DNA of 56,810 nucleotides. Origin: Verrucomicrobiaceae bacterium (GTDB taxonomy: Bacteria; Verrucomicrobiota; Verrucomicrobiia; Verrucomicrobiales; Verrucomicrobiaceae). The translations under genes and the position numbers were made by a program. Under the pieces are notes generated by a model. The model was not told where the DNA came from, searched no databases, and was given only the letters and a program-made list of their open reading frames with translations. Below, piece by piece: positions 1 to 56,810 of the stretch (position 1 is its first letter; every line of letters starts with the position of its first letter). The stretch is from assembly GCA_027487315.1 (NCBI GenBank), contig JAIYDW010000234.1, positions 1 to 56,810 of the forward strand. The letters are read 5' to 3'.

Positions 1-290
1 CCAATCACGACCACGCCGTCACCGGCCAACCCGGTTTCAATGTCCTCATGCGCGTGGACGAGACCACTTACACACCCGTGCGTGATTACTTCAAAACCCG
101 CAACGGCAAGCCCATGGGCGCGGATCATCCCGTCGCCTGGACCCACGAACCGGCGACCGGTGGCCGCTTCTTCTACACCGAGTTCGGCCACGACTTGCGC
201 TCGCTCAGCACCCCGTTCGCACGGCAGCACATTCTTGAAGCAATCAAATGGGCCGCGAAGATGACGGTGACCCCTGGAAATCAAAAGTAG
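1..290 (+). CDS. ThuA-like domain protein, C-terminal part (cut by window start)
   Basis: An open frame enters from the left edge (first full codon at position 3) and ends with TAG at 288-290. The visible 95 residues contain HPVAWTHEPATGGRFFYTEFGH, read here in pieces as HPVAW, GGRFFYT and FGH. This is the typical C-terminal signature of ThuA (trehalose-utilisation-like) domains, a glutamine-amidotransferase-like fold common in exported verrucomicrobial and planctomycete sugar-metabolism proteins. The biochemical function of ThuA is not settled. It precedes the FAH/GlcDEF cluster, which fits a carbohydrate locus. The N-terminus, any signal peptide and any extra domains lie outside the window. 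Confidence 0.75.
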   Translation, partial: NHDHAVTGQPGFNVLMRVDETTYTPVRDYFKTRNGKPMGADHPVAWTHEPATGGRFFYTEFGHDLRSLSTPFARQHILEAIKWAAKMTVTPGNQK

Positions 291-668
291 CAGATGGAAT
301 CATGAAACACACCATCGCACCTCTAGCCACTCTATTGCTCGCGCCGATTTGCCCGTCGAACAAGTGGTTACGATCTTCAAGTAAATACACAGCTCTGACT
401 GCCCAAAGACCACCCCAAAAGAGACACGGGTAATGGCATCTGGATTGGTTGAGATCGTGACAATAGATCTCTTCTTTGTCGCCGTTTTGCTAGTGCCGCT
501 GGTTTCATTCGTGGACGAACTTGGAGCAAACCCGGGCAAGCATCCTTATGTAACGGTTGCTGAGGCGCTTCTTTGAACTCTCCGAAGAAGTAGACTCAAT
601 CAACCTCCCCATGCTTGCATACGAAACATCAGCCAGAGAAACATCCTGATAGCAGCTTACTGCGCTGA
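291..668 (+). pseudogene. Intergenic stretch with a truncated signal-peptide ORF remnant
   Basis: No convincing complete gene lies here. At 302 an ATG opens a frame starting MKHTIAPLATLLLAP, which resembles the signal peptides of neighbouring genes (compare LLLAPLATLHAAD in the esterase at 13288). After about 15 residues the similarity stops, and the frame ends at 433 without any recognisable domain. A second small frame, 433-576 (47 codons), has a hydrophobic middle and no recognisable family. I read this as debris of a lost exported-protein gene. The 3' part leads into the promoter/operator zone of the FAH gene. Confidence 0.35.
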
Positions 669-735
669 ATGGGAATCTGGCAACCCCTTCATGACGTGGT
701 CAGAAAACTGATAGAGATCCGGCAAAACACACGTA

Positions 736-754
736 ACTGGTATGACCTCCTACC
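736..754. promoter_or_regulatory. Candidate FadR/GntR-type operator upstream of the FAH gene
   Basis: The 19-bp sequence ACTGGTATGACCTCCTACC ends 16 bp before the FAH start codon. It is identical to 20520-20538, upstream of the SDR gene that leads into the GntR/FCD regulator. It contains GGTATGACC, a GGT-N3-ACC dyad typical of FadR-subfamily operators, plus a wider GGTA/TACC inverted repeat. Exact identity at two promoters about 20 kb apart, with a FadR-type regulator between the second site and the end of the operon, supports an operator. Binding is inferred. Confidence 0.6.
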
Positions 755-770
755 TCTCTCATCCCATTAC

Positions 771-1637
771 ATGAAACTCATCCGCTTTGGCTCACCTGAT
801 CACGAAAAACCCGGCGTCCTCCTCGACGATGGTCGCCGCATCGATGTGTCGGCATTTGGGGCTGACTATGACGAACGCTTCTTTGGCGGCGATGGATTAC
901 AGCGGTTGGCGGCTTGGGTGAAGGTGAATGCGGCCATGGCTCCGACGGTGGATGAGAGCGTGCGGCTGGGGCCGTGTATCGCGCGTCCGAGCAAGATCGT
1001 GTGTGTGGGCTTGAACTACACCGATCATGCGAAGGAATCGGGAATGCCGATCCCTGCGGAGCCGATTCTGTTTTTCAAGAGCACCACTTCCATCGTTGGG
1101 CCGAATGATGATCTGGTGATCCCTCGCGACTCCAAGAAAACAGACTGGGAAGTGGAGCTGGCGATCATCATCGGCAAAAAGGCTCAATATGTCAGCGAGG
1201 CAGATGCCATGCAGCATGTGGCTGGCTACGCGCTGCACAATGATTACAGTGAGCGCGAGTGGCAGCTTGAGCGCGGCGGTCAATGGGTGAAGGGCAAGAG
1301 CTGCGATACCTTTGCACCTCTCGGGCCGTTCCTGGCGACGGCGGATGAGATTCCTGATCCACATAGCCTGCCGCTCTGGCTGAAGGTGAATGGGGTAACG
1401 AGGCAGAACAGCAGCACAGCGCAAATGATCTTCGGTGTTCCTAAGCTGGTGAGCTACATCAGCCAGTTCATGACGCTGCTGCCCGGCGATGTGATCAGCA
1501 CGGGCACACCACCTGGCGTGGGACTTGGCTTGAAGCCTGAGCCTGTCTTCCTCAAACCTGGTGATGTGGTGGAACTCGGTATCTCAGGCCTAGGTGAATC
1601 ACAACAGGTGGCACGGGCGTTATCGGGGATGGCATGA
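771..1637 (+). CDS. FAH-family hydrolase, candidate 2,4-diketo-3-deoxy-L-fuconate/rhamnonate hydrolase
   Basis: This 288-residue cytosolic enzyme belongs to the fumarylacetoacetate hydrolase family. A substrate-capping N-terminal part (residues 1-65) is followed by the catalytic FAH fold, beginning at KIVCVGLNYTDHAKE. Metal-ligand acidic residues are visible in DWEVELAIIIG (E-x-E type) and in NDYSEREWQ, and the typical STGTPPGVGLG loop is near the C-terminus. Such enzymes split acylpyruvates; in non-phosphorylative fucose/rhamnose routes the products are pyruvate and lactate. The SDR, lactonase and lactate-oxidising genes in the same run favour that role, but substrate cannot be read from sequence, and ureidoglycolate-lyase-like annotations are common for this family. 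Start 771 was chosen over the longer frame from 669 because the protein then begins at the conserved MKLIRFG and leaves the operator untranslated. Confidence 0.8.
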   Translation: MKLIRFGSPDHEKPGVLLDDGRRIDVSAFGADYDERFFGGDGLQRLAAWVKVNAAMAPTVDESVRLGPCIARPSKIVCVGLNYTDHAKESGMPIPAEPILFFKSTTSIVGPNDDLVIPRDSKKTDWEVELAIIIGKKAQYVSEADAMQHVAGYALHNDYSEREWQLERGGQWVKGKSCDTFAPLGPFLATADEIPDPHSLPLWLKVNGVTRQNSSTAQMIFGVPKLVSYISQFMTLLPGDVISTGTPPGVGLGLKPEPVFLKPGDVVELGISGLGESQQVARALSGMA

Positions 1638-1644
1638 AGATTCA

Positions 1645-3054
1645 ATGACATCACCTGTGAAAGATTCTCTTGAACACCAACTCAAAGCGTTGCTGCCTCG
1701 CGGGCGGGTGCTGACTTCGGCGGCTCAGCTTGCGGGCTATGGTGCCGATGGGTTGGGCTATAAGAACCATTTGCCGGATGCAGTGGTGATTCCGGCGGAT
1801 GCGGAGGAGCTGGCTGGCTTCATGCAAGGCGCGAGGGCGCTGGGGGTGCCGGTGGTGATGCGTGGGGCGGGCACTTCGCTTTCGGGTGGACCGGTGGCGG
1901 CGCAGGGTGGTGTGATCGTTCACACATCGGCGTTGAAGAAGATTCGGGAGATCAATACCGAGGGCTTCTGGTGTGAAGTCGAATGCGGTGTGGGACTCAA
2001 TGATCTCGATGCAGCGCTGAAGCCGCATGGCGTGTTCTATCCGCCTGATCCATCAAGTGGTCCGGTCTGCACGCTCGGGGGCAATGTGGCTTCGAATGCG
2101 GGTGGGGCGCATTGCTTTCGCTACGGGGTGACGAGCAACTATGTCCTCGGAGTCGAGGCGATCATGCTGGATGGCAGTCTGCATCGTTTTGGCGGGCCTG
2201 CGGGTGGTCGCGGACCTTGGCGTGAGGATTGGAAACGCTTCATGATCGGCTCCGAGGGCACTCTGGCGGCTTTCACGCGCTTCTGGCTGCGACTGCTGCC
2301 ATTGCCGGAGAAAGTGTGGACCTTTCGCGCGACTTATCCCGATATGAAAACCACGGAAGCGGCGATTCATGCGCTGGTGGCGCACTCGTCCTATCCGGCG
2401 GCGATCGAGATGCTCGATCCGCGCGGCGTGGCGATGGTGGAGAGCAGTCAGATGGCTTGTGGATTGCCCGAGGGTTCGTTCATGCTTCTCGTGGAGATTG
2501 ATGGCCCAGAGGCGCTGGTGAATGCTCGCGTACAGTCCGTGGCTGAGATTTTGCGTCATGCAGGATCGCAGGACGTGATGTTTAGCGATGAGGATGCCCT
2601 TCGCCAAAAGCTCTGGAAAGCCCGCAAAGCCTCCGGTGGGCTGCTCGGCCAGTTGAGCCCCAGTTACGTCGTGCAGGACGCGGTGATACCGAAGCGCGCC
2701 TTGGCCGAGGTGCTTCAGCTTGTCTATGATGAAGCCGATGCCGCGAACATCCGTGCGGTGAATGTCTTCCACGCGGGCGACGGCAATCTGCATCCGAACT
2801 TCCTCTTCGATTCGCGTGTGCCGGGCGAACTGGAGAAGGTGGAACTCATCAGCAAGCGACTCATGCAGCGCGTCATCGAAGTGGGCGGCACGCTCAGCGG
2901 TGAGCACGGTATCGGCAATGACAAGTCCGCCTACATGCCACTGGTGTTTGGTCCGGACTCCATGCGTCTCCAACTCTCCGTGCCAGCCGCTTTCAATCCC
3001 GCGCATCAAATGAATCCGCTCAAGGTTTTCGACAATCGTCGCTTCGTCGCATGA
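1645..3054 (+). CDS. glcD: FAD-linked 2-hydroxy-acid oxidase subunit, GlcD-like
   Basis: This 469-residue flavoprotein subunit resembles glycolate/D-lactate oxidase GlcD. The PCMH-type FAD-binding domain carries RGAGTSLSGG (about residues 72-81) and NVASNAGG with the following YGVT segment. The C-terminal FAD-oxidase domain carries VFHAGDGNLHPN and GTLSGEHGIG, containing the family His and Glu-His residues. It oxidises a 2-hydroxy acid to a 2-oxo acid and passes electrons to the iron-sulfur partner. The gene starts 7 bp after the FAH stop and overlaps the GlcE-like gene by ATGA. In this context lactate released by the FAH enzyme is a reasonable substrate, with glycolate the default family alternative. 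Start 1645 (MTSPVKD) was preferred over 1594, which would overlap the upstream gene by 44 bp. Confidence 0.88.
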   Translation: MTSPVKDSLEHQLKALLPRGRVLTSAAQLAGYGADGLGYKNHLPDAVVIPADAEELAGFMQGARALGVPVVMRGAGTSLSGGPVAAQGGVIVHTSALKKIREINTEGFWCEVECGVGLNDLDAALKPHGVFYPPDPSSGPVCTLGGNVASNAGGAHCFRYGVTSNYVLGVEAIMLDGSLHRFGGPAGGRGPWREDWKRFMIGSEGTLAAFTRFWLRLLPLPEKVWTFRATYPDMKTTEAAIHALVAHSSYPAAIEMLDPRGVAMVESSQMACGLPEGSFMLLVEIDGPEALVNARVQSVAEILRHAGSQDVMFSDEDALRQKLWKARKASGGLLGQLSPSYVVQDAVIPKRALAEVLQLVYDEADAANIRAVNVFHAGDGNLHPNFLFDSRVPGELEKVELISKRLMQRVIEVGGTLSGEHGIGNDKSAYMPLVFGPDSMRLQLSVPAAFNPAHQMNPLKVFDNRRFVA

Positions 3055-4025
3055 ACGTCTTCCCTCCCATGCAGCACGAACGACTCTTTGTTCCCTTCCT
3101 GGATGAAGTGGATGGAACGCTGTGCCTGCCCGCGAATGCGACAGCGGCTGACATTGTCTCGCAGGCTCAAGAGCATCGCCTGCGCTTTCCACTGCTGTTG
3201 GATGATGCGAGTTCGCTACGCGAACAAATCGCCGCCTCCACTCATGCGCCAGCCTCGTGCCGCTTCGGACCTTATTGCGACAACATCCTCGGCATGAACT
3301 GGCGGCTGCCCTCAGGACGCATCGCGCGCATCGGCGAACGTGTCGTCAAAACCACGACCGGCTACGATTGGCTGCGCTTCCTGCTGAACAGCGGCTCGCG
3401 TTATGGCGAGCCTCTGGACTACGTTTTGCGGTTGCGACCTGATTGTGGATTCACGGCCATCGCCCGCTTCGATGGAGACACCAAGGCTTTGCGCTCCTGT
3501 GTATCAAAACTACTTCACAGCGGCTGGATGCACTGGTGGGATGCGGTGGACTTTATCACAGAAGCTGGGGCATCGTTCATCCGTGTGATGATCCATTGCG
3601 TGCCAGAGGAAGCATCGATCTTTGCCAAGCAGCTCGAACACATCGCTGCATCGACGAGCACACAGCTTAAGCTGCAAAACAACGTGCCGCCGCCACTCGA
3701 TGGCCTTCCCGATCTCGTGATCAAGACGACGCCTGATCGTGTCATCGGTCTCTCTGCGGAACTCGCGCACGCCGCGCGGCGTTGTGTGGCGCTGTGCTAC
3801 AGCGGTGTTGTCCACGTCTATATGAACGAGAGCGAAGACCTCACCGAACGCACGCAAGCTCTCGTCCAACCTTACACAGCAGAACTCCACACCCTCGGCG
3901 GCGACTGGTACTCACGCCGGTTGCCTGCCACGCCGCCAACCATCACCGAGTCTGCGTGGCTCAACACGCTGGAGGAAGCCATTCATACGACGGAGGGGGC
4001 GTGGAGTGATGGAGTATTGGAGTGA
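3051..4025 (+). CDS. glcE: FAD-binding subunit of 2-hydroxy-acid oxidase, GlcE-like
   Basis: This 324-residue protein has the short FAD-binding architecture of GlcE. LPANATAADIV matches the start of the PCMH domain, and GPYCDNILGMNWRLPSGRIARIGERVVKTTTGYDW matches its flavin-binding end (key parts NILGMNW, GERVVKTTTGYD). The start codon overlaps the glcD stop by 4 bp (ATGA), so translation is probably coupled. The order D-E-F is that of the glycolate oxidase operon. The protein is a little shorter than typical GlcE and its C-terminal half is weakly conserved. It is expected to work only as part of the D-E-F complex on the cytoplasmic side of the membrane. Confidence 0.85.
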   Translation: MNVFPPMQHERLFVPFLDEVDGTLCLPANATAADIVSQAQEHRLRFPLLLDDASSLREQIAASTHAPASCRFGPYCDNILGMNWRLPSGRIARIGERVVKTTTGYDWLRFLLNSGSRYGEPLDYVLRLRPDCGFTAIARFDGDTKALRSCVSKLLHSGWMHWWDAVDFITEAGASFIRVMIHCVPEEASIFAKQLEHIAASTSTQLKLQNNVPPPLDGLPDLVIKTTPDRVIGLSAELAHAARRCVALCYSGVVHVYMNESEDLTERTQALVQPYTAELHTLGGDWYSRRLPATPPTITESAWLNTLEEAIHTTEGAWSDGVLE

Positions 4026-4036
4026 TGGAGAAATGA
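3996..4036. repeat. GGAGTGATGGAGTA-type short repeat at gene junction
   Basis: The junction between the GlcE-like and GlcF-like genes holds GGAGTGATGGAGTATTGG followed by GAGTGATGGAGAAATG, two tandem copies of a purine-rich ~15-bp unit. The complementary form, runs of ACTCC around start codons, appears before the SMP-30 gene (16979-17000), before DUF1501 (24685-24702) and at 4060-4078. It is short, low-complexity sequence that recurs at gene starts; function unknown. Confidence 0.45.
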
Positions 4037-4059
4037 AACAGAAAACACAACATCACTTC

Positions 4060-5289
4060 ATGACTCCTACACTCCAACTCACCATTGAGGCCCAGGGCTA
4101 CTTCTCCAACTGCACCCACTGCGGCTTCTGCCTCGCCGTATGCCCGACTTACAAACTCACTGGCGATGAAAACAATTCACCGCGTGGTCGTTTGCGCCTT
4201 TGGAGTGAGGAAGCGGCGGGACGACTGCAGCAAGACAAGTGGACGGACTTTTACACCGCTGAATGTGTCGGTTGTCTCGCCTGCGAAACGGCCTGTCCCG
4301 CGACGGTGCCTTATGGTGAGATCTTCGAGCATGTTCGTCATGAACACGTCGCATCGCATCGCTTCAAACCAAAGCTCGCGCTCCGACTCGCAGCGGCGGC
4401 GGTCACGCATCCGATGTTGTTCAATCTCGCCATGCTGCCTGCACGGCTCTTGCGAAGCGCTGGGCTCAGCATGCATCGCTTTCTATTCCCTGGCCGTCCG
4501 TCGGCTCTAAAAAGCACCGCCGCGTATGCAGAGGAACTCATGCAGCGACATCGGCCCACCGGTCCGCGTGTGGCTTTTCTCACCGGTTGTTTGATGGAAG
4601 CCATGTTCCGTGAGATCAACTTCGCCACGGTGCGCGTGCTCATCGAGAACAATGTCCAAGTCATCATCCCTGACGGTCAAGGCTGCTGCGGCGCGTTCCA
4701 GGAGCACACTGGACTCGATGGTGTCGAAGCCCTTCGCGATCAGAACCGGCGAGCGTTTGGCCCGCTCGATGTCGAGGCCATCGTCAGCAACTCGTCCGGC
4801 TGCGGTTACGCTTTGGGCAAGACATTGCAGCCCAACAAACAAGTGCGCGATGTGCTCGGCTTCCTCGGCGAACTCGGCCCCGTGCGCCGCCCGCGTGCCC
4901 GCGATGATGGCACGCGACTCTATGTGGATCTGCCCTGCCACCTCGTGCATGGACAGAAGGCCGCAGGCATTCCCGCGAAGGTGCTCGATGCCACTGGCTA
5001 CCGTTGGGAACTTGCGCCCAAGGCCAAGGACTGCTGCGGCTCCGGTGGCGTTTACAACATCCAGAAGCCCGAGAACGCGAGTGCGATCCTCGCCGACAAA
5101 TCCGCCTTCCTCAACGAAGCCGAAGGCGCACCCGTCATCCTCGGCACCTCCAACCACGTCTGCATGATGCAATGGCACAGCGCCGGAGCCACCGGACTCG
5201 TCACTCGCCCCTACGAAGTGAAACACATCATCCAACTCCTCGATCCCGGAGAGAAGTTCAGCATCCCTTCAACCTCACCCCAGCCATGA
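4060..5289 (+). CDS. glcF: Iron-sulfur subunit of 2-hydroxy-acid oxidase, GlcF-like
   Basis: This 409-residue protein carries two N-terminal [4Fe-4S] ferredoxin motifs, CTHCGFCLAVCP and CVGCLACETACP, followed by two CCG (cysteine-rich) domains seen as GQGCCGAF and AKDCCGSGG. This is the GlcF/heterodisulfide-reductase-like electron-transfer subunit that takes electrons from the GlcD/GlcE flavins to the quinone pool. It completes the D-E-F set with the two upstream genes. An in-frame ATG at 4006 would add 18 residues encoded by a repeat and overlap glcE; 4060 (MTPTLQLT) gives the canonical N-terminus shortly before the first cluster. The stop overlaps the next ATG (ATGA at 5286). Confidence 0.88.
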   Translation: MTPTLQLTIEAQGYFSNCTHCGFCLAVCPTYKLTGDENNSPRGRLRLWSEEAAGRLQQDKWTDFYTAECVGCLACETACPATVPYGEIFEHVRHEHVASHRFKPKLALRLAAAAVTHPMLFNLAMLPARLLRSAGLSMHRFLFPGRPSALKSTAAYAEELMQRHRPTGPRVAFLTGCLMEAMFREINFATVRVLIENNVQVIIPDGQGCCGAFQEHTGLDGVEALRDQNRRAFGPLDVEAIVSNSSGCGYALGKTLQPNKQVRDVLGFLGELGPVRRPRARDDGTRLYVDLPCHLVHGQKAAGIPAKVLDATGYRWELAPKAKDCCGSGGVYNIQKPENASAILADKSAFLNEAEGAPVILGTSNHVCMMQWHSAGATGLVTRPYEVKHIIQLLDPGEKFSIPSTSPQP

Positions 5290-7961
5290 ACCACAACGAC
5301 CTCACCCTGAGTCACGACAAAAAGATGGGAGACAAAAAGATGAAGAACAGAAGCCCATTTTTCTGTCTCACATCTTTTTGTCTTTTCATCGTCACTCTCC
5401 ACGCCGCCGAGCCAATTGATCCAGCTCGCTTTGAAAAGGAAATCCTCGTGCCAGCAGCACGTGATGCGATCCAGATGGAAGTGCTGCCGGGTGGCGATGT
5501 CATCTTTGCCGAGTTCTGGGGCACCTTTAAACGTTGGGACGCGAAGTCAGGCGACGTGAGCATTCTGGGCAAGGTGCCGACTTATGCGAAGGGCGAGATC
5601 GGACTGCTCGGCATGGCGGTAGCTCGGGATTTTGAGCAGAGCGGGCATGTTTATGCCTTGTTCGCGCCGATGGCGAAACTCGGCACCGTGCGGGTGAGTC
5701 GCTTCACGGTGAAGGACGGCAGGATGGCGGCAGAATCGGAGTTGGAACTGCTTTCATGGCCTTATGATACCGAGCATGTCTTCCACATGGGCGGCGCGAT
5801 GTGGATGGATGGAAAAGGCGATCTCTACATCGGCAATGGCGACAACTGTCACTATGATCCGGGCTTGCCGCAGGACACACGGCCGGAGCGCAAAAACTGG
5901 GACGCCTTCCGCTCCGCCGCCAACTCACGCGACCTGCGCGGCAAGGTGCTGCGCATTCATCCGAAGCCGGAGGGTGGCTACTCCATTCCCGAGGGCAATC
6001 TCTTTGCCGATGGCAAGGACGGCAGGCCGGAGGTCTTCGCCATGGGCGTGCGCAATCCCTTTCGCCTCTCCGTGGATGACAAGACGGGCACGCTCTACTT
6101 CGCCGATGTCGGCCCGAACATCATGCCGGTGCTCGGCGTGAAGCCGGATGGCTACGAGGAACTCAATGCCACGCAGACCGCGGGGAACTTTGGCTGGCCG
6201 CTCTTTGTCGGGCCCAATGAAGCACTGCCACTCTATGATTTCGCCGCGAACAAGGAGGGCAAACGTTACGATCCGCAGTCGCCGGAGAATCTATCGCCGC
6301 GCAACACGGGCATCCAAAAACTGCCGCCGGCCAGGCCCGCGCTCATTTGGTATTCGAGCCTGCCTTCGAAGGACTTCCCCACGGTCGGCAGCGGTGGTCG
6401 CTCCATCATGGCCGGACCGGTGTATCGCTACGACGCGGCGAATCCTTCACCCATCAAGCTTCCCGAAGCGCTCGATGGCCGCCTCTTCATCTACGAGTGG
6501 ATGCGGAACTGGATTCAGACCTTGAAGCTCGGCACCCCTGGGCCGGAGATCGAGCCCTTTGTGCCGACCTGGAATCTGCGCCGCCCCATCGACATGAAGA
6601 TCGGTTCCGATGGTGCGCTCTACATGATCGAGTATGGCGACCAGTGGTGGGAGAACGACGACAGCCGCATCGTGCGCGTTGTGTATCGTCGCGGCAATCG
6701 TGCGCCAGTGGCCCGGATCAGCGCGAGTGAAACAGCGGGCAAACAACCGCTCGCGCTCACCTTTGATGCAGCTGCCTCGAGCGATCCCGATGGCGATGCG
6801 CTGAAGTTCATCTGGAGCATCGCGGGCAAGGAACAGACCGGCGACGGAGCAAATTTCGCGCACACCTTTGATCAACCCGGCAGCTATGAAGTCAGCGTGA
6901 CTACGCTCGATGCCAGCGGCGCGAAGAGCACCGCGAAGGAGATGATTCACGTCGGCAATGGTCGACCCTTCGTGCGCTTCGAGTCGCCAGCACACGGTTC
7001 GTTCTTCGATTGGGATTCCAAGATTCCTTACCAGGTGTCCGTCACCGAAACGGATGGCGACGCGGTGCAGACGAATCTCGCCACCGTGCAGGGCGAGTTT
7101 CGCGGTCGCCGTTTTGCCAGCGAGGGTGCCGATGATGTGCTCGATCCCGGACTCGCCATGATGCGCGCCAGCACCTGCTTCGCCTGCCACATGGCCGACA
7201 CCCCATCGGCTGGTCCGCCATACAAAACTGTCGCCATGAAATACAAGGACGACCCCGCCGCCGCCGAACGGCTCGCGCAGAAAGTCCTCAACGGTGGCAC
7301 TGGCGTGTGGGGGCAGCTTCCCATGCCGCCACATCCGCAGCACAGCATCGAGGAACTCCGCCGCATGGTCGCCTGGGTGCTCTCGCTCAAGGACGATCCC
7401 GCCAGCCCGCCGCAGTCCGGAGCCAGTGGCACCTTCACCGCGCCGAAGAAGCCCGAGAAAGGCACACGCGTGGACGAAGGCGTGCTGATCCTCACCGCCG
7501 CTTACACCGATGATGGCAAGCAAGCCACCCTGCCGCGCCTGCACGGTGAAGGCACCGTGGTGCTGCATTCCCGCCGCAAAAAAGCCGCGCTCTATGATGA
7601 GAACCACGGCATGGCCTACATCGAGCACGCCTACGGGGAGAAGGCCATCGTCGGCCACTTCAAGGACGGCACCCACATCCTCTGGCGCGACCTGAACCTC
7701 ACCGGCATCTCGCACATCACCGTCCGCGCCGGGTGCTTTGACACCAACGGTGGCACCCTCGAACTCCGCAGCGGCTCACCCACCGGCCCCGTGCTGGCCA
7801 GCGTCGAAGTGAAGCCCTCCGGTCAAGCCGACTCAGGCGAGTTTCTCTCCATCCACGCCACGCTCAGCAACGCCAACGGCCTCACCGACGTCTGCGTCGT
7901 CGCCCGCTGCGCGGACAAGAACACCGAACTCGGCCTGAACTGGATCGAGTTTCAACCGTGA
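5286..7961 (+). CDS. Exported PQQ-type sugar dehydrogenase fused to PKD, cytochrome c and CBM6-like domains
   Basis: This 891-residue exported protein starts with a signal peptide whose basic and hydrophobic parts are encoded by palindrome A (5316-5382), ending near TLHAAEP. Next comes a GSDH-like beta-propeller (about 45-470; MAVARDFEQSGHVYALF, GVRNPFRLSVD, ADVGPNI). A PKD domain follows (about 475-560; FDAAASSDPDGDALKF), then a single-heme cytochrome c with CFACH near residue 631 and MPPHP as a possible Met region. A CBM6-like beta-sandwich ends with NWIEFQP. The likely role is periplasmic oxidation of a sugar or polyol with direct electron transfer to the attached heme. The start overlaps glcF by ATGA; internal ATGs at 5328 and 5340 are alternatives giving a shorter n-region. 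Confidence 0.8.
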   Translation: MNHNDLTLSHDKKMGDKKMKNRSPFFCLTSFCLFIVTLHAAEPIDPARFEKEILVPAARDAIQMEVLPGGDVIFAEFWGTFKRWDAKSGDVSILGKVPTYAKGEIGLLGMAVARDFEQSGHVYALFAPMAKLGTVRVSRFTVKDGRMAAESELELLSWPYDTEHVFHMGGAMWMDGKGDLYIGNGDNCHYDPGLPQDTRPERKNWDAFRSAANSRDLRGKVLRIHPKPEGGYSIPEGNLFADGKDGRPEVFAMGVRNPFRLSVDDKTGTLYFADVGPNIMPVLGVKPDGYEELNATQTAGNFGWPLFVGPNEALPLYDFAANKEGKRYDPQSPENLSPRNTGIQKLPPARPALIWYSSLPSKDFPTVGSGGRSIMAGPVYRYDAANPSPIKLPEALDGRLFIYEWMRNWIQTLKLGTPGPEIEPFVPTWNLRRPIDMKIGSDGALYMIEYGDQWWENDDSRIVRVVYRRGNRAPVARISASETAGKQPLALTFDAAASSDPDGDALKFIWSIAGKEQTGDGANFAHTFDQPGSYEVSVTTLDASGAKSTAKEMIHVGNGRPFVRFESPAHGSFFDWDSKIPYQVSVTETDGDAVQTNLATVQGEFRGRRFASEGADDVLDPGLAMMRASTCFACHMADTPSAGPPYKTVAMKYKDDPAAAERLAQKVLNGGTGVWGQLPMPPHPQHSIEELRRMVAWVLSLKDDPASPPQSGASGTFTAPKKPEKGTRVDEGVLILTAAYTDDGKQATLPRLHGEGTVVLHSRRKKAALYDENHGMAYIEHAYGEKAIVGHFKDGTHILWRDLNLTGISHITVRAGCFDTNGGTLELRSGSPTGPVLASVEVKPSGQADSGEFLSIHATLSNANGLTDVCVVARCADKNTELGLNWIEFQP
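5316..5382. repeat. Palindromic element A (67 bp), translated as signal peptide
   Basis: The architecture is 12-3-12-13-12-3-12. GACAAAAAGATG occurs twice in tandem, followed after 13 bp by CATTTTTCTGTC and CATCTTTTTGTC. The outer 12-mers are perfect reverse complements and the inner pair matches 10 of 12. The element lies wholly inside the start of the PQQ-dehydrogenase gene, encoding a Lys-rich left arm (DKKMGDKKMKNR) and a hydrophobic right arm (SPFFCLTSFCL). Confidence 0.85.
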
Positions 7962-10141
7962 TGCGATTTGCCATGAAACACACACTCACCCATCAAGACG
8001 ACAAAAAGATCGCAGACAAAAATAGGCAGACTCGAACACCATTTTTCTGTCTCACATTTTTTTGTCTTATCACCTCACTGCACGCCGCCGAGCCGATCAC
8101 CAACTCCATCGGCATGAAGCTCATGCCCATTCAGCCCGGCACGTTCACGATGGGCCAGGACGGGCCGCCGATGGAGGATTACTTGCGGCAGAAGCGGTTT
8201 GGCGAGATGCACAAGGACATCGACCGGATCGACTTCGATGAGAAGCCCGCGCACCGGGTCACCATCACGCAGCCGTTTCACATCGGCGTCACCGAGGTCA
8301 CGGTGGCGCAGTATCGACAGTTCGATCCTGAGTTCAAAAAGAAGAATCCGAAGTCGAAGCCTGCGGATGATGATGCGGCAAGCGGTGTGACTTGGGACAA
8401 GGCTGTGGCGTTTTGCGAGTGGCTCACGAAGAAGGAAGGCAAGACCTATCGCCTGCCGACCGAGGCGGAGTGGGAGTATGCCTGCCGCGCTGGCACGACG
8501 ACGCTCTTTCATACCGGTGACGATTTGCCGGACGGGCATCAAAAGTGGTTCGGTGAGGACAACTTCCGCGGTGTGTATTTCCCCTCGGGACCGATGCCGC
8601 GTGAGTATGACTGGCGGAATGTCGGGAAGCCCGCAGCGAGCTTGAAGCAGGGGCAGATCATCGGCCTCGATCACCCGGTGGAGGAATCGAAGGCGGGTGG
8701 CACGGGTTCCTTACGCGTGGCGCAAAAAACGCCGAATGCCTGGGGCCTGCACGACATGCATGGCAACCTGGCGGAGTGGTGCAACGATTGGTATGGGCCG
8801 TATGAAAGCGGCTCGCAGACTGATCCGCTCGGTCGCGCCGATGGCGATTGCCGTGTGTTTCGCGGCGGCTTTCATTCCTCGATGAGCCGCTTTCTGCGCT
8901 CGGCGAATCGCGGCTCGTGGGTAACGAACTCCGCGAGCGAGCGCATCGGCTTCCGCGTCGTGCAGGGTGAGCTTCCGAAGGTAAAACTCATGCCCGTGGC
9001 CACGATGCCGCTGAACGCGCAGAACGTGAGTCAGAAGGTGCCGGACATCACGCCGCAGCCAGCGGACGCGCCTTTCTTTGAAGGGCCGAAGCCCTTCGTG
9101 CGCATTCCCGAGGGCGCTGTCGGCCCGGTGCTCATCAGTCAAAATCACAGCCCGTCCATCACCGAGTGCCCGAATGGCGATTTGCTCGCCGTTTGGTTCT
9201 CCACCCTCGGCGAGACCGATCTCACCACCGCAAACGCCGCCTCGCGATTGCGCTATGGCGCCAAGGAATGGGAACCCGCCTCGCCCTTCTGGGATGCGCA
9301 GGACGTGAACGACCATGCGCCCAAGGTCTGGTGGGACGGCGAGAAGACGATCTTCCACATCGTCGAAGGCCGACAGCATGGCGACATCGTGATCCGCCGC
9401 TCCACCGACAACGGCGTGACCTGGTCGAAGGCCGAAGTGATGCGGGCACACGGAGAGTCGGCCAGCAATCCCATCCGAACGAAGGAATGTGTCATCGCGA
9501 TCCCATTCGACTCCGCTGGCCTGTCCATCAGCCGTAACAACGGCAAGAGCTGGAGCGAGACCGGGCGGCATCGGCGCGGTTCGGAAGACATTCAGCCCGG
9601 AGGCAAGGGACCTTTCATGGCAGGCATCCACGGTCCTGTCGTCGAGCTGGCCGACGGACGGCTCATGGCCTTCGGTCGCATCAGCGCAGGGAACGCGGAC
9701 CAGGAGCGTTTCAAGTTCAAGATGCCCGTCAGCTACTCCGGCGACCTCGGTGAAACGTGGCAATGGGAAACGAGTGAGTTCCCCGTGGTGAGCAACACCC
9801 AGCGCCCCGCCATGCTGCGGCTCAAAGAAGGCCCCATCCTGCTCTGTTCCTTCACCGACGGGGCCCGCACGCCTTTCAAAGAGCGCAAAGGCCTCACCTT
9901 CAAATCCACCGCCGGCGACTACACTGGCACTGGCCTATACGCCGCCGTCAGCTACGACGAAGGCAAAACCTGGCCCGACCGCCGCCTCATCGCCCCCGAA
10001 GGCAAAACCACCGCCGACATCGGCGGCTACCTCGCCCTCACTCAAACCCGCGACGGATGCATCCAGCTCATCACCAGCAAGGACCACTATGCCTTCAACC
10101 TTGCGTGGGTCAAAGCCCTGCCGACTGCGCCGAAGAAGTGA
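7961..10141 (+). CDS. Exported FGE-like (SUMF1) domain fused to a sialidase-type propeller
   Basis: This 726-residue exported protein has a signal peptide encoded by palindrome B (end near LHAAEP). Residues ~50-340 form a formylglycine-generating-enzyme-like domain: NSIGMKLMPIQPGTFTMG, RLPTEAEWEYACRAGT, NAWGLHDMHGNLAEWC and GFRVV. Residues ~370-720 form a six-bladed sialidase-type propeller with Asp-box motifs STDNGVTW, SRNNGKSW, SGDLGETW and SYDEGKTW. FGE-like domains of this kind often do not generate formylglycine but act as binding or other catalytic modules. The propeller may cleave or bind sialic-acid-like or other acidic sugars. The start is TGATG-coupled to the upstream gene; 7973 (MKHT) is an alternative. 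Confidence 0.8.
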   Translation: MRFAMKHTLTHQDDKKIADKNRQTRTPFFCLTFFCLITSLHAAEPITNSIGMKLMPIQPGTFTMGQDGPPMEDYLRQKRFGEMHKDIDRIDFDEKPAHRVTITQPFHIGVTEVTVAQYRQFDPEFKKKNPKSKPADDDAASGVTWDKAVAFCEWLTKKEGKTYRLPTEAEWEYACRAGTTTLFHTGDDLPDGHQKWFGEDNFRGVYFPSGPMPREYDWRNVGKPAASLKQGQIIGLDHPVEESKAGGTGSLRVAQKTPNAWGLHDMHGNLAEWCNDWYGPYESGSQTDPLGRADGDCRVFRGGFHSSMSRFLRSANRGSWVTNSASERIGFRVVQGELPKVKLMPVATMPLNAQNVSQKVPDITPQPADAPFFEGPKPFVRIPEGAVGPVLISQNHSPSITECPNGDLLAVWFSTLGETDLTTANAASRLRYGAKEWEPASPFWDAQDVNDHAPKVWWDGEKTIFHIVEGRQHGDIVIRRSTDNGVTWSKAEVMRAHGESASNPIRTKECVIAIPFDSAGLSISRNNGKSWSETGRHRRGSEDIQPGGKGPFMAGIHGPVVELADGRLMAFGRISAGNADQERFKFKMPVSYSGDLGETWQWETSEFPVVSNTQRPAMLRLKEGPILLCSFTDGARTPFKERKGLTFKSTAGDYTGTGLYAAVSYDEGKTWPDRRLIAPEGKTTADIGGYLALTQTRDGCIQLITSKDHYAFNLAWVKALPTAPKK
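8000..8066. repeat. Palindromic element B (67 bp), translated as signal peptide
   Basis: This copy has the same 12-3-12-13-12-3-12 layout and exact length as element A: GACAAAAAGATC, GCA, GACAAAAATAGG, 13 bp, CATTTTTCTGTC, TCA, CATTTTTTTGTC. The left arm has diverged more than the right. It is translated in the same frame as A, giving DKKIADKN and then PFFCLTFFCL of the FGE-sialidase signal peptide. Confidence 0.82.
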
Positions 10142-10174
10142 TCAGCCCACCAACCACGCTCAAAACACGGACTC

Positions 10175-11479
10175 ATGAAACACATTCGCTTCTTCCTCAT
10201 TCCTCTCGTCCTTTCCGTGTCTTCGGTGTGTTCCGTGGGCCAAACTAAACCCGAAGTCGCCAATGCCACCAAGGTCACGAAACGCGCCTGGGAATCCGCG
10301 CCTGATGAAAAGAAAGTGCTTTGGCAGCAGCAGCGCGAGGCATTGATCAACATCGACCTATCCGAAGACACGCAGAGGCAGATCGTTATCGCTCGCGGTT
10401 CGCCGAAGCCGGATGAGTATCACGCGCATCCGACCACCGCGATGCTGGCGGACAACAAAACGATGTTTTGCGTCTGGAACATCGGCCACGGCGGTCATGC
10501 GGGGCCGATGGCACGCAGCGATGACACGGGTTTGACCTGGACGCGCCTGGACGACGTGCTGCCGCCGAACTACGCCAACTTCAAGAACTGCCCCAGTATC
10601 TACTGCATCACCGATCCGCAAGGCAAAGAGCGGCTGTGGGTCTTTGCCGCACGCACTTTGACCGACAAGGAGAACCCGAAGCTCATCGAAGGCCGTCATC
10701 AGGGTTTCATGCCGCGCATCGTCAGCGAGGACGACGGCAAGACGTGGCGCGAGCTGCCTCCCATCGGCGGGCGCATCGCGAAGGACGATCCCTTTCGCTG
10801 CATCATGACCTTTTCCAGCATCGTGCGGCTGAAGGATGGCTCGTCGCTTGGTTTCTTCCATCGCGGCAGCGGCATCGGCGAAGAAGGCACGCTGCAAGTG
10901 CTGCAATCCATCACCCGCAACGGCGGCTTCACCTGGTCGCCACCCACCGTCGTCTGCGACGGCACGAAGCTCGATGGCAAGCACCCGTGCGAGCCGTATG
11001 TCTTCCGCTCGCCCGATGGCAACGAACTCTGCTGCCTCATGCGCGAAAACCGCCGCAGCGGCACCAGCCTCGTCATGTTCAGTCGCGATGAAGGCAAGAC
11101 ATGGTCAAAGGCCACAGACGCACCGTGGGGCCTCACGGGTGATCGTCACCACGACATCACCTTGCCCGATGGCCGCATGGTCATCGTCTTCCGCAACGCC
11201 TCGCCAAAGTCGCAGGACGAAGGCGGCTTCATCGCGTGGGTCGGCACCTACGACGACATCAAGCAAGGCGAGCCCGGGCAGTATCGCGTGAGCCTGCTGA
11301 AGACGTTCAAAGACGGCTTCTACCCCGGCATCCATTTGCTCCCCGACGGCACCATCGTCGCTACAACGTATGCGAACTATCGCAAAGAAGACATCGGCTG
11401 CTCCATCGTCAGCATCCGCTTCAAAATGAGCGAGGTGGATGCGATGGCGGCAGAGATAAACCCACAAGCGAAACCATGA
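10175..11479 (+). CDS. Exported sialidase-family (BNR) protein
   Basis: This 434-residue exported protein has a signal peptide at 1-22 (MKHIRFFLIPLVLSVSSVCS). The mature part is a sialidase-type propeller with Asp-boxes SDDTGLTW, SEDDGKTW, TRNGGFTW and SRDEGKTW. The stretch around GSPKPDEYHAHPTTAML is conserved with a decayed copy at 31639. It is annotatable as exo-alpha-sialidase family (GH33-like), but the catalytic Arg triad and Tyr/Glu pair were not verified, so another glycan specificity is possible. The adjacent sialate O-acetylesterase gene overlaps its stop by ATGA, which supports use on O-acetylated acidic sugars. Its last ~60 codons are duplicated at 13095-13277. Confidence 0.78.
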   Translation: MKHIRFFLIPLVLSVSSVCSVGQTKPEVANATKVTKRAWESAPDEKKVLWQQQREALINIDLSEDTQRQIVIARGSPKPDEYHAHPTTAMLADNKTMFCVWNIGHGGHAGPMARSDDTGLTWTRLDDVLPPNYANFKNCPSIYCITDPQGKERLWVFAARTLTDKENPKLIEGRHQGFMPRIVSEDDGKTWRELPPIGGRIAKDDPFRCIMTFSSIVRLKDGSSLGFFHRGSGIGEEGTLQVLQSITRNGGFTWSPPTVVCDGTKLDGKHPCEPYVFRSPDGNELCCLMRENRRSGTSLVMFSRDEGKTWSKATDAPWGLTGDRHHDITLPDGRMVIVFRNASPKSQDEGGFIAWVGTYDDIKQGEPGQYRVSLLKTFKDGFYPGIHLLPDGTIVATTYANYRKEDIGCSIVSIRFKMSEVDAMAAEINPQAKP

Positions 11480-13074
11480 ATCACGCACTCACGCTCCTCT
11501 TTCATCGCAACAGGGCGATCATTCCCCTTGTGGGGCTTGCCCTGGTTTTCCTGTCCCAGGAGACCCATGCGGACGATCGCCTGCGGTTCCCGGGATGGTT
11601 CACCGACCACATGGTGTTGCAGCGCGATAAGAAGATTCATGTCTGGGGCTGGGCCAAAGTGGGCGACATGATTCAAGTAACGCTCAGCACCGAAAAAGAG
11701 AACGCCACGGCCGATTCAAAAGGTCGTTGGGACGTGTTCTTCGTGCCGCGCCCGGCCGGTGGCCCTTTCGTTTTGAAGGCTGAAAGCGGCAGTGAGCAAA
11801 TCCAGGTTTCGGATGTCCTGATCGGCGATGTGTGGGTGATCGGCGGGCAATCGAACATGAATATCGCGGTTCGCGATGGCGACGAGGCTGTCGAAGCAAT
11901 CAAAGCTTCCACCGATGACAAACTGCGCCTCATTCATTTTCCCAAGCGTCCCGAGTGGGAGCCGCAAATCGACAACACGGCTCAATGGGAGAAGGCGTCG
12001 CCGCAAAGCGTGACGACGTTTTCGTGTGTCGGCTATCACTTTGCACGAAAACTCAGGGGCGAGATGAGGGACGTTCCCATCGGAATGATTCAGGCGGCCG
12101 TTGGCTCCACCTGCGCCGAAGCCTGGCTCAGCAGGGATGCCTTGGGACAGAACCAGGCGTTTGCTCACTACTTAAAGGATTTGGACGCGGTCGAAGCCAA
12201 ATACCCGGAAGTCAAAACCAGCATGGTGGAGATCGGAACCAAATGGAACAGGCTGCGCAAAGACCATATCCAGGCGGGGATCGATTTCCGCGCCGGTAAG
12301 CTCAAAGAACGCCCGCCCGTCAACGACGCCCCTTATGCCCGCGCCTTGCCGTGCCTGATGCACAATGGAATGATCCGCCCTCTTCAGCCCTTCGCCATTC
12401 GCGGGGTCATCTGGTGGCAGGGGGGAAGCAATGCAAAGCCAACCGAGAAGGCGTTCGAATACCGCGAATTGTTTCCCTACTTGATCGAAACCTGGCGCAA
12501 GGAATGGGGACAGGGCGACTTTCCATTTCTCTTTGCCCAGGAGCCGACGCTGAAGTGGGATTTCATGGAGCCCGGATGGATGGTGGTCCGCGAAGCGCAA
12601 CTGATGACAGCGCAGAAAGTCAAAAACACCGCCATCATCATCAATTCGGACCAGCGCTACGACAAGAACCCCGAACTCAAGCACTTCCCCACGAAACCCG
12701 TGGTAGGCCAGCGGCTGGCTCTGGCGGCCCTGGCGTTGGCATATGGAAAGAAGGTGGCCTTTTCGGGTCCGCTTTATGACGCGTCCAGAACCAAGGTGGA
12801 AGGCGCTAAGATGCGCATCGGGTTCATCCACGCCGAGTCCGGCCTGAAGATGCGCCAGGGGAAACTGGAGTACTTTGAAATCGCCGGCGACGACCGGAAA
12901 TTCGTCAAGGCCCAGGCCACTATCGAGGGCGACACCGTTGTCGTCTGGTCCGAGGCCGTCGCCCATCCACGGGCCGACCGTTACGACTGGGATACATGGA
13001 CGGGCGCGACTTTGATGAATCAAGCGGGTCTGCCCGCATCGCCCTTCAGGACAGACGACTGGGTGATCGATTGA
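11476..13074 (+). CDS. Exported sialate O-acetylesterase-like SGNH esterase
   Basis: This 532-residue protein has a signal peptide (residues ~8-30, ending SQETHAD) and the sialate 9-O-acetylesterase layout. FTDHMVLQRDKKIHVWGWA is the N-terminal domain signature (key parts DHMVLQR and VWGWA). GGQSNM carries the nucleophilic Ser, GVIWWQGGSN is the family's second block, and a candidate catalytic His is in KHFPTKPVVGQRLA. It removes O-acetyl groups from sugars such as sialic acid; related enzymes act on xylan or other glycans. The gene starts within the sialidase stop codon (ATGA). It is bracketed by a ~180-bp direct repeat of the sialidase 3' end, which suggests it entered the locus by duplication or insertion. 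Confidence 0.82.
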   Translation: MNHALTLLFHRNRAIIPLVGLALVFLSQETHADDRLRFPGWFTDHMVLQRDKKIHVWGWAKVGDMIQVTLSTEKENATADSKGRWDVFFVPRPAGGPFVLKAESGSEQIQVSDVLIGDVWVIGGQSNMNIAVRDGDEAVEAIKASTDDKLRLIHFPKRPEWEPQIDNTAQWEKASPQSVTTFSCVGYHFARKLRGEMRDVPIGMIQAAVGSTCAEAWLSRDALGQNQAFAHYLKDLDAVEAKYPEVKTSMVEIGTKWNRLRKDHIQAGIDFRAGKLKERPPVNDAPYARALPCLMHNGMIRPLQPFAIRGVIWWQGGSNAKPTEKAFEYRELFPYLIETWRKEWGQGDFPFLFAQEPTLKWDFMEPGWMVVREAQLMTAQKVKNTAIIINSDQRYDKNPELKHFPTKPVVGQRLALAALALAYGKKVAFSGPLYDASRTKVEGAKMRIGFIHAESGLKMRQGKLEYFEIAGDDRKFVKAQATIEGDTVVVWSEAVAHPRADRYDWDTWTGATLMNQAGLPASPFRTDDWVID

Positions 13075-13094
13075 CCGTCCTACAATGTGATCCC

Positions 13095-13277
13095 CATCGC
13101 ATGAGCCTGCTCAAGACCTTCAAAGACGGCTTCTCCCCCGGCATCCATTTGCTCCCCGGTGGCACCATCGTCGCCACGACCTATGCGAACTATCGCAAAG
13201 AAGACATCGGCTGCTCCATCGTCAGCCTCCGCTTCAAAATGAGCGAGGTGGACGCGACGGCGGAGACGATGAAGTGA
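13095..13277 (+). pseudogene. Duplicate of the sialidase 3' end (gene fragment)
   Basis: Translation in the frame ending at 13277 gives SLLKTFKDGFSPGIHLLPGG and onward. It matches the last ~60 residues of the sialidase at 10175-11479 with only a few changes, and the nucleotide match starts at ATCGC near 13095. No propeller lies upstream; the preceding sequence is the acetylesterase gene. An ATG at 13101 could give a 58-residue peptide, but I regard it as a non-functional scar. The two copies (11285-11470 and 13095-13277) form a direct repeat flanking the acetylesterase gene. Confidence 0.8.
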
Positions 13278-13287
13278 CCATCTTTTT

Positions 13288-15663
13288 ATGAAACACTGCG
13301 CCAATGACTCCTCTATGAACGACAAAAACATGTCCGGCAAAAACTTGAAGACCCGGAGCCCATTTTTCTGCCACGCATCTTTTTGTCGTCTCCTCCTCAC
13401 CGCCCTACTCCTCGCGCCGCTAGCCACACTTCACGCCGCTGATGATCTTCCTGAGCCGCCTGTGAGTTGGAAATACCCGCCGGAGATGCCGGGGGCGAGT
13501 GTGGAGGTTTATCGGGAGGTGAATGGTGTGAAGCTCAATGCCTACATCTTCACGCCGTCGGGTCACCGAGCCTCGGATCGATGCCCAGCGGTGTTGTTCT
13601 TCTTTGGCGGCGGATGGAAAGGTGGATCGCCGGGGCAGTTCCTGCCGCAGTCGCTTTACCTCGCGAAGCGCGGCATGATCGCCATCCCTTGCGACTACCG
13701 GGTGCTGAGCCGTCACGGAGTGATCCCGCAGGATTGCCTGCGCGATGCGAAGGCGGCGATGCGTTGGGCTCGCGCCAATGCCGCGCGTCTGGGTATCGAC
13801 CCTGACCGCATCGTAGCCGGAGGTGAATCCGCTGGTGGTCATCTCGCTGCTGCAGTGGCGTTGGTGCCGGGTTTCGAGGACGGAGATCACACCGAAGTCA
13901 GCTCGATGCCGAACGCTCTCGCGTTGTTCAATCCTGCCGTTGTGCTCGCGCCGGTGGAAGGTCATCCAGGGCTGCTTTCAGACGAAAAGAACGCCGACAT
14001 CCGCACCCGCTGCGATGGCCGTCCTCAGGAAATCTCACCTTATCATTTCGTCCGCGCTGGGCTGCCTCCGAGCATTTTCTTCCACGGCACGAAGGACGAG
14101 GCTGTGCCATTCCCCACGGTGGAACTCTTTGCCAAGGCCATGACCGCTGCGGGCAATCGCTTCGAACTCAAAGCCTACGAAGGCCAACCGCACGGCTTCT
14201 TCAATCCCGGGCGCGGCAAAGGCGAGCCGCGCGAGGAGGCCAGTCGCTGCTTTCACCGCACCATCCGCGAGCTGGACGCCTTCTTCGTATCACTGGGCTA
14301 TCTCAAGCCATCGGACAAGTTGCCAACACCAGCCGCCAAGAAGCTGTCCGATTTCCAGCCACTCGTCCGCACCGAGACCTGGACCGAGAAATGGCCGGAC
14401 GCTTCCGGCAAAGCCGAAACGCGCAACGTCACCGCCGAAGTGTGGACGCAAGCCATGCAAGCATCGCTGGACGCCCAAGGAACGCTGCACATTCCCGCGC
14501 GAGCGAAACCCTATTACCTGGACGGTCCGCTCGTCGTGAAATCCGGCCAAAAACTAAGCGCTGATCCGACCGCTGAGATTCGCCTCAAGCCCGGCAGTAA
14601 CACCTGCATGGTGCGCAACGAGCATGTCGCCACCATGAACACGAAGCCGGTGCCCGCCGATTTGCAGCTCGATTCGGACATCACCATCGAAGGCGGCATC
14701 TGGACGACACTGGCCGTGTCCCGAGCTGAATCCAACGGCAATTTGCGCGGCCACTCAGCGAAGGAGAATCCGGCTTTCGGTGCGCACGGCGTCATCCTGC
14801 TGCAAAACGTCCGCCGCGTCTCGGTGAAAAACGTCACCATTCGCCAGAGTCGGCCCTTCGGCGTGCATTTGGCGAACGCGCATGAGTTCACAATCGAGAA
14901 CGTCACGCTTCAAGAGCATTACCGCGACGGCGTGCATGTGAATGGCCCTTCAAGCGATGGCGTCATTCGTGGCGTGCGAGGCGATTCGCACGATGACAAC
15001 GTGGCGCTCAATGCCTAGGAATGGAAACACTACGCGCCCAGCTACGGTGCCATCGAGCGCATCGCCATCGAAGACGTCACCGGAGCGCCCGAAGGTCTGC
15101 CTGCGGCCAATTCCATCCGCATCCTGCCCGGCGTGAAGCGTTTTGACGATGGCACCACGCTCGATTGCCCCATCAGCGACATCACGCTGCGCCGCATCAT
15201 GGACATTCATGAGTTCAAGCTCTATGACCAGCCGAACCTCGAACTCGGTCGCGGTAACGACTTCAGCATCGGCGTCGGCACGCTCAAAAAGCTCCATTTT
15301 GAAGATCTCACCTTCAATCACCCCGGCAAGATTGAACTCCGCGCAAACACCGACGCCCTCTCGATCCACAACGTCCGCGTGAATCACCCCATCACTCCTG
15401 AATGGCACCTCCTCGCCATCGGCCCGAAGTCCATGACCTACCAGAGCGGAGGTCCGAGCAAGCCAGAGAAGTGGACTGAAATCTTCTCCCCCGACCTCGA
15501 CTGCATTGCGCGCAACGTCAGCATCACCGGCGTCCGCACCAAGGACTCGCAGACAGACTTGCCCATCGAGCAAGTCGTCAAAGTCATCGAGCAAAAACCC
15601 AACCCCGACTACCCCAATACCACACCGAAAGGCGGCACGGGGAAAGGGATTTGGATTCGATGA
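13288..15663 (+). pseudogene. Esterase (alpha/beta hydrolase) plus right-handed beta-helix protein, interrupted by amber codon
   Basis: Two frames lie in the same phase, 13288-15018 and 15019-15663, separated only by TAG at 15016-15018. Together they give about 791 codons. The signal peptide is partly encoded by palindrome C. Residues ~60-340 are an alpha/beta-hydrolase esterase: FFFGGGW oxyanion loop, nucleophile GGESAGG, acid in HGTKDEAVP, His in GQPHGFF. Residues ~370-790 are a parallel beta-helix of the pectate-lyase/GH28 type with repeats such as VSVKNVTIRQSRPFGVHLAN. The TAG falls in DDNVALNA-stop-EWKHY, where related beta-helix proteins usually have Trp, so a TGG to TAG change is likely. 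The esterase half may still be made; the helix would be truncated. Sequencing error and readthrough are alternatives. Confidence 0.75.
13321..13387. repeat. Palindromic element C (67 bp), translated as signal peptide
   Basis: This copy has the same 12-3-12-13-12-3-12 layout and length as A and B: GACAAAAACATG, TCC, GGCAAAAACTTG, 13 bp, CATTTTTCTGCC, ACG, CATCTTTTTGTC. It is translated in the same frame as A and B, giving DKNMSGKNLKTRSPFFCHASFC of the esterase signal sequence in two arms (DKNMSGKN, then PFFCHASFC). Confidence 0.8.
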
Positions 15664-15691
15664 TGTATGTCTTCCACCGCTCTCCGTTTCC

Positions 15692-16978
15692 ATGACTAAT
15701 CCTCCTCCCTCTCAAGCACGCCGCGTCGTGCTTTTCTTCGCCGTTACGTTGGCGATCATCACTTATGTGGACCGCGTCTGCATATCCCAGGCAGCACCTG
15801 CGATGCAGGCGGAACTGGGTTTGACGAAAATCCAGATGGGCTATGCCTTCACCGCGTTTGGTTGGGCTTACGCCTTGTTTGAAATCCCTGGTGGCTGGCT
15901 CGGGGATCGCATCGGGCCGCGCAAGGTGCTGATGCGGGTGGTGGGCATGTGGTCTCTCTTCACGGTGGCCACGGGTTGGGCGTGGAATCTCTGGTCGCTG
16001 GTGGTCAGCCGGTTCTTCTTTGGCATGGGCGAGGCGGGTTGTTTTCCCAACATCACGAAGGCTTTTACTAACTGGTTCCCGTCGGCCGAGCGCGTCAAAG
16101 CCCAGGGCATCCTGTGGCTGAGTGCGCGCTGGGGTGGTGCCTTCACGCCGCTCATTGTCGGCTGGATGCTGGCGAGCGGTGGTGAGGGTAAGTTCGGGCT
16201 CGGCCTGCATTACCGGTGGGTGTTTCTGATCTTTGGTCTGCTGGGCGTGGTCTGGGCGCTGTCGTTCTACCGCTGGTTCCGCGATTATCCGAAGGATCAT
16301 CCGGCGGTGAATGCGGGCGAGTTGGCTGTCATCGGGGAAACGCAGCACAGCGGTGATCATTCAATGCCGTGGGGCAAGCTGCTGGCCTCACGCACAGTCT
16401 GGATGCTCTGGGCGCAGTATTTTTTCATGTCCTACGCCTGGTATTTTTACATCACCTGGTTCCCCACGTATCTGAAGGAACAGTTCACCGGCATGGGCGA
16501 TATGCAGCGGGCCTTGCTGGCCTGTGTGCCGCTGTTTTTTGGCGGCATAGGCTCTATTCTCGCCGGTCTGCTTTCGGCGCGGCTGGATGTGTGGCTCGGC
16601 AGTATCGCCCGCACGCGCCGTTGGCTGGGAGTGCTTGGCATGGGCGCTGCGGGTCTCATGCTGCTCGTCTCGATGCAACTTCAGACACCCGTGGCCTCCG
16701 TGCTGGCTATTGGTCTCGCAGCTTTGTTCAGCGATCTTTCCATGCCTGGTTCCTGGGGCGCGTGCATGGATGTCGGCGGACGCTACACCGGTGCCCTCTC
16801 CGGCAGCATGAACATGATGGGCCAAGTCGGCGGAGCCATCGCACCCATGGCCGTGCCGCTCGTGCTCGCCGCCACAAACAACAACTGGACCATCAACATG
16901 GGCCTCTTCGCCCTCAGTTACTTCCTCGGCGCCATCTGCTGGGCCTTCATCAACTCCGACGAACGTCTGCACGAATAA
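15692..16978 (+). CDS. MFS transporter, probable sugar-acid (anion:cation symporter type) permease
   Basis: This 428-residue integral membrane protein has about 12 transmembrane helices. TM1 begins at VVLFFAVTLAIITYVDRVCIS, in the place where ACS-family (hexuronate/galactonate-type) permeases carry the TYxDRxxI motif, and the loop 2-3 motif GGWLGDRIGPRKVL is clear. Such transporters import uronates, aldonates or related organic acids with protons. It lies between the esterase/beta-helix gene and the lactonase, so it may bring in the sugar or acid fed to the lactonase-SDR-FAH route. Start 15692 (MTNPPPSQ) is preferred over 15506, which would overlap the upstream frame by about 160 bp. Confidence 0.85.
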   Translation: MTNPPPSQARRVVLFFAVTLAIITYVDRVCISQAAPAMQAELGLTKIQMGYAFTAFGWAYALFEIPGGWLGDRIGPRKVLMRVVGMWSLFTVATGWAWNLWSLVVSRFFFGMGEAGCFPNITKAFTNWFPSAERVKAQGILWLSARWGGAFTPLIVGWMLASGGEGKFGLGLHYRWVFLIFGLLGVVWALSFYRWFRDYPKDHPAVNAGELAVIGETQHSGDHSMPWGKLLASRTVWMLWAQYFFMSYAWYFYITWFPTYLKEQFTGMGDMQRALLACVPLFFGGIGSILAGLLSARLDVWLGSIARTRRWLGVLGMGAAGLMLLVSMQLQTPVASVLAIGLAALFSDLSMPGSWGACMDVGGRYTGALSGSMNMMGQVGGAIAPMAVPLVLAATNNNWTINMGLFALSYFLGAICWAFINSDERLHE

Positions 16979-16997
16979 CTCATCACTCCACCACTCC

Positions 16998-18053
16998 ATG
17001 ACTCCACCCACCACCACTCGTCGTTCCTTCCTCGGCAGTCTCGGCTCGCTGGCTGCCGCTCCATTGTTTGCCCGAGACTTCGGCCCCGGCGCTGCCCCCG
17101 TCCGTTATCCCGAGCCCGATGTCATCGCGCTGGACAAGGCCTTTGAGAAATACAAGATCGCCATGTCGCCCATCGAGCGTCTGCACACTGGCATGTATTG
17201 GGCGGAAGGCCCAGCGTGGAGCGGCTGGGGAAACTACCTCGTGTGGAGCGACATTCCCAATGACGTGCAACTCCGTTGGCTGCAAGACGACAACGAGGTC
17301 ACCACGCTGCGCAAACCCGCGCATCACAGCAATGGCAACACCTTCGACCGTGAGGGCCGCCAGATCTCCTTCGAGCACGGCACCCGCCGCGTGGTGCGTT
17401 ATGAGCCTGACAACAGCGTCACCGTCCTCGCCGAGAAGTTCGACGGCAAACCCTTCAACGCACCCAACGACGGCGCGGTGCATCCCGATGGCAGCGTGTG
17501 GTTCACGGATCCCGGCTACGGTAGCCTCGGTAACTTCGAGGGACACAAAGGCGAACTGCTTCTCAAAGAAGCCGTCTATCGTATCGATCCCAGTGGCAGG
17601 ATCGACAAGCTCACCGACGAAATCTTTAAGCCCAACGGCCTCTGCTTCTCGGCTGATTACAAAAAGGTCTATGTCGCTGACACCGGTGCCACGCATTACC
17701 CCGACGCACCGAAGAACATCAAAGTGTGGGACATCGACGGCGCAAAGCTGAAGAACGACTGCGAGTTTGCCTCCATGAAAATGGATCTCAACGGCAAGGA
17801 GGTCGCCGGCCTCGCCGATGGCATCCGCTGCGACAAAGACGGCAACATCTGGGCCGGTATGGGCTGGGTGGGCGAAGGCTACGACGGCGTCCACATTTTC
17901 TCTCCTGAAGGCAAACGCATTGGCCAGATACTGCTACCCGAAATCTGCGCCAATGTCTGCTTCGGCGGCCCACGCCGTAATCGCCTCTTCATGGCCGCCA
18001 GCCGCAGCCTCTACGCCGTCCATACCGAAGCCATCGGTGCGCACTGGTGCTGA
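16998..18053 (+). CDS. SMP-30/gluconolactonase-family lactonase with Tat-type signal
   Basis: This 351-residue six-bladed propeller belongs to the SMP-30/gluconolactonase/LRE family. The N-terminus has a twin-arginine-like signal (TTRRSFLGSLGSLAAAPL). Family signatures include WAEGPAW with the metal-binding Glu, HHSNGN, FNAPNDGAVHPDGSVWFTDPGYG in parts (APNDG, WFTDP), KPNGLCFS and LADGIRCDKDGNIW. It hydrolyses sugar-1,4- or 1,5-lactones to aldonic acids, with a divalent metal held by Glu, Asn and Asp. In this locus the lactone would come from aldose oxidation, possibly by the PQQ-type enzyme, and the acid would go to a dehydratase not seen in the window. The start lies inside an ACTCC-type repeat. 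Confidence 0.85.
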   Translation: MTPPTTTRRSFLGSLGSLAAAPLFARDFGPGAAPVRYPEPDVIALDKAFEKYKIAMSPIERLHTGMYWAEGPAWSGWGNYLVWSDIPNDVQLRWLQDDNEVTTLRKPAHHSNGNTFDREGRQISFEHGTRRVVRYEPDNSVTVLAEKFDGKPFNAPNDGAVHPDGSVWFTDPGYGSLGNFEGHKGELLLKEAVYRIDPSGRIDKLTDEIFKPNGLCFSADYKKVYVADTGATHYPDAPKNIKVWDIDGAKLKNDCEFASMKMDLNGKEVAGLADGIRCDKDGNIWAGMGWVGEGYDGVHIFSPEGKRIGQILLPEICANVCFGGPRRNRLFMAASRSLYAVHTEAIGAHWC

Positions 18054-18085
18054 AAACAATGACGAACCCACTTCCACATCCACTC

Positions 18086-19189
18086 ATGAAAAAACTCATT
18101 CTCACCCTGCTAACCGTCGGCCTCATCTCCGCACATGCTGAAGTCAGCAAAAACAAGTTCGGCACCACTCGCGATGGCGAATCTGTCGAGCGCTACACCT
18201 TGAAGAACAAGCATGGCCTTGTCGCCAAGGTCATCACTCTTGGCGGCATCATCAACGAACTGCATGTGCCTGATCGCGCGGGAAAACTCGCCGACATCGC
18301 GCTCGGATTCGACACTTTGGCCGAATACGAAGAGCACAACGGCGGCGTGTTTTTCGGCTGCATCACCGGGCGCGTGGCCAATCGTATCGCAGGCGGCAAG
18401 TTCGACCTCGATGGCAAGTCCTACACGCTCGATCTGCATCCGAAGACCAACTTTCACATGCACGGTGGCTTAAAGGGTTTCAGCAAGGTCATTTGGAAAG
18501 CAGCAATCGTCACCGACCCACGCGGACCGGCATTGCGCCTGACCTACCTCAGCAAGGACGGCGACCAGGGCTTCCCCGGCAATCTCAACAGCAGCGTCAT
18601 CTATGTGCTCACCGAGAAGGATGCGCTCGTCATCGAGTATGAGGCCACGACCGACAAAGCCACGTCGATCAACCTCACCAACCACACTTACTTCAACCTC
18701 GCTGGAGCAGGCAGCAGCACCGTGCTCGATCATCAGCTCACCTTGCAGTCGCAGCGTTATCTCGAAACCGATGCCGACCTCTTGCCCACGGGAAAGCTGC
18801 TGCCCGTCGCGGGCACGGCGTTTGATTTCACCAAGAGCGAAGTCATTGGCAGCCGCTTTGATCAAATCTCCATCGGCGGCTACGACCACGCCTTCGTTCT
18901 CGCCGACAAGCCGCAGACAAAGCCCGCCCTTGCCGCCGAGCTCTATGAGCCTAAGACCAGTCGCGTGATGCAAATCCTCACCGACCAGCCCGGCATCCAG
19001 CTCTACACCGCCACCTACACCACACCGCTCAAAGGCAAAAACGGCATGGGCTATGACCGCTTCCACGGCCTCTGCCTGGAGACCCAGCATCATCCCGATT
19101 CAGTCCATCACGCCGAGTTCCCCACGACCATCCTCCGTCCTGGCCAGACGTATAGCACCACGACCATTCATCACTTCACCACGCGCTGA
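18086..19189 (+). CDS. galM: Exported aldose 1-epimerase (mutarotase)
   Basis: This 367-residue protein has a clear signal peptide (MKKLILTLLTVGLISAHA) and the galactose mutarotase fold. Visible signatures are GGIINELHVPDR, GRVANRIAGGKF with the substrate Arg, NLTNHTYFNLAG with a catalytic His, GGYDHAFVL, and CLETQHHPDSVHH with the catalytic Glu. It interconverts alpha and beta anomers of free aldoses, here probably in the periplasm before uptake or oxidation. Start 18086 was chosen because MKK begins the signal peptide; the upstream frame from 18047 overlaps the lactonase gene. The exported location fits the neighbouring secreted glycan enzymes. Confidence 0.87.
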   Translation: MKKLILTLLTVGLISAHAEVSKNKFGTTRDGESVERYTLKNKHGLVAKVITLGGIINELHVPDRAGKLADIALGFDTLAEYEEHNGGVFFGCITGRVANRIAGGKFDLDGKSYTLDLHPKTNFHMHGGLKGFSKVIWKAAIVTDPRGPALRLTYLSKDGDQGFPGNLNSSVIYVLTEKDALVIEYEATTDKATSINLTNHTYFNLAGAGSSTVLDHQLTLQSQRYLETDADLLPTGKLLPVAGTAFDFTKSEVIGSRFDQISIGGYDHAFVLADKPQTKPALAAELYEPKTSRVMQILTDQPGIQLYTATYTTPLKGKNGMGYDRFHGLCLETQHHPDSVHHAEFPTTILRPGQTYSTTTIHHFTTR

Positions 19190-19249
19190 TGATTGCAGAC
19201 CACTGGCGTTTACGCTCCGGTGCTTCATTAATCCCGCCCTCCCTCCGCC

Positions 19250-20437
19250 ATGAGCCAAAAATCCGCCCCCGAGCCTGATTCTTCAGCGTTTCATTCCCAG
19301 TATCCGTCCATTGAGCACCTGCGCGAGCGGGCACGGCGGCGGGTACCGCGCTTTGCTTTTGAGTATCTGGAGGGTGGTTGTTTCTCGGAGGTGAATCTCC
19401 GCCGCAACACTGAAGAGATCCGCGAGGTGCGGCTGCACCCGTGGTATCTCCGCGACTACGCGGGCGCTGATTTGCGGACCGAGATTTTTGGCCAAACTTA
19501 TGAGGCTCCGTTTGGCGTTGCCCCCATCGGCCTGCAGGGGCTTGTCTGGCCGCGTGCCACGGAGATTCTTGCCAAGGCAACACGCCAGCATCAGGTGCCC
19601 TTCATCCTCAGCACGGTGGCTACCGCCAGCATCGAGACTGTGGCCGAGATCACGGGCGGCAAGGCCTGGTTCCAGCTCTATCATCCGGCCGAGCCCAAGC
19701 TGCGGGACAAGCTCCTCGACCGGGCGCGCGAGGCAGGCTTTCCGGTGCTCGTCATCCTCGCGGACACTCCCACCTTTGCCTATCGGCCCAAAGAAATCCG
19801 CAACGGCCTCTCCATCCCGCCGCGCATGTCCTTGCGCAACATCTTCCAGATGATGATGCGCCCGGCCTGGTGCCTCGGTCAGCTCGCGGCGGGCGCACCG
19901 CAGTTCCAGACCATGAAGCCCTACATCCCGAAAGGACTGAACATGAAACATCTGGGTCTGTTCATGAATCGAACCTTCTCCGGCCGCCTCAGCGCGGACA
20001 AGATCAAGGCCATCCGCGAGCGCTGGCCGGGCAAGCTGGTCGTCAAAGGCATCGTCACCCCCGAAGATGCGGAACTGGCTCTCCAACTCGGTGCTGATGG
20101 GCTCATCGTCTCCAACCACGGCGGTCGCCAGCTCGACGCCGGGGACTCTACCATCCGCTCGCTCGCGGCCTTGCAGCGCGAGTTTGGCAGCCGCACCACG
20201 CTGATGCTGGACAGCGGCGTTCGTAGCGGTCCGGATGTCGCCTGCGCCCTCGCCTCCGGTGCCAAGTTTGTCTTCATGGGCCGCAGCTTCATGTATGGCG
20301 TGGGCGCTCTGGGACCGCGGGGAGGTGATCACACCTTGATCATGCTAAAGCGGCAGCTTCGTCAGGTCATGGAACAGATCGGCTGCGAGCGAGTGGCTGA
20401 CCTGCCCAAGCATCTGCTGCCTGCCGCAGCGCGGTGA
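19250..20437 (+). CDS. FMN-dependent 2-hydroxy-acid dehydrogenase (L-lactate dehydrogenase/oxidase family)
   Basis: This 395-residue TIM-barrel flavoenzyme shows the alpha-hydroxy-acid oxidase signatures. RFAFEYLEGG is near the N-terminus. APIGLQGL and STVATASIE line the FMN site. WFQLYHP, LVVKGI (FMN-binding Lys) and SNHGGRQLD (catalytic His and substrate Arg) are followed by LDSGVRSG and GRSFMYG. It oxidises L-2-hydroxy acids such as L-lactate to the keto acid. L-lactate is the product expected from the L-fucose/L-rhamnose diketo-hydrolase route, so this enzyme may return it to pyruvate. Mandelate- or glycolate-type substrates are alternatives. It is separated from the SDR gene by a 114-bp gap with the operator. 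Confidence 0.85.
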   Translation: MSQKSAPEPDSSAFHSQYPSIEHLRERARRRVPRFAFEYLEGGCFSEVNLRRNTEEIREVRLHPWYLRDYAGADLRTEIFGQTYEAPFGVAPIGLQGLVWPRATEILAKATRQHQVPFILSTVATASIETVAEITGGKAWFQLYHPAEPKLRDKLLDRAREAGFPVLVILADTPTFAYRPKEIRNGLSIPPRMSLRNIFQMMMRPAWCLGQLAAGAPQFQTMKPYIPKGLNMKHLGLFMNRTFSGRLSADKIKAIRERWPGKLVVKGIVTPEDAELALQLGADGLIVSNHGGRQLDAGDSTIRSLAALQREFGSRTTLMLDSGVRSGPDVACALASGAKFVFMGRSFMYGVGALGPRGGDHTLIMLKRQLRQVMEQIGCERVADLPKHLLPAAAR

Positions 20438-20519
20438 TCCCCATCCGTCCGTCGCGAATCCGCGCCGAGCAAAATTCATGAGACGATCGAAAGAACCCGA
20501 AAAGCACCCCCGTTTAGTC

Positions 20520-20539
20520 ACTGGTATGACCTCCTACCA
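20520..20539. promoter_or_regulatory. Candidate FadR/GntR-type operator upstream of SDR-regulator genes
   Basis: The second exact copy of ACTGGTATGACCTCCTACC (20520-20538) is followed by A, so the outer inverted repeat TGGTA-N8-TACCA is complete here (20522-20539). It ends 12 bp before the SDR start codon. The regulator gene is the next gene downstream, so autoregulation is likely by family habit; this is inferred from position and identity with 736-754. Confidence 0.6.
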
Positions 20540-20551
20540 CAAACCTCTTCC

Positions 20552-21304
20552 ATGAATCAAATCGATCTCCAAAACCGCATCGCCATTGTCACCGGCGGCG
20601 CTCGGGGCATTGGCCGCGCCATTGCCGAACGTCTCCTCGCCTCGGGGGCATGTGTCTCGCTTTGGGATGTGGATGCTGCGGCGCTCGCGCAGGCTACGTC
20701 TGAGATGGGCACGCCGGACACCGTTCATACCGCGACCGTCGATCTCGCAGACCTAGCCTCCGTCCAGGCCGCCACCGCAGCCACCGTGGCCGCGTTTGGA
20801 AAGATCGATATCCTCGTGAACAACGCAGGCATCACCGGTGGCAACGCGAAGACCTGGGAACTCGATCCAGCCGACTGGCGGCGCGTGATGGAGATCAATC
20901 TCAACGGGCCCTTCTACTGCTGTCACAGCGTGGTGCCGCACCTCATCACCAACGGCTACGGACGCATCGTGAACATCGCCTCCATCGCAGGCAAGGAAGG
21001 CAATCCCAACGCTGCTCACTACAGCGCTTCCAAGGCTGCCGTCATCGCCTTGACCAAATCACTCGGCAAAGAACTCTCCACGGCGAACATCACCGTCAAT
21101 GCCGTCACGCCTGCCGTCATCGCCACGGACATCCTCCAGCAGATGCAGCAGTCGCACATCGACTACATGCTCTCGAAGATCCCGATGGGACGCTTTGGCA
21201 AAAAGGAAGAAGCCGCCGCGCTCGTGGCCTGGCTTTGCTCCGAAGATTGCTCCTTCACCACCGCTGCCGTCTTCGATCTCTCCGGCGGCCGCGCGACTTA
21301 TTAA
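20552..21304 (+). CDS. SDR dehydrogenase, candidate 2-keto-3-deoxy-L-fuconate/rhamnonate 4-dehydrogenase
   Basis: This 250-residue classical short-chain dehydrogenase has TGGARGIG (residues 14-21) as the NAD(P) site, NNAG at 90-93, Ser144, Tyr157 and Lys161 (YSASK) as the catalytic set, and the C-terminal FDLSGGRATY. Asp39 at the end of beta-2 favours NAD+. The C-terminal pattern resembles SDRs paired with FAH enzymes in L-fucose/L-rhamnose catabolism, where they oxidise the 2-keto-3-deoxy acid at C4 to the 2,4-diketo acid. The shared operator with the FAH gene supports that pairing. It is followed 20 bp later by the GntR regulator. Confidence 0.82.
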   Translation: MNQIDLQNRIAIVTGGARGIGRAIAERLLASGACVSLWDVDAAALAQATSEMGTPDTVHTATVDLADLASVQAATAATVAAFGKIDILVNNAGITGGNAKTWELDPADWRRVMEINLNGPFYCCHSVVPHLITNGYGRIVNIASIAGKEGNPNAAHYSASKAAVIALTKSLGKELSTANITVNAVTPAVIATDILQQMQQSHIDYMLSKIPMGRFGKKEEAAALVAWLCSEDCSFTTAAVFDLSGGRATY

Positions 21305-21324
21305 ACTCCATCACACACCTCTCC

Positions 21325-22035
21325 ATGAACATCACTGCACTCGAACGTCCAGCATCCCTCGTCGAACGTGTCTGTCAGCAACTTGCGGAACTCATCCGAG
21401 GCGGCAGTTCCGAAGAGGAACGCTGGCTTCCCGGCGAACGCTCGCTTGCTGAGAAACTCGGTGTCAGCCGCACCGTCGTGCGCGAAGCCACCAAGCGGCT
21501 CGAACAGCAAGGCATGTTGGAGATCCAGCACGGTACGGGAATCAAGATCGTGGACCGCCTTCATCGTCCGCTGAATGACTCGTTGACGCTGTTGATCCCA
21601 GACATGGCGGATCGCCTCCAGCAACTCAACGACGCCCGACTCTCCATCGAACCGGATGCCGCCGCTTATGCCGCGCAGCGAGCCACCAAGGAGCAACTCA
21701 AGACGATGCGGCGCATCCAGAAGCAGCTCGAAAACGCCGACGAAGGCCCCGCCGCCATTGAGGCCGACATCGCAGCGCATCACGCCATCGCCGATGCCAG
21801 CGGCAACCTCATTTACCGCCTCATTCTCGATTCCCTCGCTGACCTCGGCGTCTCCAGCCGCCTGCGCACCATTGGCCGCATCGGCAAGCGAGCAGCCATC
21901 GAGCAACACGAAGCCATCCTCGTCGCCATCGAGAACCGCGACCCCGAAGCTGCCCGCGCCGCCATGCGCAGCCACATCCTTGCTGCTGGTGAGGATATGG
22001 ATCTTCCCGCACTCAAAACCAAAACAGCAAAATGA
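21325..22035 (+). CDS. GntR-family regulator, FadR subfamily (FCD domain)
   Basis: This 236-residue regulator has a winged helix at residues ~8-75, with PGERSLAEKLGVSRTVVREA as recognition region and GTGIKIVD as wing. An all-helical FCD ligand-binding domain follows; His residues in AAHHAIADASG, EQHEAIL and RSHILAAG are the usual metal/ligand positions. Such proteins repress sugar-acid or hydroxy-acid catabolic genes and release DNA on binding an acid effector. Two identical operator candidates (736, 20520) define the likely regulon. Start 21325 (MNITALERP) was preferred over 21235, which overlaps the SDR gene. Confidence 0.87.
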   Translation: MNITALERPASLVERVCQQLAELIRGGSSEEERWLPGERSLAEKLGVSRTVVREATKRLEQQGMLEIQHGTGIKIVDRLHRPLNDSLTLLIPDMADRLQQLNDARLSIEPDAAAYAAQRATKEQLKTMRRIQKQLENADEGPAAIEADIAAHHAIADASGNLIYRLILDSLADLGVSSRLRTIGRIGKRAAIEQHEAILVAIENRDPEAARAAMRSHILAAGEDMDLPALKTKTAK

Positions 22036-22038
22036 GAT

Positions 22039-24636
22039 ATGAAGCCCATCTTTCTGTCATCCATCTTTTTGTCGTTAATCTGCGTCACCAACCACGCAGC
22101 AGACACCACCTTCTTCGACTCCAAAGTCCTGCCTATCCTTCAGCAGCGTTGCTTTGAGTGCCACTCGCACGGAACGAAGATCAAAGGCGGCCTCGCTTTG
22201 GATTCACGCTCTGGCTGGGCGGAGGGTGGAGACAATGGTCCCGCCATCAAGCCCGGCCAATTAGAGGAAAGTCTGGTCATCAAAGCGGTCCGCTATGTGG
22301 ACGCGGAGTTCGAAATGCCTCCAAAGGCCAAGCTTCCTGCCAGCGAGATCGCCATTCTCGAAGAATGGGTGAAGCTCGGTGCGCATGACCCACGAACCGC
22401 TGGAGCCGGAAAGCAGAAGAAAGGCATCGACCTCGCCGAAGGCCGGAAGTTTTGGGCCTTCCAACCCGTGAGCAATCCCAAGGCACCGCTCGTTAAGCAT
22501 GCCGCATGGCCACTTGATCCGTTGGATCATTTCATTCTCAAACCGCTCGAAGCCAAGGGTATCAAGCCCGTGAGTGATGCAGATCGCTACACTTGGCTTC
22601 GTCGCGTGAGCCTTGATCTCACGGGACTGCCGCCGACAGCGAAGGAGATTGAATCCTTTTCAAAAGACTCGTCATCCGATGCGTATGCGAATGCTGTGGC
22701 TCGTTTGTTAAACTCCAAAGCCTACGGCGAGCGCTGGGCGCGGCATTGGCTCGATCTCACCGGTTACGCCGATATGATGGGCACTTCGAACGCCGTATTC
22801 GCCGAGCATGCGTGGCGGTATCGCGATTACCTCATCAACGCCTTCAACGCCGACAAACCCTTTGATGAGTTCGTGCGCGAGCAGATCGCGGGAGATTTGA
22901 TGTCCGCAAAGTCCACCGAAGATCGCGCCGAGAACATCACCGCCACCGGCTTCCTTATGGTCGGCGACATCGAGATCGTGAACCCGGACAAGGCGAAGAT
23001 GGAGACCGATCACATCGATTCCCAGATGATCAAAATCGGCCAGACTTTCATGGGCATGACGCTGGGCTGCGTGCGTTGCCACGATCACAAGTTCGACCCC
23101 ATCGGAGTCGATGACTACTATGGTATCGCCGGCATGCTGCGCAGCTCACCCTCCTCGCACAAAATGCCGGACATGGGCGTCTGGAGCACGCTCAACAGCA
23201 CCGTCCTGCCCGAAACCGCCGCGCAACTCGCCGCGCGAAAGAAACTCGAAGCCGAGAACGAACAGCGCATCGTTGGCTTCAAAGAAGAGCAAAAGAAGCT
23301 CACTGACGAGAAAGCCACTGTCGCCAAACAACTGGCCGCCCTAGGCAAGACTGAAGCACCAGCACCACAAATTGCCGCCACCGACAACGCTGAGCGAAAT
23401 GTTCCAAAATCCGCAGCTGCCTCAGAAAAGAAATCTGCGGGCCTCCCTGAATCTGTGGGGGCAAACTCCCCCGACAAAGACGCCCTCACCAAGCGCCGCG
23501 ACGAACTCGATGCACAGCTCAAGAAGCTCGCCGAGACCATCAAACACGCCGAATTCTTCAAGGACAAGACTCCAAGAGCCTTCGCGATGAGCGATGGCCC
23601 GACGCCTGCCGACATGCCCGTTTATGTGCGTGGCAATCCGTATGCACCAAGCACTGTCGTGCCGCGTGGAACTCTTCGCGTGGCCTCGTGGGATAAGTTC
23701 CCCGCCATCCCAGCAGGCCAGAGTGGACGTCTGCAATTCGCGGACTGGCTTGCCGACAAACGAAACCCGCTCACCGCTCGCGTGACGGTGAACCGCATCT
23801 GGCAAAAGCTCTTCGGCACCGGCATCGTGCCCAGCGTGGACTACTTCGGCACTCGTGGCGATGTGCCCACGAACCCGGAGTTGCTCGATCATCTTGCCAC
23901 CCGCTTCATGCAGGGTGGTTGGTCACAGAAAGCGTTTCTTCGCTCGCTCGTTCTTAGCCGTGCGTATCGCCTGAGCAGCTCCAACGACGCCCTAGCGATG
24001 AAGCTCGACCCCGAGAACAAACTCTTCTGGCGCATGAATCGCCAGCGCCTCGATGCCGAGGCTCTGCGCGATTCCATGCTCGCCATCAGCGGCGAACTCA
24101 CTCGCGATAGCGGCGGCCCCGCGTTGGTGCTGGAGAATCCCGAGAACTGCGGTGCATTGGCTCTGAAAGGTGTCAATCCGCCCAACTACAAGCACAGCAA
24201 GCCGCGCCCGACGCAGGAGTTTGAGCGCACTCTCTATCTCCCCGTGCTCAGAGGTGCCACCGCTGGGCCAGATCGCTTGCGTGCCTTCTTTGATTTCGTG
24301 GACCCCGCTGGCACGGCTGGTCAGCGCAACCAGACCGTGGTGCCCACACAGTCGCTCTTCTTGCTCAGCAACGACCTTCTCCGCAAACGCGCCACCAAGC
24401 TCGCCGACCATTTCATTGCCGCCGAACCGAACGAAATAGCACGACTCGAAGCCCTCTGGCTCCGCGTGCTCAATCGTCCCATCACCAGCACCGAGCGCGA
24501 AGAGGCCACTGCCTTCCTCGGCAACGTCGAGCCGCTCATCAAAACCGTCAAAGGCCGCCCCGCACTCGACTCCATCAAGTGGCGTGAACTCTGCCACAGC
24601 CTCCTCGCCTCGAATGAGTTCGTGTTTCGACTTTGA
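22039..24636 (+). CDS. Exported cytochrome c protein with DUF1549 and DUF1553 (PSD1 family)
   Basis: This 865-residue exported protein has a signal peptide (1-20, ending TNHAAD) that includes the right half of a palindrome of the A-C type. A planctomycete-type cytochrome c (PSC1-like) follows, with CFECH at residues 38-42 and EMPPKAKLP as a likely distal-ligand segment. Next are DUF1549 (about 150-360; WPLDPLDHFIL, YGERWARHWLDL, GCVRCHDHKFDPI with a second CxxCH) and a charged helical linker (about 395-510). DUF1553 completes it (about 560-855; NPLTARVTVNRIWQ, RLDAEALRDSML). These proteins are typically encoded next to DUF1501 genes, as here. Their substrate is unknown, but two CxxCH motifs indicate redox function in the periplasm. 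The start is 3 bp after the regulator stop. Confidence 0.88.
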   Translation: MKPIFLSSIFLSLICVTNHAADTTFFDSKVLPILQQRCFECHSHGTKIKGGLALDSRSGWAEGGDNGPAIKPGQLEESLVIKAVRYVDAEFEMPPKAKLPASEIAILEEWVKLGAHDPRTAGAGKQKKGIDLAEGRKFWAFQPVSNPKAPLVKHAAWPLDPLDHFILKPLEAKGIKPVSDADRYTWLRRVSLDLTGLPPTAKEIESFSKDSSSDAYANAVARLLNSKAYGERWARHWLDLTGYADMMGTSNAVFAEHAWRYRDYLINAFNADKPFDEFVREQIAGDLMSAKSTEDRAENITATGFLMVGDIEIVNPDKAKMETDHIDSQMIKIGQTFMGMTLGCVRCHDHKFDPIGVDDYYGIAGMLRSSPSSHKMPDMGVWSTLNSTVLPETAAQLAARKKLEAENEQRIVGFKEEQKKLTDEKATVAKQLAALGKTEAPAPQIAATDNAERNVPKSAAASEKKSAGLPESVGANSPDKDALTKRRDELDAQLKKLAETIKHAEFFKDKTPRAFAMSDGPTPADMPVYVRGNPYAPSTVVPRGTLRVASWDKFPAIPAGQSGRLQFADWLADKRNPLTARVTVNRIWQKLFGTGIVPSVDYFGTRGDVPTNPELLDHLATRFMQGGWSQKAFLRSLVLSRAYRLSSSNDALAMKLDPENKLFWRMNRQRLDAEALRDSMLAISGELTRDSGGPALVLENPENCGALALKGVNPPNYKHSKPRPTQEFERTLYLPVLRGATAGPDRLRAFFDFVDPAGTAGQRNQTVVPTQSLFLLSNDLLRKRATKLADHFIAAEPNEIARLEALWLRVLNRPITSTEREEATAFLGNVEPLIKTVKGRPALDSIKWRELCHSLLASNEFVFRL
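22040..22073. repeat. Right half of a palindromic element (D), translated
   Basis: CATCTTTCTGTC, ATC and CATCTTTTTGTC preceded by GAAGCC reproduce the right arm of elements A-C with one or two changes. No left arm is recognisable in the upstream regulator gene. It is translated in a different frame from A-C, giving PIFLSSIFLS, which is still hydrophobic and forms the core of the signal peptide. Confidence 0.7.
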
Positions 24637-24638
24637 TC

Positions 24639-24664
24639 CATTCTCCTGCCCCCATTCTTCTGCC
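24639..24664. repeat. Half palindromic element F upstream of the DUF1501 gene
   Basis: CATTCTCCTGCC, CC, CATTCTTCTGCC is the right arm of the G-richer subtype seen complete at 26110-26165. It begins 3 bp after the upstream stop codon. Here it is not translated because the DUF1501 start is at 24700. No left arm is visible. Confidence 0.65.
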
Positions 24665-24699
24665 TACTGCATTTCAAAACTTCATTACTCCACCCCTCC

Positions 24700-26091
24700 A
24701 TGAACACGTTTACTCGCCGCCAACTCCTCCAGCGCACCGCCTGCGGCTTTGGTGCCCTCGCTTTGCAAGACATCGCCAGCGCGGCAGCCAATCCGCTCGC
24801 GGCCCGCATCCCCGGCATGATGCCGAAGGCCAAGCGCGTCATCTTTCTCTTCATGAGCGGTGGACCGTCGCAGATGGATCTCTTTGATCCGAAGCCCTTC
24901 ATTGAGCGCAAGCACGGACAGAAGATCGACTCGCCCCTGCGCAAAGAAGTCACCCAGGTCGGCACGGATCAGTTCCTCGCGCTCAAGGCCATGGCACCGG
25001 TGCGTCCACGTGGACAAAGCGGCATGATGATCTCCGATTTGATGCCGCACCTCGCGACGGTGGCGGATGACATTTGTCTGCTGCGTGGCATGAACGCCGA
25101 CAATCCGCAGCACGCCGGTGCGACCTTGCAGTTCCATACCGGCACCTTTGCCGAAGTGCGTCCGTCCATGGGCGCGTGGGTCAGCTACGGCCTCGGCACA
25201 GAGAATGCGAACCTGCCGAGCTTTGTCAGCATCCAGGGCGGCGGCGTGCGTGAATACGGCTCCGCCTTCCTGCCCGCGATTCATCAAGGCACCAAGCTCA
25301 CCGTGCCACTGGACAGCAAAACATTGCCCGTGGAGAACCTCCGCAATGTCTCCGAAAACGACGCCATCCAGCGCCAGCGCATGGATTTCATGGCCCGCAT
25401 GAACAAGCGTCTCGTCGGTGATCTGCATGGCGATGCGAACATGGAAGGCATGATCCAAAACATGGAACTCGCCGCCCGCATGCAGCTCACCACGCCTGCA
25501 ATAGTGGACATCTCGAAGGAGAGCAAAGCCACACTCGACCTCTACGGTGTCGGCGGCAAAGATACGAACACCTTTGGCCGCGCTTGCCTGCTCGCCCGCA
25601 AACTCAGCGAGGCTGGCGTGCGCTTCGTGCAGGTCAGCATCGGCGGCTGGGATCACCATGGTGACATCCGGGGCAACCTTCCCAAACTCTGCTCGCAGAC
25701 CGATCAACCCGTTGCGGCTTTGCTCAAAGATTTGAAATCACGAGGCCTGCTCGAAGACACACTCGTGCTATGGAGCGGCGAGTTTGGCCGCACGCCATGG
25801 AGCCAAGATCTTAGTGGCAAGTCACCCATCGAGAAACACGGCCGCGAGCACCAGCCCGAGAGCTTCTGCTCATGGATGGCTGGCGGCGGCGTCAAAGGCG
25901 GCCTAACCTATGGCGACACTGACGACATGGGCTACCGAGCCATCAACGGCAAAGTGCACATCCACGATCTGCACGCCACCATGCTGCACCTCCTCGGCAT
26001 TGATCACCTTAAGCTCACATCACGCCATCTCGGTCGCGACTTCCGCCTGACCGATGTCTATGGCGAGGTGGTGAAAGAGATCTTGGCGTGA
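24700..26091 (+). CDS. DUF1501 protein with Tat signal
   Basis: This 463-residue protein starts with a twin-arginine signal (FTRRQLLQRTACGFGALALQ) and belongs to DUF1501, a group in the alkaline phosphatase/sulfatase-like superfamily. Visible family marks are FLFMSGGPSQMDLFDPKP, GGWDHHGD (metal-type Asp-His-His), WSGEFGRTPW, GREHQPESF and DLHATMLHLLGIDH in parts. It is expected outside the cytoplasm after export in folded form. DUF1501 genes nearly always pair with DUF1549/DUF1553 cytochromes in Planctomycetota and Verrucomicrobiota; the reaction is unknown. It overlaps the next frame at GTGA (26088). Confidence 0.88.
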   Translation: MNTFTRRQLLQRTACGFGALALQDIASAAANPLAARIPGMMPKAKRVIFLFMSGGPSQMDLFDPKPFIERKHGQKIDSPLRKEVTQVGTDQFLALKAMAPVRPRGQSGMMISDLMPHLATVADDICLLRGMNADNPQHAGATLQFHTGTFAEVRPSMGAWVSYGLGTENANLPSFVSIQGGGVREYGSAFLPAIHQGTKLTVPLDSKTLPVENLRNVSENDAIQRQRMDFMARMNKRLVGDLHGDANMEGMIQNMELAARMQLTTPAIVDISKESKATLDLYGVGGKDTNTFGRACLLARKLSEAGVRFVQVSIGGWDHHGDIRGNLPKLCSQTDQPVAALLKDLKSRGLLEDTLVLWSGEFGRTPWSQDLSGKSPIEKHGREHQPESFCSWMAGGGVKGGLTYGDTDDMGYRAINGKVHIHDLHATMLHLLGIDHLKLTSRHLGRDFRLTDVYGEVVKEILA

Positions 26092-26109
26092 CCGGCTCAA
26101 GCATCAATC

Positions 26110-26165
26110 GACAGGAGAATGGGGACAGAAGAATGGCCTTATTCTCCTGTCCCCATTCTTCTGTC
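26110..26165. repeat. Palindromic element E (56 bp), G-richer subtype
   Basis: The layout is 12-2-12-5-11-2-12: GACAGGAGAATG, GG, GACAGAAGAATG, 5 bp, ATTCTCCTGTC, CC, CATTCTTCTGTC. The design of two tandem 12-mers facing two inverted ones is the same as in A-C, and the 12-mer fits GACARRARRATG. The candidate start codon of the next gene (26133) is the ATG that ends the second 12-mer, so its right arm is translated. The dyad extends to ATC/GAT on the outside (26107-26168). Confidence 0.82.
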
Positions 26166-29100
26166 GATCAAATCCTACTTCTCGTGAAAAACCTGCTTCT
26201 CTTCCTTCTCCTCACCACCTTCGCCCACGCCGAGGAGCACTACTTGCTGGCGGCGGACATGCAGGTAATTGAAATCAATCGTGCAGGCAAAGTGCTCGCG
26301 GTTTGGAAGCACCCAGGCCACGGTGGCATTTACGATTCGGCTCGACTACCGGACGGTGGTATTGCTTATGCGCACAGAGGTGGTTTGGCCATGTTTGATG
26401 CGGCGAAGAAGCTCGTCATGGAGCACAAGGCCGTCGCAGGCCCCAAAGGGGCGGAAGCGAACAGCGTGGCCGTGCTCGAAGGCGGGAAAAAGTTCGCACT
26501 CATGGACAGCGGCGTGAATCAGATCCGCATCGTGGATCGCACCGGCACCATCGTGAGCGAGACACCTTTGCCGGATCTCAAGGACGATCCGCTGCACTTT
26601 CGCTATCGCATGATTCGTGAAGTACCGGGTGCCAATGCCTTCTGGGTCGGGCAATACGGACGCAAAACGGTGCTGAAGGTGGAAGCCAAGACCGGCAAGG
26701 TGTTGCAGACGATTCCACTCGATCCGCTGCTGAAGCCTTCTCCAACCGTGAAGAAGGCCTTTGCCACCTTGCAGGCGGAGGATGGGTCGCTGTGGGTCGC
26801 CACTTCCACCGGATGCCATTTGCTGCATGTGGATGCAGCGGGCCAAGAACTCGGCTGCTGGACCATCGAAGACCTGGGCCTGCAATGCCGCTACACGCTT
26901 GGCATGTCACGCCTGGCCAATGGCAACGTGCTCATGGCCTGCGGGGATTATCACATGCAGAAAGCCGAGGAGGGCCGCGATTTGCTCGCGGAGATTGATC
27001 CATCTGGAAAAGTCGTATGGAAGCTTACACGAGATCAGTTGGTGGATCAAGTTGATGGCTACATCGATAAAAAAAGCGGCCTTGAAGAACTGCACATCAC
27101 GAATGTTCACGTCTTTGAATCGCCCGCTCCAAAATCCGCCTCCACGAGACCGATCCACAGCTTCATTGATCAGCATTGCATCGACTGTCATGACGACAGC
27201 GTCGCAAAAGGCGACTTCGACATTACCGCTCTGACCTTTGATCTCAGTCAGGCCGACACACGAGGTCGGTGGACGCGAGTGTTTGATCTGATCGAAAAAG
27301 GCGAGATGCCGCCGCCGGAGAAGTCAGAGGTGACCCTAGCCGAGCGTGACGCCTTCGCCAAGGAACTGGGAGCGAAGCTGCTGGCGGCAGCTCAAGCGGA
27401 AGTGGCCAAAGCGGGTCGCGGCCCTGTTCGCAGGCTCACGCGCGTGGAGTTTGAAAACAATCTCCGCGTGCTGCTAAACCTCCCAGACCTCGACATCCGA
27501 GACAAGCTTCCGGAGGATCGCGACTCGCACGGCTTCACCAAGGTCTCCGCCATGCTTGATGTGTCGCGTGTGCAGATGGAGGGCTATCTCGATGCCACAG
27601 AGACCGCTTTGCGCACGGCGATGGCACGCAGCACGCCGCCTCCGAAACCGCTCACGCAGCGCTTCACGGGCCTGCAGTTGTTTCCTGGGCTCAACACTTT
27701 CGGCGAGCGAGAGGCGATGTTCTTTGCGCGGGACAATCGCATGGTGCCCATCACCAGCGAGGAGGCGAAAAAAATGACGCCGGAACAGCGCAATGACCCC
27801 TCGCTGGAGATGGCGCTCTTCCGCTCTGCGACATGGCCCTACTTTGGTTATCCGCCGGGCTTTCGTGCAAAGACTGACGGCTCGTATCGCGTGCGCTTCA
27901 AAGGTCGGGCGGTGCGGCAGATGCCGGGATTCCGCCTCGTGCCCGCGCATGAACCCGTGGCGATGAGCTTCCGTGCCCGGCAGCCTTCAGGAGCCGATGT
28001 CTCCGGCGATGTTCGAGAGACGGGCGGATGGATGGACCTGCAGCCGGAGTCACGCGAGTTTGAGACAACGATCCATCTCAAAGCAGGCGAAACCTTCGAA
28101 TACAGTCCGCTAGGCCTGCCAGTGCCGTTCATCCGCACGGATGGCGGCTTCTTTTATGATTATCCGCCGATGCCGCCGGAGGGTCATCGCGGCGTGGCGA
28201 TCCAATGGCTCGAAGTCACCGGGCCGCTCGCCGATGCGCAATGGCCTCCGCCCTCGCATCGCGTGCTTTTTGATGAGGTGAATGCCATCAAAGCCACTGC
28301 GGCGGACGCCGAGCTTCTTTTCTGCCGCTTCGCCGCTCGCGCTGCTCTCCGCCCGATCAACGATGAAGCTCACAAGCCCTTCCTCGACCTCATCCAGGCC
28401 AAACTGACCGCTGGAGCCCTTTTTGCCGATGCCATGCTCTCAGGCTATCAGGCGCTGCTTTGCTCCTCGCACTGCCTCTACCTCACCGAACCGAGAAAAG
28501 AGGCCGCAGATGTGCCTTTCGCCATCGCCAACCGTCTCTCGCACTTTCTCTGGAATTCGCGCCCGGATGACGAACTCGCCGAGCTCGCCAAAAAAGGACG
28601 CTTGCACGATGCGGCCACGCTGTCGGCGCAAACAGATCGTCTCATCGCCGATCCGCGCTTCGAGCAGTTTGTGCAGACGTTTGCCAATGAATGGCTCGAT
28701 CTCCGCAAATTGCGGCGCGACATCCCGGATGAGCGTTTGTATCCCGAGTATCGCAAGGACGACTACCTCGTCGATTCGATGGCGCACGAGACGCGGGCAT
28801 TCCTGATGGCGATGGTGCGTGAAAATCTGCCCGCCACCACGCTCGTCACGGCGGACTTCACCTTCGTCAATGATCGCCTCGCGCGGCACTATGATCTGCC
28901 GCGTGTGTCAGGCTCGGCCATGCAGCGTGTGTCCTTGCCGAAAAGCAGCCCGTTTGGAGGTCTCATCACGCAGGCCGCCCTCATGAAACACACCGCGAAT
29001 GGCACCACTACCTCGCCCGTGCTGCGCGGCGTCTGGGTCATGGAAAAGCTGCTCGGTCAGCCGCCGCCACCACCACCGAAGAGCGTCCCCGCCGTCGAGC

Positions 29101-29591
29101 CGGACATCCGCAGTGCCACCACGATCCGCGATCTGCTCGCCAAACACACTGAATCGAAGAGCTGTGCCAGTTGTCATGCCAAGTTCGATCCCGTGGGCTT
29201 CGCCTTGGAGAACTTCGATGTCATGGGTGCCTGGCGGGATCGCTATCGCGGCATGGAGAAAGGCGAGAAAGTCACCGGTTTCGATCCCGCCGGACATCCC
29301 TACACCTACTTCGTCGGCCCCGCCGTCGATGCCTCAGGCAATCTGCCCGGCGGCGATTCCTTTCACGACATTCATGACGTCAAACGCCAACTCGCCGCCA
29401 ACCCTCGCCAGCTCGCCAAAAGCCTCCTCGAACACCTCGTGTTGCATGCGACGGGGACACCCGTGGGTTTCGCAGATCGCGCGGAAGTCGAGTCCATGCT
29501 CGATGCGTGTGCGGCCAGGGGGTATCGCGTTCGGGATTTAATGCAGGCGCTGGTAAGCAGTGAGCTTTTTACCGGAGGACTCGCCAAATGA
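26133..29591 (+). CDS. Exported propeller plus cytochrome c protein with DUF1587/1592/1588/1585
   Basis: This protein is about 1152 residues. The hydrophobic segment KNLLLFLLLTTFAHA is the signal peptide, and residues ~35-335 form a quinoprotein-like propeller (EINRAGKVLAVWKHPG, GCHLLHVDAAGQEL). A cytochrome c CIDCH is near residue 349. DUF1587 follows (RLTRVEFENNLRVLLNL, ~430-500), then a carbohydrate-binding-like middle (~590-700) and DUF1592 (FAIANRLSHFLWNS, ~790-920). DUF1588 (GGLITQAALMKHTANGTTTS, CASCH near 1010) and DUF1585 (LAKSLLEHLVLHATG, ~1085-1150) complete it. It is a periplasmic redox protein of unknown substrate. Possible starts are GTG 26088 (overlaps DUF1501), ATG 26133 inside element E, and GTG 26184, which gives the most compact signal peptide. 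Confidence 0.85.
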   Translation: MALFSCPHSSVDQILLLVKNLLLFLLLTTFAHAEEHYLLAADMQVIEINRAGKVLAVWKHPGHGGIYDSARLPDGGIAYAHRGGLAMFDAAKKLVMEHKAVAGPKGAEANSVAVLEGGKKFALMDSGVNQIRIVDRTGTIVSETPLPDLKDDPLHFRYRMIREVPGANAFWVGQYGRKTVLKVEAKTGKVLQTIPLDPLLKPSPTVKKAFATLQAEDGSLWVATSTGCHLLHVDAAGQELGCWTIEDLGLQCRYTLGMSRLANGNVLMACGDYHMQKAEEGRDLLAEIDPSGKVVWKLTRDQLVDQVDGYIDKKSGLEELHITNVHVFESPAPKSASTRPIHSFIDQHCIDCHDDSVAKGDFDITALTFDLSQADTRGRWTRVFDLIEKGEMPPPEKSEVTLAERDAFAKELGAKLLAAAQAEVAKAGRGPVRRLTRVEFENNLRVLLNLPDLDIRDKLPEDRDSHGFTKVSAMLDVSRVQMEGYLDATETALRTAMARSTPPPKPLTQRFTGLQLFPGLNTFGEREAMFFARDNRMVPITSEEAKKMTPEQRNDPSLEMALFRSATWPYFGYPPGFRAKTDGSYRVRFKGRAVRQMPGFRLVPAHEPVAMSFRARQPSGADVSGDVRETGGWMDLQPESREFETTIHLKAGETFEYSPLGLPVPFIRTDGGFFYDYPPMPPEGHRGVAIQWLEVTGPLADAQWPPPSHRVLFDEVNAIKATAADAELLFCRFAARAALRPINDEAHKPFLDLIQAKLTAGALFADAMLSGYQALLCSSHCLYLTEPRKEAADVPFAIANRLSHFLWNSRPDDELAELAKKGRLHDAATLSAQTDRLIADPRFEQFVQTFANEWLDLRKLRRDIPDERLYPEYRKDDYLVDSMAHETRAFLMAMVRENLPATTLVTADFTFVNDRLARHYDLPRVSGSAMQRVSLPKSSPFGGLITQAALMKHTANGTTTSPVLRGVWVMEKLLGQPPPPPPKSVPAVEPDIRSATTIRDLLAKHTESKSCASCHAKFDPVGFALENFDVMGAWRDRYRGMEKGEKVTGFDPAGHPYTYFVGPAVDASGNLPGGDSFHDIHDVKRQLAANPRQLAKSLLEHLVLHATGTPVGFADRAEVESMLDACAARGYRVRDLMQALVSSELFTGGLAK

Positions 29592-29608
29592 ACCGGAAGC
29601 CTCTATTC

Positions 29609-29707
29609 GATGCCGAAGGCATCCAAGCTATTAGCCGGTGGTTGAGGAGCGGAGCGACGACACCACCGGATCACCGCGCGGAAGAACTCCGCATCCCGGA
29701 GGGATGC
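29609..29707. repeat. Left REP array of the RAYT unit
   Basis: Three hairpins lie in order: GATGCCGAAGGCATC (29609-29623), CCGGTGGTTGAG with matching CACCACCGG (29635-29669), and GCATCCCGGAGGGATGC (29691-29707). The first two, with AGCTATTAGC between them, recur in inverted order on the right side of the transposase gene (30225-30279). This is the expected palindrome set of a REP-associated tyrosine transposase. Confidence 0.8.
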
Positions 29708-29722
29708 CAGCCAGACCGCGCT

Positions 29723-30169
29723 TCAGTCCAGAAAACGATCTTCGTAATTCACGCCTGCCTTCTTCAAAAACTCAACCAACTCCTCACGAAACGTCCTCAC
29801 GCGATGATGCTCCGCTTGGTGCGCGATGTATTTCTGCACATGGAGTCGCGCCGTTGGGCTCACCGTGAACGCGCCATATCCTTCCTGCCACGCAAACTCC
29901 CGCAGCTTGATCTCCTCATGAACCCACACCGACGAAGCCTTCTTCAGTTCCCTCATGAAGTCGGCGAGGCAATGCGTGGCCTTCAAGCCAACAAGCAGAT
30001 GCACGTGGTCAGCAACCCCGCCCACACCTTGAACGAACCCGCCAAGTCCGCCAACCGTTCCCCCAAGGTATTCGTGAAGGCGTTCGCGCCAGGAAATGTC
30101 GATCACGGGGACGCGGTCTTTGGTGGAAAACACGATGTGGTAGTGCAGAGCGAGAAATGTCGATGGCAT
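29723..30169 (-). CDS. REP-associated tyrosine transposase (RAYT, Y1/IS200-like)
   Basis: This 148-residue protein has the Y1 HUH transposase fold. It begins with HYHIVFSTKDR, carries the HUH metal motif in VADHVHLLVGLK, and has the candidate nucleophilic Tyr in VQKYIAHQ. It processes single-stranded REP hairpins; RAYTs are usually domesticated and immobile. The gene is antisense to its surroundings and sits between inverted REP arrays, separating the DUF1587 gene from the DUF1552 gene. The + frame 29588-30289 over the same bases is a shadow. It may also act on other palindromes in the genome, though the 12-mer family here has a different sequence. Confidence 0.88.
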   Translation of the reverse strand: MPSTFLALHYHIVFSTKDRVPVIDISWRERLHEYLGGTVGGLGGFVQGVGGVADHVHLLVGLKATHCLADFMRELKKASSVWVHEEIKLREFAWQEGYGAFTVSPTARLHVQKYIAHQAEHHRVRTFREELVEFLKKAGVNYEDRFLD

Positions 30170-30187
30170 GGCAGCGCGAGTTTGCTG

Positions 30188-30279
30188 GCATCCCTGCGGG
30201 ATGCTCGGTGTTTCCCCATCTTACCCGGTGGTGTCGCTTCGCTCAACCACCGGCTAATAGCTGGGATGCCTTCGGCATC
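30188..30279. repeat. Right REP array of the RAYT unit
   Basis: Hairpins GCATCCCTGCGGGATGC (30188-30204), CCGGTGGTGTCGC with AACCACCGG (30225-30253) and GATGCCTTCGGCATC (30265-30279) mirror the left array. The outer ~55 bp are inverted repeats of 29609-29669 with few differences. The whole unit, from GATGCC to GGCATC, spans 29609-30279. Confidence 0.8.
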
Positions 30280-30327
30280 AGCAACGTGAGTCTCCTCAAC
30301 TCCCAATCTCCTTGTCTAATTGTCCCC

Positions 30328-31635
30328 ATGAACGCCCCCCACATCGCCAACCCCATTCCACGCCGTCGTTTCCTCCGTGGCCTCGGCGTCACACTCGGAC
30401 TTCCCCTGCTTGAGTGCATGACACCCGTCTTCTCCCGTGCCGCATCTCAAACGCCGCCGAAGCGCATGCTACTAATCTCCAACAACCTCGGCGTGCTGCC
30501 GCAGCCCTTCTTCCCGAAGGACAAAGGCCCCGGCTACACGCTCTCGCCTTACTTGAAGGAACTCGCCGCTTTCAGAAACGACTTCACCGTCTTCAGCGGG
30601 CTGTCGCATCCCGCCGTCACCGGCGGGCACAGCACCGAAAACTGCTTTCTCACCGCCGCGCCAGACCCGACTCGCAGCGGCTTCCGCAACAGCATCTCAC
30701 TCGACCAGACCGCCGCCGATGCCCTGGGCCAGCAGACGCGATTTCCCACGTTGAACCTGGGTGTGAACATCGACAAAGCCAACCGCAGCCTCTCCTGGAC
30801 ACGCGATGGCGTGCTGCTGCCCGCCGAGGACAGCCCGGCGGCCTTGTTTCGCAAAATGTTCCTCCAGGGCGATGCCAAGCAGACCGCTCTCTCCCTCAAA
30901 CGCCTGCAAGAACGCGGCAGCGTGCTCGATGTGCTCAGCGAGGACATGCGCGGCTTCCAACGCGGCCTTGGCAGCTCGGATCGCTCGCGCCTGGATCAAT
31001 ACTTGACCTCCGTGCGTGAACTCGAAGAACGCCTCACGATCTCCGGCGAATGGGAGCAAAAGCCAAGGCCCGCCACCAAGTCACCAGAACCCAAGGACAT
31101 TCCTGACAGAGCGAGATTCTTCCCCAAGATTCAGCTCATACTCGACATGGCCCGGCTCGCCTTTGAGTCCGACTCCACCCGCATCATCACCCTCATGGTG
31201 GATGGTTTCGCCACGCCCGCCTTTGAGATCGATGAAAAACACCGCACCCGCGACGGCTATCACAATCTCAGCCACCACGGGCAATCAAAGGAAAAGCTCG
31301 CCGAACTCGAAAAGGTGGACCTGCAGCAGATGCGGCACCTGCGCGACCTCATCTCCGCGCTCGCCACCACACCCACGGCCGACTCCAAACGCCTGCTCGA
31401 CCACACCATGGTCCTTTACGGCAGCAACCTCGGCGATGCCAACGTCCACAACTGCACCAACCTCCCCATCCTCCTTGCTGGTGGCGGCTTCAAGCACGAC
31501 CAACACATCGCCTTCGACACCACGCACAACAAACCGCTGTGCAATCTTTTCGTCTCCATGCTGCAAAACATGGGCGTCGAGTCGGAAGCGTTCGGCAGCA
31601 GCGGCGGAACTCTCACTGGATTGGCACGTATCTGA
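30328..31635 (+). CDS. DUF1552 protein with Tat signal
   Basis: This 435-residue protein has a twin-arginine-type signal (PRRRFLRGLGVTLGLPLLE) and belongs to DUF1552, typically encoded directly after DUF1592/DUF1588/DUF1585 cytochromes, as here. Marks include LLISNNLGVLPQPFFP, GLSHPAVTGGHS, SLDQTAAD and DHTMVLYGSNLGDANVHNC in parts. It shares the alkaline-phosphatase-like theme with DUF1501, and its reaction is unknown. The gene was probably adjacent to the DUF1587 gene before the RAYT unit came between them. Start 30328 (MNAPHIANP) fits the signal; the longer frame from 30157 crosses the REP array. Confidence 0.85.
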   Translation: MNAPHIANPIPRRRFLRGLGVTLGLPLLECMTPVFSRAASQTPPKRMLLISNNLGVLPQPFFPKDKGPGYTLSPYLKELAAFRNDFTVFSGLSHPAVTGGHSTENCFLTAAPDPTRSGFRNSISLDQTAADALGQQTRFPTLNLGVNIDKANRSLSWTRDGVLLPAEDSPAALFRKMFLQGDAKQTALSLKRLQERGSVLDVLSEDMRGFQRGLGSSDRSRLDQYLTSVRELEERLTISGEWEQKPRPATKSPEPKDIPDRARFFPKIQLILDMARLAFESDSTRIITLMVDGFATPAFEIDEKHRTRDGYHNLSHHGQSKEKLAELEKVDLQQMRHLRDLISALATTPTADSKRLLDHTMVLYGSNLGDANVHNCTNLPILLAGGGFKHDQHIAFDTTHNKPLCNLFVSMLQNMGVESEAFGSSGGTLTGLARI

Positions 31636-31638
31636 GGC

Positions 31639-32000
31639 ATGAAACCCCTCTCGACAATCATCACTACCCTGCTACTCCCAACGCTGGCCATTTTTGCCCA
31701 AGCGAAGACAGAATCCGCCAACGCGACCAAAGCCGCGCAACGCGCTTGATGATAGATGGCGCAAGAAGAGCAGCAGCACGAGGCGTTGAAACACATCGCC
31801 CTCTCTCACAATACGGATCGCCTGTTCGTTATCACTCTCGGTGCACCTTAGCTGGACGAGTATCACTCGCATCCCACCCCAGCAGGGCTCACAGACCACC
31901 TGACGGTTTCTTGCATCCTCAGAATCGCGACCCTTTACCACAAGCATCCCCAAAAAATCGGAGGCAAGCCCTCCCCATCCAGTCCGAGCCAGATGACCCC
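31639..32000 (+). pseudogene. Decayed sialidase copy (N-terminal part)
   Basis: An ATG at 31639 opens MKPLSTIITTLLLPTLAIFA, a signal peptide, then AQAKTESANATKAAQRA and three stops (31747-31755). The same frame continues QEEQQHEALKHIALSHNTD, VITLGAP, a stop, then LDEYHSHPTPAGLTDHLTVSC. This parallels the sialidase at 10175 (ANATKVTKRA, QQQREALINIDLSEDTQ, VIARGSP, PDEYHAHPTTAML). Homology fades near 31940-32000 and the propeller is absent. It is a truncated, multiply stopped relic of a second sialidase. Confidence 0.8.
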
Positions 32001-32105
32001 ACTCGTCCATGTCGCGGAACAAACTGGCTGCCTAGCTCCGTTTAACAACAGCACGTGAATCGGCACCAAGCCCAATTCGCCTGCCCAAAACCCCAGCGAC
32101 AAAAC

Positions 32106-35100
32106 ATGAAAAGACCCGTCCCATCCCTCCACATCCGATTCTTTTGCCGCTTCATCCTCCCCACCCTGCTGTTCACTCCGCTAGCCCCCCCCCAAGCAGC
32201 CGACCTCTTTGACAAATCAAACCTCACCGCGTGGTGCATCGTTCCCTTCGACTCCAACAAGCGCTCCCCTGAAGCCCGTGCGGAGATGGTCGCCAAGCTC
32301 GGCTTCAAAAAAGTCGCCTACGACTGGCGGGAGGAACATGTCGTGGAGTTTGAGCGCGAGATCCTCGCGTATCAAAAACACGGCATCGAAATGTTCGCTT
32401 TCTGGAGTGTGCATGACGAGGCACTGCGGCTCTTCGAAAAATACAAACTCCATCCGCAGCTGTGGGTGATGATGAAAGGCACCGGCGAAACGCAGGAGAA
32501 CCAAATCAAATCCGCCGCCGAAGGCCTCCTGCCTATCCTCCAAAAAGCCAAAGCCATTGGCAGCCAAGTGGGCATCTACAACCACGGCGGCTGGGCCGGC
32601 GAGCCCGAGAACATGGTCGCCGTCTGTGACTACCTGAAAAAAAACCACGGCACCGACAACATCGGCATCATCTACAACCTCCACCACGGCCACAGCCACC
32701 TCGACCGCCTGCCGAAGGCCATCGAGGCCATGAAGCCGCATTTGCTCTGCCTCAACCTCAACGGCATGGACATCGCCGGCGACACCAAAGGCCGCAAAAT
32801 TCTCCCCCTCGGCGTCGGCACCCAAGACGTGATGGTCCTGCGCCAAATCCGCGCCAGCGGTTACAGCGGCCCCATCGGCATCCTCAACCACACCAACGAA
32901 GACGCCGAAGGCCGCCTCCTCGACAACCTCGACGGCTTGCAATGGCTCCTTCCCCAACTTGACGACACCCCACCCGGCCCAAAGCCGAGGTATCGCACCT
33001 GGAAGGATCAACCCACCGCTGTTACACCTCCCATCCGAAAAAAGATAGAGATCACTGGCCAGGGTGTGCCGTCCCTAAACAAAGATTTCGGTGACGCCTT
33101 GAAGGGCAGCTACTTCGAACTCGTCAACGAACCCTACCGCTCACTCCCACTCACCATCGAGTGCCGAGCCAAACTCACCGACAAGGATCGCTACAACATC
33201 CTCATTGCCTCCGACACCAAATCCTCCGCCACACACTGGGAACTCTATACCCACGCCAAACGCGGCACCCTCGCTCTCTACCTGCCCGGACGCGGAGGCG
33301 ACTTCGACTCCAAAGTCGATGTCTGCGACGGCCAATGGCACAGCTTGCTCGCCAGCATCGACGAAAAAAACGTCACCCTCTGGATCGACGGCAAACAAGT
33401 TCTCGAAAAGCCCATCCAGCCCCTCACTGGCTCCGCCCAATCCGGCGGCCTCGCCTTCGGCCGCCTCGTCGAAGGCACCCTCGGCTGCGACGGCCTCATC
33501 GACGACGCCCGCATCTCACGCGGCGTCATGAAACCCCGCAAAGGCGACTTCCCCCGCCTGCGCATGGACAACACCCTCGGCCTCTGGGACTTCGACAACC
33601 TCGCCGCCACCCTCCCTCCCCCGGCACCCAAACCCGCCGAATTCAAACCCAATCTGAAACCCCTCAACCCTGACGACAACATCCACTGGAAGGAATTCGT
33701 CAACCGCGAGCGCGTCTTCGACTACTACGGCAAGCAGGCCTTGCAGTTCATGAACCAAACACCGCCCGAACTCATCCCCGCCTTCCCCGGCATGGATGGC
33801 GGCCAGCAAGGCCACTGGGGCAATCAAAACGACCAGGTCACCTGGAAAGACGGCCGCTGGGCCACCAGCGATCTCGGCACCGTCTTCAGCGGTGCCTTCA
33901 AAGGCGCAGGCCTCACGATCCCAAAAGCCGTCTGCGTCCGCTTCGATGACCATTCCGCCGTCTTCGACCCCGAACGCATGGCCTGGCGCCTCGAATGGTC
34001 CGGAGGCTTCATCAAACTCAACGACGCCCGCCACGGCTTCATGGCCGGCGCTCCCATGGACGGACAAGTCACCTCCAAAGAAGAAAAAAAACTCCCCGGC
34101 ACCTACCGCGGCTTCTTCCGTCGAGGCAAAGAAGTCTCCATCATCACTAGCGAGACCACCCTCCCACCTCCCGCCCCAGCCCAATGGCCCCAATGGATCG
34201 AAACCAAAGGCGAACTCGGCACCCAAACCCCCTTCGCCACCGACCGTCTCACCCTCCCCTTCAACAACCCCCACGGCACCCTTTTCTTCATCACCGCCCA
34301 CGACTTTTTCACCGACGACACCGCCGCCATCGCCACCATGACCGGCGAAATCTGGCTCGTCAAAGGCATCGACGAATCCCTCTCCAACCTCCGCTGGAAA
34401 CGCTTCGCCACCGGCCTCCATCAACCCCTCGGCCTCAAGATCATCAACAACCAAATCCACGTCCTGGGCCGCGATCAAATCACCCGCCTCCACGACCTCA
34501 ATGGCGACGACGAAGCAGACTTCTACGAATGCGTCACCAACGTCATGACCACCTCCCCAGGCGGCCACGACTTCATCGTCGGCCTCGAAACCGACGCCCA
34601 AGGCCGCTTCTACTTCGCCTCCGGCAACCAAGGCATCTGCCGCGTTAAGGTGGGGCAAGCTTCTAGCTTGCCCGCATCAGCCAACCTCGATGTCCTCGCC
34701 ACCGGCTTCCGCAACCCCAACGGCCTCGGCCTCTCCCCCGATGGCCGCTTCATCACCACCAGCGTCCAGGAGGGCGACTGGACCCCCGCCACCTCCATCT
34801 GCCAAATCGAACTCGGCCAAAACGAAGGCGCCCACTTCGGCGCCGGCGGCCCCAAAAACGGCCAGCCCCCCGAACCCGTCCTCATGTACCTCCCCCGTGG
34901 CGAAGACAACTCCGCCAGCAGCCAAACCTTCATCACCAGCGAAAAATGGAACTCGCTCAAAGGCGATGGCAACCTGATCCACCTCTCCTCCGGCGGCGGC
35001 AGCGCCTGGCTCGTCATGCGCCAAAAAGCCCAAAACCGCTGGCAGGCCGCCGCCACTCGCATCAGCGGCAACTTCGACTCCGGCCCACAATGCGCCCGCT

Positions 35101-36017
35101 TCAATCCCAACGACGGCCACCTCTACGTCAACGGCATGCAAGGCTGGGGCTCCTACACCCCCAAAGACGGCTGCTTCCAACGCATCCGCTTCACCGGCGG
35201 CGACAAACCCGTCCCCATCGGCTTTGAAGCCCGTGACAACGGCGTCCTCATCCGCTTCAACCAACCCGTCAAAATCGCCACCGCCACCGCCGCCTCCGCC
35301 TTCGCCCAATGCTGGAACTACCGCTACAGCGCCGCCTACGGTTCCCCAGAATACTCCCTCAAATACCCCGACACCCCCGGTCACGACCCCCTCGAAATCC
35401 GCAGCCTCCAAACCCTCGACGGCGGCAAAACGCTCTTCCTCGAAATCCCCCAACTCACCCCCGCCAGCCAGATCCATCTCCACCTCCCCACCGGCCACGA
35501 CCTCTTCCTCACCGCCCACGCCCTCGCTGAGCCCTACACCGACTTCCCCACCTACACCCGGATCGCCAAAACCAGTCACGCCGCCCAGACCACCGTCACC
35601 GCTCCCACACCCTCAAAACCCAACCCCTGGTCCCAAGACAACGGCGGTCGCAAACTCACCGTCGAAGCCGCCCTCGGTCTCCAATACGTCCAAAAACAAC
35701 TCTCCGCCAAGCCCGGCGAAAAACTCTCCCTCACCTTCTCCAATCCCGACGTCGTCCCCCACAACTGGCTCCTCGCCAAACCCGGCTCCCTCGAAAAACT
35801 CGGTGCCCTCTGCAACCTCATGATCACCGACCCCAACGGCCTCGCCAAACACTACGTGCCCGATTCCCCGGACGTCCTCTTCTACACCGACATGACCAAC
35901 CCCAACGCCTCCTCCACCATCCACTTCACCGCCCCAGATCATCCCGGCACCTATCCCTATCTCTGCACCTTCCCCGGCCACTGGATGATCATGAACGGCC
36001 AACTCAAAGTCGAATAA
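32106..36017 (+). CDS. Exported multidomain protein: TIM barrel, LamG-like, DUF6797-like, propeller, azurin-type cupredoxin
   Basis: This 1303-residue protein has a signal peptide (1-33, ending PPQAAD). A TIM-barrel, sugar-isomerase-like domain spans ~35-295 (AEMVAKLGFKKVAYDW, GQVG-type strand, LLCLNLNGMD). A LamG/concanavalin-like fold spans ~312-450 (WHSLLASIDEKNVTLWIDGK) and a DUF6797-like part ~521-656 (VCVRFDDHSAVFDPE). A glucose-dehydrogenase-like propeller spans ~708-1048 (ATGFRNPNGLGLSPDGRF). The C-terminal cupredoxin (~1181-1303) has the exact azurin-type copper ligands His1219, Cys1287, His1292 and Met1296, with C-x4-H-x3-M spacing. A plausible role is glycan binding or oxidation with electron transfer to copper. 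Residues ~847-860 come from an inserted palindrome. Confidence 0.8.
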   Translation: MKRPVPSLHIRFFCRFILPTLLFTPLAPPQAADLFDKSNLTAWCIVPFDSNKRSPEARAEMVAKLGFKKVAYDWREEHVVEFEREILAYQKHGIEMFAFWSVHDEALRLFEKYKLHPQLWVMMKGTGETQENQIKSAAEGLLPILQKAKAIGSQVGIYNHGGWAGEPENMVAVCDYLKKNHGTDNIGIIYNLHHGHSHLDRLPKAIEAMKPHLLCLNLNGMDIAGDTKGRKILPLGVGTQDVMVLRQIRASGYSGPIGILNHTNEDAEGRLLDNLDGLQWLLPQLDDTPPGPKPRYRTWKDQPTAVTPPIRKKIEITGQGVPSLNKDFGDALKGSYFELVNEPYRSLPLTIECRAKLTDKDRYNILIASDTKSSATHWELYTHAKRGTLALYLPGRGGDFDSKVDVCDGQWHSLLASIDEKNVTLWIDGKQVLEKPIQPLTGSAQSGGLAFGRLVEGTLGCDGLIDDARISRGVMKPRKGDFPRLRMDNTLGLWDFDNLAATLPPPAPKPAEFKPNLKPLNPDDNIHWKEFVNRERVFDYYGKQALQFMNQTPPELIPAFPGMDGGQQGHWGNQNDQVTWKDGRWATSDLGTVFSGAFKGAGLTIPKAVCVRFDDHSAVFDPERMAWRLEWSGGFIKLNDARHGFMAGAPMDGQVTSKEEKKLPGTYRGFFRRGKEVSIITSETTLPPPAPAQWPQWIETKGELGTQTPFATDRLTLPFNNPHGTLFFITAHDFFTDDTAAIATMTGEIWLVKGIDESLSNLRWKRFATGLHQPLGLKIINNQIHVLGRDQITRLHDLNGDDEADFYECVTNVMTTSPGGHDFIVGLETDAQGRFYFASGNQGICRVKVGQASSLPASANLDVLATGFRNPNGLGLSPDGRFITTSVQEGDWTPATSICQIELGQNEGAHFGAGGPKNGQPPEPVLMYLPRGEDNSASSQTFITSEKWNSLKGDGNLIHLSSGGGSAWLVMRQKAQNRWQAAATRISGNFDSGPQCARFNPNDGHLYVNGMQGWGSYTPKDGCFQRIRFTGGDKPVPIGFEARDNGVLIRFNQPVKIATATAASAFAQCWNYRYSAAYGSPEYSLKYPDTPGHDPLEIRSLQTLDGGKTLFLEIPQLTPASQIHLHLPTGHDLFLTAHALAEPYTDFPTYTRIAKTSHAAQTTVTAPTPSKPNPWSQDNGGRKLTVEAALGLQYVQKQLSAKPGEKLSLTFSNPDVVPHNWLLAKPGSLEKLGALCNLMITDPNGLAKHYVPDSPDVLFYTDMTNPNASSTIHFTAPDHPGTYPYLCTFPGHWMIMNGQLKVE
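34648..34680. repeat. Palindrome inserted in frame inside a coding sequence
   Basis: GGGCAAGC-TTCTA-GCTTGCCC (34653-34673) forms an 8-bp stem with a 5-base loop, inside a stretch that encodes KVGQASSLPASAN between two propeller strands. It keeps the reading frame. Similar QASSLP-type peptides are, from memory, scattered in unrelated planctomycete and verrucomicrobial proteins, which suggests a mobile in-frame palindromic repeat. Confidence 0.65.
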
Positions 36018-36026
36018 CGCACGCTC

Positions 36027-36791
36027 TCACTGATCCACCCGCAGCATATACTCGTCGTAGTTCTGATGCTGCGCCTCCCAAAACTTTACCGCCTCTGGAA
36101 TCGACTTAAACACCGGCACCTGACCTCCTCCCGGCACCAGCCACTCCTGAATCGCCTTCAGCACCGTCGGTGCCCGATCCGCCGGCAGCGCGTCCCCCAT
36201 CGTCAGCATCATCTCAAACAAGGGCCGCTCCGGCGTCACCGTCATCTCATTGATCGCCTCCGTCACTGCTTCCTTCGGCCCCTTCGTCAACGCCTCCCGG
36301 CAAATCGCCGCCCGACTCTCCATCGGGTAGGTCGCACTCAAACTCCACGTCATCTCCCGCACATCGGGATCCGTGCTCGTCGCCGACTTCTTCCAAACAT
36401 CCACCGCATGCGCCACCTCCAGTGACGTCGCCGACTCCACCGCGAACATCCGAATCTCCTTGTCCACATCATCCAGCGCCGCCTTCAGCATCGCGTAATT
36501 GTTGTCATCCCCCAGCGCCATGAAGTTGCTGATCGCATCCATCCGCTCCTTTGCGCTCTTTCCTTCCCGATAATACGCCACCGGATCCTTCCCAAACAAA
36601 TGCTCCAACGGATGCGGTGCCGCCTTCACCTTCGGATCGGCTTTCGCCTCCACCACCTCCTTCTCAATCGGCACCACCTTGGCCCCACCACCCCCCAGCG
36701 TCGCCAACATCCACCCCGCCGCCGCTGCAATGCCAACCACGCCAGCAATCGCCAGCCCCACTCCCACTTTGTTGCCCAGGTAATTCGCCAT
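36027..36791 (-). CDS. Membrane-anchored protein with HEAT-like helical repeats, function unknown
   Basis: This 254-residue protein is not assigned to a named family. The N-terminus has one transmembrane or uncleaved signal segment (VGVGLAIAGVVGIAAAAGWML, ~8-28), followed by a charged linker. A helical part from ~60 to 240 contains phrases such as LDDVDKEIRMFAVESATSL and DPDVREMTWSLSATY, which look like HEAT/armadillo repeats. It is convergent with the preceding multidomain gene, only 9 bp apart, and lies upstream of nothing obvious on its own strand. Start 36791 (MANYLGNK) is preferred over 36803. Confidence 0.7.
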   Translation of the reverse strand: MANYLGNKVGVGLAIAGVVGIAAAAGWMLATLGGGGAKVVPIEKEVVEAKADPKVKAAPHPLEHLFGKDPVAYYREGKSAKERMDAISNFMALGDDNNYAMLKAALDDVDKEIRMFAVESATSLEVAHAVDVWKKSATSTDPDVREMTWSLSATYPMESRAAICREALTKGPKEAVTEAINEMTVTPERPLFEMMLTMGDALPADRAPTVLKAIQEWLVPGGGQVPVFKSIPEAVKFWEAQHQNYDEYMLRVDQ

Positions 36792-36853
36792 CCCCCAACT
36801 CAATCCTCACTCACCCCGCCTTTGCAACCCCAGATTCGCCCCCCTCACGACTT

Positions 36854-37189
36854 CTATTTCTTCCACCAATCCGCCGACCGCTCCCAAGGACTCACCTCAC
36901 CCTGATTCTTTCCAGTCACTTGAGCCTCCCCACCCTGCTCCCCCTCAGCCAGTTCCATCAACAATTGCACATGCGGCTCCGGCCTCGTCGTCCGCCGCCA
37001 GATCCCCCAAGCCGCCCATCCAAAACATGCCAACAGCAAAAAAAAGAATCCCAAGTGCGCCAGCACAAACCACTCCCCAGCCCCACTCTCCTGAATCCAC
37101 CTACCATACGCTCCAGGCGATCCCGTTGCCCCGGAAACAGCCGCCACACCCAAAACAAGGTTACCTGTGAGATCCGCCACCATTGCCAA
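36854..37189 (-). CDS. Small single-pass membrane protein, unknown
   Basis: This 111-residue protein is not recognised. It has an N-terminal moderately hydrophobic stretch and one strong transmembrane helix (WFVLAHLGFFFLLLACFGWAAW, roughly residues 40-61), followed by RRTT and a charged tail. This suggests a cytoplasmic C-terminus. It starts 3 bp after the stop of the acetyltransferase gene on the same strand, so the two are probably co-transcribed. Confidence 0.6.
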   Translation of the reverse strand: MAMVADLTGNLVLGVAAVSGATGSPGAYGRWIQESGAGEWFVLAHLGFFFLLLACFGWAAWGIWRRTTRPEPHVQLLMELAEGEQGGEAQVTGKNQGEVSPWERSADWWKK

Positions 37190-37192
37190 TCA

Positions 37193-37687
37193 TTACGAAT
37201 TCTCAGGGTAAACCAGCCGCATCGGAATCATGCTCGAAAACTTAAACCCATGCTTCTGGAAGAAACTCTGGCTCTCCGCACTGATCCGGTCCGTCAACAG
37301 CGTGATCCGCTTGAACCCCTTGTCCCTCGCAAACTGAATCACATAATCCAGCAACTGCCCCCCGTAACCCTGCCCCCGATGCTCCGGATGCACGATCACA
37401 TCCTCCAGCAGCACCACCAACCCGCCTTCCGCCGTCGAAATCGTAAACAAAAGGTTCGCCATCCCCACCGCCATGTGGTCCGTCCGCAGCACAAAAATCC
37501 GCCCGCGACTCGGCTGCTCCAAAATCAACCTCACCCCTTGCTCCTGCTTCTTCGGATCCGGCACAAAGTCCTCTTCCAAAGAAAACAGAGCACTCAGCAG
37601 TTCCACCAACTGAGGCATGTCCTCCAGCGTCGCCGGTTCAATCCGGTGCTGACTCGGGGCCGCTGCCAATTCTGAAGCTTCGTTCAT
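37193..37687 (-). CDS. GNAT-family N-acetyltransferase
   Basis: This 164-residue protein has the GNAT fold. Motif A is VIVHPEHRGQGYGGQLLDY, containing the acetyl-CoA pyrophosphate loop RGQGYG, and the late strand-helix FFQKHGFKFSS is typical. The acceptor is unknown. Start 37687 (MNEASELA) was preferred over 37747, whose first 20 residues look untranslated. It is the first gene of a short minus-strand unit with the small membrane protein, divergent from the TPR protein gene at 37861. Confidence 0.8.
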   Translation of the reverse strand: MNEASELAAAPSQHRIEPATLEDMPQLVELLSALFSLEEDFVPDPKKQEQGVRLILEQPSRGRIFVLRTDHMAVGMANLLFTISTAEGGLVVLLEDVIVHPEHRGQGYGGQLLDYVIQFARDKGFKRITLLTDRISAESQSFFQKHGFKFSSMIPMRLVYPENS

Positions 37688-37860
37688 CTCCCTGACTGTT
37701 AGCCAGTCCCGGGCCGGGGCAAACAAGAAACTCTCCCCACCCCTCACTTTTACCAGTCGTCTCCGCAGAGGTATTCCCGTAAAAATTTCAACGTGACGGA
37801 CCGTTTCGTTGATCTACCGTAAAGCTCTCCCACCTCAGTCTAGCAGTCAGTGCCAAAAGC

Positions 37861-39669
37861 ATGCCGCCAGGTCCCTCAAATCATCCCAATTCTCCCAAGG
37901 CTCCCTTCATTCTCTGGCGCCCCTTCGTCGCAGCTTGGCGCTGGCTCGCACCCTCCACTCAAGCCTCCCGCGACCGGCAGTCCCACACCTCCCGCCTCGT
38001 CGGCATCACCCTCGTCACCACCGCTTCGGTCGCCCTCTGCACCCTCGCCATCCTCTACGCCCGCCCCCTCTACAACGCCTGGCAGGACTGGCGCGCCAAC
38101 CAGCTCATCGCCGACGCCCGTTCCCTCGTGGACGAAGGCGAACTCCTTCCCGCCATCATGGCCGCTCAGGAAGCCTACACCCTCTCACCCGAAAACATCG
38201 CCGCCATCCGCCTCAATGCCGAGTTCTTCACTCGCATGAAAAAAAACGAGGCCCTCTACTTTTGGGACAAACTCAGCCACCTCGGCGCCCTCACCCCGGA
38301 AGATGAACAAAATCGCATTCGCGCACTCCTGAATGCCGACCGCGACAAAGAAGCCCGCCAAACCCTCAACGACTGGATGGCCCGCAACGCTCCGCAAGAC
38401 GACACCATCCGTCTCGCCCAGGAAGTCTATGGCGACGGCTCCTTCCTCGGCAGCCTCCTCTCCAAACTCAAAACCTACACCTCAACCCACCCCGAAGACC
38501 GTGAGAGCATTCTCCGCTTAGCCCGTCTTGAAATCGACTCGGAAATCCCCACCGAGACTGGCGAAGCCCTCGCCCTCCTCTGGCACCTCGCTGAAGGCGA
38601 AGACTCAGTCAGTCTCGAGGCCCTCGACACCCTCAGCCACTTCCCCGATGTCCCCCCTGAAGACTACCCCCGCCTCATCGAGCGCCTCAAAAATCACCCC
38701 CGCTCCACCAACGAACAAAAGGTACAAGCCTACCGCTTTCGTCTCCAGTTCCGGCCAGATCAACGCCTCTCCATCCTGTCCGAAGCAGTGCTCGAGTTTC
38801 GCGAGTCCAAACGCGAGGACCTCCTTCCCGTCACTCGCTGGCTGGTTGACATCAACGAATACCAGCAAGTCCTCTCTCTGGTCGAAGAAGAAGACGTCAT
38901 CAGCTTCCAACCCCTCCTCGAAAACTACCTCACCTCCCTGACCGCCCTCAATCGCTTCGACGACCTCCGCCGCCTCGTCAATGACCCCCGTGTCAACAGC
39001 CTCCTCACCCGCTCCACCTCCGCCTTCTACCAACTGCACCTCGCCTTCGTCACTCAGCAACCGCTCAAAGACCTTCGGGCTAAAATGGAAACCGCCACCC
39101 TCCATGCTCAAAATGAAGGCCGCATCGAGATGCTTCTCTCCATCGGCAAATACGGCGAACTCCGCGGCATGCCCGACCTCTCTGAACCCGCATACACCTT
39201 CGCCATGCGCTCACGCCGCGCCTTCATCCCCGGTCTCGAAGGCCTCCTGCGCGCCACCCACCTCAGCGGCAATACCGTCGGTCATCTCGCCGCCCTCCAG
39301 GACGCCTCCCGCCAGTGGCCGGACAACCAGGACTACCAGGAAAACCTCGTCTACGTCCGTCTTCTCGTCGGCCAGCAAATGGAAACCTCCCTGCTCCACG
39401 CAACCGCTCTCTTCAAACAACGCCCCACCGATCCCACCACCCAACTCCTCGCCGCCATGGCCCACTGGCGCCTTCGCGACATCGACCTCGCCCTCCAACT
39501 CCTCAAAAGCCTCGATCCCGAAAAACTCCCCCCAGGCCACCGCACCGTCTTCGCCGCCATCACCCGCGCCGCTGGCGACTCCGAACGCGCCCGCCGCGCC
39601 CTCATCGCCATTCCCGCAGACTCCGTCATGTTCCCTCAGGAGCGCGATCTCTTCGCGTCAGCCCAATAA
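37861..39669 (+). CDS. Membrane-anchored TPR-type protein, unknown function
   Basis: This 602-residue protein has a proline-rich cytoplasmic N-terminus and one transmembrane helix (about 47-67, GITLVTTASVALCTLAILYA). The rest is a long extracytoplasmic helical solenoid with tetratricopeptide-like units, for example LLPAIMAAQEAYTLSPENIA and ALQLLKSLDPEKLPPGHRTV. TPR solenoids act as scaffolds for protein complexes; no enzymatic motif is visible. It is followed closely by a PagL-like deacylase and a phosphatase gene on the same strand, a possible envelope-related unit. Confidence 0.72.
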   Translation: MPPGPSNHPNSPKAPFILWRPFVAAWRWLAPSTQASRDRQSHTSRLVGITLVTTASVALCTLAILYARPLYNAWQDWRANQLIADARSLVDEGELLPAIMAAQEAYTLSPENIAAIRLNAEFFTRMKKNEALYFWDKLSHLGALTPEDEQNRIRALLNADRDKEARQTLNDWMARNAPQDDTIRLAQEVYGDGSFLGSLLSKLKTYTSTHPEDRESILRLARLEIDSEIPTETGEALALLWHLAEGEDSVSLEALDTLSHFPDVPPEDYPRLIERLKNHPRSTNEQKVQAYRFRLQFRPDQRLSILSEAVLEFRESKREDLLPVTRWLVDINEYQQVLSLVEEEDVISFQPLLENYLTSLTALNRFDDLRRLVNDPRVNSLLTRSTSAFYQLHLAFVTQQPLKDLRAKMETATLHAQNEGRIEMLLSIGKYGELRGMPDLSEPAYTFAMRSRRAFIPGLEGLLRATHLSGNTVGHLAALQDASRQWPDNQDYQENLVYVRLLVGQQMETSLLHATALFKQRPTDPTTQLLAAMAHWRLRDIDLALQLLKSLDPEKLPPGHRTVFAAITRAAGDSERARRALIAIPADSVMFPQERDLFASAQ

Positions 39670-39681
39670 ATCGATCTCCCC

Positions 39682-40299
39682 ATGGCCACAAGCATCACCC
39701 GCCTCCTGCTGTCCGGCCTCTGGATCGCTACCTCCATCGCTTCCGCCGGCGCGCCCCTAGACCAACCAGCGCCCACGTCATCCCCCGAAAACACCTGGAC
39801 CACCGAACTCCACACCGGAGCCCTTTGGAGCATCGGCAGCAATGCCTCCCCACTCGACTACCAGCTCCTCCCCCAACTCCTCACCCTCAAAACCCCAGCC
39901 CATGGGCACCTCCAAACCGGCTCCCACACCTGGGTCATCCGCTCCCGCGCCTCTCTCGAAATCACCCCCGTCATCCAAGGCCCCGAATCCTATTTCATCG
40001 GTGTCACATTCGCCCCCTCCCTCGAATGCTGGAACGCCTCACGCACCCTCTCCACCTTCTTCAGTGCTGGCGGCGGCATCGGTTGGATGGACTCCCAAGG
40101 TCAAACCATTCCCGGCGCTCAAGGCCAGGACTTCAACTTCACCTGGTTCATTCACACCGGCCTCACCTGGCACATCACCCCCCACCTCTCCGCCTCCCTC
40201 GGCGCGCGCTTCCAACACATCTCCAACGGTGGCCAAAATGACATCAACCCCGGCATCGACTCCTTAGGCCCCACCATCGGACTCGGTTGGAGCTGGTAA
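39682..40299 (+). CDS. Acyloxyacyl hydrolase / lipid A 3-O-deacylase (PagL-like)
   Basis: This 205-residue protein has a signal peptide (1-23, ending IASAG) and an eight-stranded beta-barrel pattern of alternating hydrophobic segments ending in an aromatic residue (GLGWSW). The PagL catalytic pattern is visible as RFQHISNGGQ, with His and Ser two apart. PagL removes the 3-O-acyl chain of lipid A in the outer membrane. At the distance where Pseudomonas PagL has its catalytic Glu (14 after His), this protein has Asp (NPGID). It begins 12 bp after the TPR gene and is followed 13 bp later by the phosphatase gene. Confidence 0.75.
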   Translation: MATSITRLLLSGLWIATSIASAGAPLDQPAPTSSPENTWTTELHTGALWSIGSNASPLDYQLLPQLLTLKTPAHGHLQTGSHTWVIRSRASLEITPVIQGPESYFIGVTFAPSLECWNASRTLSTFFSAGGGIGWMDSQGQTIPGAQGQDFNFTWFIHTGLTWHITPHLSASLGARFQHISNGGQNDINPGIDSLGPTIGLGWSW

Positions 40300-40312
40300 C
40301 CCATTCCCCCAC

Positions 40313-40801
40313 ATGGCCACTCCCTTCCGCCTGCTCTTCATCTGCCTGGGCAACATCTGCCGCTCTCCCGCCGCGGAAGGCGTCATGCGCAAACTCGTCG
40401 CCGACGCCAATCTCACCGACCAAATCCTCATCGACTCCGCCGGCACCGCCGGTTGGCACACCGGCAAACTCCCCGACCAACGCATGACCGCCGCCGCCGC
40501 CCTCCGCCACACCCCTCTCACCAGCCGCGCCCGCCAAGTCCATCCCTCCGACCTCCAAACCTTCGATCTCGCCCTCGTCATGGACCATCAAAACCTCCAT
40601 GACCTTCGCGCCTTCGATCCCGAGGGACTCCACAAACAAAAAATCCGCCTCTTCTGCGAGTTCTGCACCGATCACCCAGACACCGAAGTCCCCGACCCCT
40701 ACTACGGCGGCCCCGAAGGCTTCGAACACGTCCTCAACCTCCTCGAAGACGGCTGCAAAAACCTCCTCACCCACATCAAGAAAAACCTCCCCACCCGCTA
40801 A
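40313..40801 (+). CDS. Low-molecular-weight protein tyrosine phosphatase
   Basis: This 162-residue cytosolic phosphatase has the P-loop CLGNICRS at residues 11-18 (nucleophile Cys11, Arg17) and the general-acid loop DPYYGG near residue 125. It dephosphorylates phosphotyrosine proteins, and bacterial members often control polysaccharide-export kinases; some are protein-arginine phosphatases. No kinase partner lies nearby. The gene ends at a cluster of hairpins shared with the convergent KH-protein gene. Confidence 0.9.
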   Translation: MATPFRLLFICLGNICRSPAAEGVMRKLVADANLTDQILIDSAGTAGWHTGKLPDQRMTAAAALRHTPLTSRARQVHPSDLQTFDLALVMDHQNLHDLRAFDPEGLHKQKIRLFCEFCTDHPDTEVPDPYYGGPEGFEHVLNLLEDGCKNLLTHIKKNLPTR

Positions 40802-40839
40802 ACGCCGCCACTCTCAGCGTTCAGCCCCCCCCTTGGACT

Positions 40840-40902
40840 GCGGCAGCCCGCTGCCGCTTTCGCCCCAGCCAGCCCGCTGGCGCCCCACTGCGGCAAAGCC
40901 GC
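40840..40902. repeat. Three consecutive hairpins between convergent genes
   Basis: GCGGCAGC-CC-GCTGCCGC (40840-40857), GCCAGC-CC-GCTGGC (40868-40881) and GCGGC-AAA-GCCGC (40890-40902) follow each other between the phosphatase gene and the convergent KH-protein gene. A CACTCTC tandem follows (40902-40929). They may serve as a bidirectional terminator or be a REP-like element; there is no U-tract. Confidence 0.6.
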
Positions 40903-40932
40903 CACTCTCCACTCTCCACTCTCCACTCCCCC

Positions 40933-41265
40933 TCACCCCTCCTCCCCAGCCACCGCCTCCCTCGCCTCCCGTTCCTGCTCCTGCTCCGGCGTCTCCTCCT
41001 TCTCCCAATCCTGCGCCGCACCCACTTTCAGCGAAATCTTCACCCCGTGCCGCTCCGCCGCCACCGCCATCAGGGACCGGATCGAACTCACCGTTTGTCC
41101 ATTCTTGCCAATCACCCGCCGCACATCATCCGGCGCCAACTGCACCTTATACACCACCGCCCCATTCGCATTGTGGCCGATCGCGATGGAGGCCTGTTGC
41201 GGATGCTCAATCAATTGAGCCACCGCATAAGAAAGAAATTCCAACAAAGCTTCAGGTGCGTCCAT
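40933..41265 (-). CDS. khpA: KH-domain RNA-binding protein (KhpA/YlqC-like)
   Basis: This 110-residue protein has a single KH domain of the KhpA type. VQLAPDDVRRVIGKNGQTVSSIRSL contains the GxxG-type loop IGKNG, and the N-terminus LLEFLSYAVAQLIEHPQ is the family helix. KhpA binds RNA broadly and often works with KhpB. The C-terminal ~30 residues are a Glu-rich tail (EKEETPEQEQEREAREA) that extends beyond the usual ~75-80 residues. It lies downstream of rpsP on the same strand, the normal bacterial order. Confidence 0.85.
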   Translation of the reverse strand: MDAPEALLEFLSYAVAQLIEHPQQASIAIGHNANGAVVYKVQLAPDDVRRVIGKNGQTVSSIRSLMAVAAERHGVKISLKVGAAQDWEKEETPEQEQEREAREAVAGEEG

Positions 41266-41301
41266 AGATCGTGGGAGATAGGCCAAGCAACCTCACCTTT
41301 C

Positions 41302-41396
41302 AACTCGGATTCCGACATTCGAGGTGCTCGAGAGGCGCAGAAGCTTGGTCGCTCAAACCAATCCGGTGCTTCCAATGTCGGAGTCCGGGTCCAACT
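41302..41396. repeat. Inverted repeat between rpsP and KH-protein gene
   Basis: CGGATTCCGACATT (41306-41319) and AATGTCGGAGTCCG (41374-41387) are near-perfect inverted repeats, separated by about 54 bp. The spacer has no coding signal I can support. It may be a small non-autonomous element or a structured RNA in the rpsP-khpA transcript. Confidence 0.5.
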
Positions 41397-41428
41397 CAGA
41401 TTCCCAAACAACCCCAAGCCCGCAAACA

Positions 41429-41459
41429 AAAAAGCACCCAGGTCTCCCCGAGTGCTTTT
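41429..41459 (-). terminator. Rho-independent-type terminator after rpsP
   Basis: Read on the minus strand, AAAAGCAC and GTGCTTTTTT form an 8-bp stem around a GC-rich loop followed by T residues. It begins about 40 bp downstream of the rpsP stop codon (stop at 41499-41501). It could end or attenuate transcription before the KH-protein gene. Confidence 0.65.
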
Positions 41460-41498
41460 CAAATTCAGATCACTCTCGCGATCCAGAAATCACTGATC

Positions 41499-41750
41499 TC
41501 AAGCCTTGGCGCTCGCTTCAGCACGCTTCACCAGACTTTTCACAGTCTCAGAAGCCTTCGCTCCTTGAGCGATCCAGGCTTTGACCTTGTCCACATTCAG
41601 GGTCAAACCACCCTTGGCTTGATGCGGGTCATAGACACCCAGGATTTCGAGAAAACGACCGTCCCGACGGAAACGGCTGTCCGCAGCGACGACACGGAAC
41701 ACAGGACGATCATGACTACCTTCGCGGCGGAGACGGATTGCAACGGCCAT
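41499..41750 (-). CDS. rpsP: Small ribosomal subunit protein bS16
   Basis: This 83-residue protein has the full bS16 pattern: MAVAIRLRREGSHDRPVFRV, ADSRFRRDGRFLEILGVYDP, and LNVDKVKAWIAQGAKASETV. Length and start match the family (usually 75-90 residues). It is a structural protein of the 30S subunit needed for assembly. It lies between a basic/acidic PVC-type protein upstream and the KH-protein gene downstream. Start 41750 was chosen because MAVAIRL is the canonical N-terminus; the upstream extension in this frame is not conserved. Confidence 0.96.
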   Translation of the reverse strand: MAVAIRLRREGSHDRPVFRVVAADSRFRRDGRFLEILGVYDPHQAKGGLTLNVDKVKAWIAQGAKASETVKSLVKRAEASAKA

Positions 41751-41856
41751 AAATTTAAATGAGTATAGGAATGCTTGATGTTTTGGGGGGCGGAATGATG
41801 CGACTCTTCTCCGGCAAATCAACCGGTTTTTGCACTCATTCCTGAACTTCTAGGGC

Positions 41857-42207
41857 TTAACCCTCTGCGGTCTCCTCGGTTGCAGGTGCCACTTCTTCCG
41901 CAGCAGGTGCCACTTCTTCAGCCGCAACTTCTTCCACCTCAGGAGTCACCACCGCTTCAGTCTCAACGACCTCCACTGGAGCAATCACCTCTTCCACTGC
42001 AGCGACAGGCGCCTCAGCTTTGGGTGTCTTTTTAACAGGAGCCTTTTTGGTGGCCACCTTTTTCGCAGGAGCCTTGGCTTCCGCAATGGCGGCCGACTTC
42101 GAGCGCGCGTTCTTCCGCACCAAACCGGTCTTGGCCAGTTCTTTCTTGCGGACTAGGTAATTCTTGCGCCGACGGCGCTTCACGCGTGCTCTAAGTTGTT
42201 GTCCCAT
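41857..42207 (-). CDS. Basic/acidic two-part protein upstream of rpsP, unknown
   Basis: This 116-residue protein is not assigned. The first ~40 residues are strongly basic (GQQLRARVKRRRRKNYLVRK, then KKELAK) and look RNA-binding. A Lys/Ala segment (APAKKVATKKAPVKKTPK) follows, and the last ~55 residues are Glu/Val/Ala-rich with repeats of EEVAPA type. It is 106 bp upstream of rpsP on the same strand, so a ribosome- or RNA-associated role is a fair guess from context. The low-complexity tail makes similarity searches unreliable. Start 42207 puts the basic motif at the N-terminus. Confidence 0.7.
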   Translation of the reverse strand: MGQQLRARVKRRRRKNYLVRKKELAKTGLVRKNARSKSAAIAEAKAPAKKVATKKAPVKKTPKAEAPVAAVEEVIAPVEVVETEAVVTPEVEEVAAEEVAPAAEEVAPATEETAEG

Positions 42208-42309
42208 GATGTTATTTAAGTTCTGTCTGCCTGAAAAGGGCGCGTAAACTGCTCGCATTCCCCCAGGAATCAAGAGCAAAAAACACGAACTTCACCTCCC
42301 TCCCCCATC

Positions 42310-43392
42310 TCACGCCCCGCCCGTCCCAGTCCGGCTCAACCCCAATCGCGCAAAAGCATGCGCCGCGCACGCCGCATTCTGCTCCGCCTCCCACAGACAA
42401 ATCGCCTCCTTCGACCTCCCCCCCACACGCGCCAACTCCACCGCCTTCCGATCCCTCACCAGCCGCAGCGTCCCCGCCAAAGCCTCCCCCGGCACCCCCG
42501 CCATCACCTTCCAATACCCCGCCTCCAAACACGGGATCTTCAACGGATCACGCGTGATCATCTCCAAGTTAAACGTCACCTCCGGATTCGCCGCCACACA
42601 CGCCGCCATCAACCCCGGCAGATCCAGCATCCCCTTCCCCAGCGGCACCTCCGCCATCTCAAAGCCCTCACCACTCGGCCTCACCGCCATGTCCTTCACA
42701 TGCGTCGTCACCAGATACGGCCCCAACTCCCGCATCGTCTCCTCCGGCGCCTCCAGCAGCGCCAAGTTATTCCCAAAATCCAAACAACACCCAATGTGCG
42801 CGCTCCCCACCGCCCTCAGCACCTCCACCAACTCCTCTGACCGCAAATCCTTGTGGTTCTCCACCCCCAACCGTACCCCCATCCGCCGCAGCCCCGCCTC
42901 CGCCCACCCCAACCGCCGCAACGCCACCTCCCGATACCGCTTCACATCCGCCATGCTCTTCATGTCCTCGTAGCGTCGCCCGCCCAGATAACTCCGAAAC
43001 ACCTTCACCCCCGCCTCCTTCGCCCGCCGCACCTCCTTCTCAAACCGATCCACATCGCCCTCATCATTCGGCAACTCCACACTTCCCTCCAAATACAGAT
43101 CCGCCCCCTCCAGCGTCTCCCGAATCTGCTTCACCTCCGCCAGCGTCCATTCCCCCACCGTCGTCTGCAATCCCCCAAACCCTTCCTCCCGGCAGTGATC
43201 CAAAACTTCCAGCACCGTCCTCAAGGGCGGGATCTTCACACTTGAATACTCCCCTCGCCACCGATGCCACAGCGAATGAATCACCAGCCCCAGCCTCCTC
43301 TCACGCCCCCCGCCAACTCCCTCACCCATCGCCACACCCATCCCAGTCAAACTGATCGTAGAAACCGCCATGCGCCGTGTCATCTCATCCAT
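42310..43392 (-). CDS. Sugar phosphate isomerase/epimerase-like TIM-barrel protein
   Basis: This 360-residue protein has a possible signal or Tat-like N-terminus (MTRRMAVSTISLTGMGVAMG) followed by an AP-endonuclease-2/xylose-isomerase-like barrel. Metal-site-type residues are seen in GVRLGVENHKD (Glu, His), IGCCLDFGNN (Asp), VTTHVKDM (His, Asp) and FNLEMITRDP (Glu). Such proteins isomerise or epimerise keto-sugars or inositols; the substrate is unknown. It is downstream of an AraC-type regulator with a 36-bp gap on the same strand, suggesting a regulated sugar-response pair. Start could also be 43419. Confidence 0.78.
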   Translation of the reverse strand: MDEMTRRMAVSTISLTGMGVAMGEGVGGGRERRLGLVIHSLWHRWRGEYSSVKIPPLRTVLEVLDHCREEGFGGLQTTVGEWTLAEVKQIRETLEGADLYLEGSVELPNDEGDVDRFEKEVRRAKEAGVKVFRSYLGGRRYEDMKSMADVKRYREVALRRLGWAEAGLRRMGVRLGVENHKDLRSEELVEVLRAVGSAHIGCCLDFGNNLALLEAPEETMRELGPYLVTTHVKDMAVRPSGEGFEMAEVPLGKGMLDLPGLMAACVAANPEVTFNLEMITRDPLKIPCLEAGYWKVMAGVPGEALAGTLRLVRDRKAVELARVGGRSKEAICLWEAEQNAACAAHAFARLGLSRTGTGGA

Positions 43393-43428
43393 TGTGACTC
43401 CTTCCGCCTCCCGCATCAATCCTTATCC

Positions 43429-44283
43429 TCATCGCTCCTCTTCCCGAAATTGCGTCGGCGTCAGCTTCGTCATCTTCTTGAAATCCTTGCTGAAAAAATA
43501 CTGGTCCGAGTAGCCCACCTGCCGCGCCACCTCCTTGATCGCATCATTTGAGTGCATCAACCGCCGCTTCGCCTGCTTGATCCGCTCATGCCTCAGCCAG
43601 GCAATCGGACTCGTCCCCACCGCCTTTCGAAACTGCCTCGTAAACGAACTCTCCGGCATCCCCACTGCCTTCGCCAGATCCCCCACCCGCAACGCCTTCG
43701 AATAATAAAGCCGCATCTGCTGCATCGCCTCCCGGATCGCCTCCGGGATGTCCTCCTGCATCCCCATCGGATCATTCAGCCGATTCTCAAACACCATCGC
43801 CACCACCTCCATGATCGCCGCATGACACGCCGCCGCATCGCTCGGCCGCGTCCCCGTCATCCGCTTGAACACCCGCTCAAAACTCGCCGCCAACTCCTTC
43901 ACATCCCCCATCTTAAACACCGGCCGCCCCGCCACCTGCGCCAGCTCGCTCAGACGCCCCAAATCACGCCCCTCCGCCCGCACCCAATACACCTCCCACG
44001 GATCCTTCACCACCGCCCCATACGCATGCGGCTGCGAACAGTTCACCCACACCAAATCCCCCGCCCCCACCTCATGCCGCCTCCCCATCACCTGCACCCA
44101 CCCCCTTCCTCCCAGACACAAAATGAACTCACACCCCGGATACGTCTCCCGCTCGATTCGATGCGCCACCCCCGCCGTCAGATGCCCCGCCCGCACCGGA
44201 CAGCAAAACACCTCCTGCGCCCACTCCGCCGGCGTCGCCCACAGATTCGTCAAAAAATGCGTCTCCGGAAACAAACTGCTCAT
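43429..44283 (-). CDS. AraC-family transcriptional regulator
   Basis: This 284-residue regulator has an N-terminal cupin-like sensor (CEFILCLGGRGWVQVMGRR, VWVNCSQPHAYG) and a C-terminal double helix-turn-helix. The first is LRVGDLAKAVGMPESSFTRQF, and the second is DAIKEVARQVGYSDQYFFSK followed by TPTQFREE. It probably activates the adjacent TIM-barrel isomerase gene in response to a sugar. Start 44283 (MSSLFPETHF) was preferred over 44352, which adds a low-complexity extension. It is divergent from the mrp gene. Confidence 0.9.
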   Translation of the reverse strand: MSSLFPETHFLTNLWATPAEWAQEVFCCPVRAGHLTAGVAHRIERETYPGCEFILCLGGRGWVQVMGRRHEVGAGDLVWVNCSQPHAYGAVVKDPWEVYWVRAEGRDLGRLSELAQVAGRPVFKMGDVKELAASFERVFKRMTGTRPSDAAACHAAIMEVVAMVFENRLNDPMGMQEDIPEAIREAMQQMRLYYSKALRVGDLAKAVGMPESSFTRQFRKAVGTSPIAWLRHERIKQAKRRLMHSNDAIKEVARQVGYSDQYFFSKDFKKMTKLTPTQFREEER

Positions 44284-44442
44284 CCCTCGAATCCTAAAGC
44301 CTCCCGCGAAAAAAAACGAGCCCAAAACACCATCGCCCCCCTCCCCATCCACCCCCTTCCCTCACTCTCCACTTTCAAACCCCGCCACCCCGACTATTCA
44401 TCCCTCACGCGCTCCACCGAGCGTAACCTCTTTCCTACCCCC

Positions 44443-45501
44443 ATGCCTACCGAATCCGAAATCCGCTCCGCCCTCGCCACCGTCCGCTACCCCGGCTTCA
44501 GCCGCGACATCATCTCCTTCGGCCTCGTCAAAGCCGTCCGCGTCGATGAAGAAAACAACGTCGCCGTCGACATCTCCATCGCCACGAACGACCCCAACAT
44601 CCCCCGCCTCATCCACGAGCAAGCCATGGAAACCCTCCAGGCCCTCTCAGGCATCGGCCAGGTCCGCTTGAACTTCGACGTCAAAGACCCCCCGCAAAAA
44701 GGCACCACCTCCTCAGATACCCTCGGCAAATCCTCAATCCCCGGCGTCAAAAAAGTCATCGCCGTCGCCTCCGGCAAAGGCGGCGTCGGCAAAAGCACCG
44801 TCTCCACCAACCTCGCCATCGCCCTCGCCCAGTCCGGCGCCCGCGTCGGCCTCTGCGACTGCGACCTCTACGGCCCCTCCGTCGCCCTCATGATGGGCAC
44901 CAGCGAGCACCCCATGCAGAACGACGCCCAACAAATCGTCCCCGTCGAAAACCACGGCCTCCAGCTCATCTCCATGGGCCTCCTCCTCAGCGACGACGCC
45001 CCCGTCATTGTCCGCGGCCCCATCGCCACCCGCTACACCCAGCAGTTCCTCCGCCAGGTCGCCTGGGACAACCTCGACTACCTCATCCTCGACCTCCCCC
45101 CCGGCACCGGCGATATCCAACTCACCATTGTCCAAACCGTCGCCCTCGACGGCGCCATCATCGTCACCACCCCTCAGGAAGTCGCCCTCATCGACGCCCG
45201 CAAGGCCGCTGCCATGTTCGCCAAAGTGAACGTCCCCATCATCGGCCTCGTCGAAAACATGAGCCACTTCGTCTGCCCGAACGACGGCAACATCTACCAC
45301 ATCTTCGGCAAAGGCGGCGGCGAGCATGAAGCCAAACGCCTCGGCGTCCCTCTCCTCGCCCAGATCCCCATCGAACTCGCCGTCCGTGAAGGCGGCGACG
45401 AAGGCCGCCCCATCGCCCTCACCCCGCCCGCCGACCACCCCTCCAGCGCCGCCTTCCACAAGCTCGCCGCCCAAACCCGCGCCCTCGTCCCCCTCGCCTA
45501 G
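44443..45501 (+). CDS. mrp: Mrp/NBP35-family ATP-binding iron-sulfur carrier
   Basis: This 352-residue protein has an N-terminal MIP18/DUF59 domain (1-80) and a P-loop ATPase with the deviant Walker A GKGGVGKST (111-119), LDLPPGTGD as the following motif, and LVENMSHFVC. Mrp (ApbC) proteins bind and transfer [4Fe-4S] clusters. The usual C-terminal CxxC for cluster binding appears here as CPND, with the second Cys missing. It is 8 bp upstream of the RfaE2-like gene. The N-terminal extension frame reaching back to 43552 is antisense to the AraC gene and was dropped. Confidence 0.9.
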   Translation: MPTESEIRSALATVRYPGFSRDIISFGLVKAVRVDEENNVAVDISIATNDPNIPRLIHEQAMETLQALSGIGQVRLNFDVKDPPQKGTTSSDTLGKSSIPGVKKVIAVASGKGGVGKSTVSTNLAIALAQSGARVGLCDCDLYGPSVALMMGTSEHPMQNDAQQIVPVENHGLQLISMGLLLSDDAPVIVRGPIATRYTQQFLRQVAWDNLDYLILDLPPGTGDIQLTIVQTVALDGAIIVTTPQEVALIDARKAAAMFAKVNVPIIGLVENMSHFVCPNDGNIYHIFGKGGGEHEAKRLGVPLLAQIPIELAVREGGDEGRPIALTPPADHPSSAAFHKLAAQTRALVPLA

Positions 45502-45509
45502 CGCCCCCC

Positions 45510-46013
45510 ATGCCCGCCCCAGACTTCCACCCAGCCACCCCCGAAGACGTCCGCCACTTGCGCGACACCTTGCAAAGCCAGGGCAAACACCTCGTCTTCA
45601 CCAACGGCTGCTTCGACCTCCTCCACACCGGCCACGTCCGCTACCTCCAGCAGGCCCGCGCCCTCGGTGACGCCCTCGTCGTCGCCATCAACTCAGACGC
45701 CTCCGTCCGCACCCTCAAAGGCCCCGACCGCCCCATCAACTCCGAACTCGACCGCGCCGAAGTCATCGCCGCCCTCGCCTGCGTCGACACCGTCGTCATC
45801 TTCGAAGAACCCCGCGTCACCCGCCTCATCGAACAAATCCAACCCCACATCTACGCCAAAGGCGGCGACTACACCCCAGACACCCTCGACCCCGGCGAAA
45901 AAGCCGCCCTCGACTCCGCCGGCACCGCCATCTCCATCCTCTCCCTCGTCCCCGGCCGCAGCACCACCAACATGCTCAACCGCATGCAAACACCCGCCGC
46001 CCCTGTCGAGTGA
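45510..46013 (+). CDS. rfaE2: RfaE2/HldE-like nucleotidyltransferase (heptose-1-phosphate adenylyltransferase type)
   Basis: This 167-residue cytidylyltransferase-fold enzyme has TNGCFDLLHTGHVRYL with the HxGH nucleotide motif, LVVAINSDASVRTLKG, and INSELDRAEVIAAL. It matches stand-alone RfaE domain II, which adenylylates D-glycero-beta-D-manno-heptose 1-phosphate for LPS inner core or related surface sugars. The N-terminal kinase domain of HldE is absent. Lipopolysaccharide use agrees with the PagL-like gene in the same region. It overlaps purN at GTGA. Confidence 0.87.
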   Translation: MPAPDFHPATPEDVRHLRDTLQSQGKHLVFTNGCFDLLHTGHVRYLQQARALGDALVVAINSDASVRTLKGPDRPINSELDRAEVIAALACVDTVVIFEEPRVTRLIEQIQPHIYAKGGDYTPDTLDPGEKAALDSAGTAISILSLVPGRSTTNMLNRMQTPAAPVE

Positions 46014-46588
46014 AGCTTCCTTTGCGCATCGCCGTCCTCGGCTCCGGCACCGGCTCAAACTTCGCCGCCATCCTGGATGCCATCCGCTCCGGCACCCTCC
46101 ATGCCGAAGTCACCCTCGCCCTCACCGACGAACCCGCCTCCACCTTCCTCACCCTCGCCCAAAGCCACCACCTCCCCACCGCCGTCATCGACTGCGGCCC
46201 CCACCCCCTCCGCACCACCGAAGCCTCCCAGCAGGCCATCCACGACCACCTCCTCGCCGCCCGCCCCGACGTCATCGTCCTCGCCGGCTTCATGCGCATC
46301 TTGAAGGACCCCTCACTCACCGCCTTCGCCGACCGCATCGTCAACGTCCACCCCTCCCTCCTCCCCCACTTCAAAGGCCGCCACGCCGTCCGCGACGCCC
46401 TCGCCTCCGGCCAAACCACCACCGGCTGCACCGTCCACCTCGTCATCCCCGAAATCGACGCCGGCCGCATCCTCGCCCAAGCCCCCGTCCCCATCTTCCC
46501 CACCGACACCGAAGCCACCCTCCACACCCGCATCAAACAAACCGAACACACCCTCCTCCCCCAAGTCCTCTCCACCTGGCCCCACTAA
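46010..46588 (+). CDS. purN: Phosphoribosylglycinamide formyltransferase
   Basis: This 192-residue enzyme transfers the formyl group from 10-formyl-THF to GAR in purine synthesis. Signatures are VLGSGTGSNFAAIL at the N-terminus, VLAGFMRIL, RIVNVHPSLLPHFKG with the catalytic Asn and His, and the TTGCTVHLVIPEIDAG segment, read as GCTVH and DAGRIL, where the third catalytic residue Asp lies. The start codon is GTG at 46010, overlapping the previous stop by 4 bp. Length is normal for the family (about 190-210). Confidence 0.92.
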   Translation: MKLPLRIAVLGSGTGSNFAAILDAIRSGTLHAEVTLALTDEPASTFLTLAQSHHLPTAVIDCGPHPLRTTEASQQAIHDHLLAARPDVIVLAGFMRILKDPSLTAFADRIVNVHPSLLPHFKGRHAVRDALASGQTTTGCTVHLVIPEIDAGRILAQAPVPIFPTDTEATLHTRIKQTEHTLLPQVLSTWPH

Positions 46589-46630
46589 TACCTCCTCGTC
46601 CTCGTCATCGTCCCCATCCTCCTCCTCATC

Positions 46631-46672
46631 CTCGTCCACTCTCCACTCTCCACTCTCTACTCTCCACTCCCC
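46631..46672. repeat. CACTCTC tandem and CT-rich tract
   Basis: Between purN and the helicase gene a pyrimidine tract (CTCCTCGTC-type, 46590-46630) runs into CCACTCTCCACTCTCC and related copies with a 7-bp period. The same 7-mer tandem occurs at 40902-40929. It is simple-sequence repeat; no gene is present. Confidence 0.6.
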
Positions 46673-46675
46673 AAA

Positions 46676-48697
46676 ATGTCAGGTTTCACCGGCACCCTCA
46701 ACCCCCAACAACGCGAAGCCGCCCAGCACATCCACGGCCCCATCCTCATTCTCGCAGGCGCTGGCACCGGCAAAACCCGCGTCATCACCGCCCGCATTGC
46801 CCACATGGTCAATGAAGGCATCGCCCCTCAAAACATCCTCGCCGTCACCTTCACCAACAAAGCCGCCACCGAAATGCGCGAGCGCGTCAAAGACATGGTC
46901 CGCGACGACCTCGGCAGAAAAGTCGGCGTCGGCACCTTCCACGCCTTCTGCGCCCGCACCCTCCGCGAGTTCGCCGAATCCGTCGGCTACAAAAAGAACT
47001 TCGTCATCTACTCCCAGAGCGAGCAGACCAGCCTCGTAAAGCGCATCCTCGCCCGCCTCCTCACCAAAGAAGAATCCCGCGAACCCGGCGCCCTCCTCTC
47101 CCGCATCAGCCGCGCCAAAAACTACAGCGAATCCCTCGGCGACCCCGAAAAAGACATCGACGCCGCCGTCTACCAGGCCTACGCCGCCGAACTCCGCGCC
47201 CTCAACGCCATGGACTTCGACGACCTCCTCGTCCTCGGCGTCAAAGCCCTCGAAGAAGACGAAACCGTCCGCCGCACCCTCCACGAACGCCACCGCTTCG
47301 TCATGGTCGACGAATTCCAGGACACGAACTCCCTCCAAATGCGCCTCCTCCGCGCCCTCGTCCCCGCCCCCTACAACGTCTGCGTCGTCGGCGATGACGA
47401 CCAGTCCATCTACGGCTGGCGCGGCGCTGAAATCACCAACATCACCGAATTCGAAAACTTCTTCCCCAACCCCACCGTCGTCAAACTCGAGGAAAACTAC
47501 CGCTCCACCACCCCCATCCTCCACACCGCCAACTCCCTCATCGTCAAAAACGCCGGCCGCCGCCCCAAAACCCTCTGGAGCCGCAACCACGGCAACGACC
47601 CCGTCCGCATCGTCACCACCCAGGACGACAAAGAAGAGGCCGTCATGATCGCCACCGAAATCGACAAATCCGCCAAAGCCCGGGGCGAACCCTGGGAAGA
47701 CTTCGCCGTCCTCTTCCGCACCAATGACCAGTCCCGCATGCTGGAACAGCAGTTCCGCCAATTAAAGATCCCCTACCGCGTCGTCGGCGCCCGCTCCTTC
47801 TTCGACCGCCGCGAAGTCAAAGACGTCATCGCCTACCTCCGCGTCCTGCACAATCCCCACGACGACATCTCCCTCCTCCGCATCCTCAACACCCCCACCC
47901 GCGGCATCGGCCCCACCAGCGCCGAACTCGCCCGGGATCACTCCGTCGAGCGCGGCCACAGCATCTGGGTCTCCATGTGCGATGACGACTTCCTCATGTC
48001 CATCCCCCAGAAAGGCCGCGCCGCCCTCCGCACCTTCATCGACCTCATCAACAAATACTCCGCCCCCGCCCACACCCCAGGCACCCTCCTCGGCACCATG
48101 ACCGAGCAGCTCCTCAAAGAAATCGGCTACCTCGAACACCTCCAAAAAACCGCCAAAAACCCCGACGACATCACCACCTGGGAGTCCGGCATCCAGGAAT
48201 TCCTCAAACAGCTCCACGACTACGACCAGCGCAACCGCAAGGACGGCCTCGGCGGCTTCATCGACGAAGTCTCCCTCAATGACGAACGCGAAGACAAAGA
48301 CGACGACATCACCAAAAAGAAAGGCGTCTGCCTCATCACCCTCCACGCCTCCAAGGGCCTCGAATTCCCCGTCGTCTACCTCCCCGGCATGGAAAAAGAC
48401 CTCATGCCCCACAAACGCAGCTACGAAGAAGATCGTGTCGATGAAGAACGCCGCCTCTTCTACGTCGGCATCACCCGCGCCCAGAAACGCCTCACCCTCA
48501 GCATGGTCCGCTTCCGCACCAAATGGGGACAACAACAAAGCTCCCTCCCCAGCCCCTTCCTCGCCGAACTCGACCGCAAATACATCGAAGAGTTCGACTA
48601 CTCCCGCCACATGAAAACCCAAGTCGCCACCGAAGAAAAAGCCAGCTTCTTCGCCGACCTCCGCTCCATGCTCCGCGCCGACGAAGACGACGACTAA
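46676..48697 (+). CDS. UvrD/PcrA/Rep-type ATP-dependent DNA helicase
   Basis: This 673-residue superfamily 1A helicase has LNPQQREAA (Q motif), AGAGTGKT (27-34, Walker A), LAVTFTNKAATEMRER (Ia), FVMVDEFQDTN (II), VVGDDDQSIYGWRGA (III), ENYRST (IV), LHASKGLEFPVVYLPG (V) and EERRLFYVGITRA (VI). It unwinds DNA 3' to 5' in repair and replication restart. It is slightly shorter than E. coli UvrD (720) and closer in size to Rep, with an acidic C-terminus (ADEDDD) instead of the usual basic tail. Start 46676 is the only good ATG before the Q motif. Confidence 0.92.
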   Translation: MSGFTGTLNPQQREAAQHIHGPILILAGAGTGKTRVITARIAHMVNEGIAPQNILAVTFTNKAATEMRERVKDMVRDDLGRKVGVGTFHAFCARTLREFAESVGYKKNFVIYSQSEQTSLVKRILARLLTKEESREPGALLSRISRAKNYSESLGDPEKDIDAAVYQAYAAELRALNAMDFDDLLVLGVKALEEDETVRRTLHERHRFVMVDEFQDTNSLQMRLLRALVPAPYNVCVVGDDDQSIYGWRGAEITNITEFENFFPNPTVVKLEENYRSTTPILHTANSLIVKNAGRRPKTLWSRNHGNDPVRIVTTQDDKEEAVMIATEIDKSAKARGEPWEDFAVLFRTNDQSRMLEQQFRQLKIPYRVVGARSFFDRREVKDVIAYLRVLHNPHDDISLLRILNTPTRGIGPTSAELARDHSVERGHSIWVSMCDDDFLMSIPQKGRAALRTFIDLINKYSAPAHTPGTLLGTMTEQLLKEIGYLEHLQKTAKNPDDITTWESGIQEFLKQLHDYDQRNRKDGLGGFIDEVSLNDEREDKDDDITKKKGVCLITLHASKGLEFPVVYLPGMEKDLMPHKRSYEEDRVDEERRLFYVGITRAQKRLTLSMVRFRTKWGQQQSSLPSPFLAELDRKYIEEFDYSRHMKTQVATEEKASFFADLRSMLRADEDDD

Positions 48698-48715
48698 ATT
48701 CCCCGTCTCCTTCCC

Positions 48716-48883
48716 ACAATCCGCACTCCGCAATCCGCACTCCGCACTCCGCACTCCGCACTCCGCAATCCGCACTCCGCACTCCGCATTCCACAATCCG
48801 CCCTCCGCCCTCCGCCCTCCGCACTCCGCACTCCGCACTCCGCATTCCGCAATCCAAAATCCGCAATCCAAAATCCGCAATCC
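48716..48883. repeat. ACTCCGCA 8-bp tandem array
   Basis: About 168 bp of degenerate copies of CCGCACTC/CCGCAATC, drifting to CCGCCCTC and CCAAAATC near the end, fill the whole gap between the helicase gene and the next start codon at 48885. Period is 8 with occasional 7-9. There is no coding content and no spacer-repeat structure, so this is simple-sequence repeat. Confidence 0.85.
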
Positions 48884-48884
48884 C

Positions 48885-50111
48885 ATGCGCCTCCTCCTCT
48901 CCCTCACGCTCCTCCTCACAATAACAGCCCAAGCCACCTCCCCCACCCCCTTCCCCACCCCCCCAAACCAAAAAGGCCTCCAAGTCCAGATGGTCGATGA
49001 CGCCCTCGCCCTCGGCATCCACCACGCCGGCATCAACATCAACCTCACCGCCCTCCTCCCCCCCAACCCCTCGCCCGACGCCACCGAATTCAAGTGGAAT
49101 GAAAACTACCTCGCCTCGCTCGACCGCCAAATAAAGCCCCTGTCAGATCAGAACATCCTCGTCTACCTCATCCTCCTCACCTACCCCTCCAAGGACCCCG
49201 CCCGCGACGCCGTCGCCCTCCACCCCGGCCATCGCAAAGACTACAAATTCAGCGTCGGCGCCCCCAACACCACCAACAGCTTTTACGCCAAGGCCCTCGA
49301 CACCCTCGCCGAACGCTGGAGCGGCGCCCACCCCGAGCACGGCCGCGTCTGGGGCTGGATCGTCGGCAACGAAGTCAACTCCCACTTCCTCTGGAACAAC
49401 ATGGGCCTCGTCCCCCTCGAAACCGCCGCCAGCGAATACGAAAAAGCCTACCGCATCGCCCACACCGCCATCCGCAGACACTCCCAGCACGCCCGCACCT
49501 ACACCTCCTTCGACCACCACTGGGCCGCCTCCATGAACAACGTCAGCGCCCAGGAAGCCACCCCCGGCCGCGACTTCCTCGACACCTTCGCCCGCCTTGT
49601 CAGAGAGCGCGGCGACTTCGACTGGCACGTCGCCTGGCACCCCTACCCCGAAGACCTCCGCAACCCCCGCGCCTGGGCAGACAAAACCATCACCACCGAC
49701 GACAACACCAACAAAGTCACCTTCAAGAACCTCCAAGTCCTCACCCAGCACCTCGAAAAACCCGGACTTCTCTTCGCCGGCAAACCCCGCCGCGTCATCC
49801 TCAGCGAGCAAGGCTTCCACACCCTCCTCACCCCCGAGGGCGAGCAACTCCAAGCCGCCGCCTACGCCTACGCCTGGGAAAAAATCCAAACCCTCCCCAC
49901 CGTCGACGCCTTCATCTACCACCGCCACGTCGACCACGCCCACGAAGGCGGCCTCCGCCTCGGCCTCTGGCGCAACGCCCCCAACTCCATCGCCGACCCC
50001 CACAGCAAAAAACTCATCTACGACCTCTTCCAAAAAGCCGGCACCCCAGCCTGGCCCCAAACCATAGCCCCCCTCCTCCCCCTCACCGGCCTCAATTCCT
50101 GGACTGAGTAA
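48885..50111 (+). CDS. Exported GH-A-like TIM-barrel protein (probably DUF5722)
   Basis: This 408-residue protein has a signal peptide (MRLLLSLTLLLTITAQATS) and a TIM-barrel with glycoside-hydrolase-A-type acidic motifs: GWIVGNEVN (candidate acid/base Glu after strand 4) and VILSEQGFH (candidate nucleophile Glu after strand 7). Other segments such as ALGIHHAGININLTALL suggest DUF5722. A role in cleaving an unidentified beta-linked glycan is inferred; no carbohydrate-binding module is attached. The start codon directly follows the tandem array. Confidence 0.68.
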   Translation: MRLLLSLTLLLTITAQATSPTPFPTPPNQKGLQVQMVDDALALGIHHAGININLTALLPPNPSPDATEFKWNENYLASLDRQIKPLSDQNILVYLILLTYPSKDPARDAVALHPGHRKDYKFSVGAPNTTNSFYAKALDTLAERWSGAHPEHGRVWGWIVGNEVNSHFLWNNMGLVPLETAASEYEKAYRIAHTAIRRHSQHARTYTSFDHHWAASMNNVSAQEATPGRDFLDTFARLVRERGDFDWHVAWHPYPEDLRNPRAWADKTITTDDNTNKVTFKNLQVLTQHLEKPGLLFAGKPRRVILSEQGFHTLLTPEGEQLQAAAYAYAWEKIQTLPTVDAFIYHRHVDHAHEGGLRLGLWRNAPNSIADPHSKKLIYDLFQKAGTPAWPQTIAPLLPLTGLNSWTE

Positions 50112-50190
50112 ACTCTCAAAGTTCCCCGTCCTGCACTCCCGCCTTGAGGCGACTCCCCCATCTCCCATCTCCGGCGGCCCCGCCACCAAC

Positions 50191-50415
50191 TCACCTCAGC
50201 AAGAAAAAAGCCCCCACCCCCAGCGCCACCAGGACAGCCCCAGAGGAAGCGATCAAAGTCGAGCGCCGCACCTCAGGCGAAGCCTTCCGCAGCATCCCCA
50301 CCGCCATCAAGATCGAATAAACGCCAATGCCCACATAGGCCAGCAACGTGAAGTTGTTTTGCGGAAGCAGGCAGGCCATCAGCGTGACCACCGCCAAAAG
50401 AAAGATGTAAAGCAT
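50191..50415 (-). CDS. Small membrane protein, unknown
   Basis: This 74-residue protein consists of two or three hydrophobic helices (MLYIFLLAVVTLMACLL, LLAYVGIGVYSILMAVGML, LIASSGAVLVALGVGAFFLL) separated by short basic loops (RKASPEVRRS). No family is recognised. Start 50415 begins directly with the first helix; the longer frame from 50556 is poorly hydrophobic and probably untranslated. It follows the amidase gene on the same strand. Confidence 0.65.
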   Translation of the reverse strand: MLYIFLLAVVTLMACLLPQNNFTLLAYVGIGVYSILMAVGMLRKASPEVRRSTLIASSGAVLVALGVGAFFLLR

Positions 50416-50561
50416 AGAAGAGAGTATGGAAGATTCCAGACCAGGAAGGCACCGGATCGACGCAGAACGTACCGCCTCGCCCCGTCTCCCGTCCACCCTT
50501 TTCCTCGTCGACACCCTGACGATTCCGACACACAGGATAATCTCGCCCTCTCCCATACCCG

Positions 50562-51599
50562 CTAAGGCGCCAGAAACTTGAACGCCTCCGCCGCCTCAAA
50601 CCCACCCGTTTGATCCCCCACCGTATCCGGCTTCCCAGCCAGCGTCAGCTTCCGCACCCCTGACCCCTCTTTGAAATCCAGCTGATTCAGCTTCACCCAC
50701 AGCGCCCCAGGACTATTCGTATCCTGGTAAAAGTACACCCCGTTCTTGTGGTCCGCCACCGTCAGCCAAATCGTAGAAGACACATTCGGTGCCCCCTTTT
50801 TGCGGATGCCGCGCGGCACACTCACATTCCGCATCACACTGAACACCGCCGCCACCGCCTCACGCGGATTCTCAGACTGCTGGCACGCATTGATGTAGTA
50901 GGACGCCCGCGCGAACCGATCCGCCGCCCGCACCGTCCCTGGCAGCATCACCGCCCCGTCGAAATCCTTCCAGTACTCATTGATCGCGATCTGCTGATCA
51001 TACGTCGGCGAGTTCGTCATCACCTGACACTCCCTCCCGTGATGCACCACCAGCTTGCCCTTCACATACTCAAAAATCGCCGAGTCACCTGTCGCATCGG
51101 AAATCGCCAAATGCACCGTCCCCTTCGCCCCGTTCGGCGCCACCACCGGCACCACCCGCACCAGATCCTTCCGCACCTCCGCCACCGCCTCCTCCACCGT
51201 CGCAAACTGATCCAGCAAATACTGCGCCCACGCCGTGATGCACACCCCCGGCCTCGGATCATCCGCCGCAGCGTATTCCGACTCCGCCAGATACAGCAAA
51301 TTCGCCACAAACCCCTTCTCATTCATCCCATCCGCCGTCCCCCCTTCGTAAACAGACGCCACCACACTCCCATACCGGCTCGTCCACTCCACCGACCCCT
51401 TCCCCAGCCCCCCATCACGCTTCATCCCCCGTGGAAACACCCACAGATTCGTCTGCATATCCTCCACCCAATCCATCGACCGCCCCGTCACCGTCTGACT
51501 TGCCTTCCCAAAGTAAACCGCCCGCGTGCAGCACATCACATCCACCGGAACGCCGACCACCGCCGCCAGAGCCACGGCCACAAAGCTTTTCATTTTCAT
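50562..51599 (-). CDS. Exported linear-amide C-N hydrolase (choloylglycine hydrolase/penicillin V acylase family)
   Basis: This 345-residue Ntn hydrolase has a signal peptide (MKMKSFVAVALAAVVGVPVD). Removal of the peptide before CTRAVYFG would expose the N-terminal nucleophile Cys. Family marks are GRSMDWVEDM (Asp), GMNEKGFVANLLYL, and MTNSPTYDQQI (Asn), with Arg in ASYYINACQQ-type helix context. It cleaves amide bonds, for example of bile-salt-like or N-acyl-homoserine lactone-like compounds. The export signal resembles Gram-negative members that act on acyl-homoserine lactones. Two adjacent ATGs (51593, 51599) are equivalent starts. Confidence 0.85.
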   Translation of the reverse strand: MKMKSFVAVALAAVVGVPVDVMCCTRAVYFGKASQTVTGRSMDWVEDMQTNLWVFPRGMKRDGGLGKGSVEWTSRYGSVVASVYEGGTADGMNEKGFVANLLYLAESEYAAADDPRPGVCITAWAQYLLDQFATVEEAVAEVRKDLVRVVPVVAPNGAKGTVHLAISDATGDSAIFEYVKGKLVVHHGRECQVMTNSPTYDQQIAINEYWKDFDGAVMLPGTVRAADRFARASYYINACQQSENPREAVAAVFSVMRNVSVPRGIRKKGAPNVSSTIWLTVADHKNGVYFYQDTNSPGALWVKLNQLDFKEGSGVRKLTLAGKPDTVGDQTGGFEAAEAFKFLAP

Positions 51600-51753
51600 A
51601 AGGGATAAGGAGAGAGAGACAGACCAATCACCGACAAACGAAAGCGCCATCGCACGCCCTCATCGCCTCCCCCAGTAAACCCCCAACCCATCCACCACGT
51701 CCACCCTTTTCTCCCCCACCCCCCAAATCCTCGTCCGCTCTCCCCTCTTCATC

Positions 51754-52386
51754 TCATCCTCCACCAAGGACAGATGGCTTCCAAACGTCACACTCCCTCG
51801 CCCACTCCCGCACCAGCGCCGCCGCCTCCTCTTCCAACCCCGCATAGCCCCGCGCCCACTCCTCAGCCACATACCCACGCGGCACCGGTTGATCATACAA
51901 CTGCGTGAACAGCCACGCCGCCAGCCGCGCCCCGGCACGATCCAGCCCCCCGGACTTCGCACCCCGCTGCAGCCAGAACAGCACCCCCCAGTTCACCAGC
52001 GCATCCGCATGCAGCCCCCACGCCCCGCCCTCAAAGTGCGCCGCATACAGCCCCGCCAGACCACCATACGTACTCCCCGTCGACTCCCCCCGTTGCAACT
52101 CCTCATCCAGCTTCCCCCCATCAAACCGCAGCACCCCATAGCAAAACGCATCGCACGACAACTCCGGCTTCCACGTCATCGGCTCGATCCCCGCCCGCCC
52201 TGACAGACAGTCCAGCCCATCATCCAGCGCATCCAGCCCCGCCGCCTCCCCGCGCAACCTCGCCACCTCCACCGCCACCCGCGCCACATTTCCCAGCACC
52301 TTCACCTCCTCCCTCGACATCCCACCGTGCCGCAGCGCCTCCACCACCTCCCGCCCCGACTTCCCCGCCATCGTGAACCCCGCCAT
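51754..52386 (-). CDS. Conserved-looking protein of unknown function
   Basis: This 210-residue protein is not recognised. It has alternating helical segments (REEVKVLGNVARVAVEVARL) and aromatic-rich blocks (YGGLAGLYAAHFEGGAWGLH, ALVNWGVLFWLQRG), with no signal peptide or transmembrane segment. Its start overlaps the stop of the upstream 85-residue gene (TGATG), so the two form a coupled pair. The pair lies divergent to the restriction-modification gene. Confidence 0.6.
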   Translation of the reverse strand: MAGFTMAGKSGREVVEALRHGGMSREEVKVLGNVARVAVEVARLRGEAAGLDALDDGLDCLSGRAGIEPMTWKPELSCDAFCYGVLRFDGGKLDEELQRGESTGSTYGGLAGLYAAHFEGGAWGLHADALVNWGVLFWLQRGAKSGGLDRAGARLAAWLFTQLYDQPVPRGYVAEEWARGYAGLEEEAAALVREWARECDVWKPSVLGGG

Positions 52387-52643
52387 CAATCCACCGCCCC
52401 CTCCGGCAGTTCCGTTTCCCACTCATCGATCTCCACCTCCGTGATCTCCCACTCAGCCGACACCGTCGCCAAAATCCGCCTAGCCACCTCGTCCGCCGTA
52501 TAGTGGGTCCGAACATGCCCCTCAGTCGCATCGTTCAGGATCATCAGCACCACCTCCCGCCCCTCCGTCCACCTCACCCCGTCAAACAACACCGACTCCC
52601 CGAAGACTCGGGCCCGGACTCGTCCAGTAGGGGGTAAACTCAT
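52386..52643 (-). CDS. Small soluble protein of unknown function
   Basis: This 85-residue protein has a beta-rich N-terminus (GRVRARVFGESVLFDGVRWT) and an acidic C-terminus (EITEVEIDEWETELPEG). There is no recognisable domain. It is translationally coupled (TGATG) to the 210-residue gene downstream. Small acidic protein plus larger partner is a layout seen in toxin-antitoxin or immunity pairs, but nothing else supports that here. Confidence 0.55.
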   Translation of the reverse strand: MSLPPTGRVRARVFGESVLFDGVRWTEGREVVLMILNDATEGHVRTHYTADEVARRILATVSAEWEITEVEIDEWETELPEGAVD

Positions 52644-52773
52644 AGCCCCCCCATAAACGCCTCCTCACCCTCTTTCAATCTCCTACCTCACCCCACATCC
52701 TCAAATTTCAAATCGCCTCTCCCATCGCATTCCCGCCCCTTGACCCCATCCCCCACCTAGGCGAAACCTCCCC

Positions 52774-55692
52774 ATGACCGCCGCCGAAGCCAAGACCCTC
52801 ATCCCCCCCTTCCTCGACTTCGTCAAAACCCTCCAAGGCGACGAAAAAAGCGAAGCCCAAACCTTCCTCGACCGCCTCTTCCGCGCCCTCGGTCACCCCG
52901 GAGCCAAAGAAGCCGGAGCCACCTTCGAATACCGCGTCGCAAAAAAACCCGGCACCTCCCAGCTCACCCTCTTCACCGACGCCGAACTCGGCACCGCCCC
53001 CAAAGCCAAAGGCGGCGTCAAATTCGCCGACCTCCTCTGGCCCGGACGCGTCCTCATCGAAATGAAGTCCCGGGGCGAAAAGCTCGAAAAGCACTACGAC
53101 CAGCTCTTCTACTACTGGAGCCACATCGTCCCGAAGCGCCCCCCATACGCCATCCTCTGCAACTTCGATGAAATTTGGATCTACGACTTCAACGAACAGC
53201 TCTTCGACCCCGTCGACCGCCTCCGCATCACCGACCTCCCCCAGCGCCACACCGCCCTCGGCTTCCTCTTCAAGCATCAAGTCAAACCCCTCTTCGAGAA
53301 CAACCGCGTCACCGTCACCCGCAATGCCGCAGACCACCTCGCCCACGTCTTCCTCCGCCTCACCAAAGACCGCCCCCAGGCCGAGCGCATCGACCCCGCC
53401 CGCGCCCAGCGCTTCATCCTCCAGATGCTCGTCAGCTACGTCTCCGAGGACCTGAACCTCCTCCCCGGCCAGATCGTCACCCAGCTCCTCGACGAATGCC
53501 TCCGCAAAGAAGCCAACAGCTATGACGTCTTCGGCGGCCTCTTCCGCCAGATGAACCATCGCACCAAAGCGGACGGCGGACGCTTCAAAGAAGTCCCCTA
53601 CTTCAATGGCGGCCTCTTCGCCACCGTCGACCCCATCGAACTCAAACCCGGCGAACTCGAGCGCCTCCGCCGCGCAGCCGATCAGGACTGGTCCCAGGTC
53701 CGCCCCGAAATCTTCGGCACCCTCTTCCAGCACAGCATGGACAAAGACGAGCGCCACGCCTACGGCGCCCACTTCACCTCCGAGGTCGACATCAACAAAG
53801 TCATCGAACCCACCATCGCCCGCCCCTGGCGTCAGCGCATCGAAGCCTGCGGCAAAAACCGCACCAAACTCCGCGACACCCTCCGCGACCTCCGCCTCTA
53901 CCGCGTCCTCGACCCCGCCTGCGGCTCAGGCAACTTCCTCTACCTCGCCTATCGCGTCTTGAAGCGCCTTGAGCGCGACATCCTCCTCCGCCTCCGCGAA
54001 GCCGGAGAGCCCCACCACAACCTCGTCTCCGCCGTCTCCCCCCTGCAACTCTTCGGCATGGACATCCTCCCCACCGCCGTCGAAATCGCCCGCGTCACCC
54101 TCACCCTCGCCAAAGAACTCGAACTCCTCGAAGCCGAAAAACTCAGCGACGCCGACGGCCTCTACCTCCCCGAAAGCCCTCTCCCCCTCGACAACCTCGA
54201 CAAACAAATCCTCTGCGCGGACGCCCTCTTCACCCCCTGGCCCAAAGCCGACGCCATCATCGGCAATCCACCCTATCTTGGCGCTCGTCGCGCTACCGTC
54301 GAGTTTGGCGCTGACTACATCAAACGAGTGAGAAAAGTCTTCCCGAGCGTCCCTGGACGCGCTGACTTCTGCGTTCACTGGTTCAAGAAAGCACACGACC
54401 AATTGAATCCGGGAGCACGTGCTGGACTCGTAGGCACCAACACAATTAGGCAGAATTACTCCCGCGAAGGAGGTCTTGATTACATCGTCGCCAACGGGGG
54501 GACGATCACAGACGCCGTCTCAACAGAAGTATGGTCCGGTGATGCTGCCGTCCACGTTTCTATTGTGAACTGGCTGAAGGGAGAATGCACCGAACCAAAA
54601 AAACTCATGGTTCAGCGTGGCGATCACTCAGACAGCCCATGGGACACGCACATCCTTCCCACCATCAACTCCTCGCTCTCCGCTGGCCTTGACGTCTCAA
54701 CGGCGATACCCCTCAAAGCTAACAGTTCTTCGTCAGCTTGTTTTCAGGGCCAGACCCATGGTCACGAAGGCTTTTTAATCGCACGGGAGGATCAGATGCT
54801 CCTTCAAGCGGTTGAACCTGAAGTGCTACACCCATTCCTCACGGGCGACGACATGCTTTCAGAATCCGACTCGAAGCCCACTCGTTTCGTCATCGATATG
54901 AATCAGTGTGCTGATGTCTTTGCAGCAAAAACATTTCCAAAGGCATTCGAACTGCTGAGCGAACGTGTAATGCCAACTGCACGCAAGAATGCCGAAGAGG
55001 AATTTAAGAACACCAAAAAAGACGTTGGCCCGAGGCAAACGCATTTCAAAAGATGGTGGAAGTTTTGGCGGGGTCGCGAGCAGATGATCAACACGATCAC
55101 ATCCTTGCCGCGTTACACCATCTGCGTTCGCCATACCAAGCGCCCAATTTTCGAATTCATCTCCCCGGCCATCCATCCAAACGACGCACTTCAAGTGTTT
55201 CCACTTTGCGACGATTACTCATTCGGGATTCTCCAATCGCCGACACATTTTGAGTGGTTCATGGCACGGTGTTCAACCCTCAAAGGCGACTTCCGCTACA
55301 CCAGCGACACCGTCTTCGACACCTTCCCCTGGCCCCAAAACCCCAGCAAGAAACAAATCCGAGCCATAGCCGACGCCGCCGTCGCCCTTCGCCAACTCCG
55401 CCGCGACACCATGGCCAAATTGAACTGGTCCCTCCGCGATCTCTACCGCAGCCTCGAACAGCCCGGCTCAAACCCCCTCCGCGACGCCCACGCCGCCCTC
55501 GACGCCGCAGTCCGCGTCGCCTACGGCATGGCCAAAAACGAAGACATTCTCACCCACCTCCTTGCCCTCAACCACGCCTGCGCCGAAAAAGAGCGCACCG
55601 GAGAAAAGATCACCCCACCCGGCCTCCCCCTCCCCCCCGAAGACCACCCCGCCTACATCACCCCCGACTGCATCCAACCCCCAGCAATCTGA
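52774..55692 (+). CDS. MmeI-like type IIL/IIG restriction-modification enzyme
   Basis: This 972-residue single polypeptide has the four-part MmeI order. The N-terminal nuclease has FADLLWPGRVLIEMKSRGE, where D and E-x-K form the PD-(D/E)xK site (~86-101), and a helical linker follows. An adenine-specific methylase has motif I LDPACGSGNFLY (~377-388) and motif IV IGNPPYLG (~498-505). A target-recognition region lies at ~600-830, with a C-terminal helical cap. It both methylates and cuts DNA at its site. Codons between about 54280 and 55260 are visibly less C-rich than the flanks, matching the TRD, which suggests recombinational replacement of specificity. Start 52774 follows a 130-bp divergent promoter region. 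Confidence 0.88.
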   Translation: MTAAEAKTLIPPFLDFVKTLQGDEKSEAQTFLDRLFRALGHPGAKEAGATFEYRVAKKPGTSQLTLFTDAELGTAPKAKGGVKFADLLWPGRVLIEMKSRGEKLEKHYDQLFYYWSHIVPKRPPYAILCNFDEIWIYDFNEQLFDPVDRLRITDLPQRHTALGFLFKHQVKPLFENNRVTVTRNAADHLAHVFLRLTKDRPQAERIDPARAQRFILQMLVSYVSEDLNLLPGQIVTQLLDECLRKEANSYDVFGGLFRQMNHRTKADGGRFKEVPYFNGGLFATVDPIELKPGELERLRRAADQDWSQVRPEIFGTLFQHSMDKDERHAYGAHFTSEVDINKVIEPTIARPWRQRIEACGKNRTKLRDTLRDLRLYRVLDPACGSGNFLYLAYRVLKRLERDILLRLREAGEPHHNLVSAVSPLQLFGMDILPTAVEIARVTLTLAKELELLEAEKLSDADGLYLPESPLPLDNLDKQILCADALFTPWPKADAIIGNPPYLGARRATVEFGADYIKRVRKVFPSVPGRADFCVHWFKKAHDQLNPGARAGLVGTNTIRQNYSREGGLDYIVANGGTITDAVSTEVWSGDAAVHVSIVNWLKGECTEPKKLMVQRGDHSDSPWDTHILPTINSSLSAGLDVSTAIPLKANSSSSACFQGQTHGHEGFLIAREDQMLLQAVEPEVLHPFLTGDDMLSESDSKPTRFVIDMNQCADVFAAKTFPKAFELLSERVMPTARKNAEEEFKNTKKDVGPRQTHFKRWWKFWRGREQMINTITSLPRYTICVRHTKRPIFEFISPAIHPNDALQVFPLCDDYSFGILQSPTHFEWFMARCSTLKGDFRYTSDTVFDTFPWPQNPSKKQIRAIADAAVALRQLRRDTMAKLNWSLRDLYRSLEQPGSNPLRDAHAALDAAVRVAYGMAKNEDILTHLLALNHACAEKERTGEKITPPGLPLPPEDHPAYITPDCIQPPAI

Positions 55693-55738
55693 ACCAGACC
55701 AACCCTACCATTCCCAAAAAACCCAACCGCAAACTCTG

Positions 55739-56602
55739 ATGAAACCGCAAGATCACACCGACGCTTGGCGCAAGAATGTCCGCACGAAGGCCCAGGAAAT
55801 TCAGCAACAACTCACCCAGGTGATCTCATTACTTCCCCACGCTCACGCCCACATAGACACCCCCACATTTCACAACCACTTATCCACGGTCATCGCCAAA
55901 TGTGAGTCAATGCATACCCTCTTTGGCGAAAACATGGCACCAACCACACTTCGCGAACTGACAAAGTCATTAACACGCTGGAAGGACAACCTCACCTCGG
56001 CCCAACTCACAATCGAAATCGCCCGTCTGCACACGGCAATCGGGAAGCTGGATGGTGCAACCGAACCAGACGACCTCTCCTTCACAGCAATCTTTGAAAA
56101 ACACCTCAAAGACGACACGCTACAACAATACCTGCACGAGCTCATCTCCGAACTAAAGAACCTACTAGACGTAGGTGATGACACACTCACCAACCAAACA
56201 GCAAAGGAACTGGAACTCATCCTTCGCGAACTCACAAACCGAAAACAGCAATCCCTGTTCGACATCCAGCCATGGATCGAATTCGCCGCCGCCACACTCG
56301 TTGCAACAATCGATGCATGCACAGGCACCCCCGCCGCTACCATCGTGTCCGCAGCTCTAGTAGCGGCAAAGAAATCATACACGCGGGTCAAAGAACTTTC
56401 CAGCGACGCATATGCTGAGTACCGCAGGACAGTAAATCTCCGCTCACACTCAAAACTCAAAGGTGATATTCGCCCCTGGCTTCTCACTGCTCCCCTAGAT
56501 GACGTCACCACGACAACGTTAGACCCGTTAAATGTTGACGCTCTAACCTCAAATACCGAACAGAAGACCCAACCCTCCACCGACCACGCCAGCCGCAAAT
56601 AG
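55739..56602 (+). CDS. Helical protein with hydrophobic segment, downstream of RM gene
   Basis: This 287-residue protein is not recognised. Residues 1-190 are predominantly helical and charged (AWRKNVRTKAQEIQQQLTQV, ELISELKNLLDVGDD), with coiled-coil character. Residues ~200-240 are hydrophobic (WIEFAAATLVATIDACTG, AATIVSAALVAAKKS), possibly one or two membrane helices. The C-terminus is polar. It starts 46 bp after the restriction enzyme and has the lower-GC, less C-rich base use of that gene's TRD, unlike most neighbours. Defence-linked function is only a guess from location. Start 55739 excludes a proline-rich overlap. Confidence 0.62.
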   Translation: MKPQDHTDAWRKNVRTKAQEIQQQLTQVISLLPHAHAHIDTPTFHNHLSTVIAKCESMHTLFGENMAPTTLRELTKSLTRWKDNLTSAQLTIEIARLHTAIGKLDGATEPDDLSFTAIFEKHLKDDTLQQYLHELISELKNLLDVGDDTLTNQTAKELELILRELTNRKQQSLFDIQPWIEFAAATLVATIDACTGTPAATIVSAALVAAKKSYTRVKELSSDAYAEYRRTVNLRSHSKLKGDIRPWLLTAPLDDVTTTTLDPLNVDALTSNTEQKTQPSTDHASRK

Positions 56603-56670
56603 AAATCGTTTAATTTTTCGCCGCCTTTCCCCCCAACAACCACCGGCCCTCCTCGCAATCGCTAAATTCA

Positions 56671-56810
56671 AGCCTGCGCATACCGTCCGCAGCCCTGCAC
56701 ACACCCTCCGCAGCCCTGCACACCTCCTCCGCAGCCCTGCACACCTCCTCCGCAGCCCTGCACACCTCCTCCGCAGCCCTGCACACCTCCTCCGCATCCC
56801 TGCACACCTC
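56671..56810. repeat. 21-bp tandem repeat running off the window end
   Basis: The unit CAGCCCTGCACACCTCCTCCG (21 bp, given here in two parts as CAGCCCTGCACAC and CTCCTCCG) repeats at least five times with near identity, preceded by one degenerate copy, and continues past the edge. On the minus strand one frame reads as heptads EEVCRAA. Since 56603 no other gene signal is seen. Confidence 0.85.

Follow-up and report, generated by a model that had tools for sequence, protein, structure and literature searches.

A dispersed palindrome has replaced the signal peptides (SPs) of exported genes, and we consider it probable that this palindrome is the non-autonomous (MITE/REP-like) form of a GxxExxY mobile unit. 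The window, by which we mean the whole 56,810-nucleotide stretch of DNA analysed, holds three 67-bp copies (A, B and C) and one half-copy (D) in the following genes.

5286-7961, + strand: gene A, exported GSDH / PKD / CBM6 / cytochrome c protein
5316-5382, + strand: element A, 67-bp palindrome (A-arm 5316-5342, loop 5343-5355, T-arm 5356-5382) within the gene A SP, which reads ...DKKMGDKKMKNRSPFFCLTSFCL followed by FIVTLHAAEP and starts at ATG 5286 or at the in-element ATG 5340
7973-10141, + strand: gene B, FGE-sulfatase/SUMF-like plus BNR protein
8000-8066, + strand: element B, 67-bp palindrome in the gene B SP, MKHTLTHQDDKKIADKNRQTRTPFFCLTFFCL followed by ITSLHAAEP
13288-15018, + strand: gene C, exported BD-FAE/esterase plus beta-helix protein
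13321-13387, + strand: element C, 67-bp palindrome in the gene C SP, MKHCANDSSMNDKNMSGKNLKTRSPFFCHASFCR followed by LLLTALLLAPLATLHAAD
22039-24636, + strand: gene D, PSCyt1 / PSCyt2 (DUF1549) / PSD1 (DUF1553) protein
22047-22073, + strand: half-copy D, T-arm only, SP hydrophobic core of gene D, MKPIFLSSIFLSLICVTNHAADTT

The palindrome and its distribution

An earlier note on this DNA had described elements A, B and C as exactly 67 bp each, with a 12-3-12-13-12-3-12 layout, and as lying inside the 5′ ends of three unrelated exported-protein genes. Their coordinates and lengths were confirmed, and the three proteins do differ in domain content (GSDH/PKD/CBM6/cytochrome c in A, FGE-sulfatase/BNR in B, BD-FAE/beta-helix in C). 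All three elements are in frame and fall within the first ~30 codons of their genes. The family to which A to D belong consists of two tandem ~12-nt units, a loop, and then the inverted equivalent; the 67-bp copies start with GACA and finish with TGTC, their A- and T-arms are 78-89% complementary, and they are short elements with terminal inverted repeats and no transposase gene. Mismatches to the search patterns in A, B and C, respectively, numbered 0, 3 and 3-4 in the A-rich arm and 0, 0 and 0-1 in the T-rich arm, element B thus combining an intact T-arm with a decayed A-arm. When up to 2 mismatches are allowed, the window contains 16 occurrences of the 12-mer GACAAAAAGATG, compared with 3.5 expected, and 0 of 100 shuffles gave as many as 16. 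Half-copy D, which the earlier note had missed, is in a frame other than that of A, B and C and reads MKP(IFLSSIFL)SLICVTNHAADTT.

The genome-wide search that the earlier note had proposed, counting copies at SP starts and elsewhere, agreed with the placement seen in the window. The paired arm gave 9 matches in this genome and the reversed control pattern none; a fifth clear copy, on contig C118, provides a sulfatase with its SP, so that 5 of 5 clear copies (A, B, C, D and C118) are at SP starts. Divergent arms on C135 and on C21 stand outside this count. We then extended the blind pattern search to 387 Verrucomicrobiales genomes, mostly draft MAGs, and examined nearly all of the places listed. 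The arm was present in 31 of the 387 genomes and in 7 of the 50 genera of the order, and the reversed-pattern control was almost nil. Among 109 distinct copies, classified by reading frame and codon usage with a home-made gene caller and inferred start sites, 85 formed an in-frame fusion with the start of a gene and nearly all the others were intergenic (L170 is possibly gene-internal, and L335 is probably a chance match). Because orthologous copies are not independent, we also report counts by family, and the 85 N-terminal fusions represent 28 mature-protein families.

More widely, the paired arm was found in Verrucomicrobia, Planctomycetes, KSB1, Binatota and further groups, in at least 117 stretches. 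The loop, typically 13 bp in Verrucomicrobiales, ranges from 0 to 187 bp in other phyla, and the exact 67-bp layout is typical only of the Verrucomicrobiales copies. Many copies outside Verrucomicrobiales are intergenic or unclear, and the N-terminal excess is therefore strongest in that order. Tandem arrays with several units of the 15-nt GACAGAAAGATG+3, a period that preserves the frame, were seen at L095, L129 and L063.

Coding capacity and replacement of signal peptides

The T-arm encodes hydrophobic peptides and is mostly free of stop codons in three frames (HFSVSHLFV, IFLSHIFL, FFCLTSFC), all of which occur at SPs, and the net charge of the A-arm is positive on average in each of its three frames. 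Thus, the proposal that one palindrome encodes a signal sequence, a basic n-region followed by a hydrophobic core, held for many unrelated exported genes, with the exception that the coding is not fixed in frame: A, B and C do all read GAC AAA AAG in frame, with FFCL or FFCH in the T-arm, but copies at SPs as a whole read FFCLTSFC, IFLSSIFL or HFFVCHLFV. By a crude n/h/c test, which is partly circular since the T-arm is hydrophobic, 18 of 28 families were SP-like compared with 22% of 283 background genes; the same test, which is no SignalP-class predictor, passed A and B and failed C and D. The T-arm was better kept than the A-arm in 62 of the 71 copies with unequal arms (62:9) and in 23 of 27 families (23:4). 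Such preservation of the arm that supplies the h-region is what selection on the peptide, as opposed to the hairpin, would be expected to produce. From these sequence features we infer that the element-encoded N-termini are working SPs, and the enrichment at SPs would reflect tolerance of K-rich and F-rich peptides at that position and not targeting.

The element can also supply the start of translation. A-units terminate in ATG, and many first spacers place GGAG 8 nt 5′ of the second ATG. At L156, L160, L366 and L372 no start codon exists apart from one within the element; in the C118 sulfatase of this genome, as in L160, L366 and L372, the sole ATG, GTG or TTG in the open frame is the element's second ATG, and the element contains both candidate starts of L371 and of the S9 peptidase L357. 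The element of the sulfatase family serves the upstream gene as well: it supplies that gene's final residues (..TTKRLETKR* in this genome), and the end of that gene overlaps the start of the sulfatase in an ATGA. A single palindrome at L156, L160, L366, L371 and L372 encodes the C-terminal tail and stop of the upstream gene, the ATGA overlap, and the start and SP of the sulfatase.

Orthologues without the element carry ordinary SPs. A gene A orthologue in G030 (94% identical) has the native SP MKINTMIAFAALLTLSASNAAEP. Relatives of gene B in G035 (MKHNLTLLTVLLLSPLTAIHAAEPITNSIG) and G030 (MKPTLTLLTALLLASLHAAEPVTNSIG) have the ordinary SPs MKHNLTLLTVLLLSPLTAIHAAEP and MKPTLTLLTALLLASLHAAEP, respectively. 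For gene C, an empty site is found in G019 (MKHFLLTALLLAPLAAVYAAD), where an ordinary SP is present (MKHFLLTALLLAPLAAVYA versus MKHCANDSSMNDKN..FFCHASFCRLLLTALLLAPLATLHA). Four element-less homologues in the sulfatase family, and nearly all of those in the S9 family, have native-looking SPs that are wholly lost in the element version. In L177, the gene A orthologue of G028, a divergent GGCAAAAAGAT-type palindrome occupies the SP position at which others have the GACAAAAAGATG type.

Because the element-less orthologues already have ordinary SPs, what the element brought about was the replacement of SPs and not export itself. The idea that the SPs originate from the repeats is thus contradicted in 5 of 5 families (A, B, C, sulfatase and S9 peptidase), by the very observation, SPs predating the repeats in orthologues, that the earlier note had named as evidence against it. 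Its suggestion of a mobile route to protein export gives way, in the same 5 of 5 families tested, to SP replacement in genes whose products were already exported. We conclude from these comparisons that the repeat replaced part or all of a pre-existing SP.

Homology around the C-type SP extends well beyond the palindrome. Window element C, L154 (1033-1099) and L323 (9533-9559) are ~90% identical over a stretch that begins at least 210 nt upstream and runs to ~82 nt past the beginning of the T-arm, where the cleavage site lies; their mature proteins are unrelated, with no identity beyond that site. That the identity stops at the cleavage site indicates recombination at the boundary between SP and mature protein.

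GxxExxY nuclease genes and their flanking repeats

Several copies of the element flank genes of one family, GxxExxY, identified by matches above both curated cut-offs (TIGR04256, 46-51 bits with a cut-off of 35; PF13366 PDDEXK_3, 48.7 with a cut-off of 22). The earlier note had not seen this nuclease element, the probable source of the palindrome. In most of 20 matches the arms abut or overlap the GxxExxY gene. At L389, L163 and L169 the unit is an A-arm, the GxxExxY gene and a T-arm, and at L382 and L383 a whole palindrome lies on each side of the gene. We scored loci for repeats common to both flanks, calling those that scored above every one of 400 shuffles. Flank-shared repeats were found in the order at 59 of 66 loci of the long form (~260 aa) and at 16 of 20 loci of the short form, and in other phyla at 13 of 17 GxxExxY genes. 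In comparison, 5 of 161 other genes scored, of which 4 proved to be GxxExxY genes themselves, leaving ~1 in 157 controls. The flanking repeat differs with the GxxExxY subfamily (GACAAAAAGATG, GGTAAAAGATT, GGCAGTAGAATG, CTTTGCG, CTCTGTG and others), and flank similarity tracks protein similarity (Mantel r 0.54; 0 of 2000 permutations), a correlation to which orthologous sites may contribute. Short-form genes of several phyla (L452-L471, L472-L501) are flanked by dispersed repeats of the CTTTGCG, CTCTGTG or CACAAAG type.

By hand count (E < 1e-20), long-form genes are present in 21 of the 31 genomes with the element compared with ~27 of 356 others. The long-form gene was not found in 10 of the 31, among them this genome (best match E 3e-5); given its apparent absence, the copies here are probably relics. 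Residues D75, E85-x-K87 and Q99-x3-Y103 are invariant among 23 GxxExxY sequences, a pattern of D, E-x-K and Q-x3-Y that we take to be that of RecB/Cas4-like PD-(D/E)XK nucleases. A sequence search of the PDB returned only a sub-threshold match (E 0.77), to 4ic1, a Cas4-type nuclease. A structure model of the long-form nuclease reached a mean pLDDT of just 36, and no relative of this nuclease was found in viral contigs.

A T-arm of another repeat family lies directly behind gene D in the window:

24640-24664, + strand: T-arm of the CATTCTCCTGCC-CCC-ATTCTTCTGCC type, at the junction of gene D (PSD1) and DUF1501

The same PSD1/DUF1501 junction holds a complete GxxExxY unit in L389, L391, L392, L394 and L396 and is clean in L373, and it looks like an insertion hot spot. 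Comparison of L373 with L389, the one clean empty site, revealed that the GxxExxY unit replaced ~25 bp and no target-site duplication; at this one site, such a replacement would fit cut-and-repair better than classical transposition. No transposition of the element was seen.

Matching repeats on both GxxExxY flanks, together with the A-arm/gene/T-arm units, make the 67-bp palindrome look like a miniature form of the GxxExxY unit. In the scheme that we propose, the autonomous unit would be an A-arm, a GxxExxY PD-(D/E)XK nuclease gene and a T-arm; the nuclease would cut or mobilise the arm ends, and the 67-bp copies would be its miniature derivatives. The A-D family is found mostly at gene junctions, in frame with the 5′ end of exported-protein genes. 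An SP needs merely a basic n-region, a hydrophobic core and a cleavage site, and the element would for this reason be tolerated in SP codons, where insertions would survive and then be kept as SPs. Recombination at the SP/mature boundary would subsequently set different mature proteins behind one element-derived SP.

Alternatives, precedents and wider reading

One alternative explanation would make the palindromes REP/BIME elements of the ordinary sort, with a RAYT (Y1 HUH) transposase as their mover and the GxxExxY genes as passengers. RAYTs are common (54 of 57 relatives), one lies in the window, and REPs, too, are solo palindromes at gene junctions. However, the arm was absent from all 30 best RAYT loci, and the window RAYT (PF01797; 29816-30151, − strand) has its own, unrelated inverted repeat (29609-29646 / 30242-30279; GATGCCGAAGGCATCC..). 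The palindromes also have no terminal GTAG/CGTC tag, while GxxExxY genes have matching repeats on both flanks at most loci. We consider this explanation highly unlikely and, given RAYT loci without the arm and a window RAYT with other repeats, rejected RAYT as the mobiliser. It is less far-fetched, if still unlikely, that GxxExxY nucleases, instead of serving a mobile element, maintain or copy the repeats for the benefit of the host, in regulation, repair or defence. A RecB/Cas4-like QxxxY motif, the failure to find a target-site duplication at GxxExxY units, and the inheritance of solo copies with their genes over long times are all compatible with a host function, but the arm is patchily distributed among genomes, different repeat families occupy one junction in different genomes, and whole GxxExxY gene units are present or absent between orthologous junctions.

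Two further alternatives concern the N-terminal placement. If the copies lay in 5′ untranslated DNA, with the real start downstream, the placement would be an artefact, and a few copies do precede an intact native start and an SP or Tat signal (L342, L373, DUF1501 genes and GxxExxY genes). In A-D and in the sulfatase and S9 families, however, the stretch from the element to the conserved cleavage region contains no start codon, which means that the element itself must be translated there; the T-arm is selectively retained, and translation in the C118 sulfatase family begins within the element. An artefact of this kind is accordingly very improbable. The strong form of the earlier proposal, in which the element is an active SP-delivery cassette that turns cytosolic proteins into exported ones, could draw on the SD-like GGAG, the ATG and the basic and hydrophobic stretches that the element carries, and on the complete SP replacement in the sulfatase and S9 families. 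We nevertheless find it hard to credit, since export already existed in each of the five families for which element-less orthologues are available and since homology at the shuffled C-type SP reaches upstream by a minimum of 210-265 nt and stops at the cleavage site, which weakens the case for a compact cassette as the mover.

Palindromes inside genes have precedents. Rickettsia palindromic elements (RPE) are short palindromic repeats in frame in many unrelated protein genes (PMC10969869, a review), and they are the nearest published precedent for in-frame palindromes; the element studied here resembles them, as compared by description and in a different taxon, in its in-frame insertion in unrelated coding genes (28 families). 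RPEs, in contrast, are ~150 bp, lie within Rickettsia ORFs and are not reported in that review as SPs, whereas the element here is at the gene 5′ end, replaces SPs and is tied to a nuclease gene. The nearest precedent for a palindrome with a single-gene partner is REP/RAYT (PMC3733652), in which dispersed palindromes at gene junctions (REP/BIME) accompany an autonomous single-gene partner with repeats on both flanks (PMC2817692, PMC3733652), and REPs at ORF N-termini have been reported (PMC3733652). The present system differs in its lack of the GTAG/CGTC tag, in a PD-(D/E)XK GxxExxY and not a Y1 HUH partner, and in that no association with RAYT was found. Like MITEs (e.g. Correia elements), for which gene fusions are known (PMC10969869), it is a short inverted-repeat element whose ends match a gene-carrying unit (of the L389/L163/L169 type); unlike MITEs, it has tandem 12-mer arms, no target-site duplication was found, and the internal gene is not of a known transposase type.

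The published open-access papers that we searched contained no reports on the GACAAAAAGATG-arm repeat or on SPs from mobile palindromes. In these papers GxxExxY received no more than passing mention, and no link to dispersed repeats was found. Accordingly, what appears to be new, as not found in the open literature, is the use of palindromes as SPs and the link between GxxExxY and repeats; in-frame palindromes and a palindrome with a single-gene partner were known already.

A wider reading, for and against which we find the case evenly balanced, is that GxxExxY nucleases define a widespread, undescribed class of mobile elements whose ends vary by subfamily and whose miniature copies are many of the dispersed repeats of Planctomycetota, Verrucomicrobiota, KSB1 and others, and that the ends of one such family, by virtue of their composition, serve as frame-independent SPs with built-in starts, repeatedly rewriting the 5′ ends of exported genes. 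Should mobility be shown, the GxxExxY element would count as a new class. A large nuclease family, named but of unknown function, is here tied to repeats dispersed in the genomes of several phyla, and the source of these repeats thereby becomes testable. The turnover of SPs is rapid, and one seldom gets to observe where they come from; in this case one can read the DNA that took over, the empty sites and the SPs that were displaced, which provides a direct natural experiment on the minimal requirements of a signal peptide.
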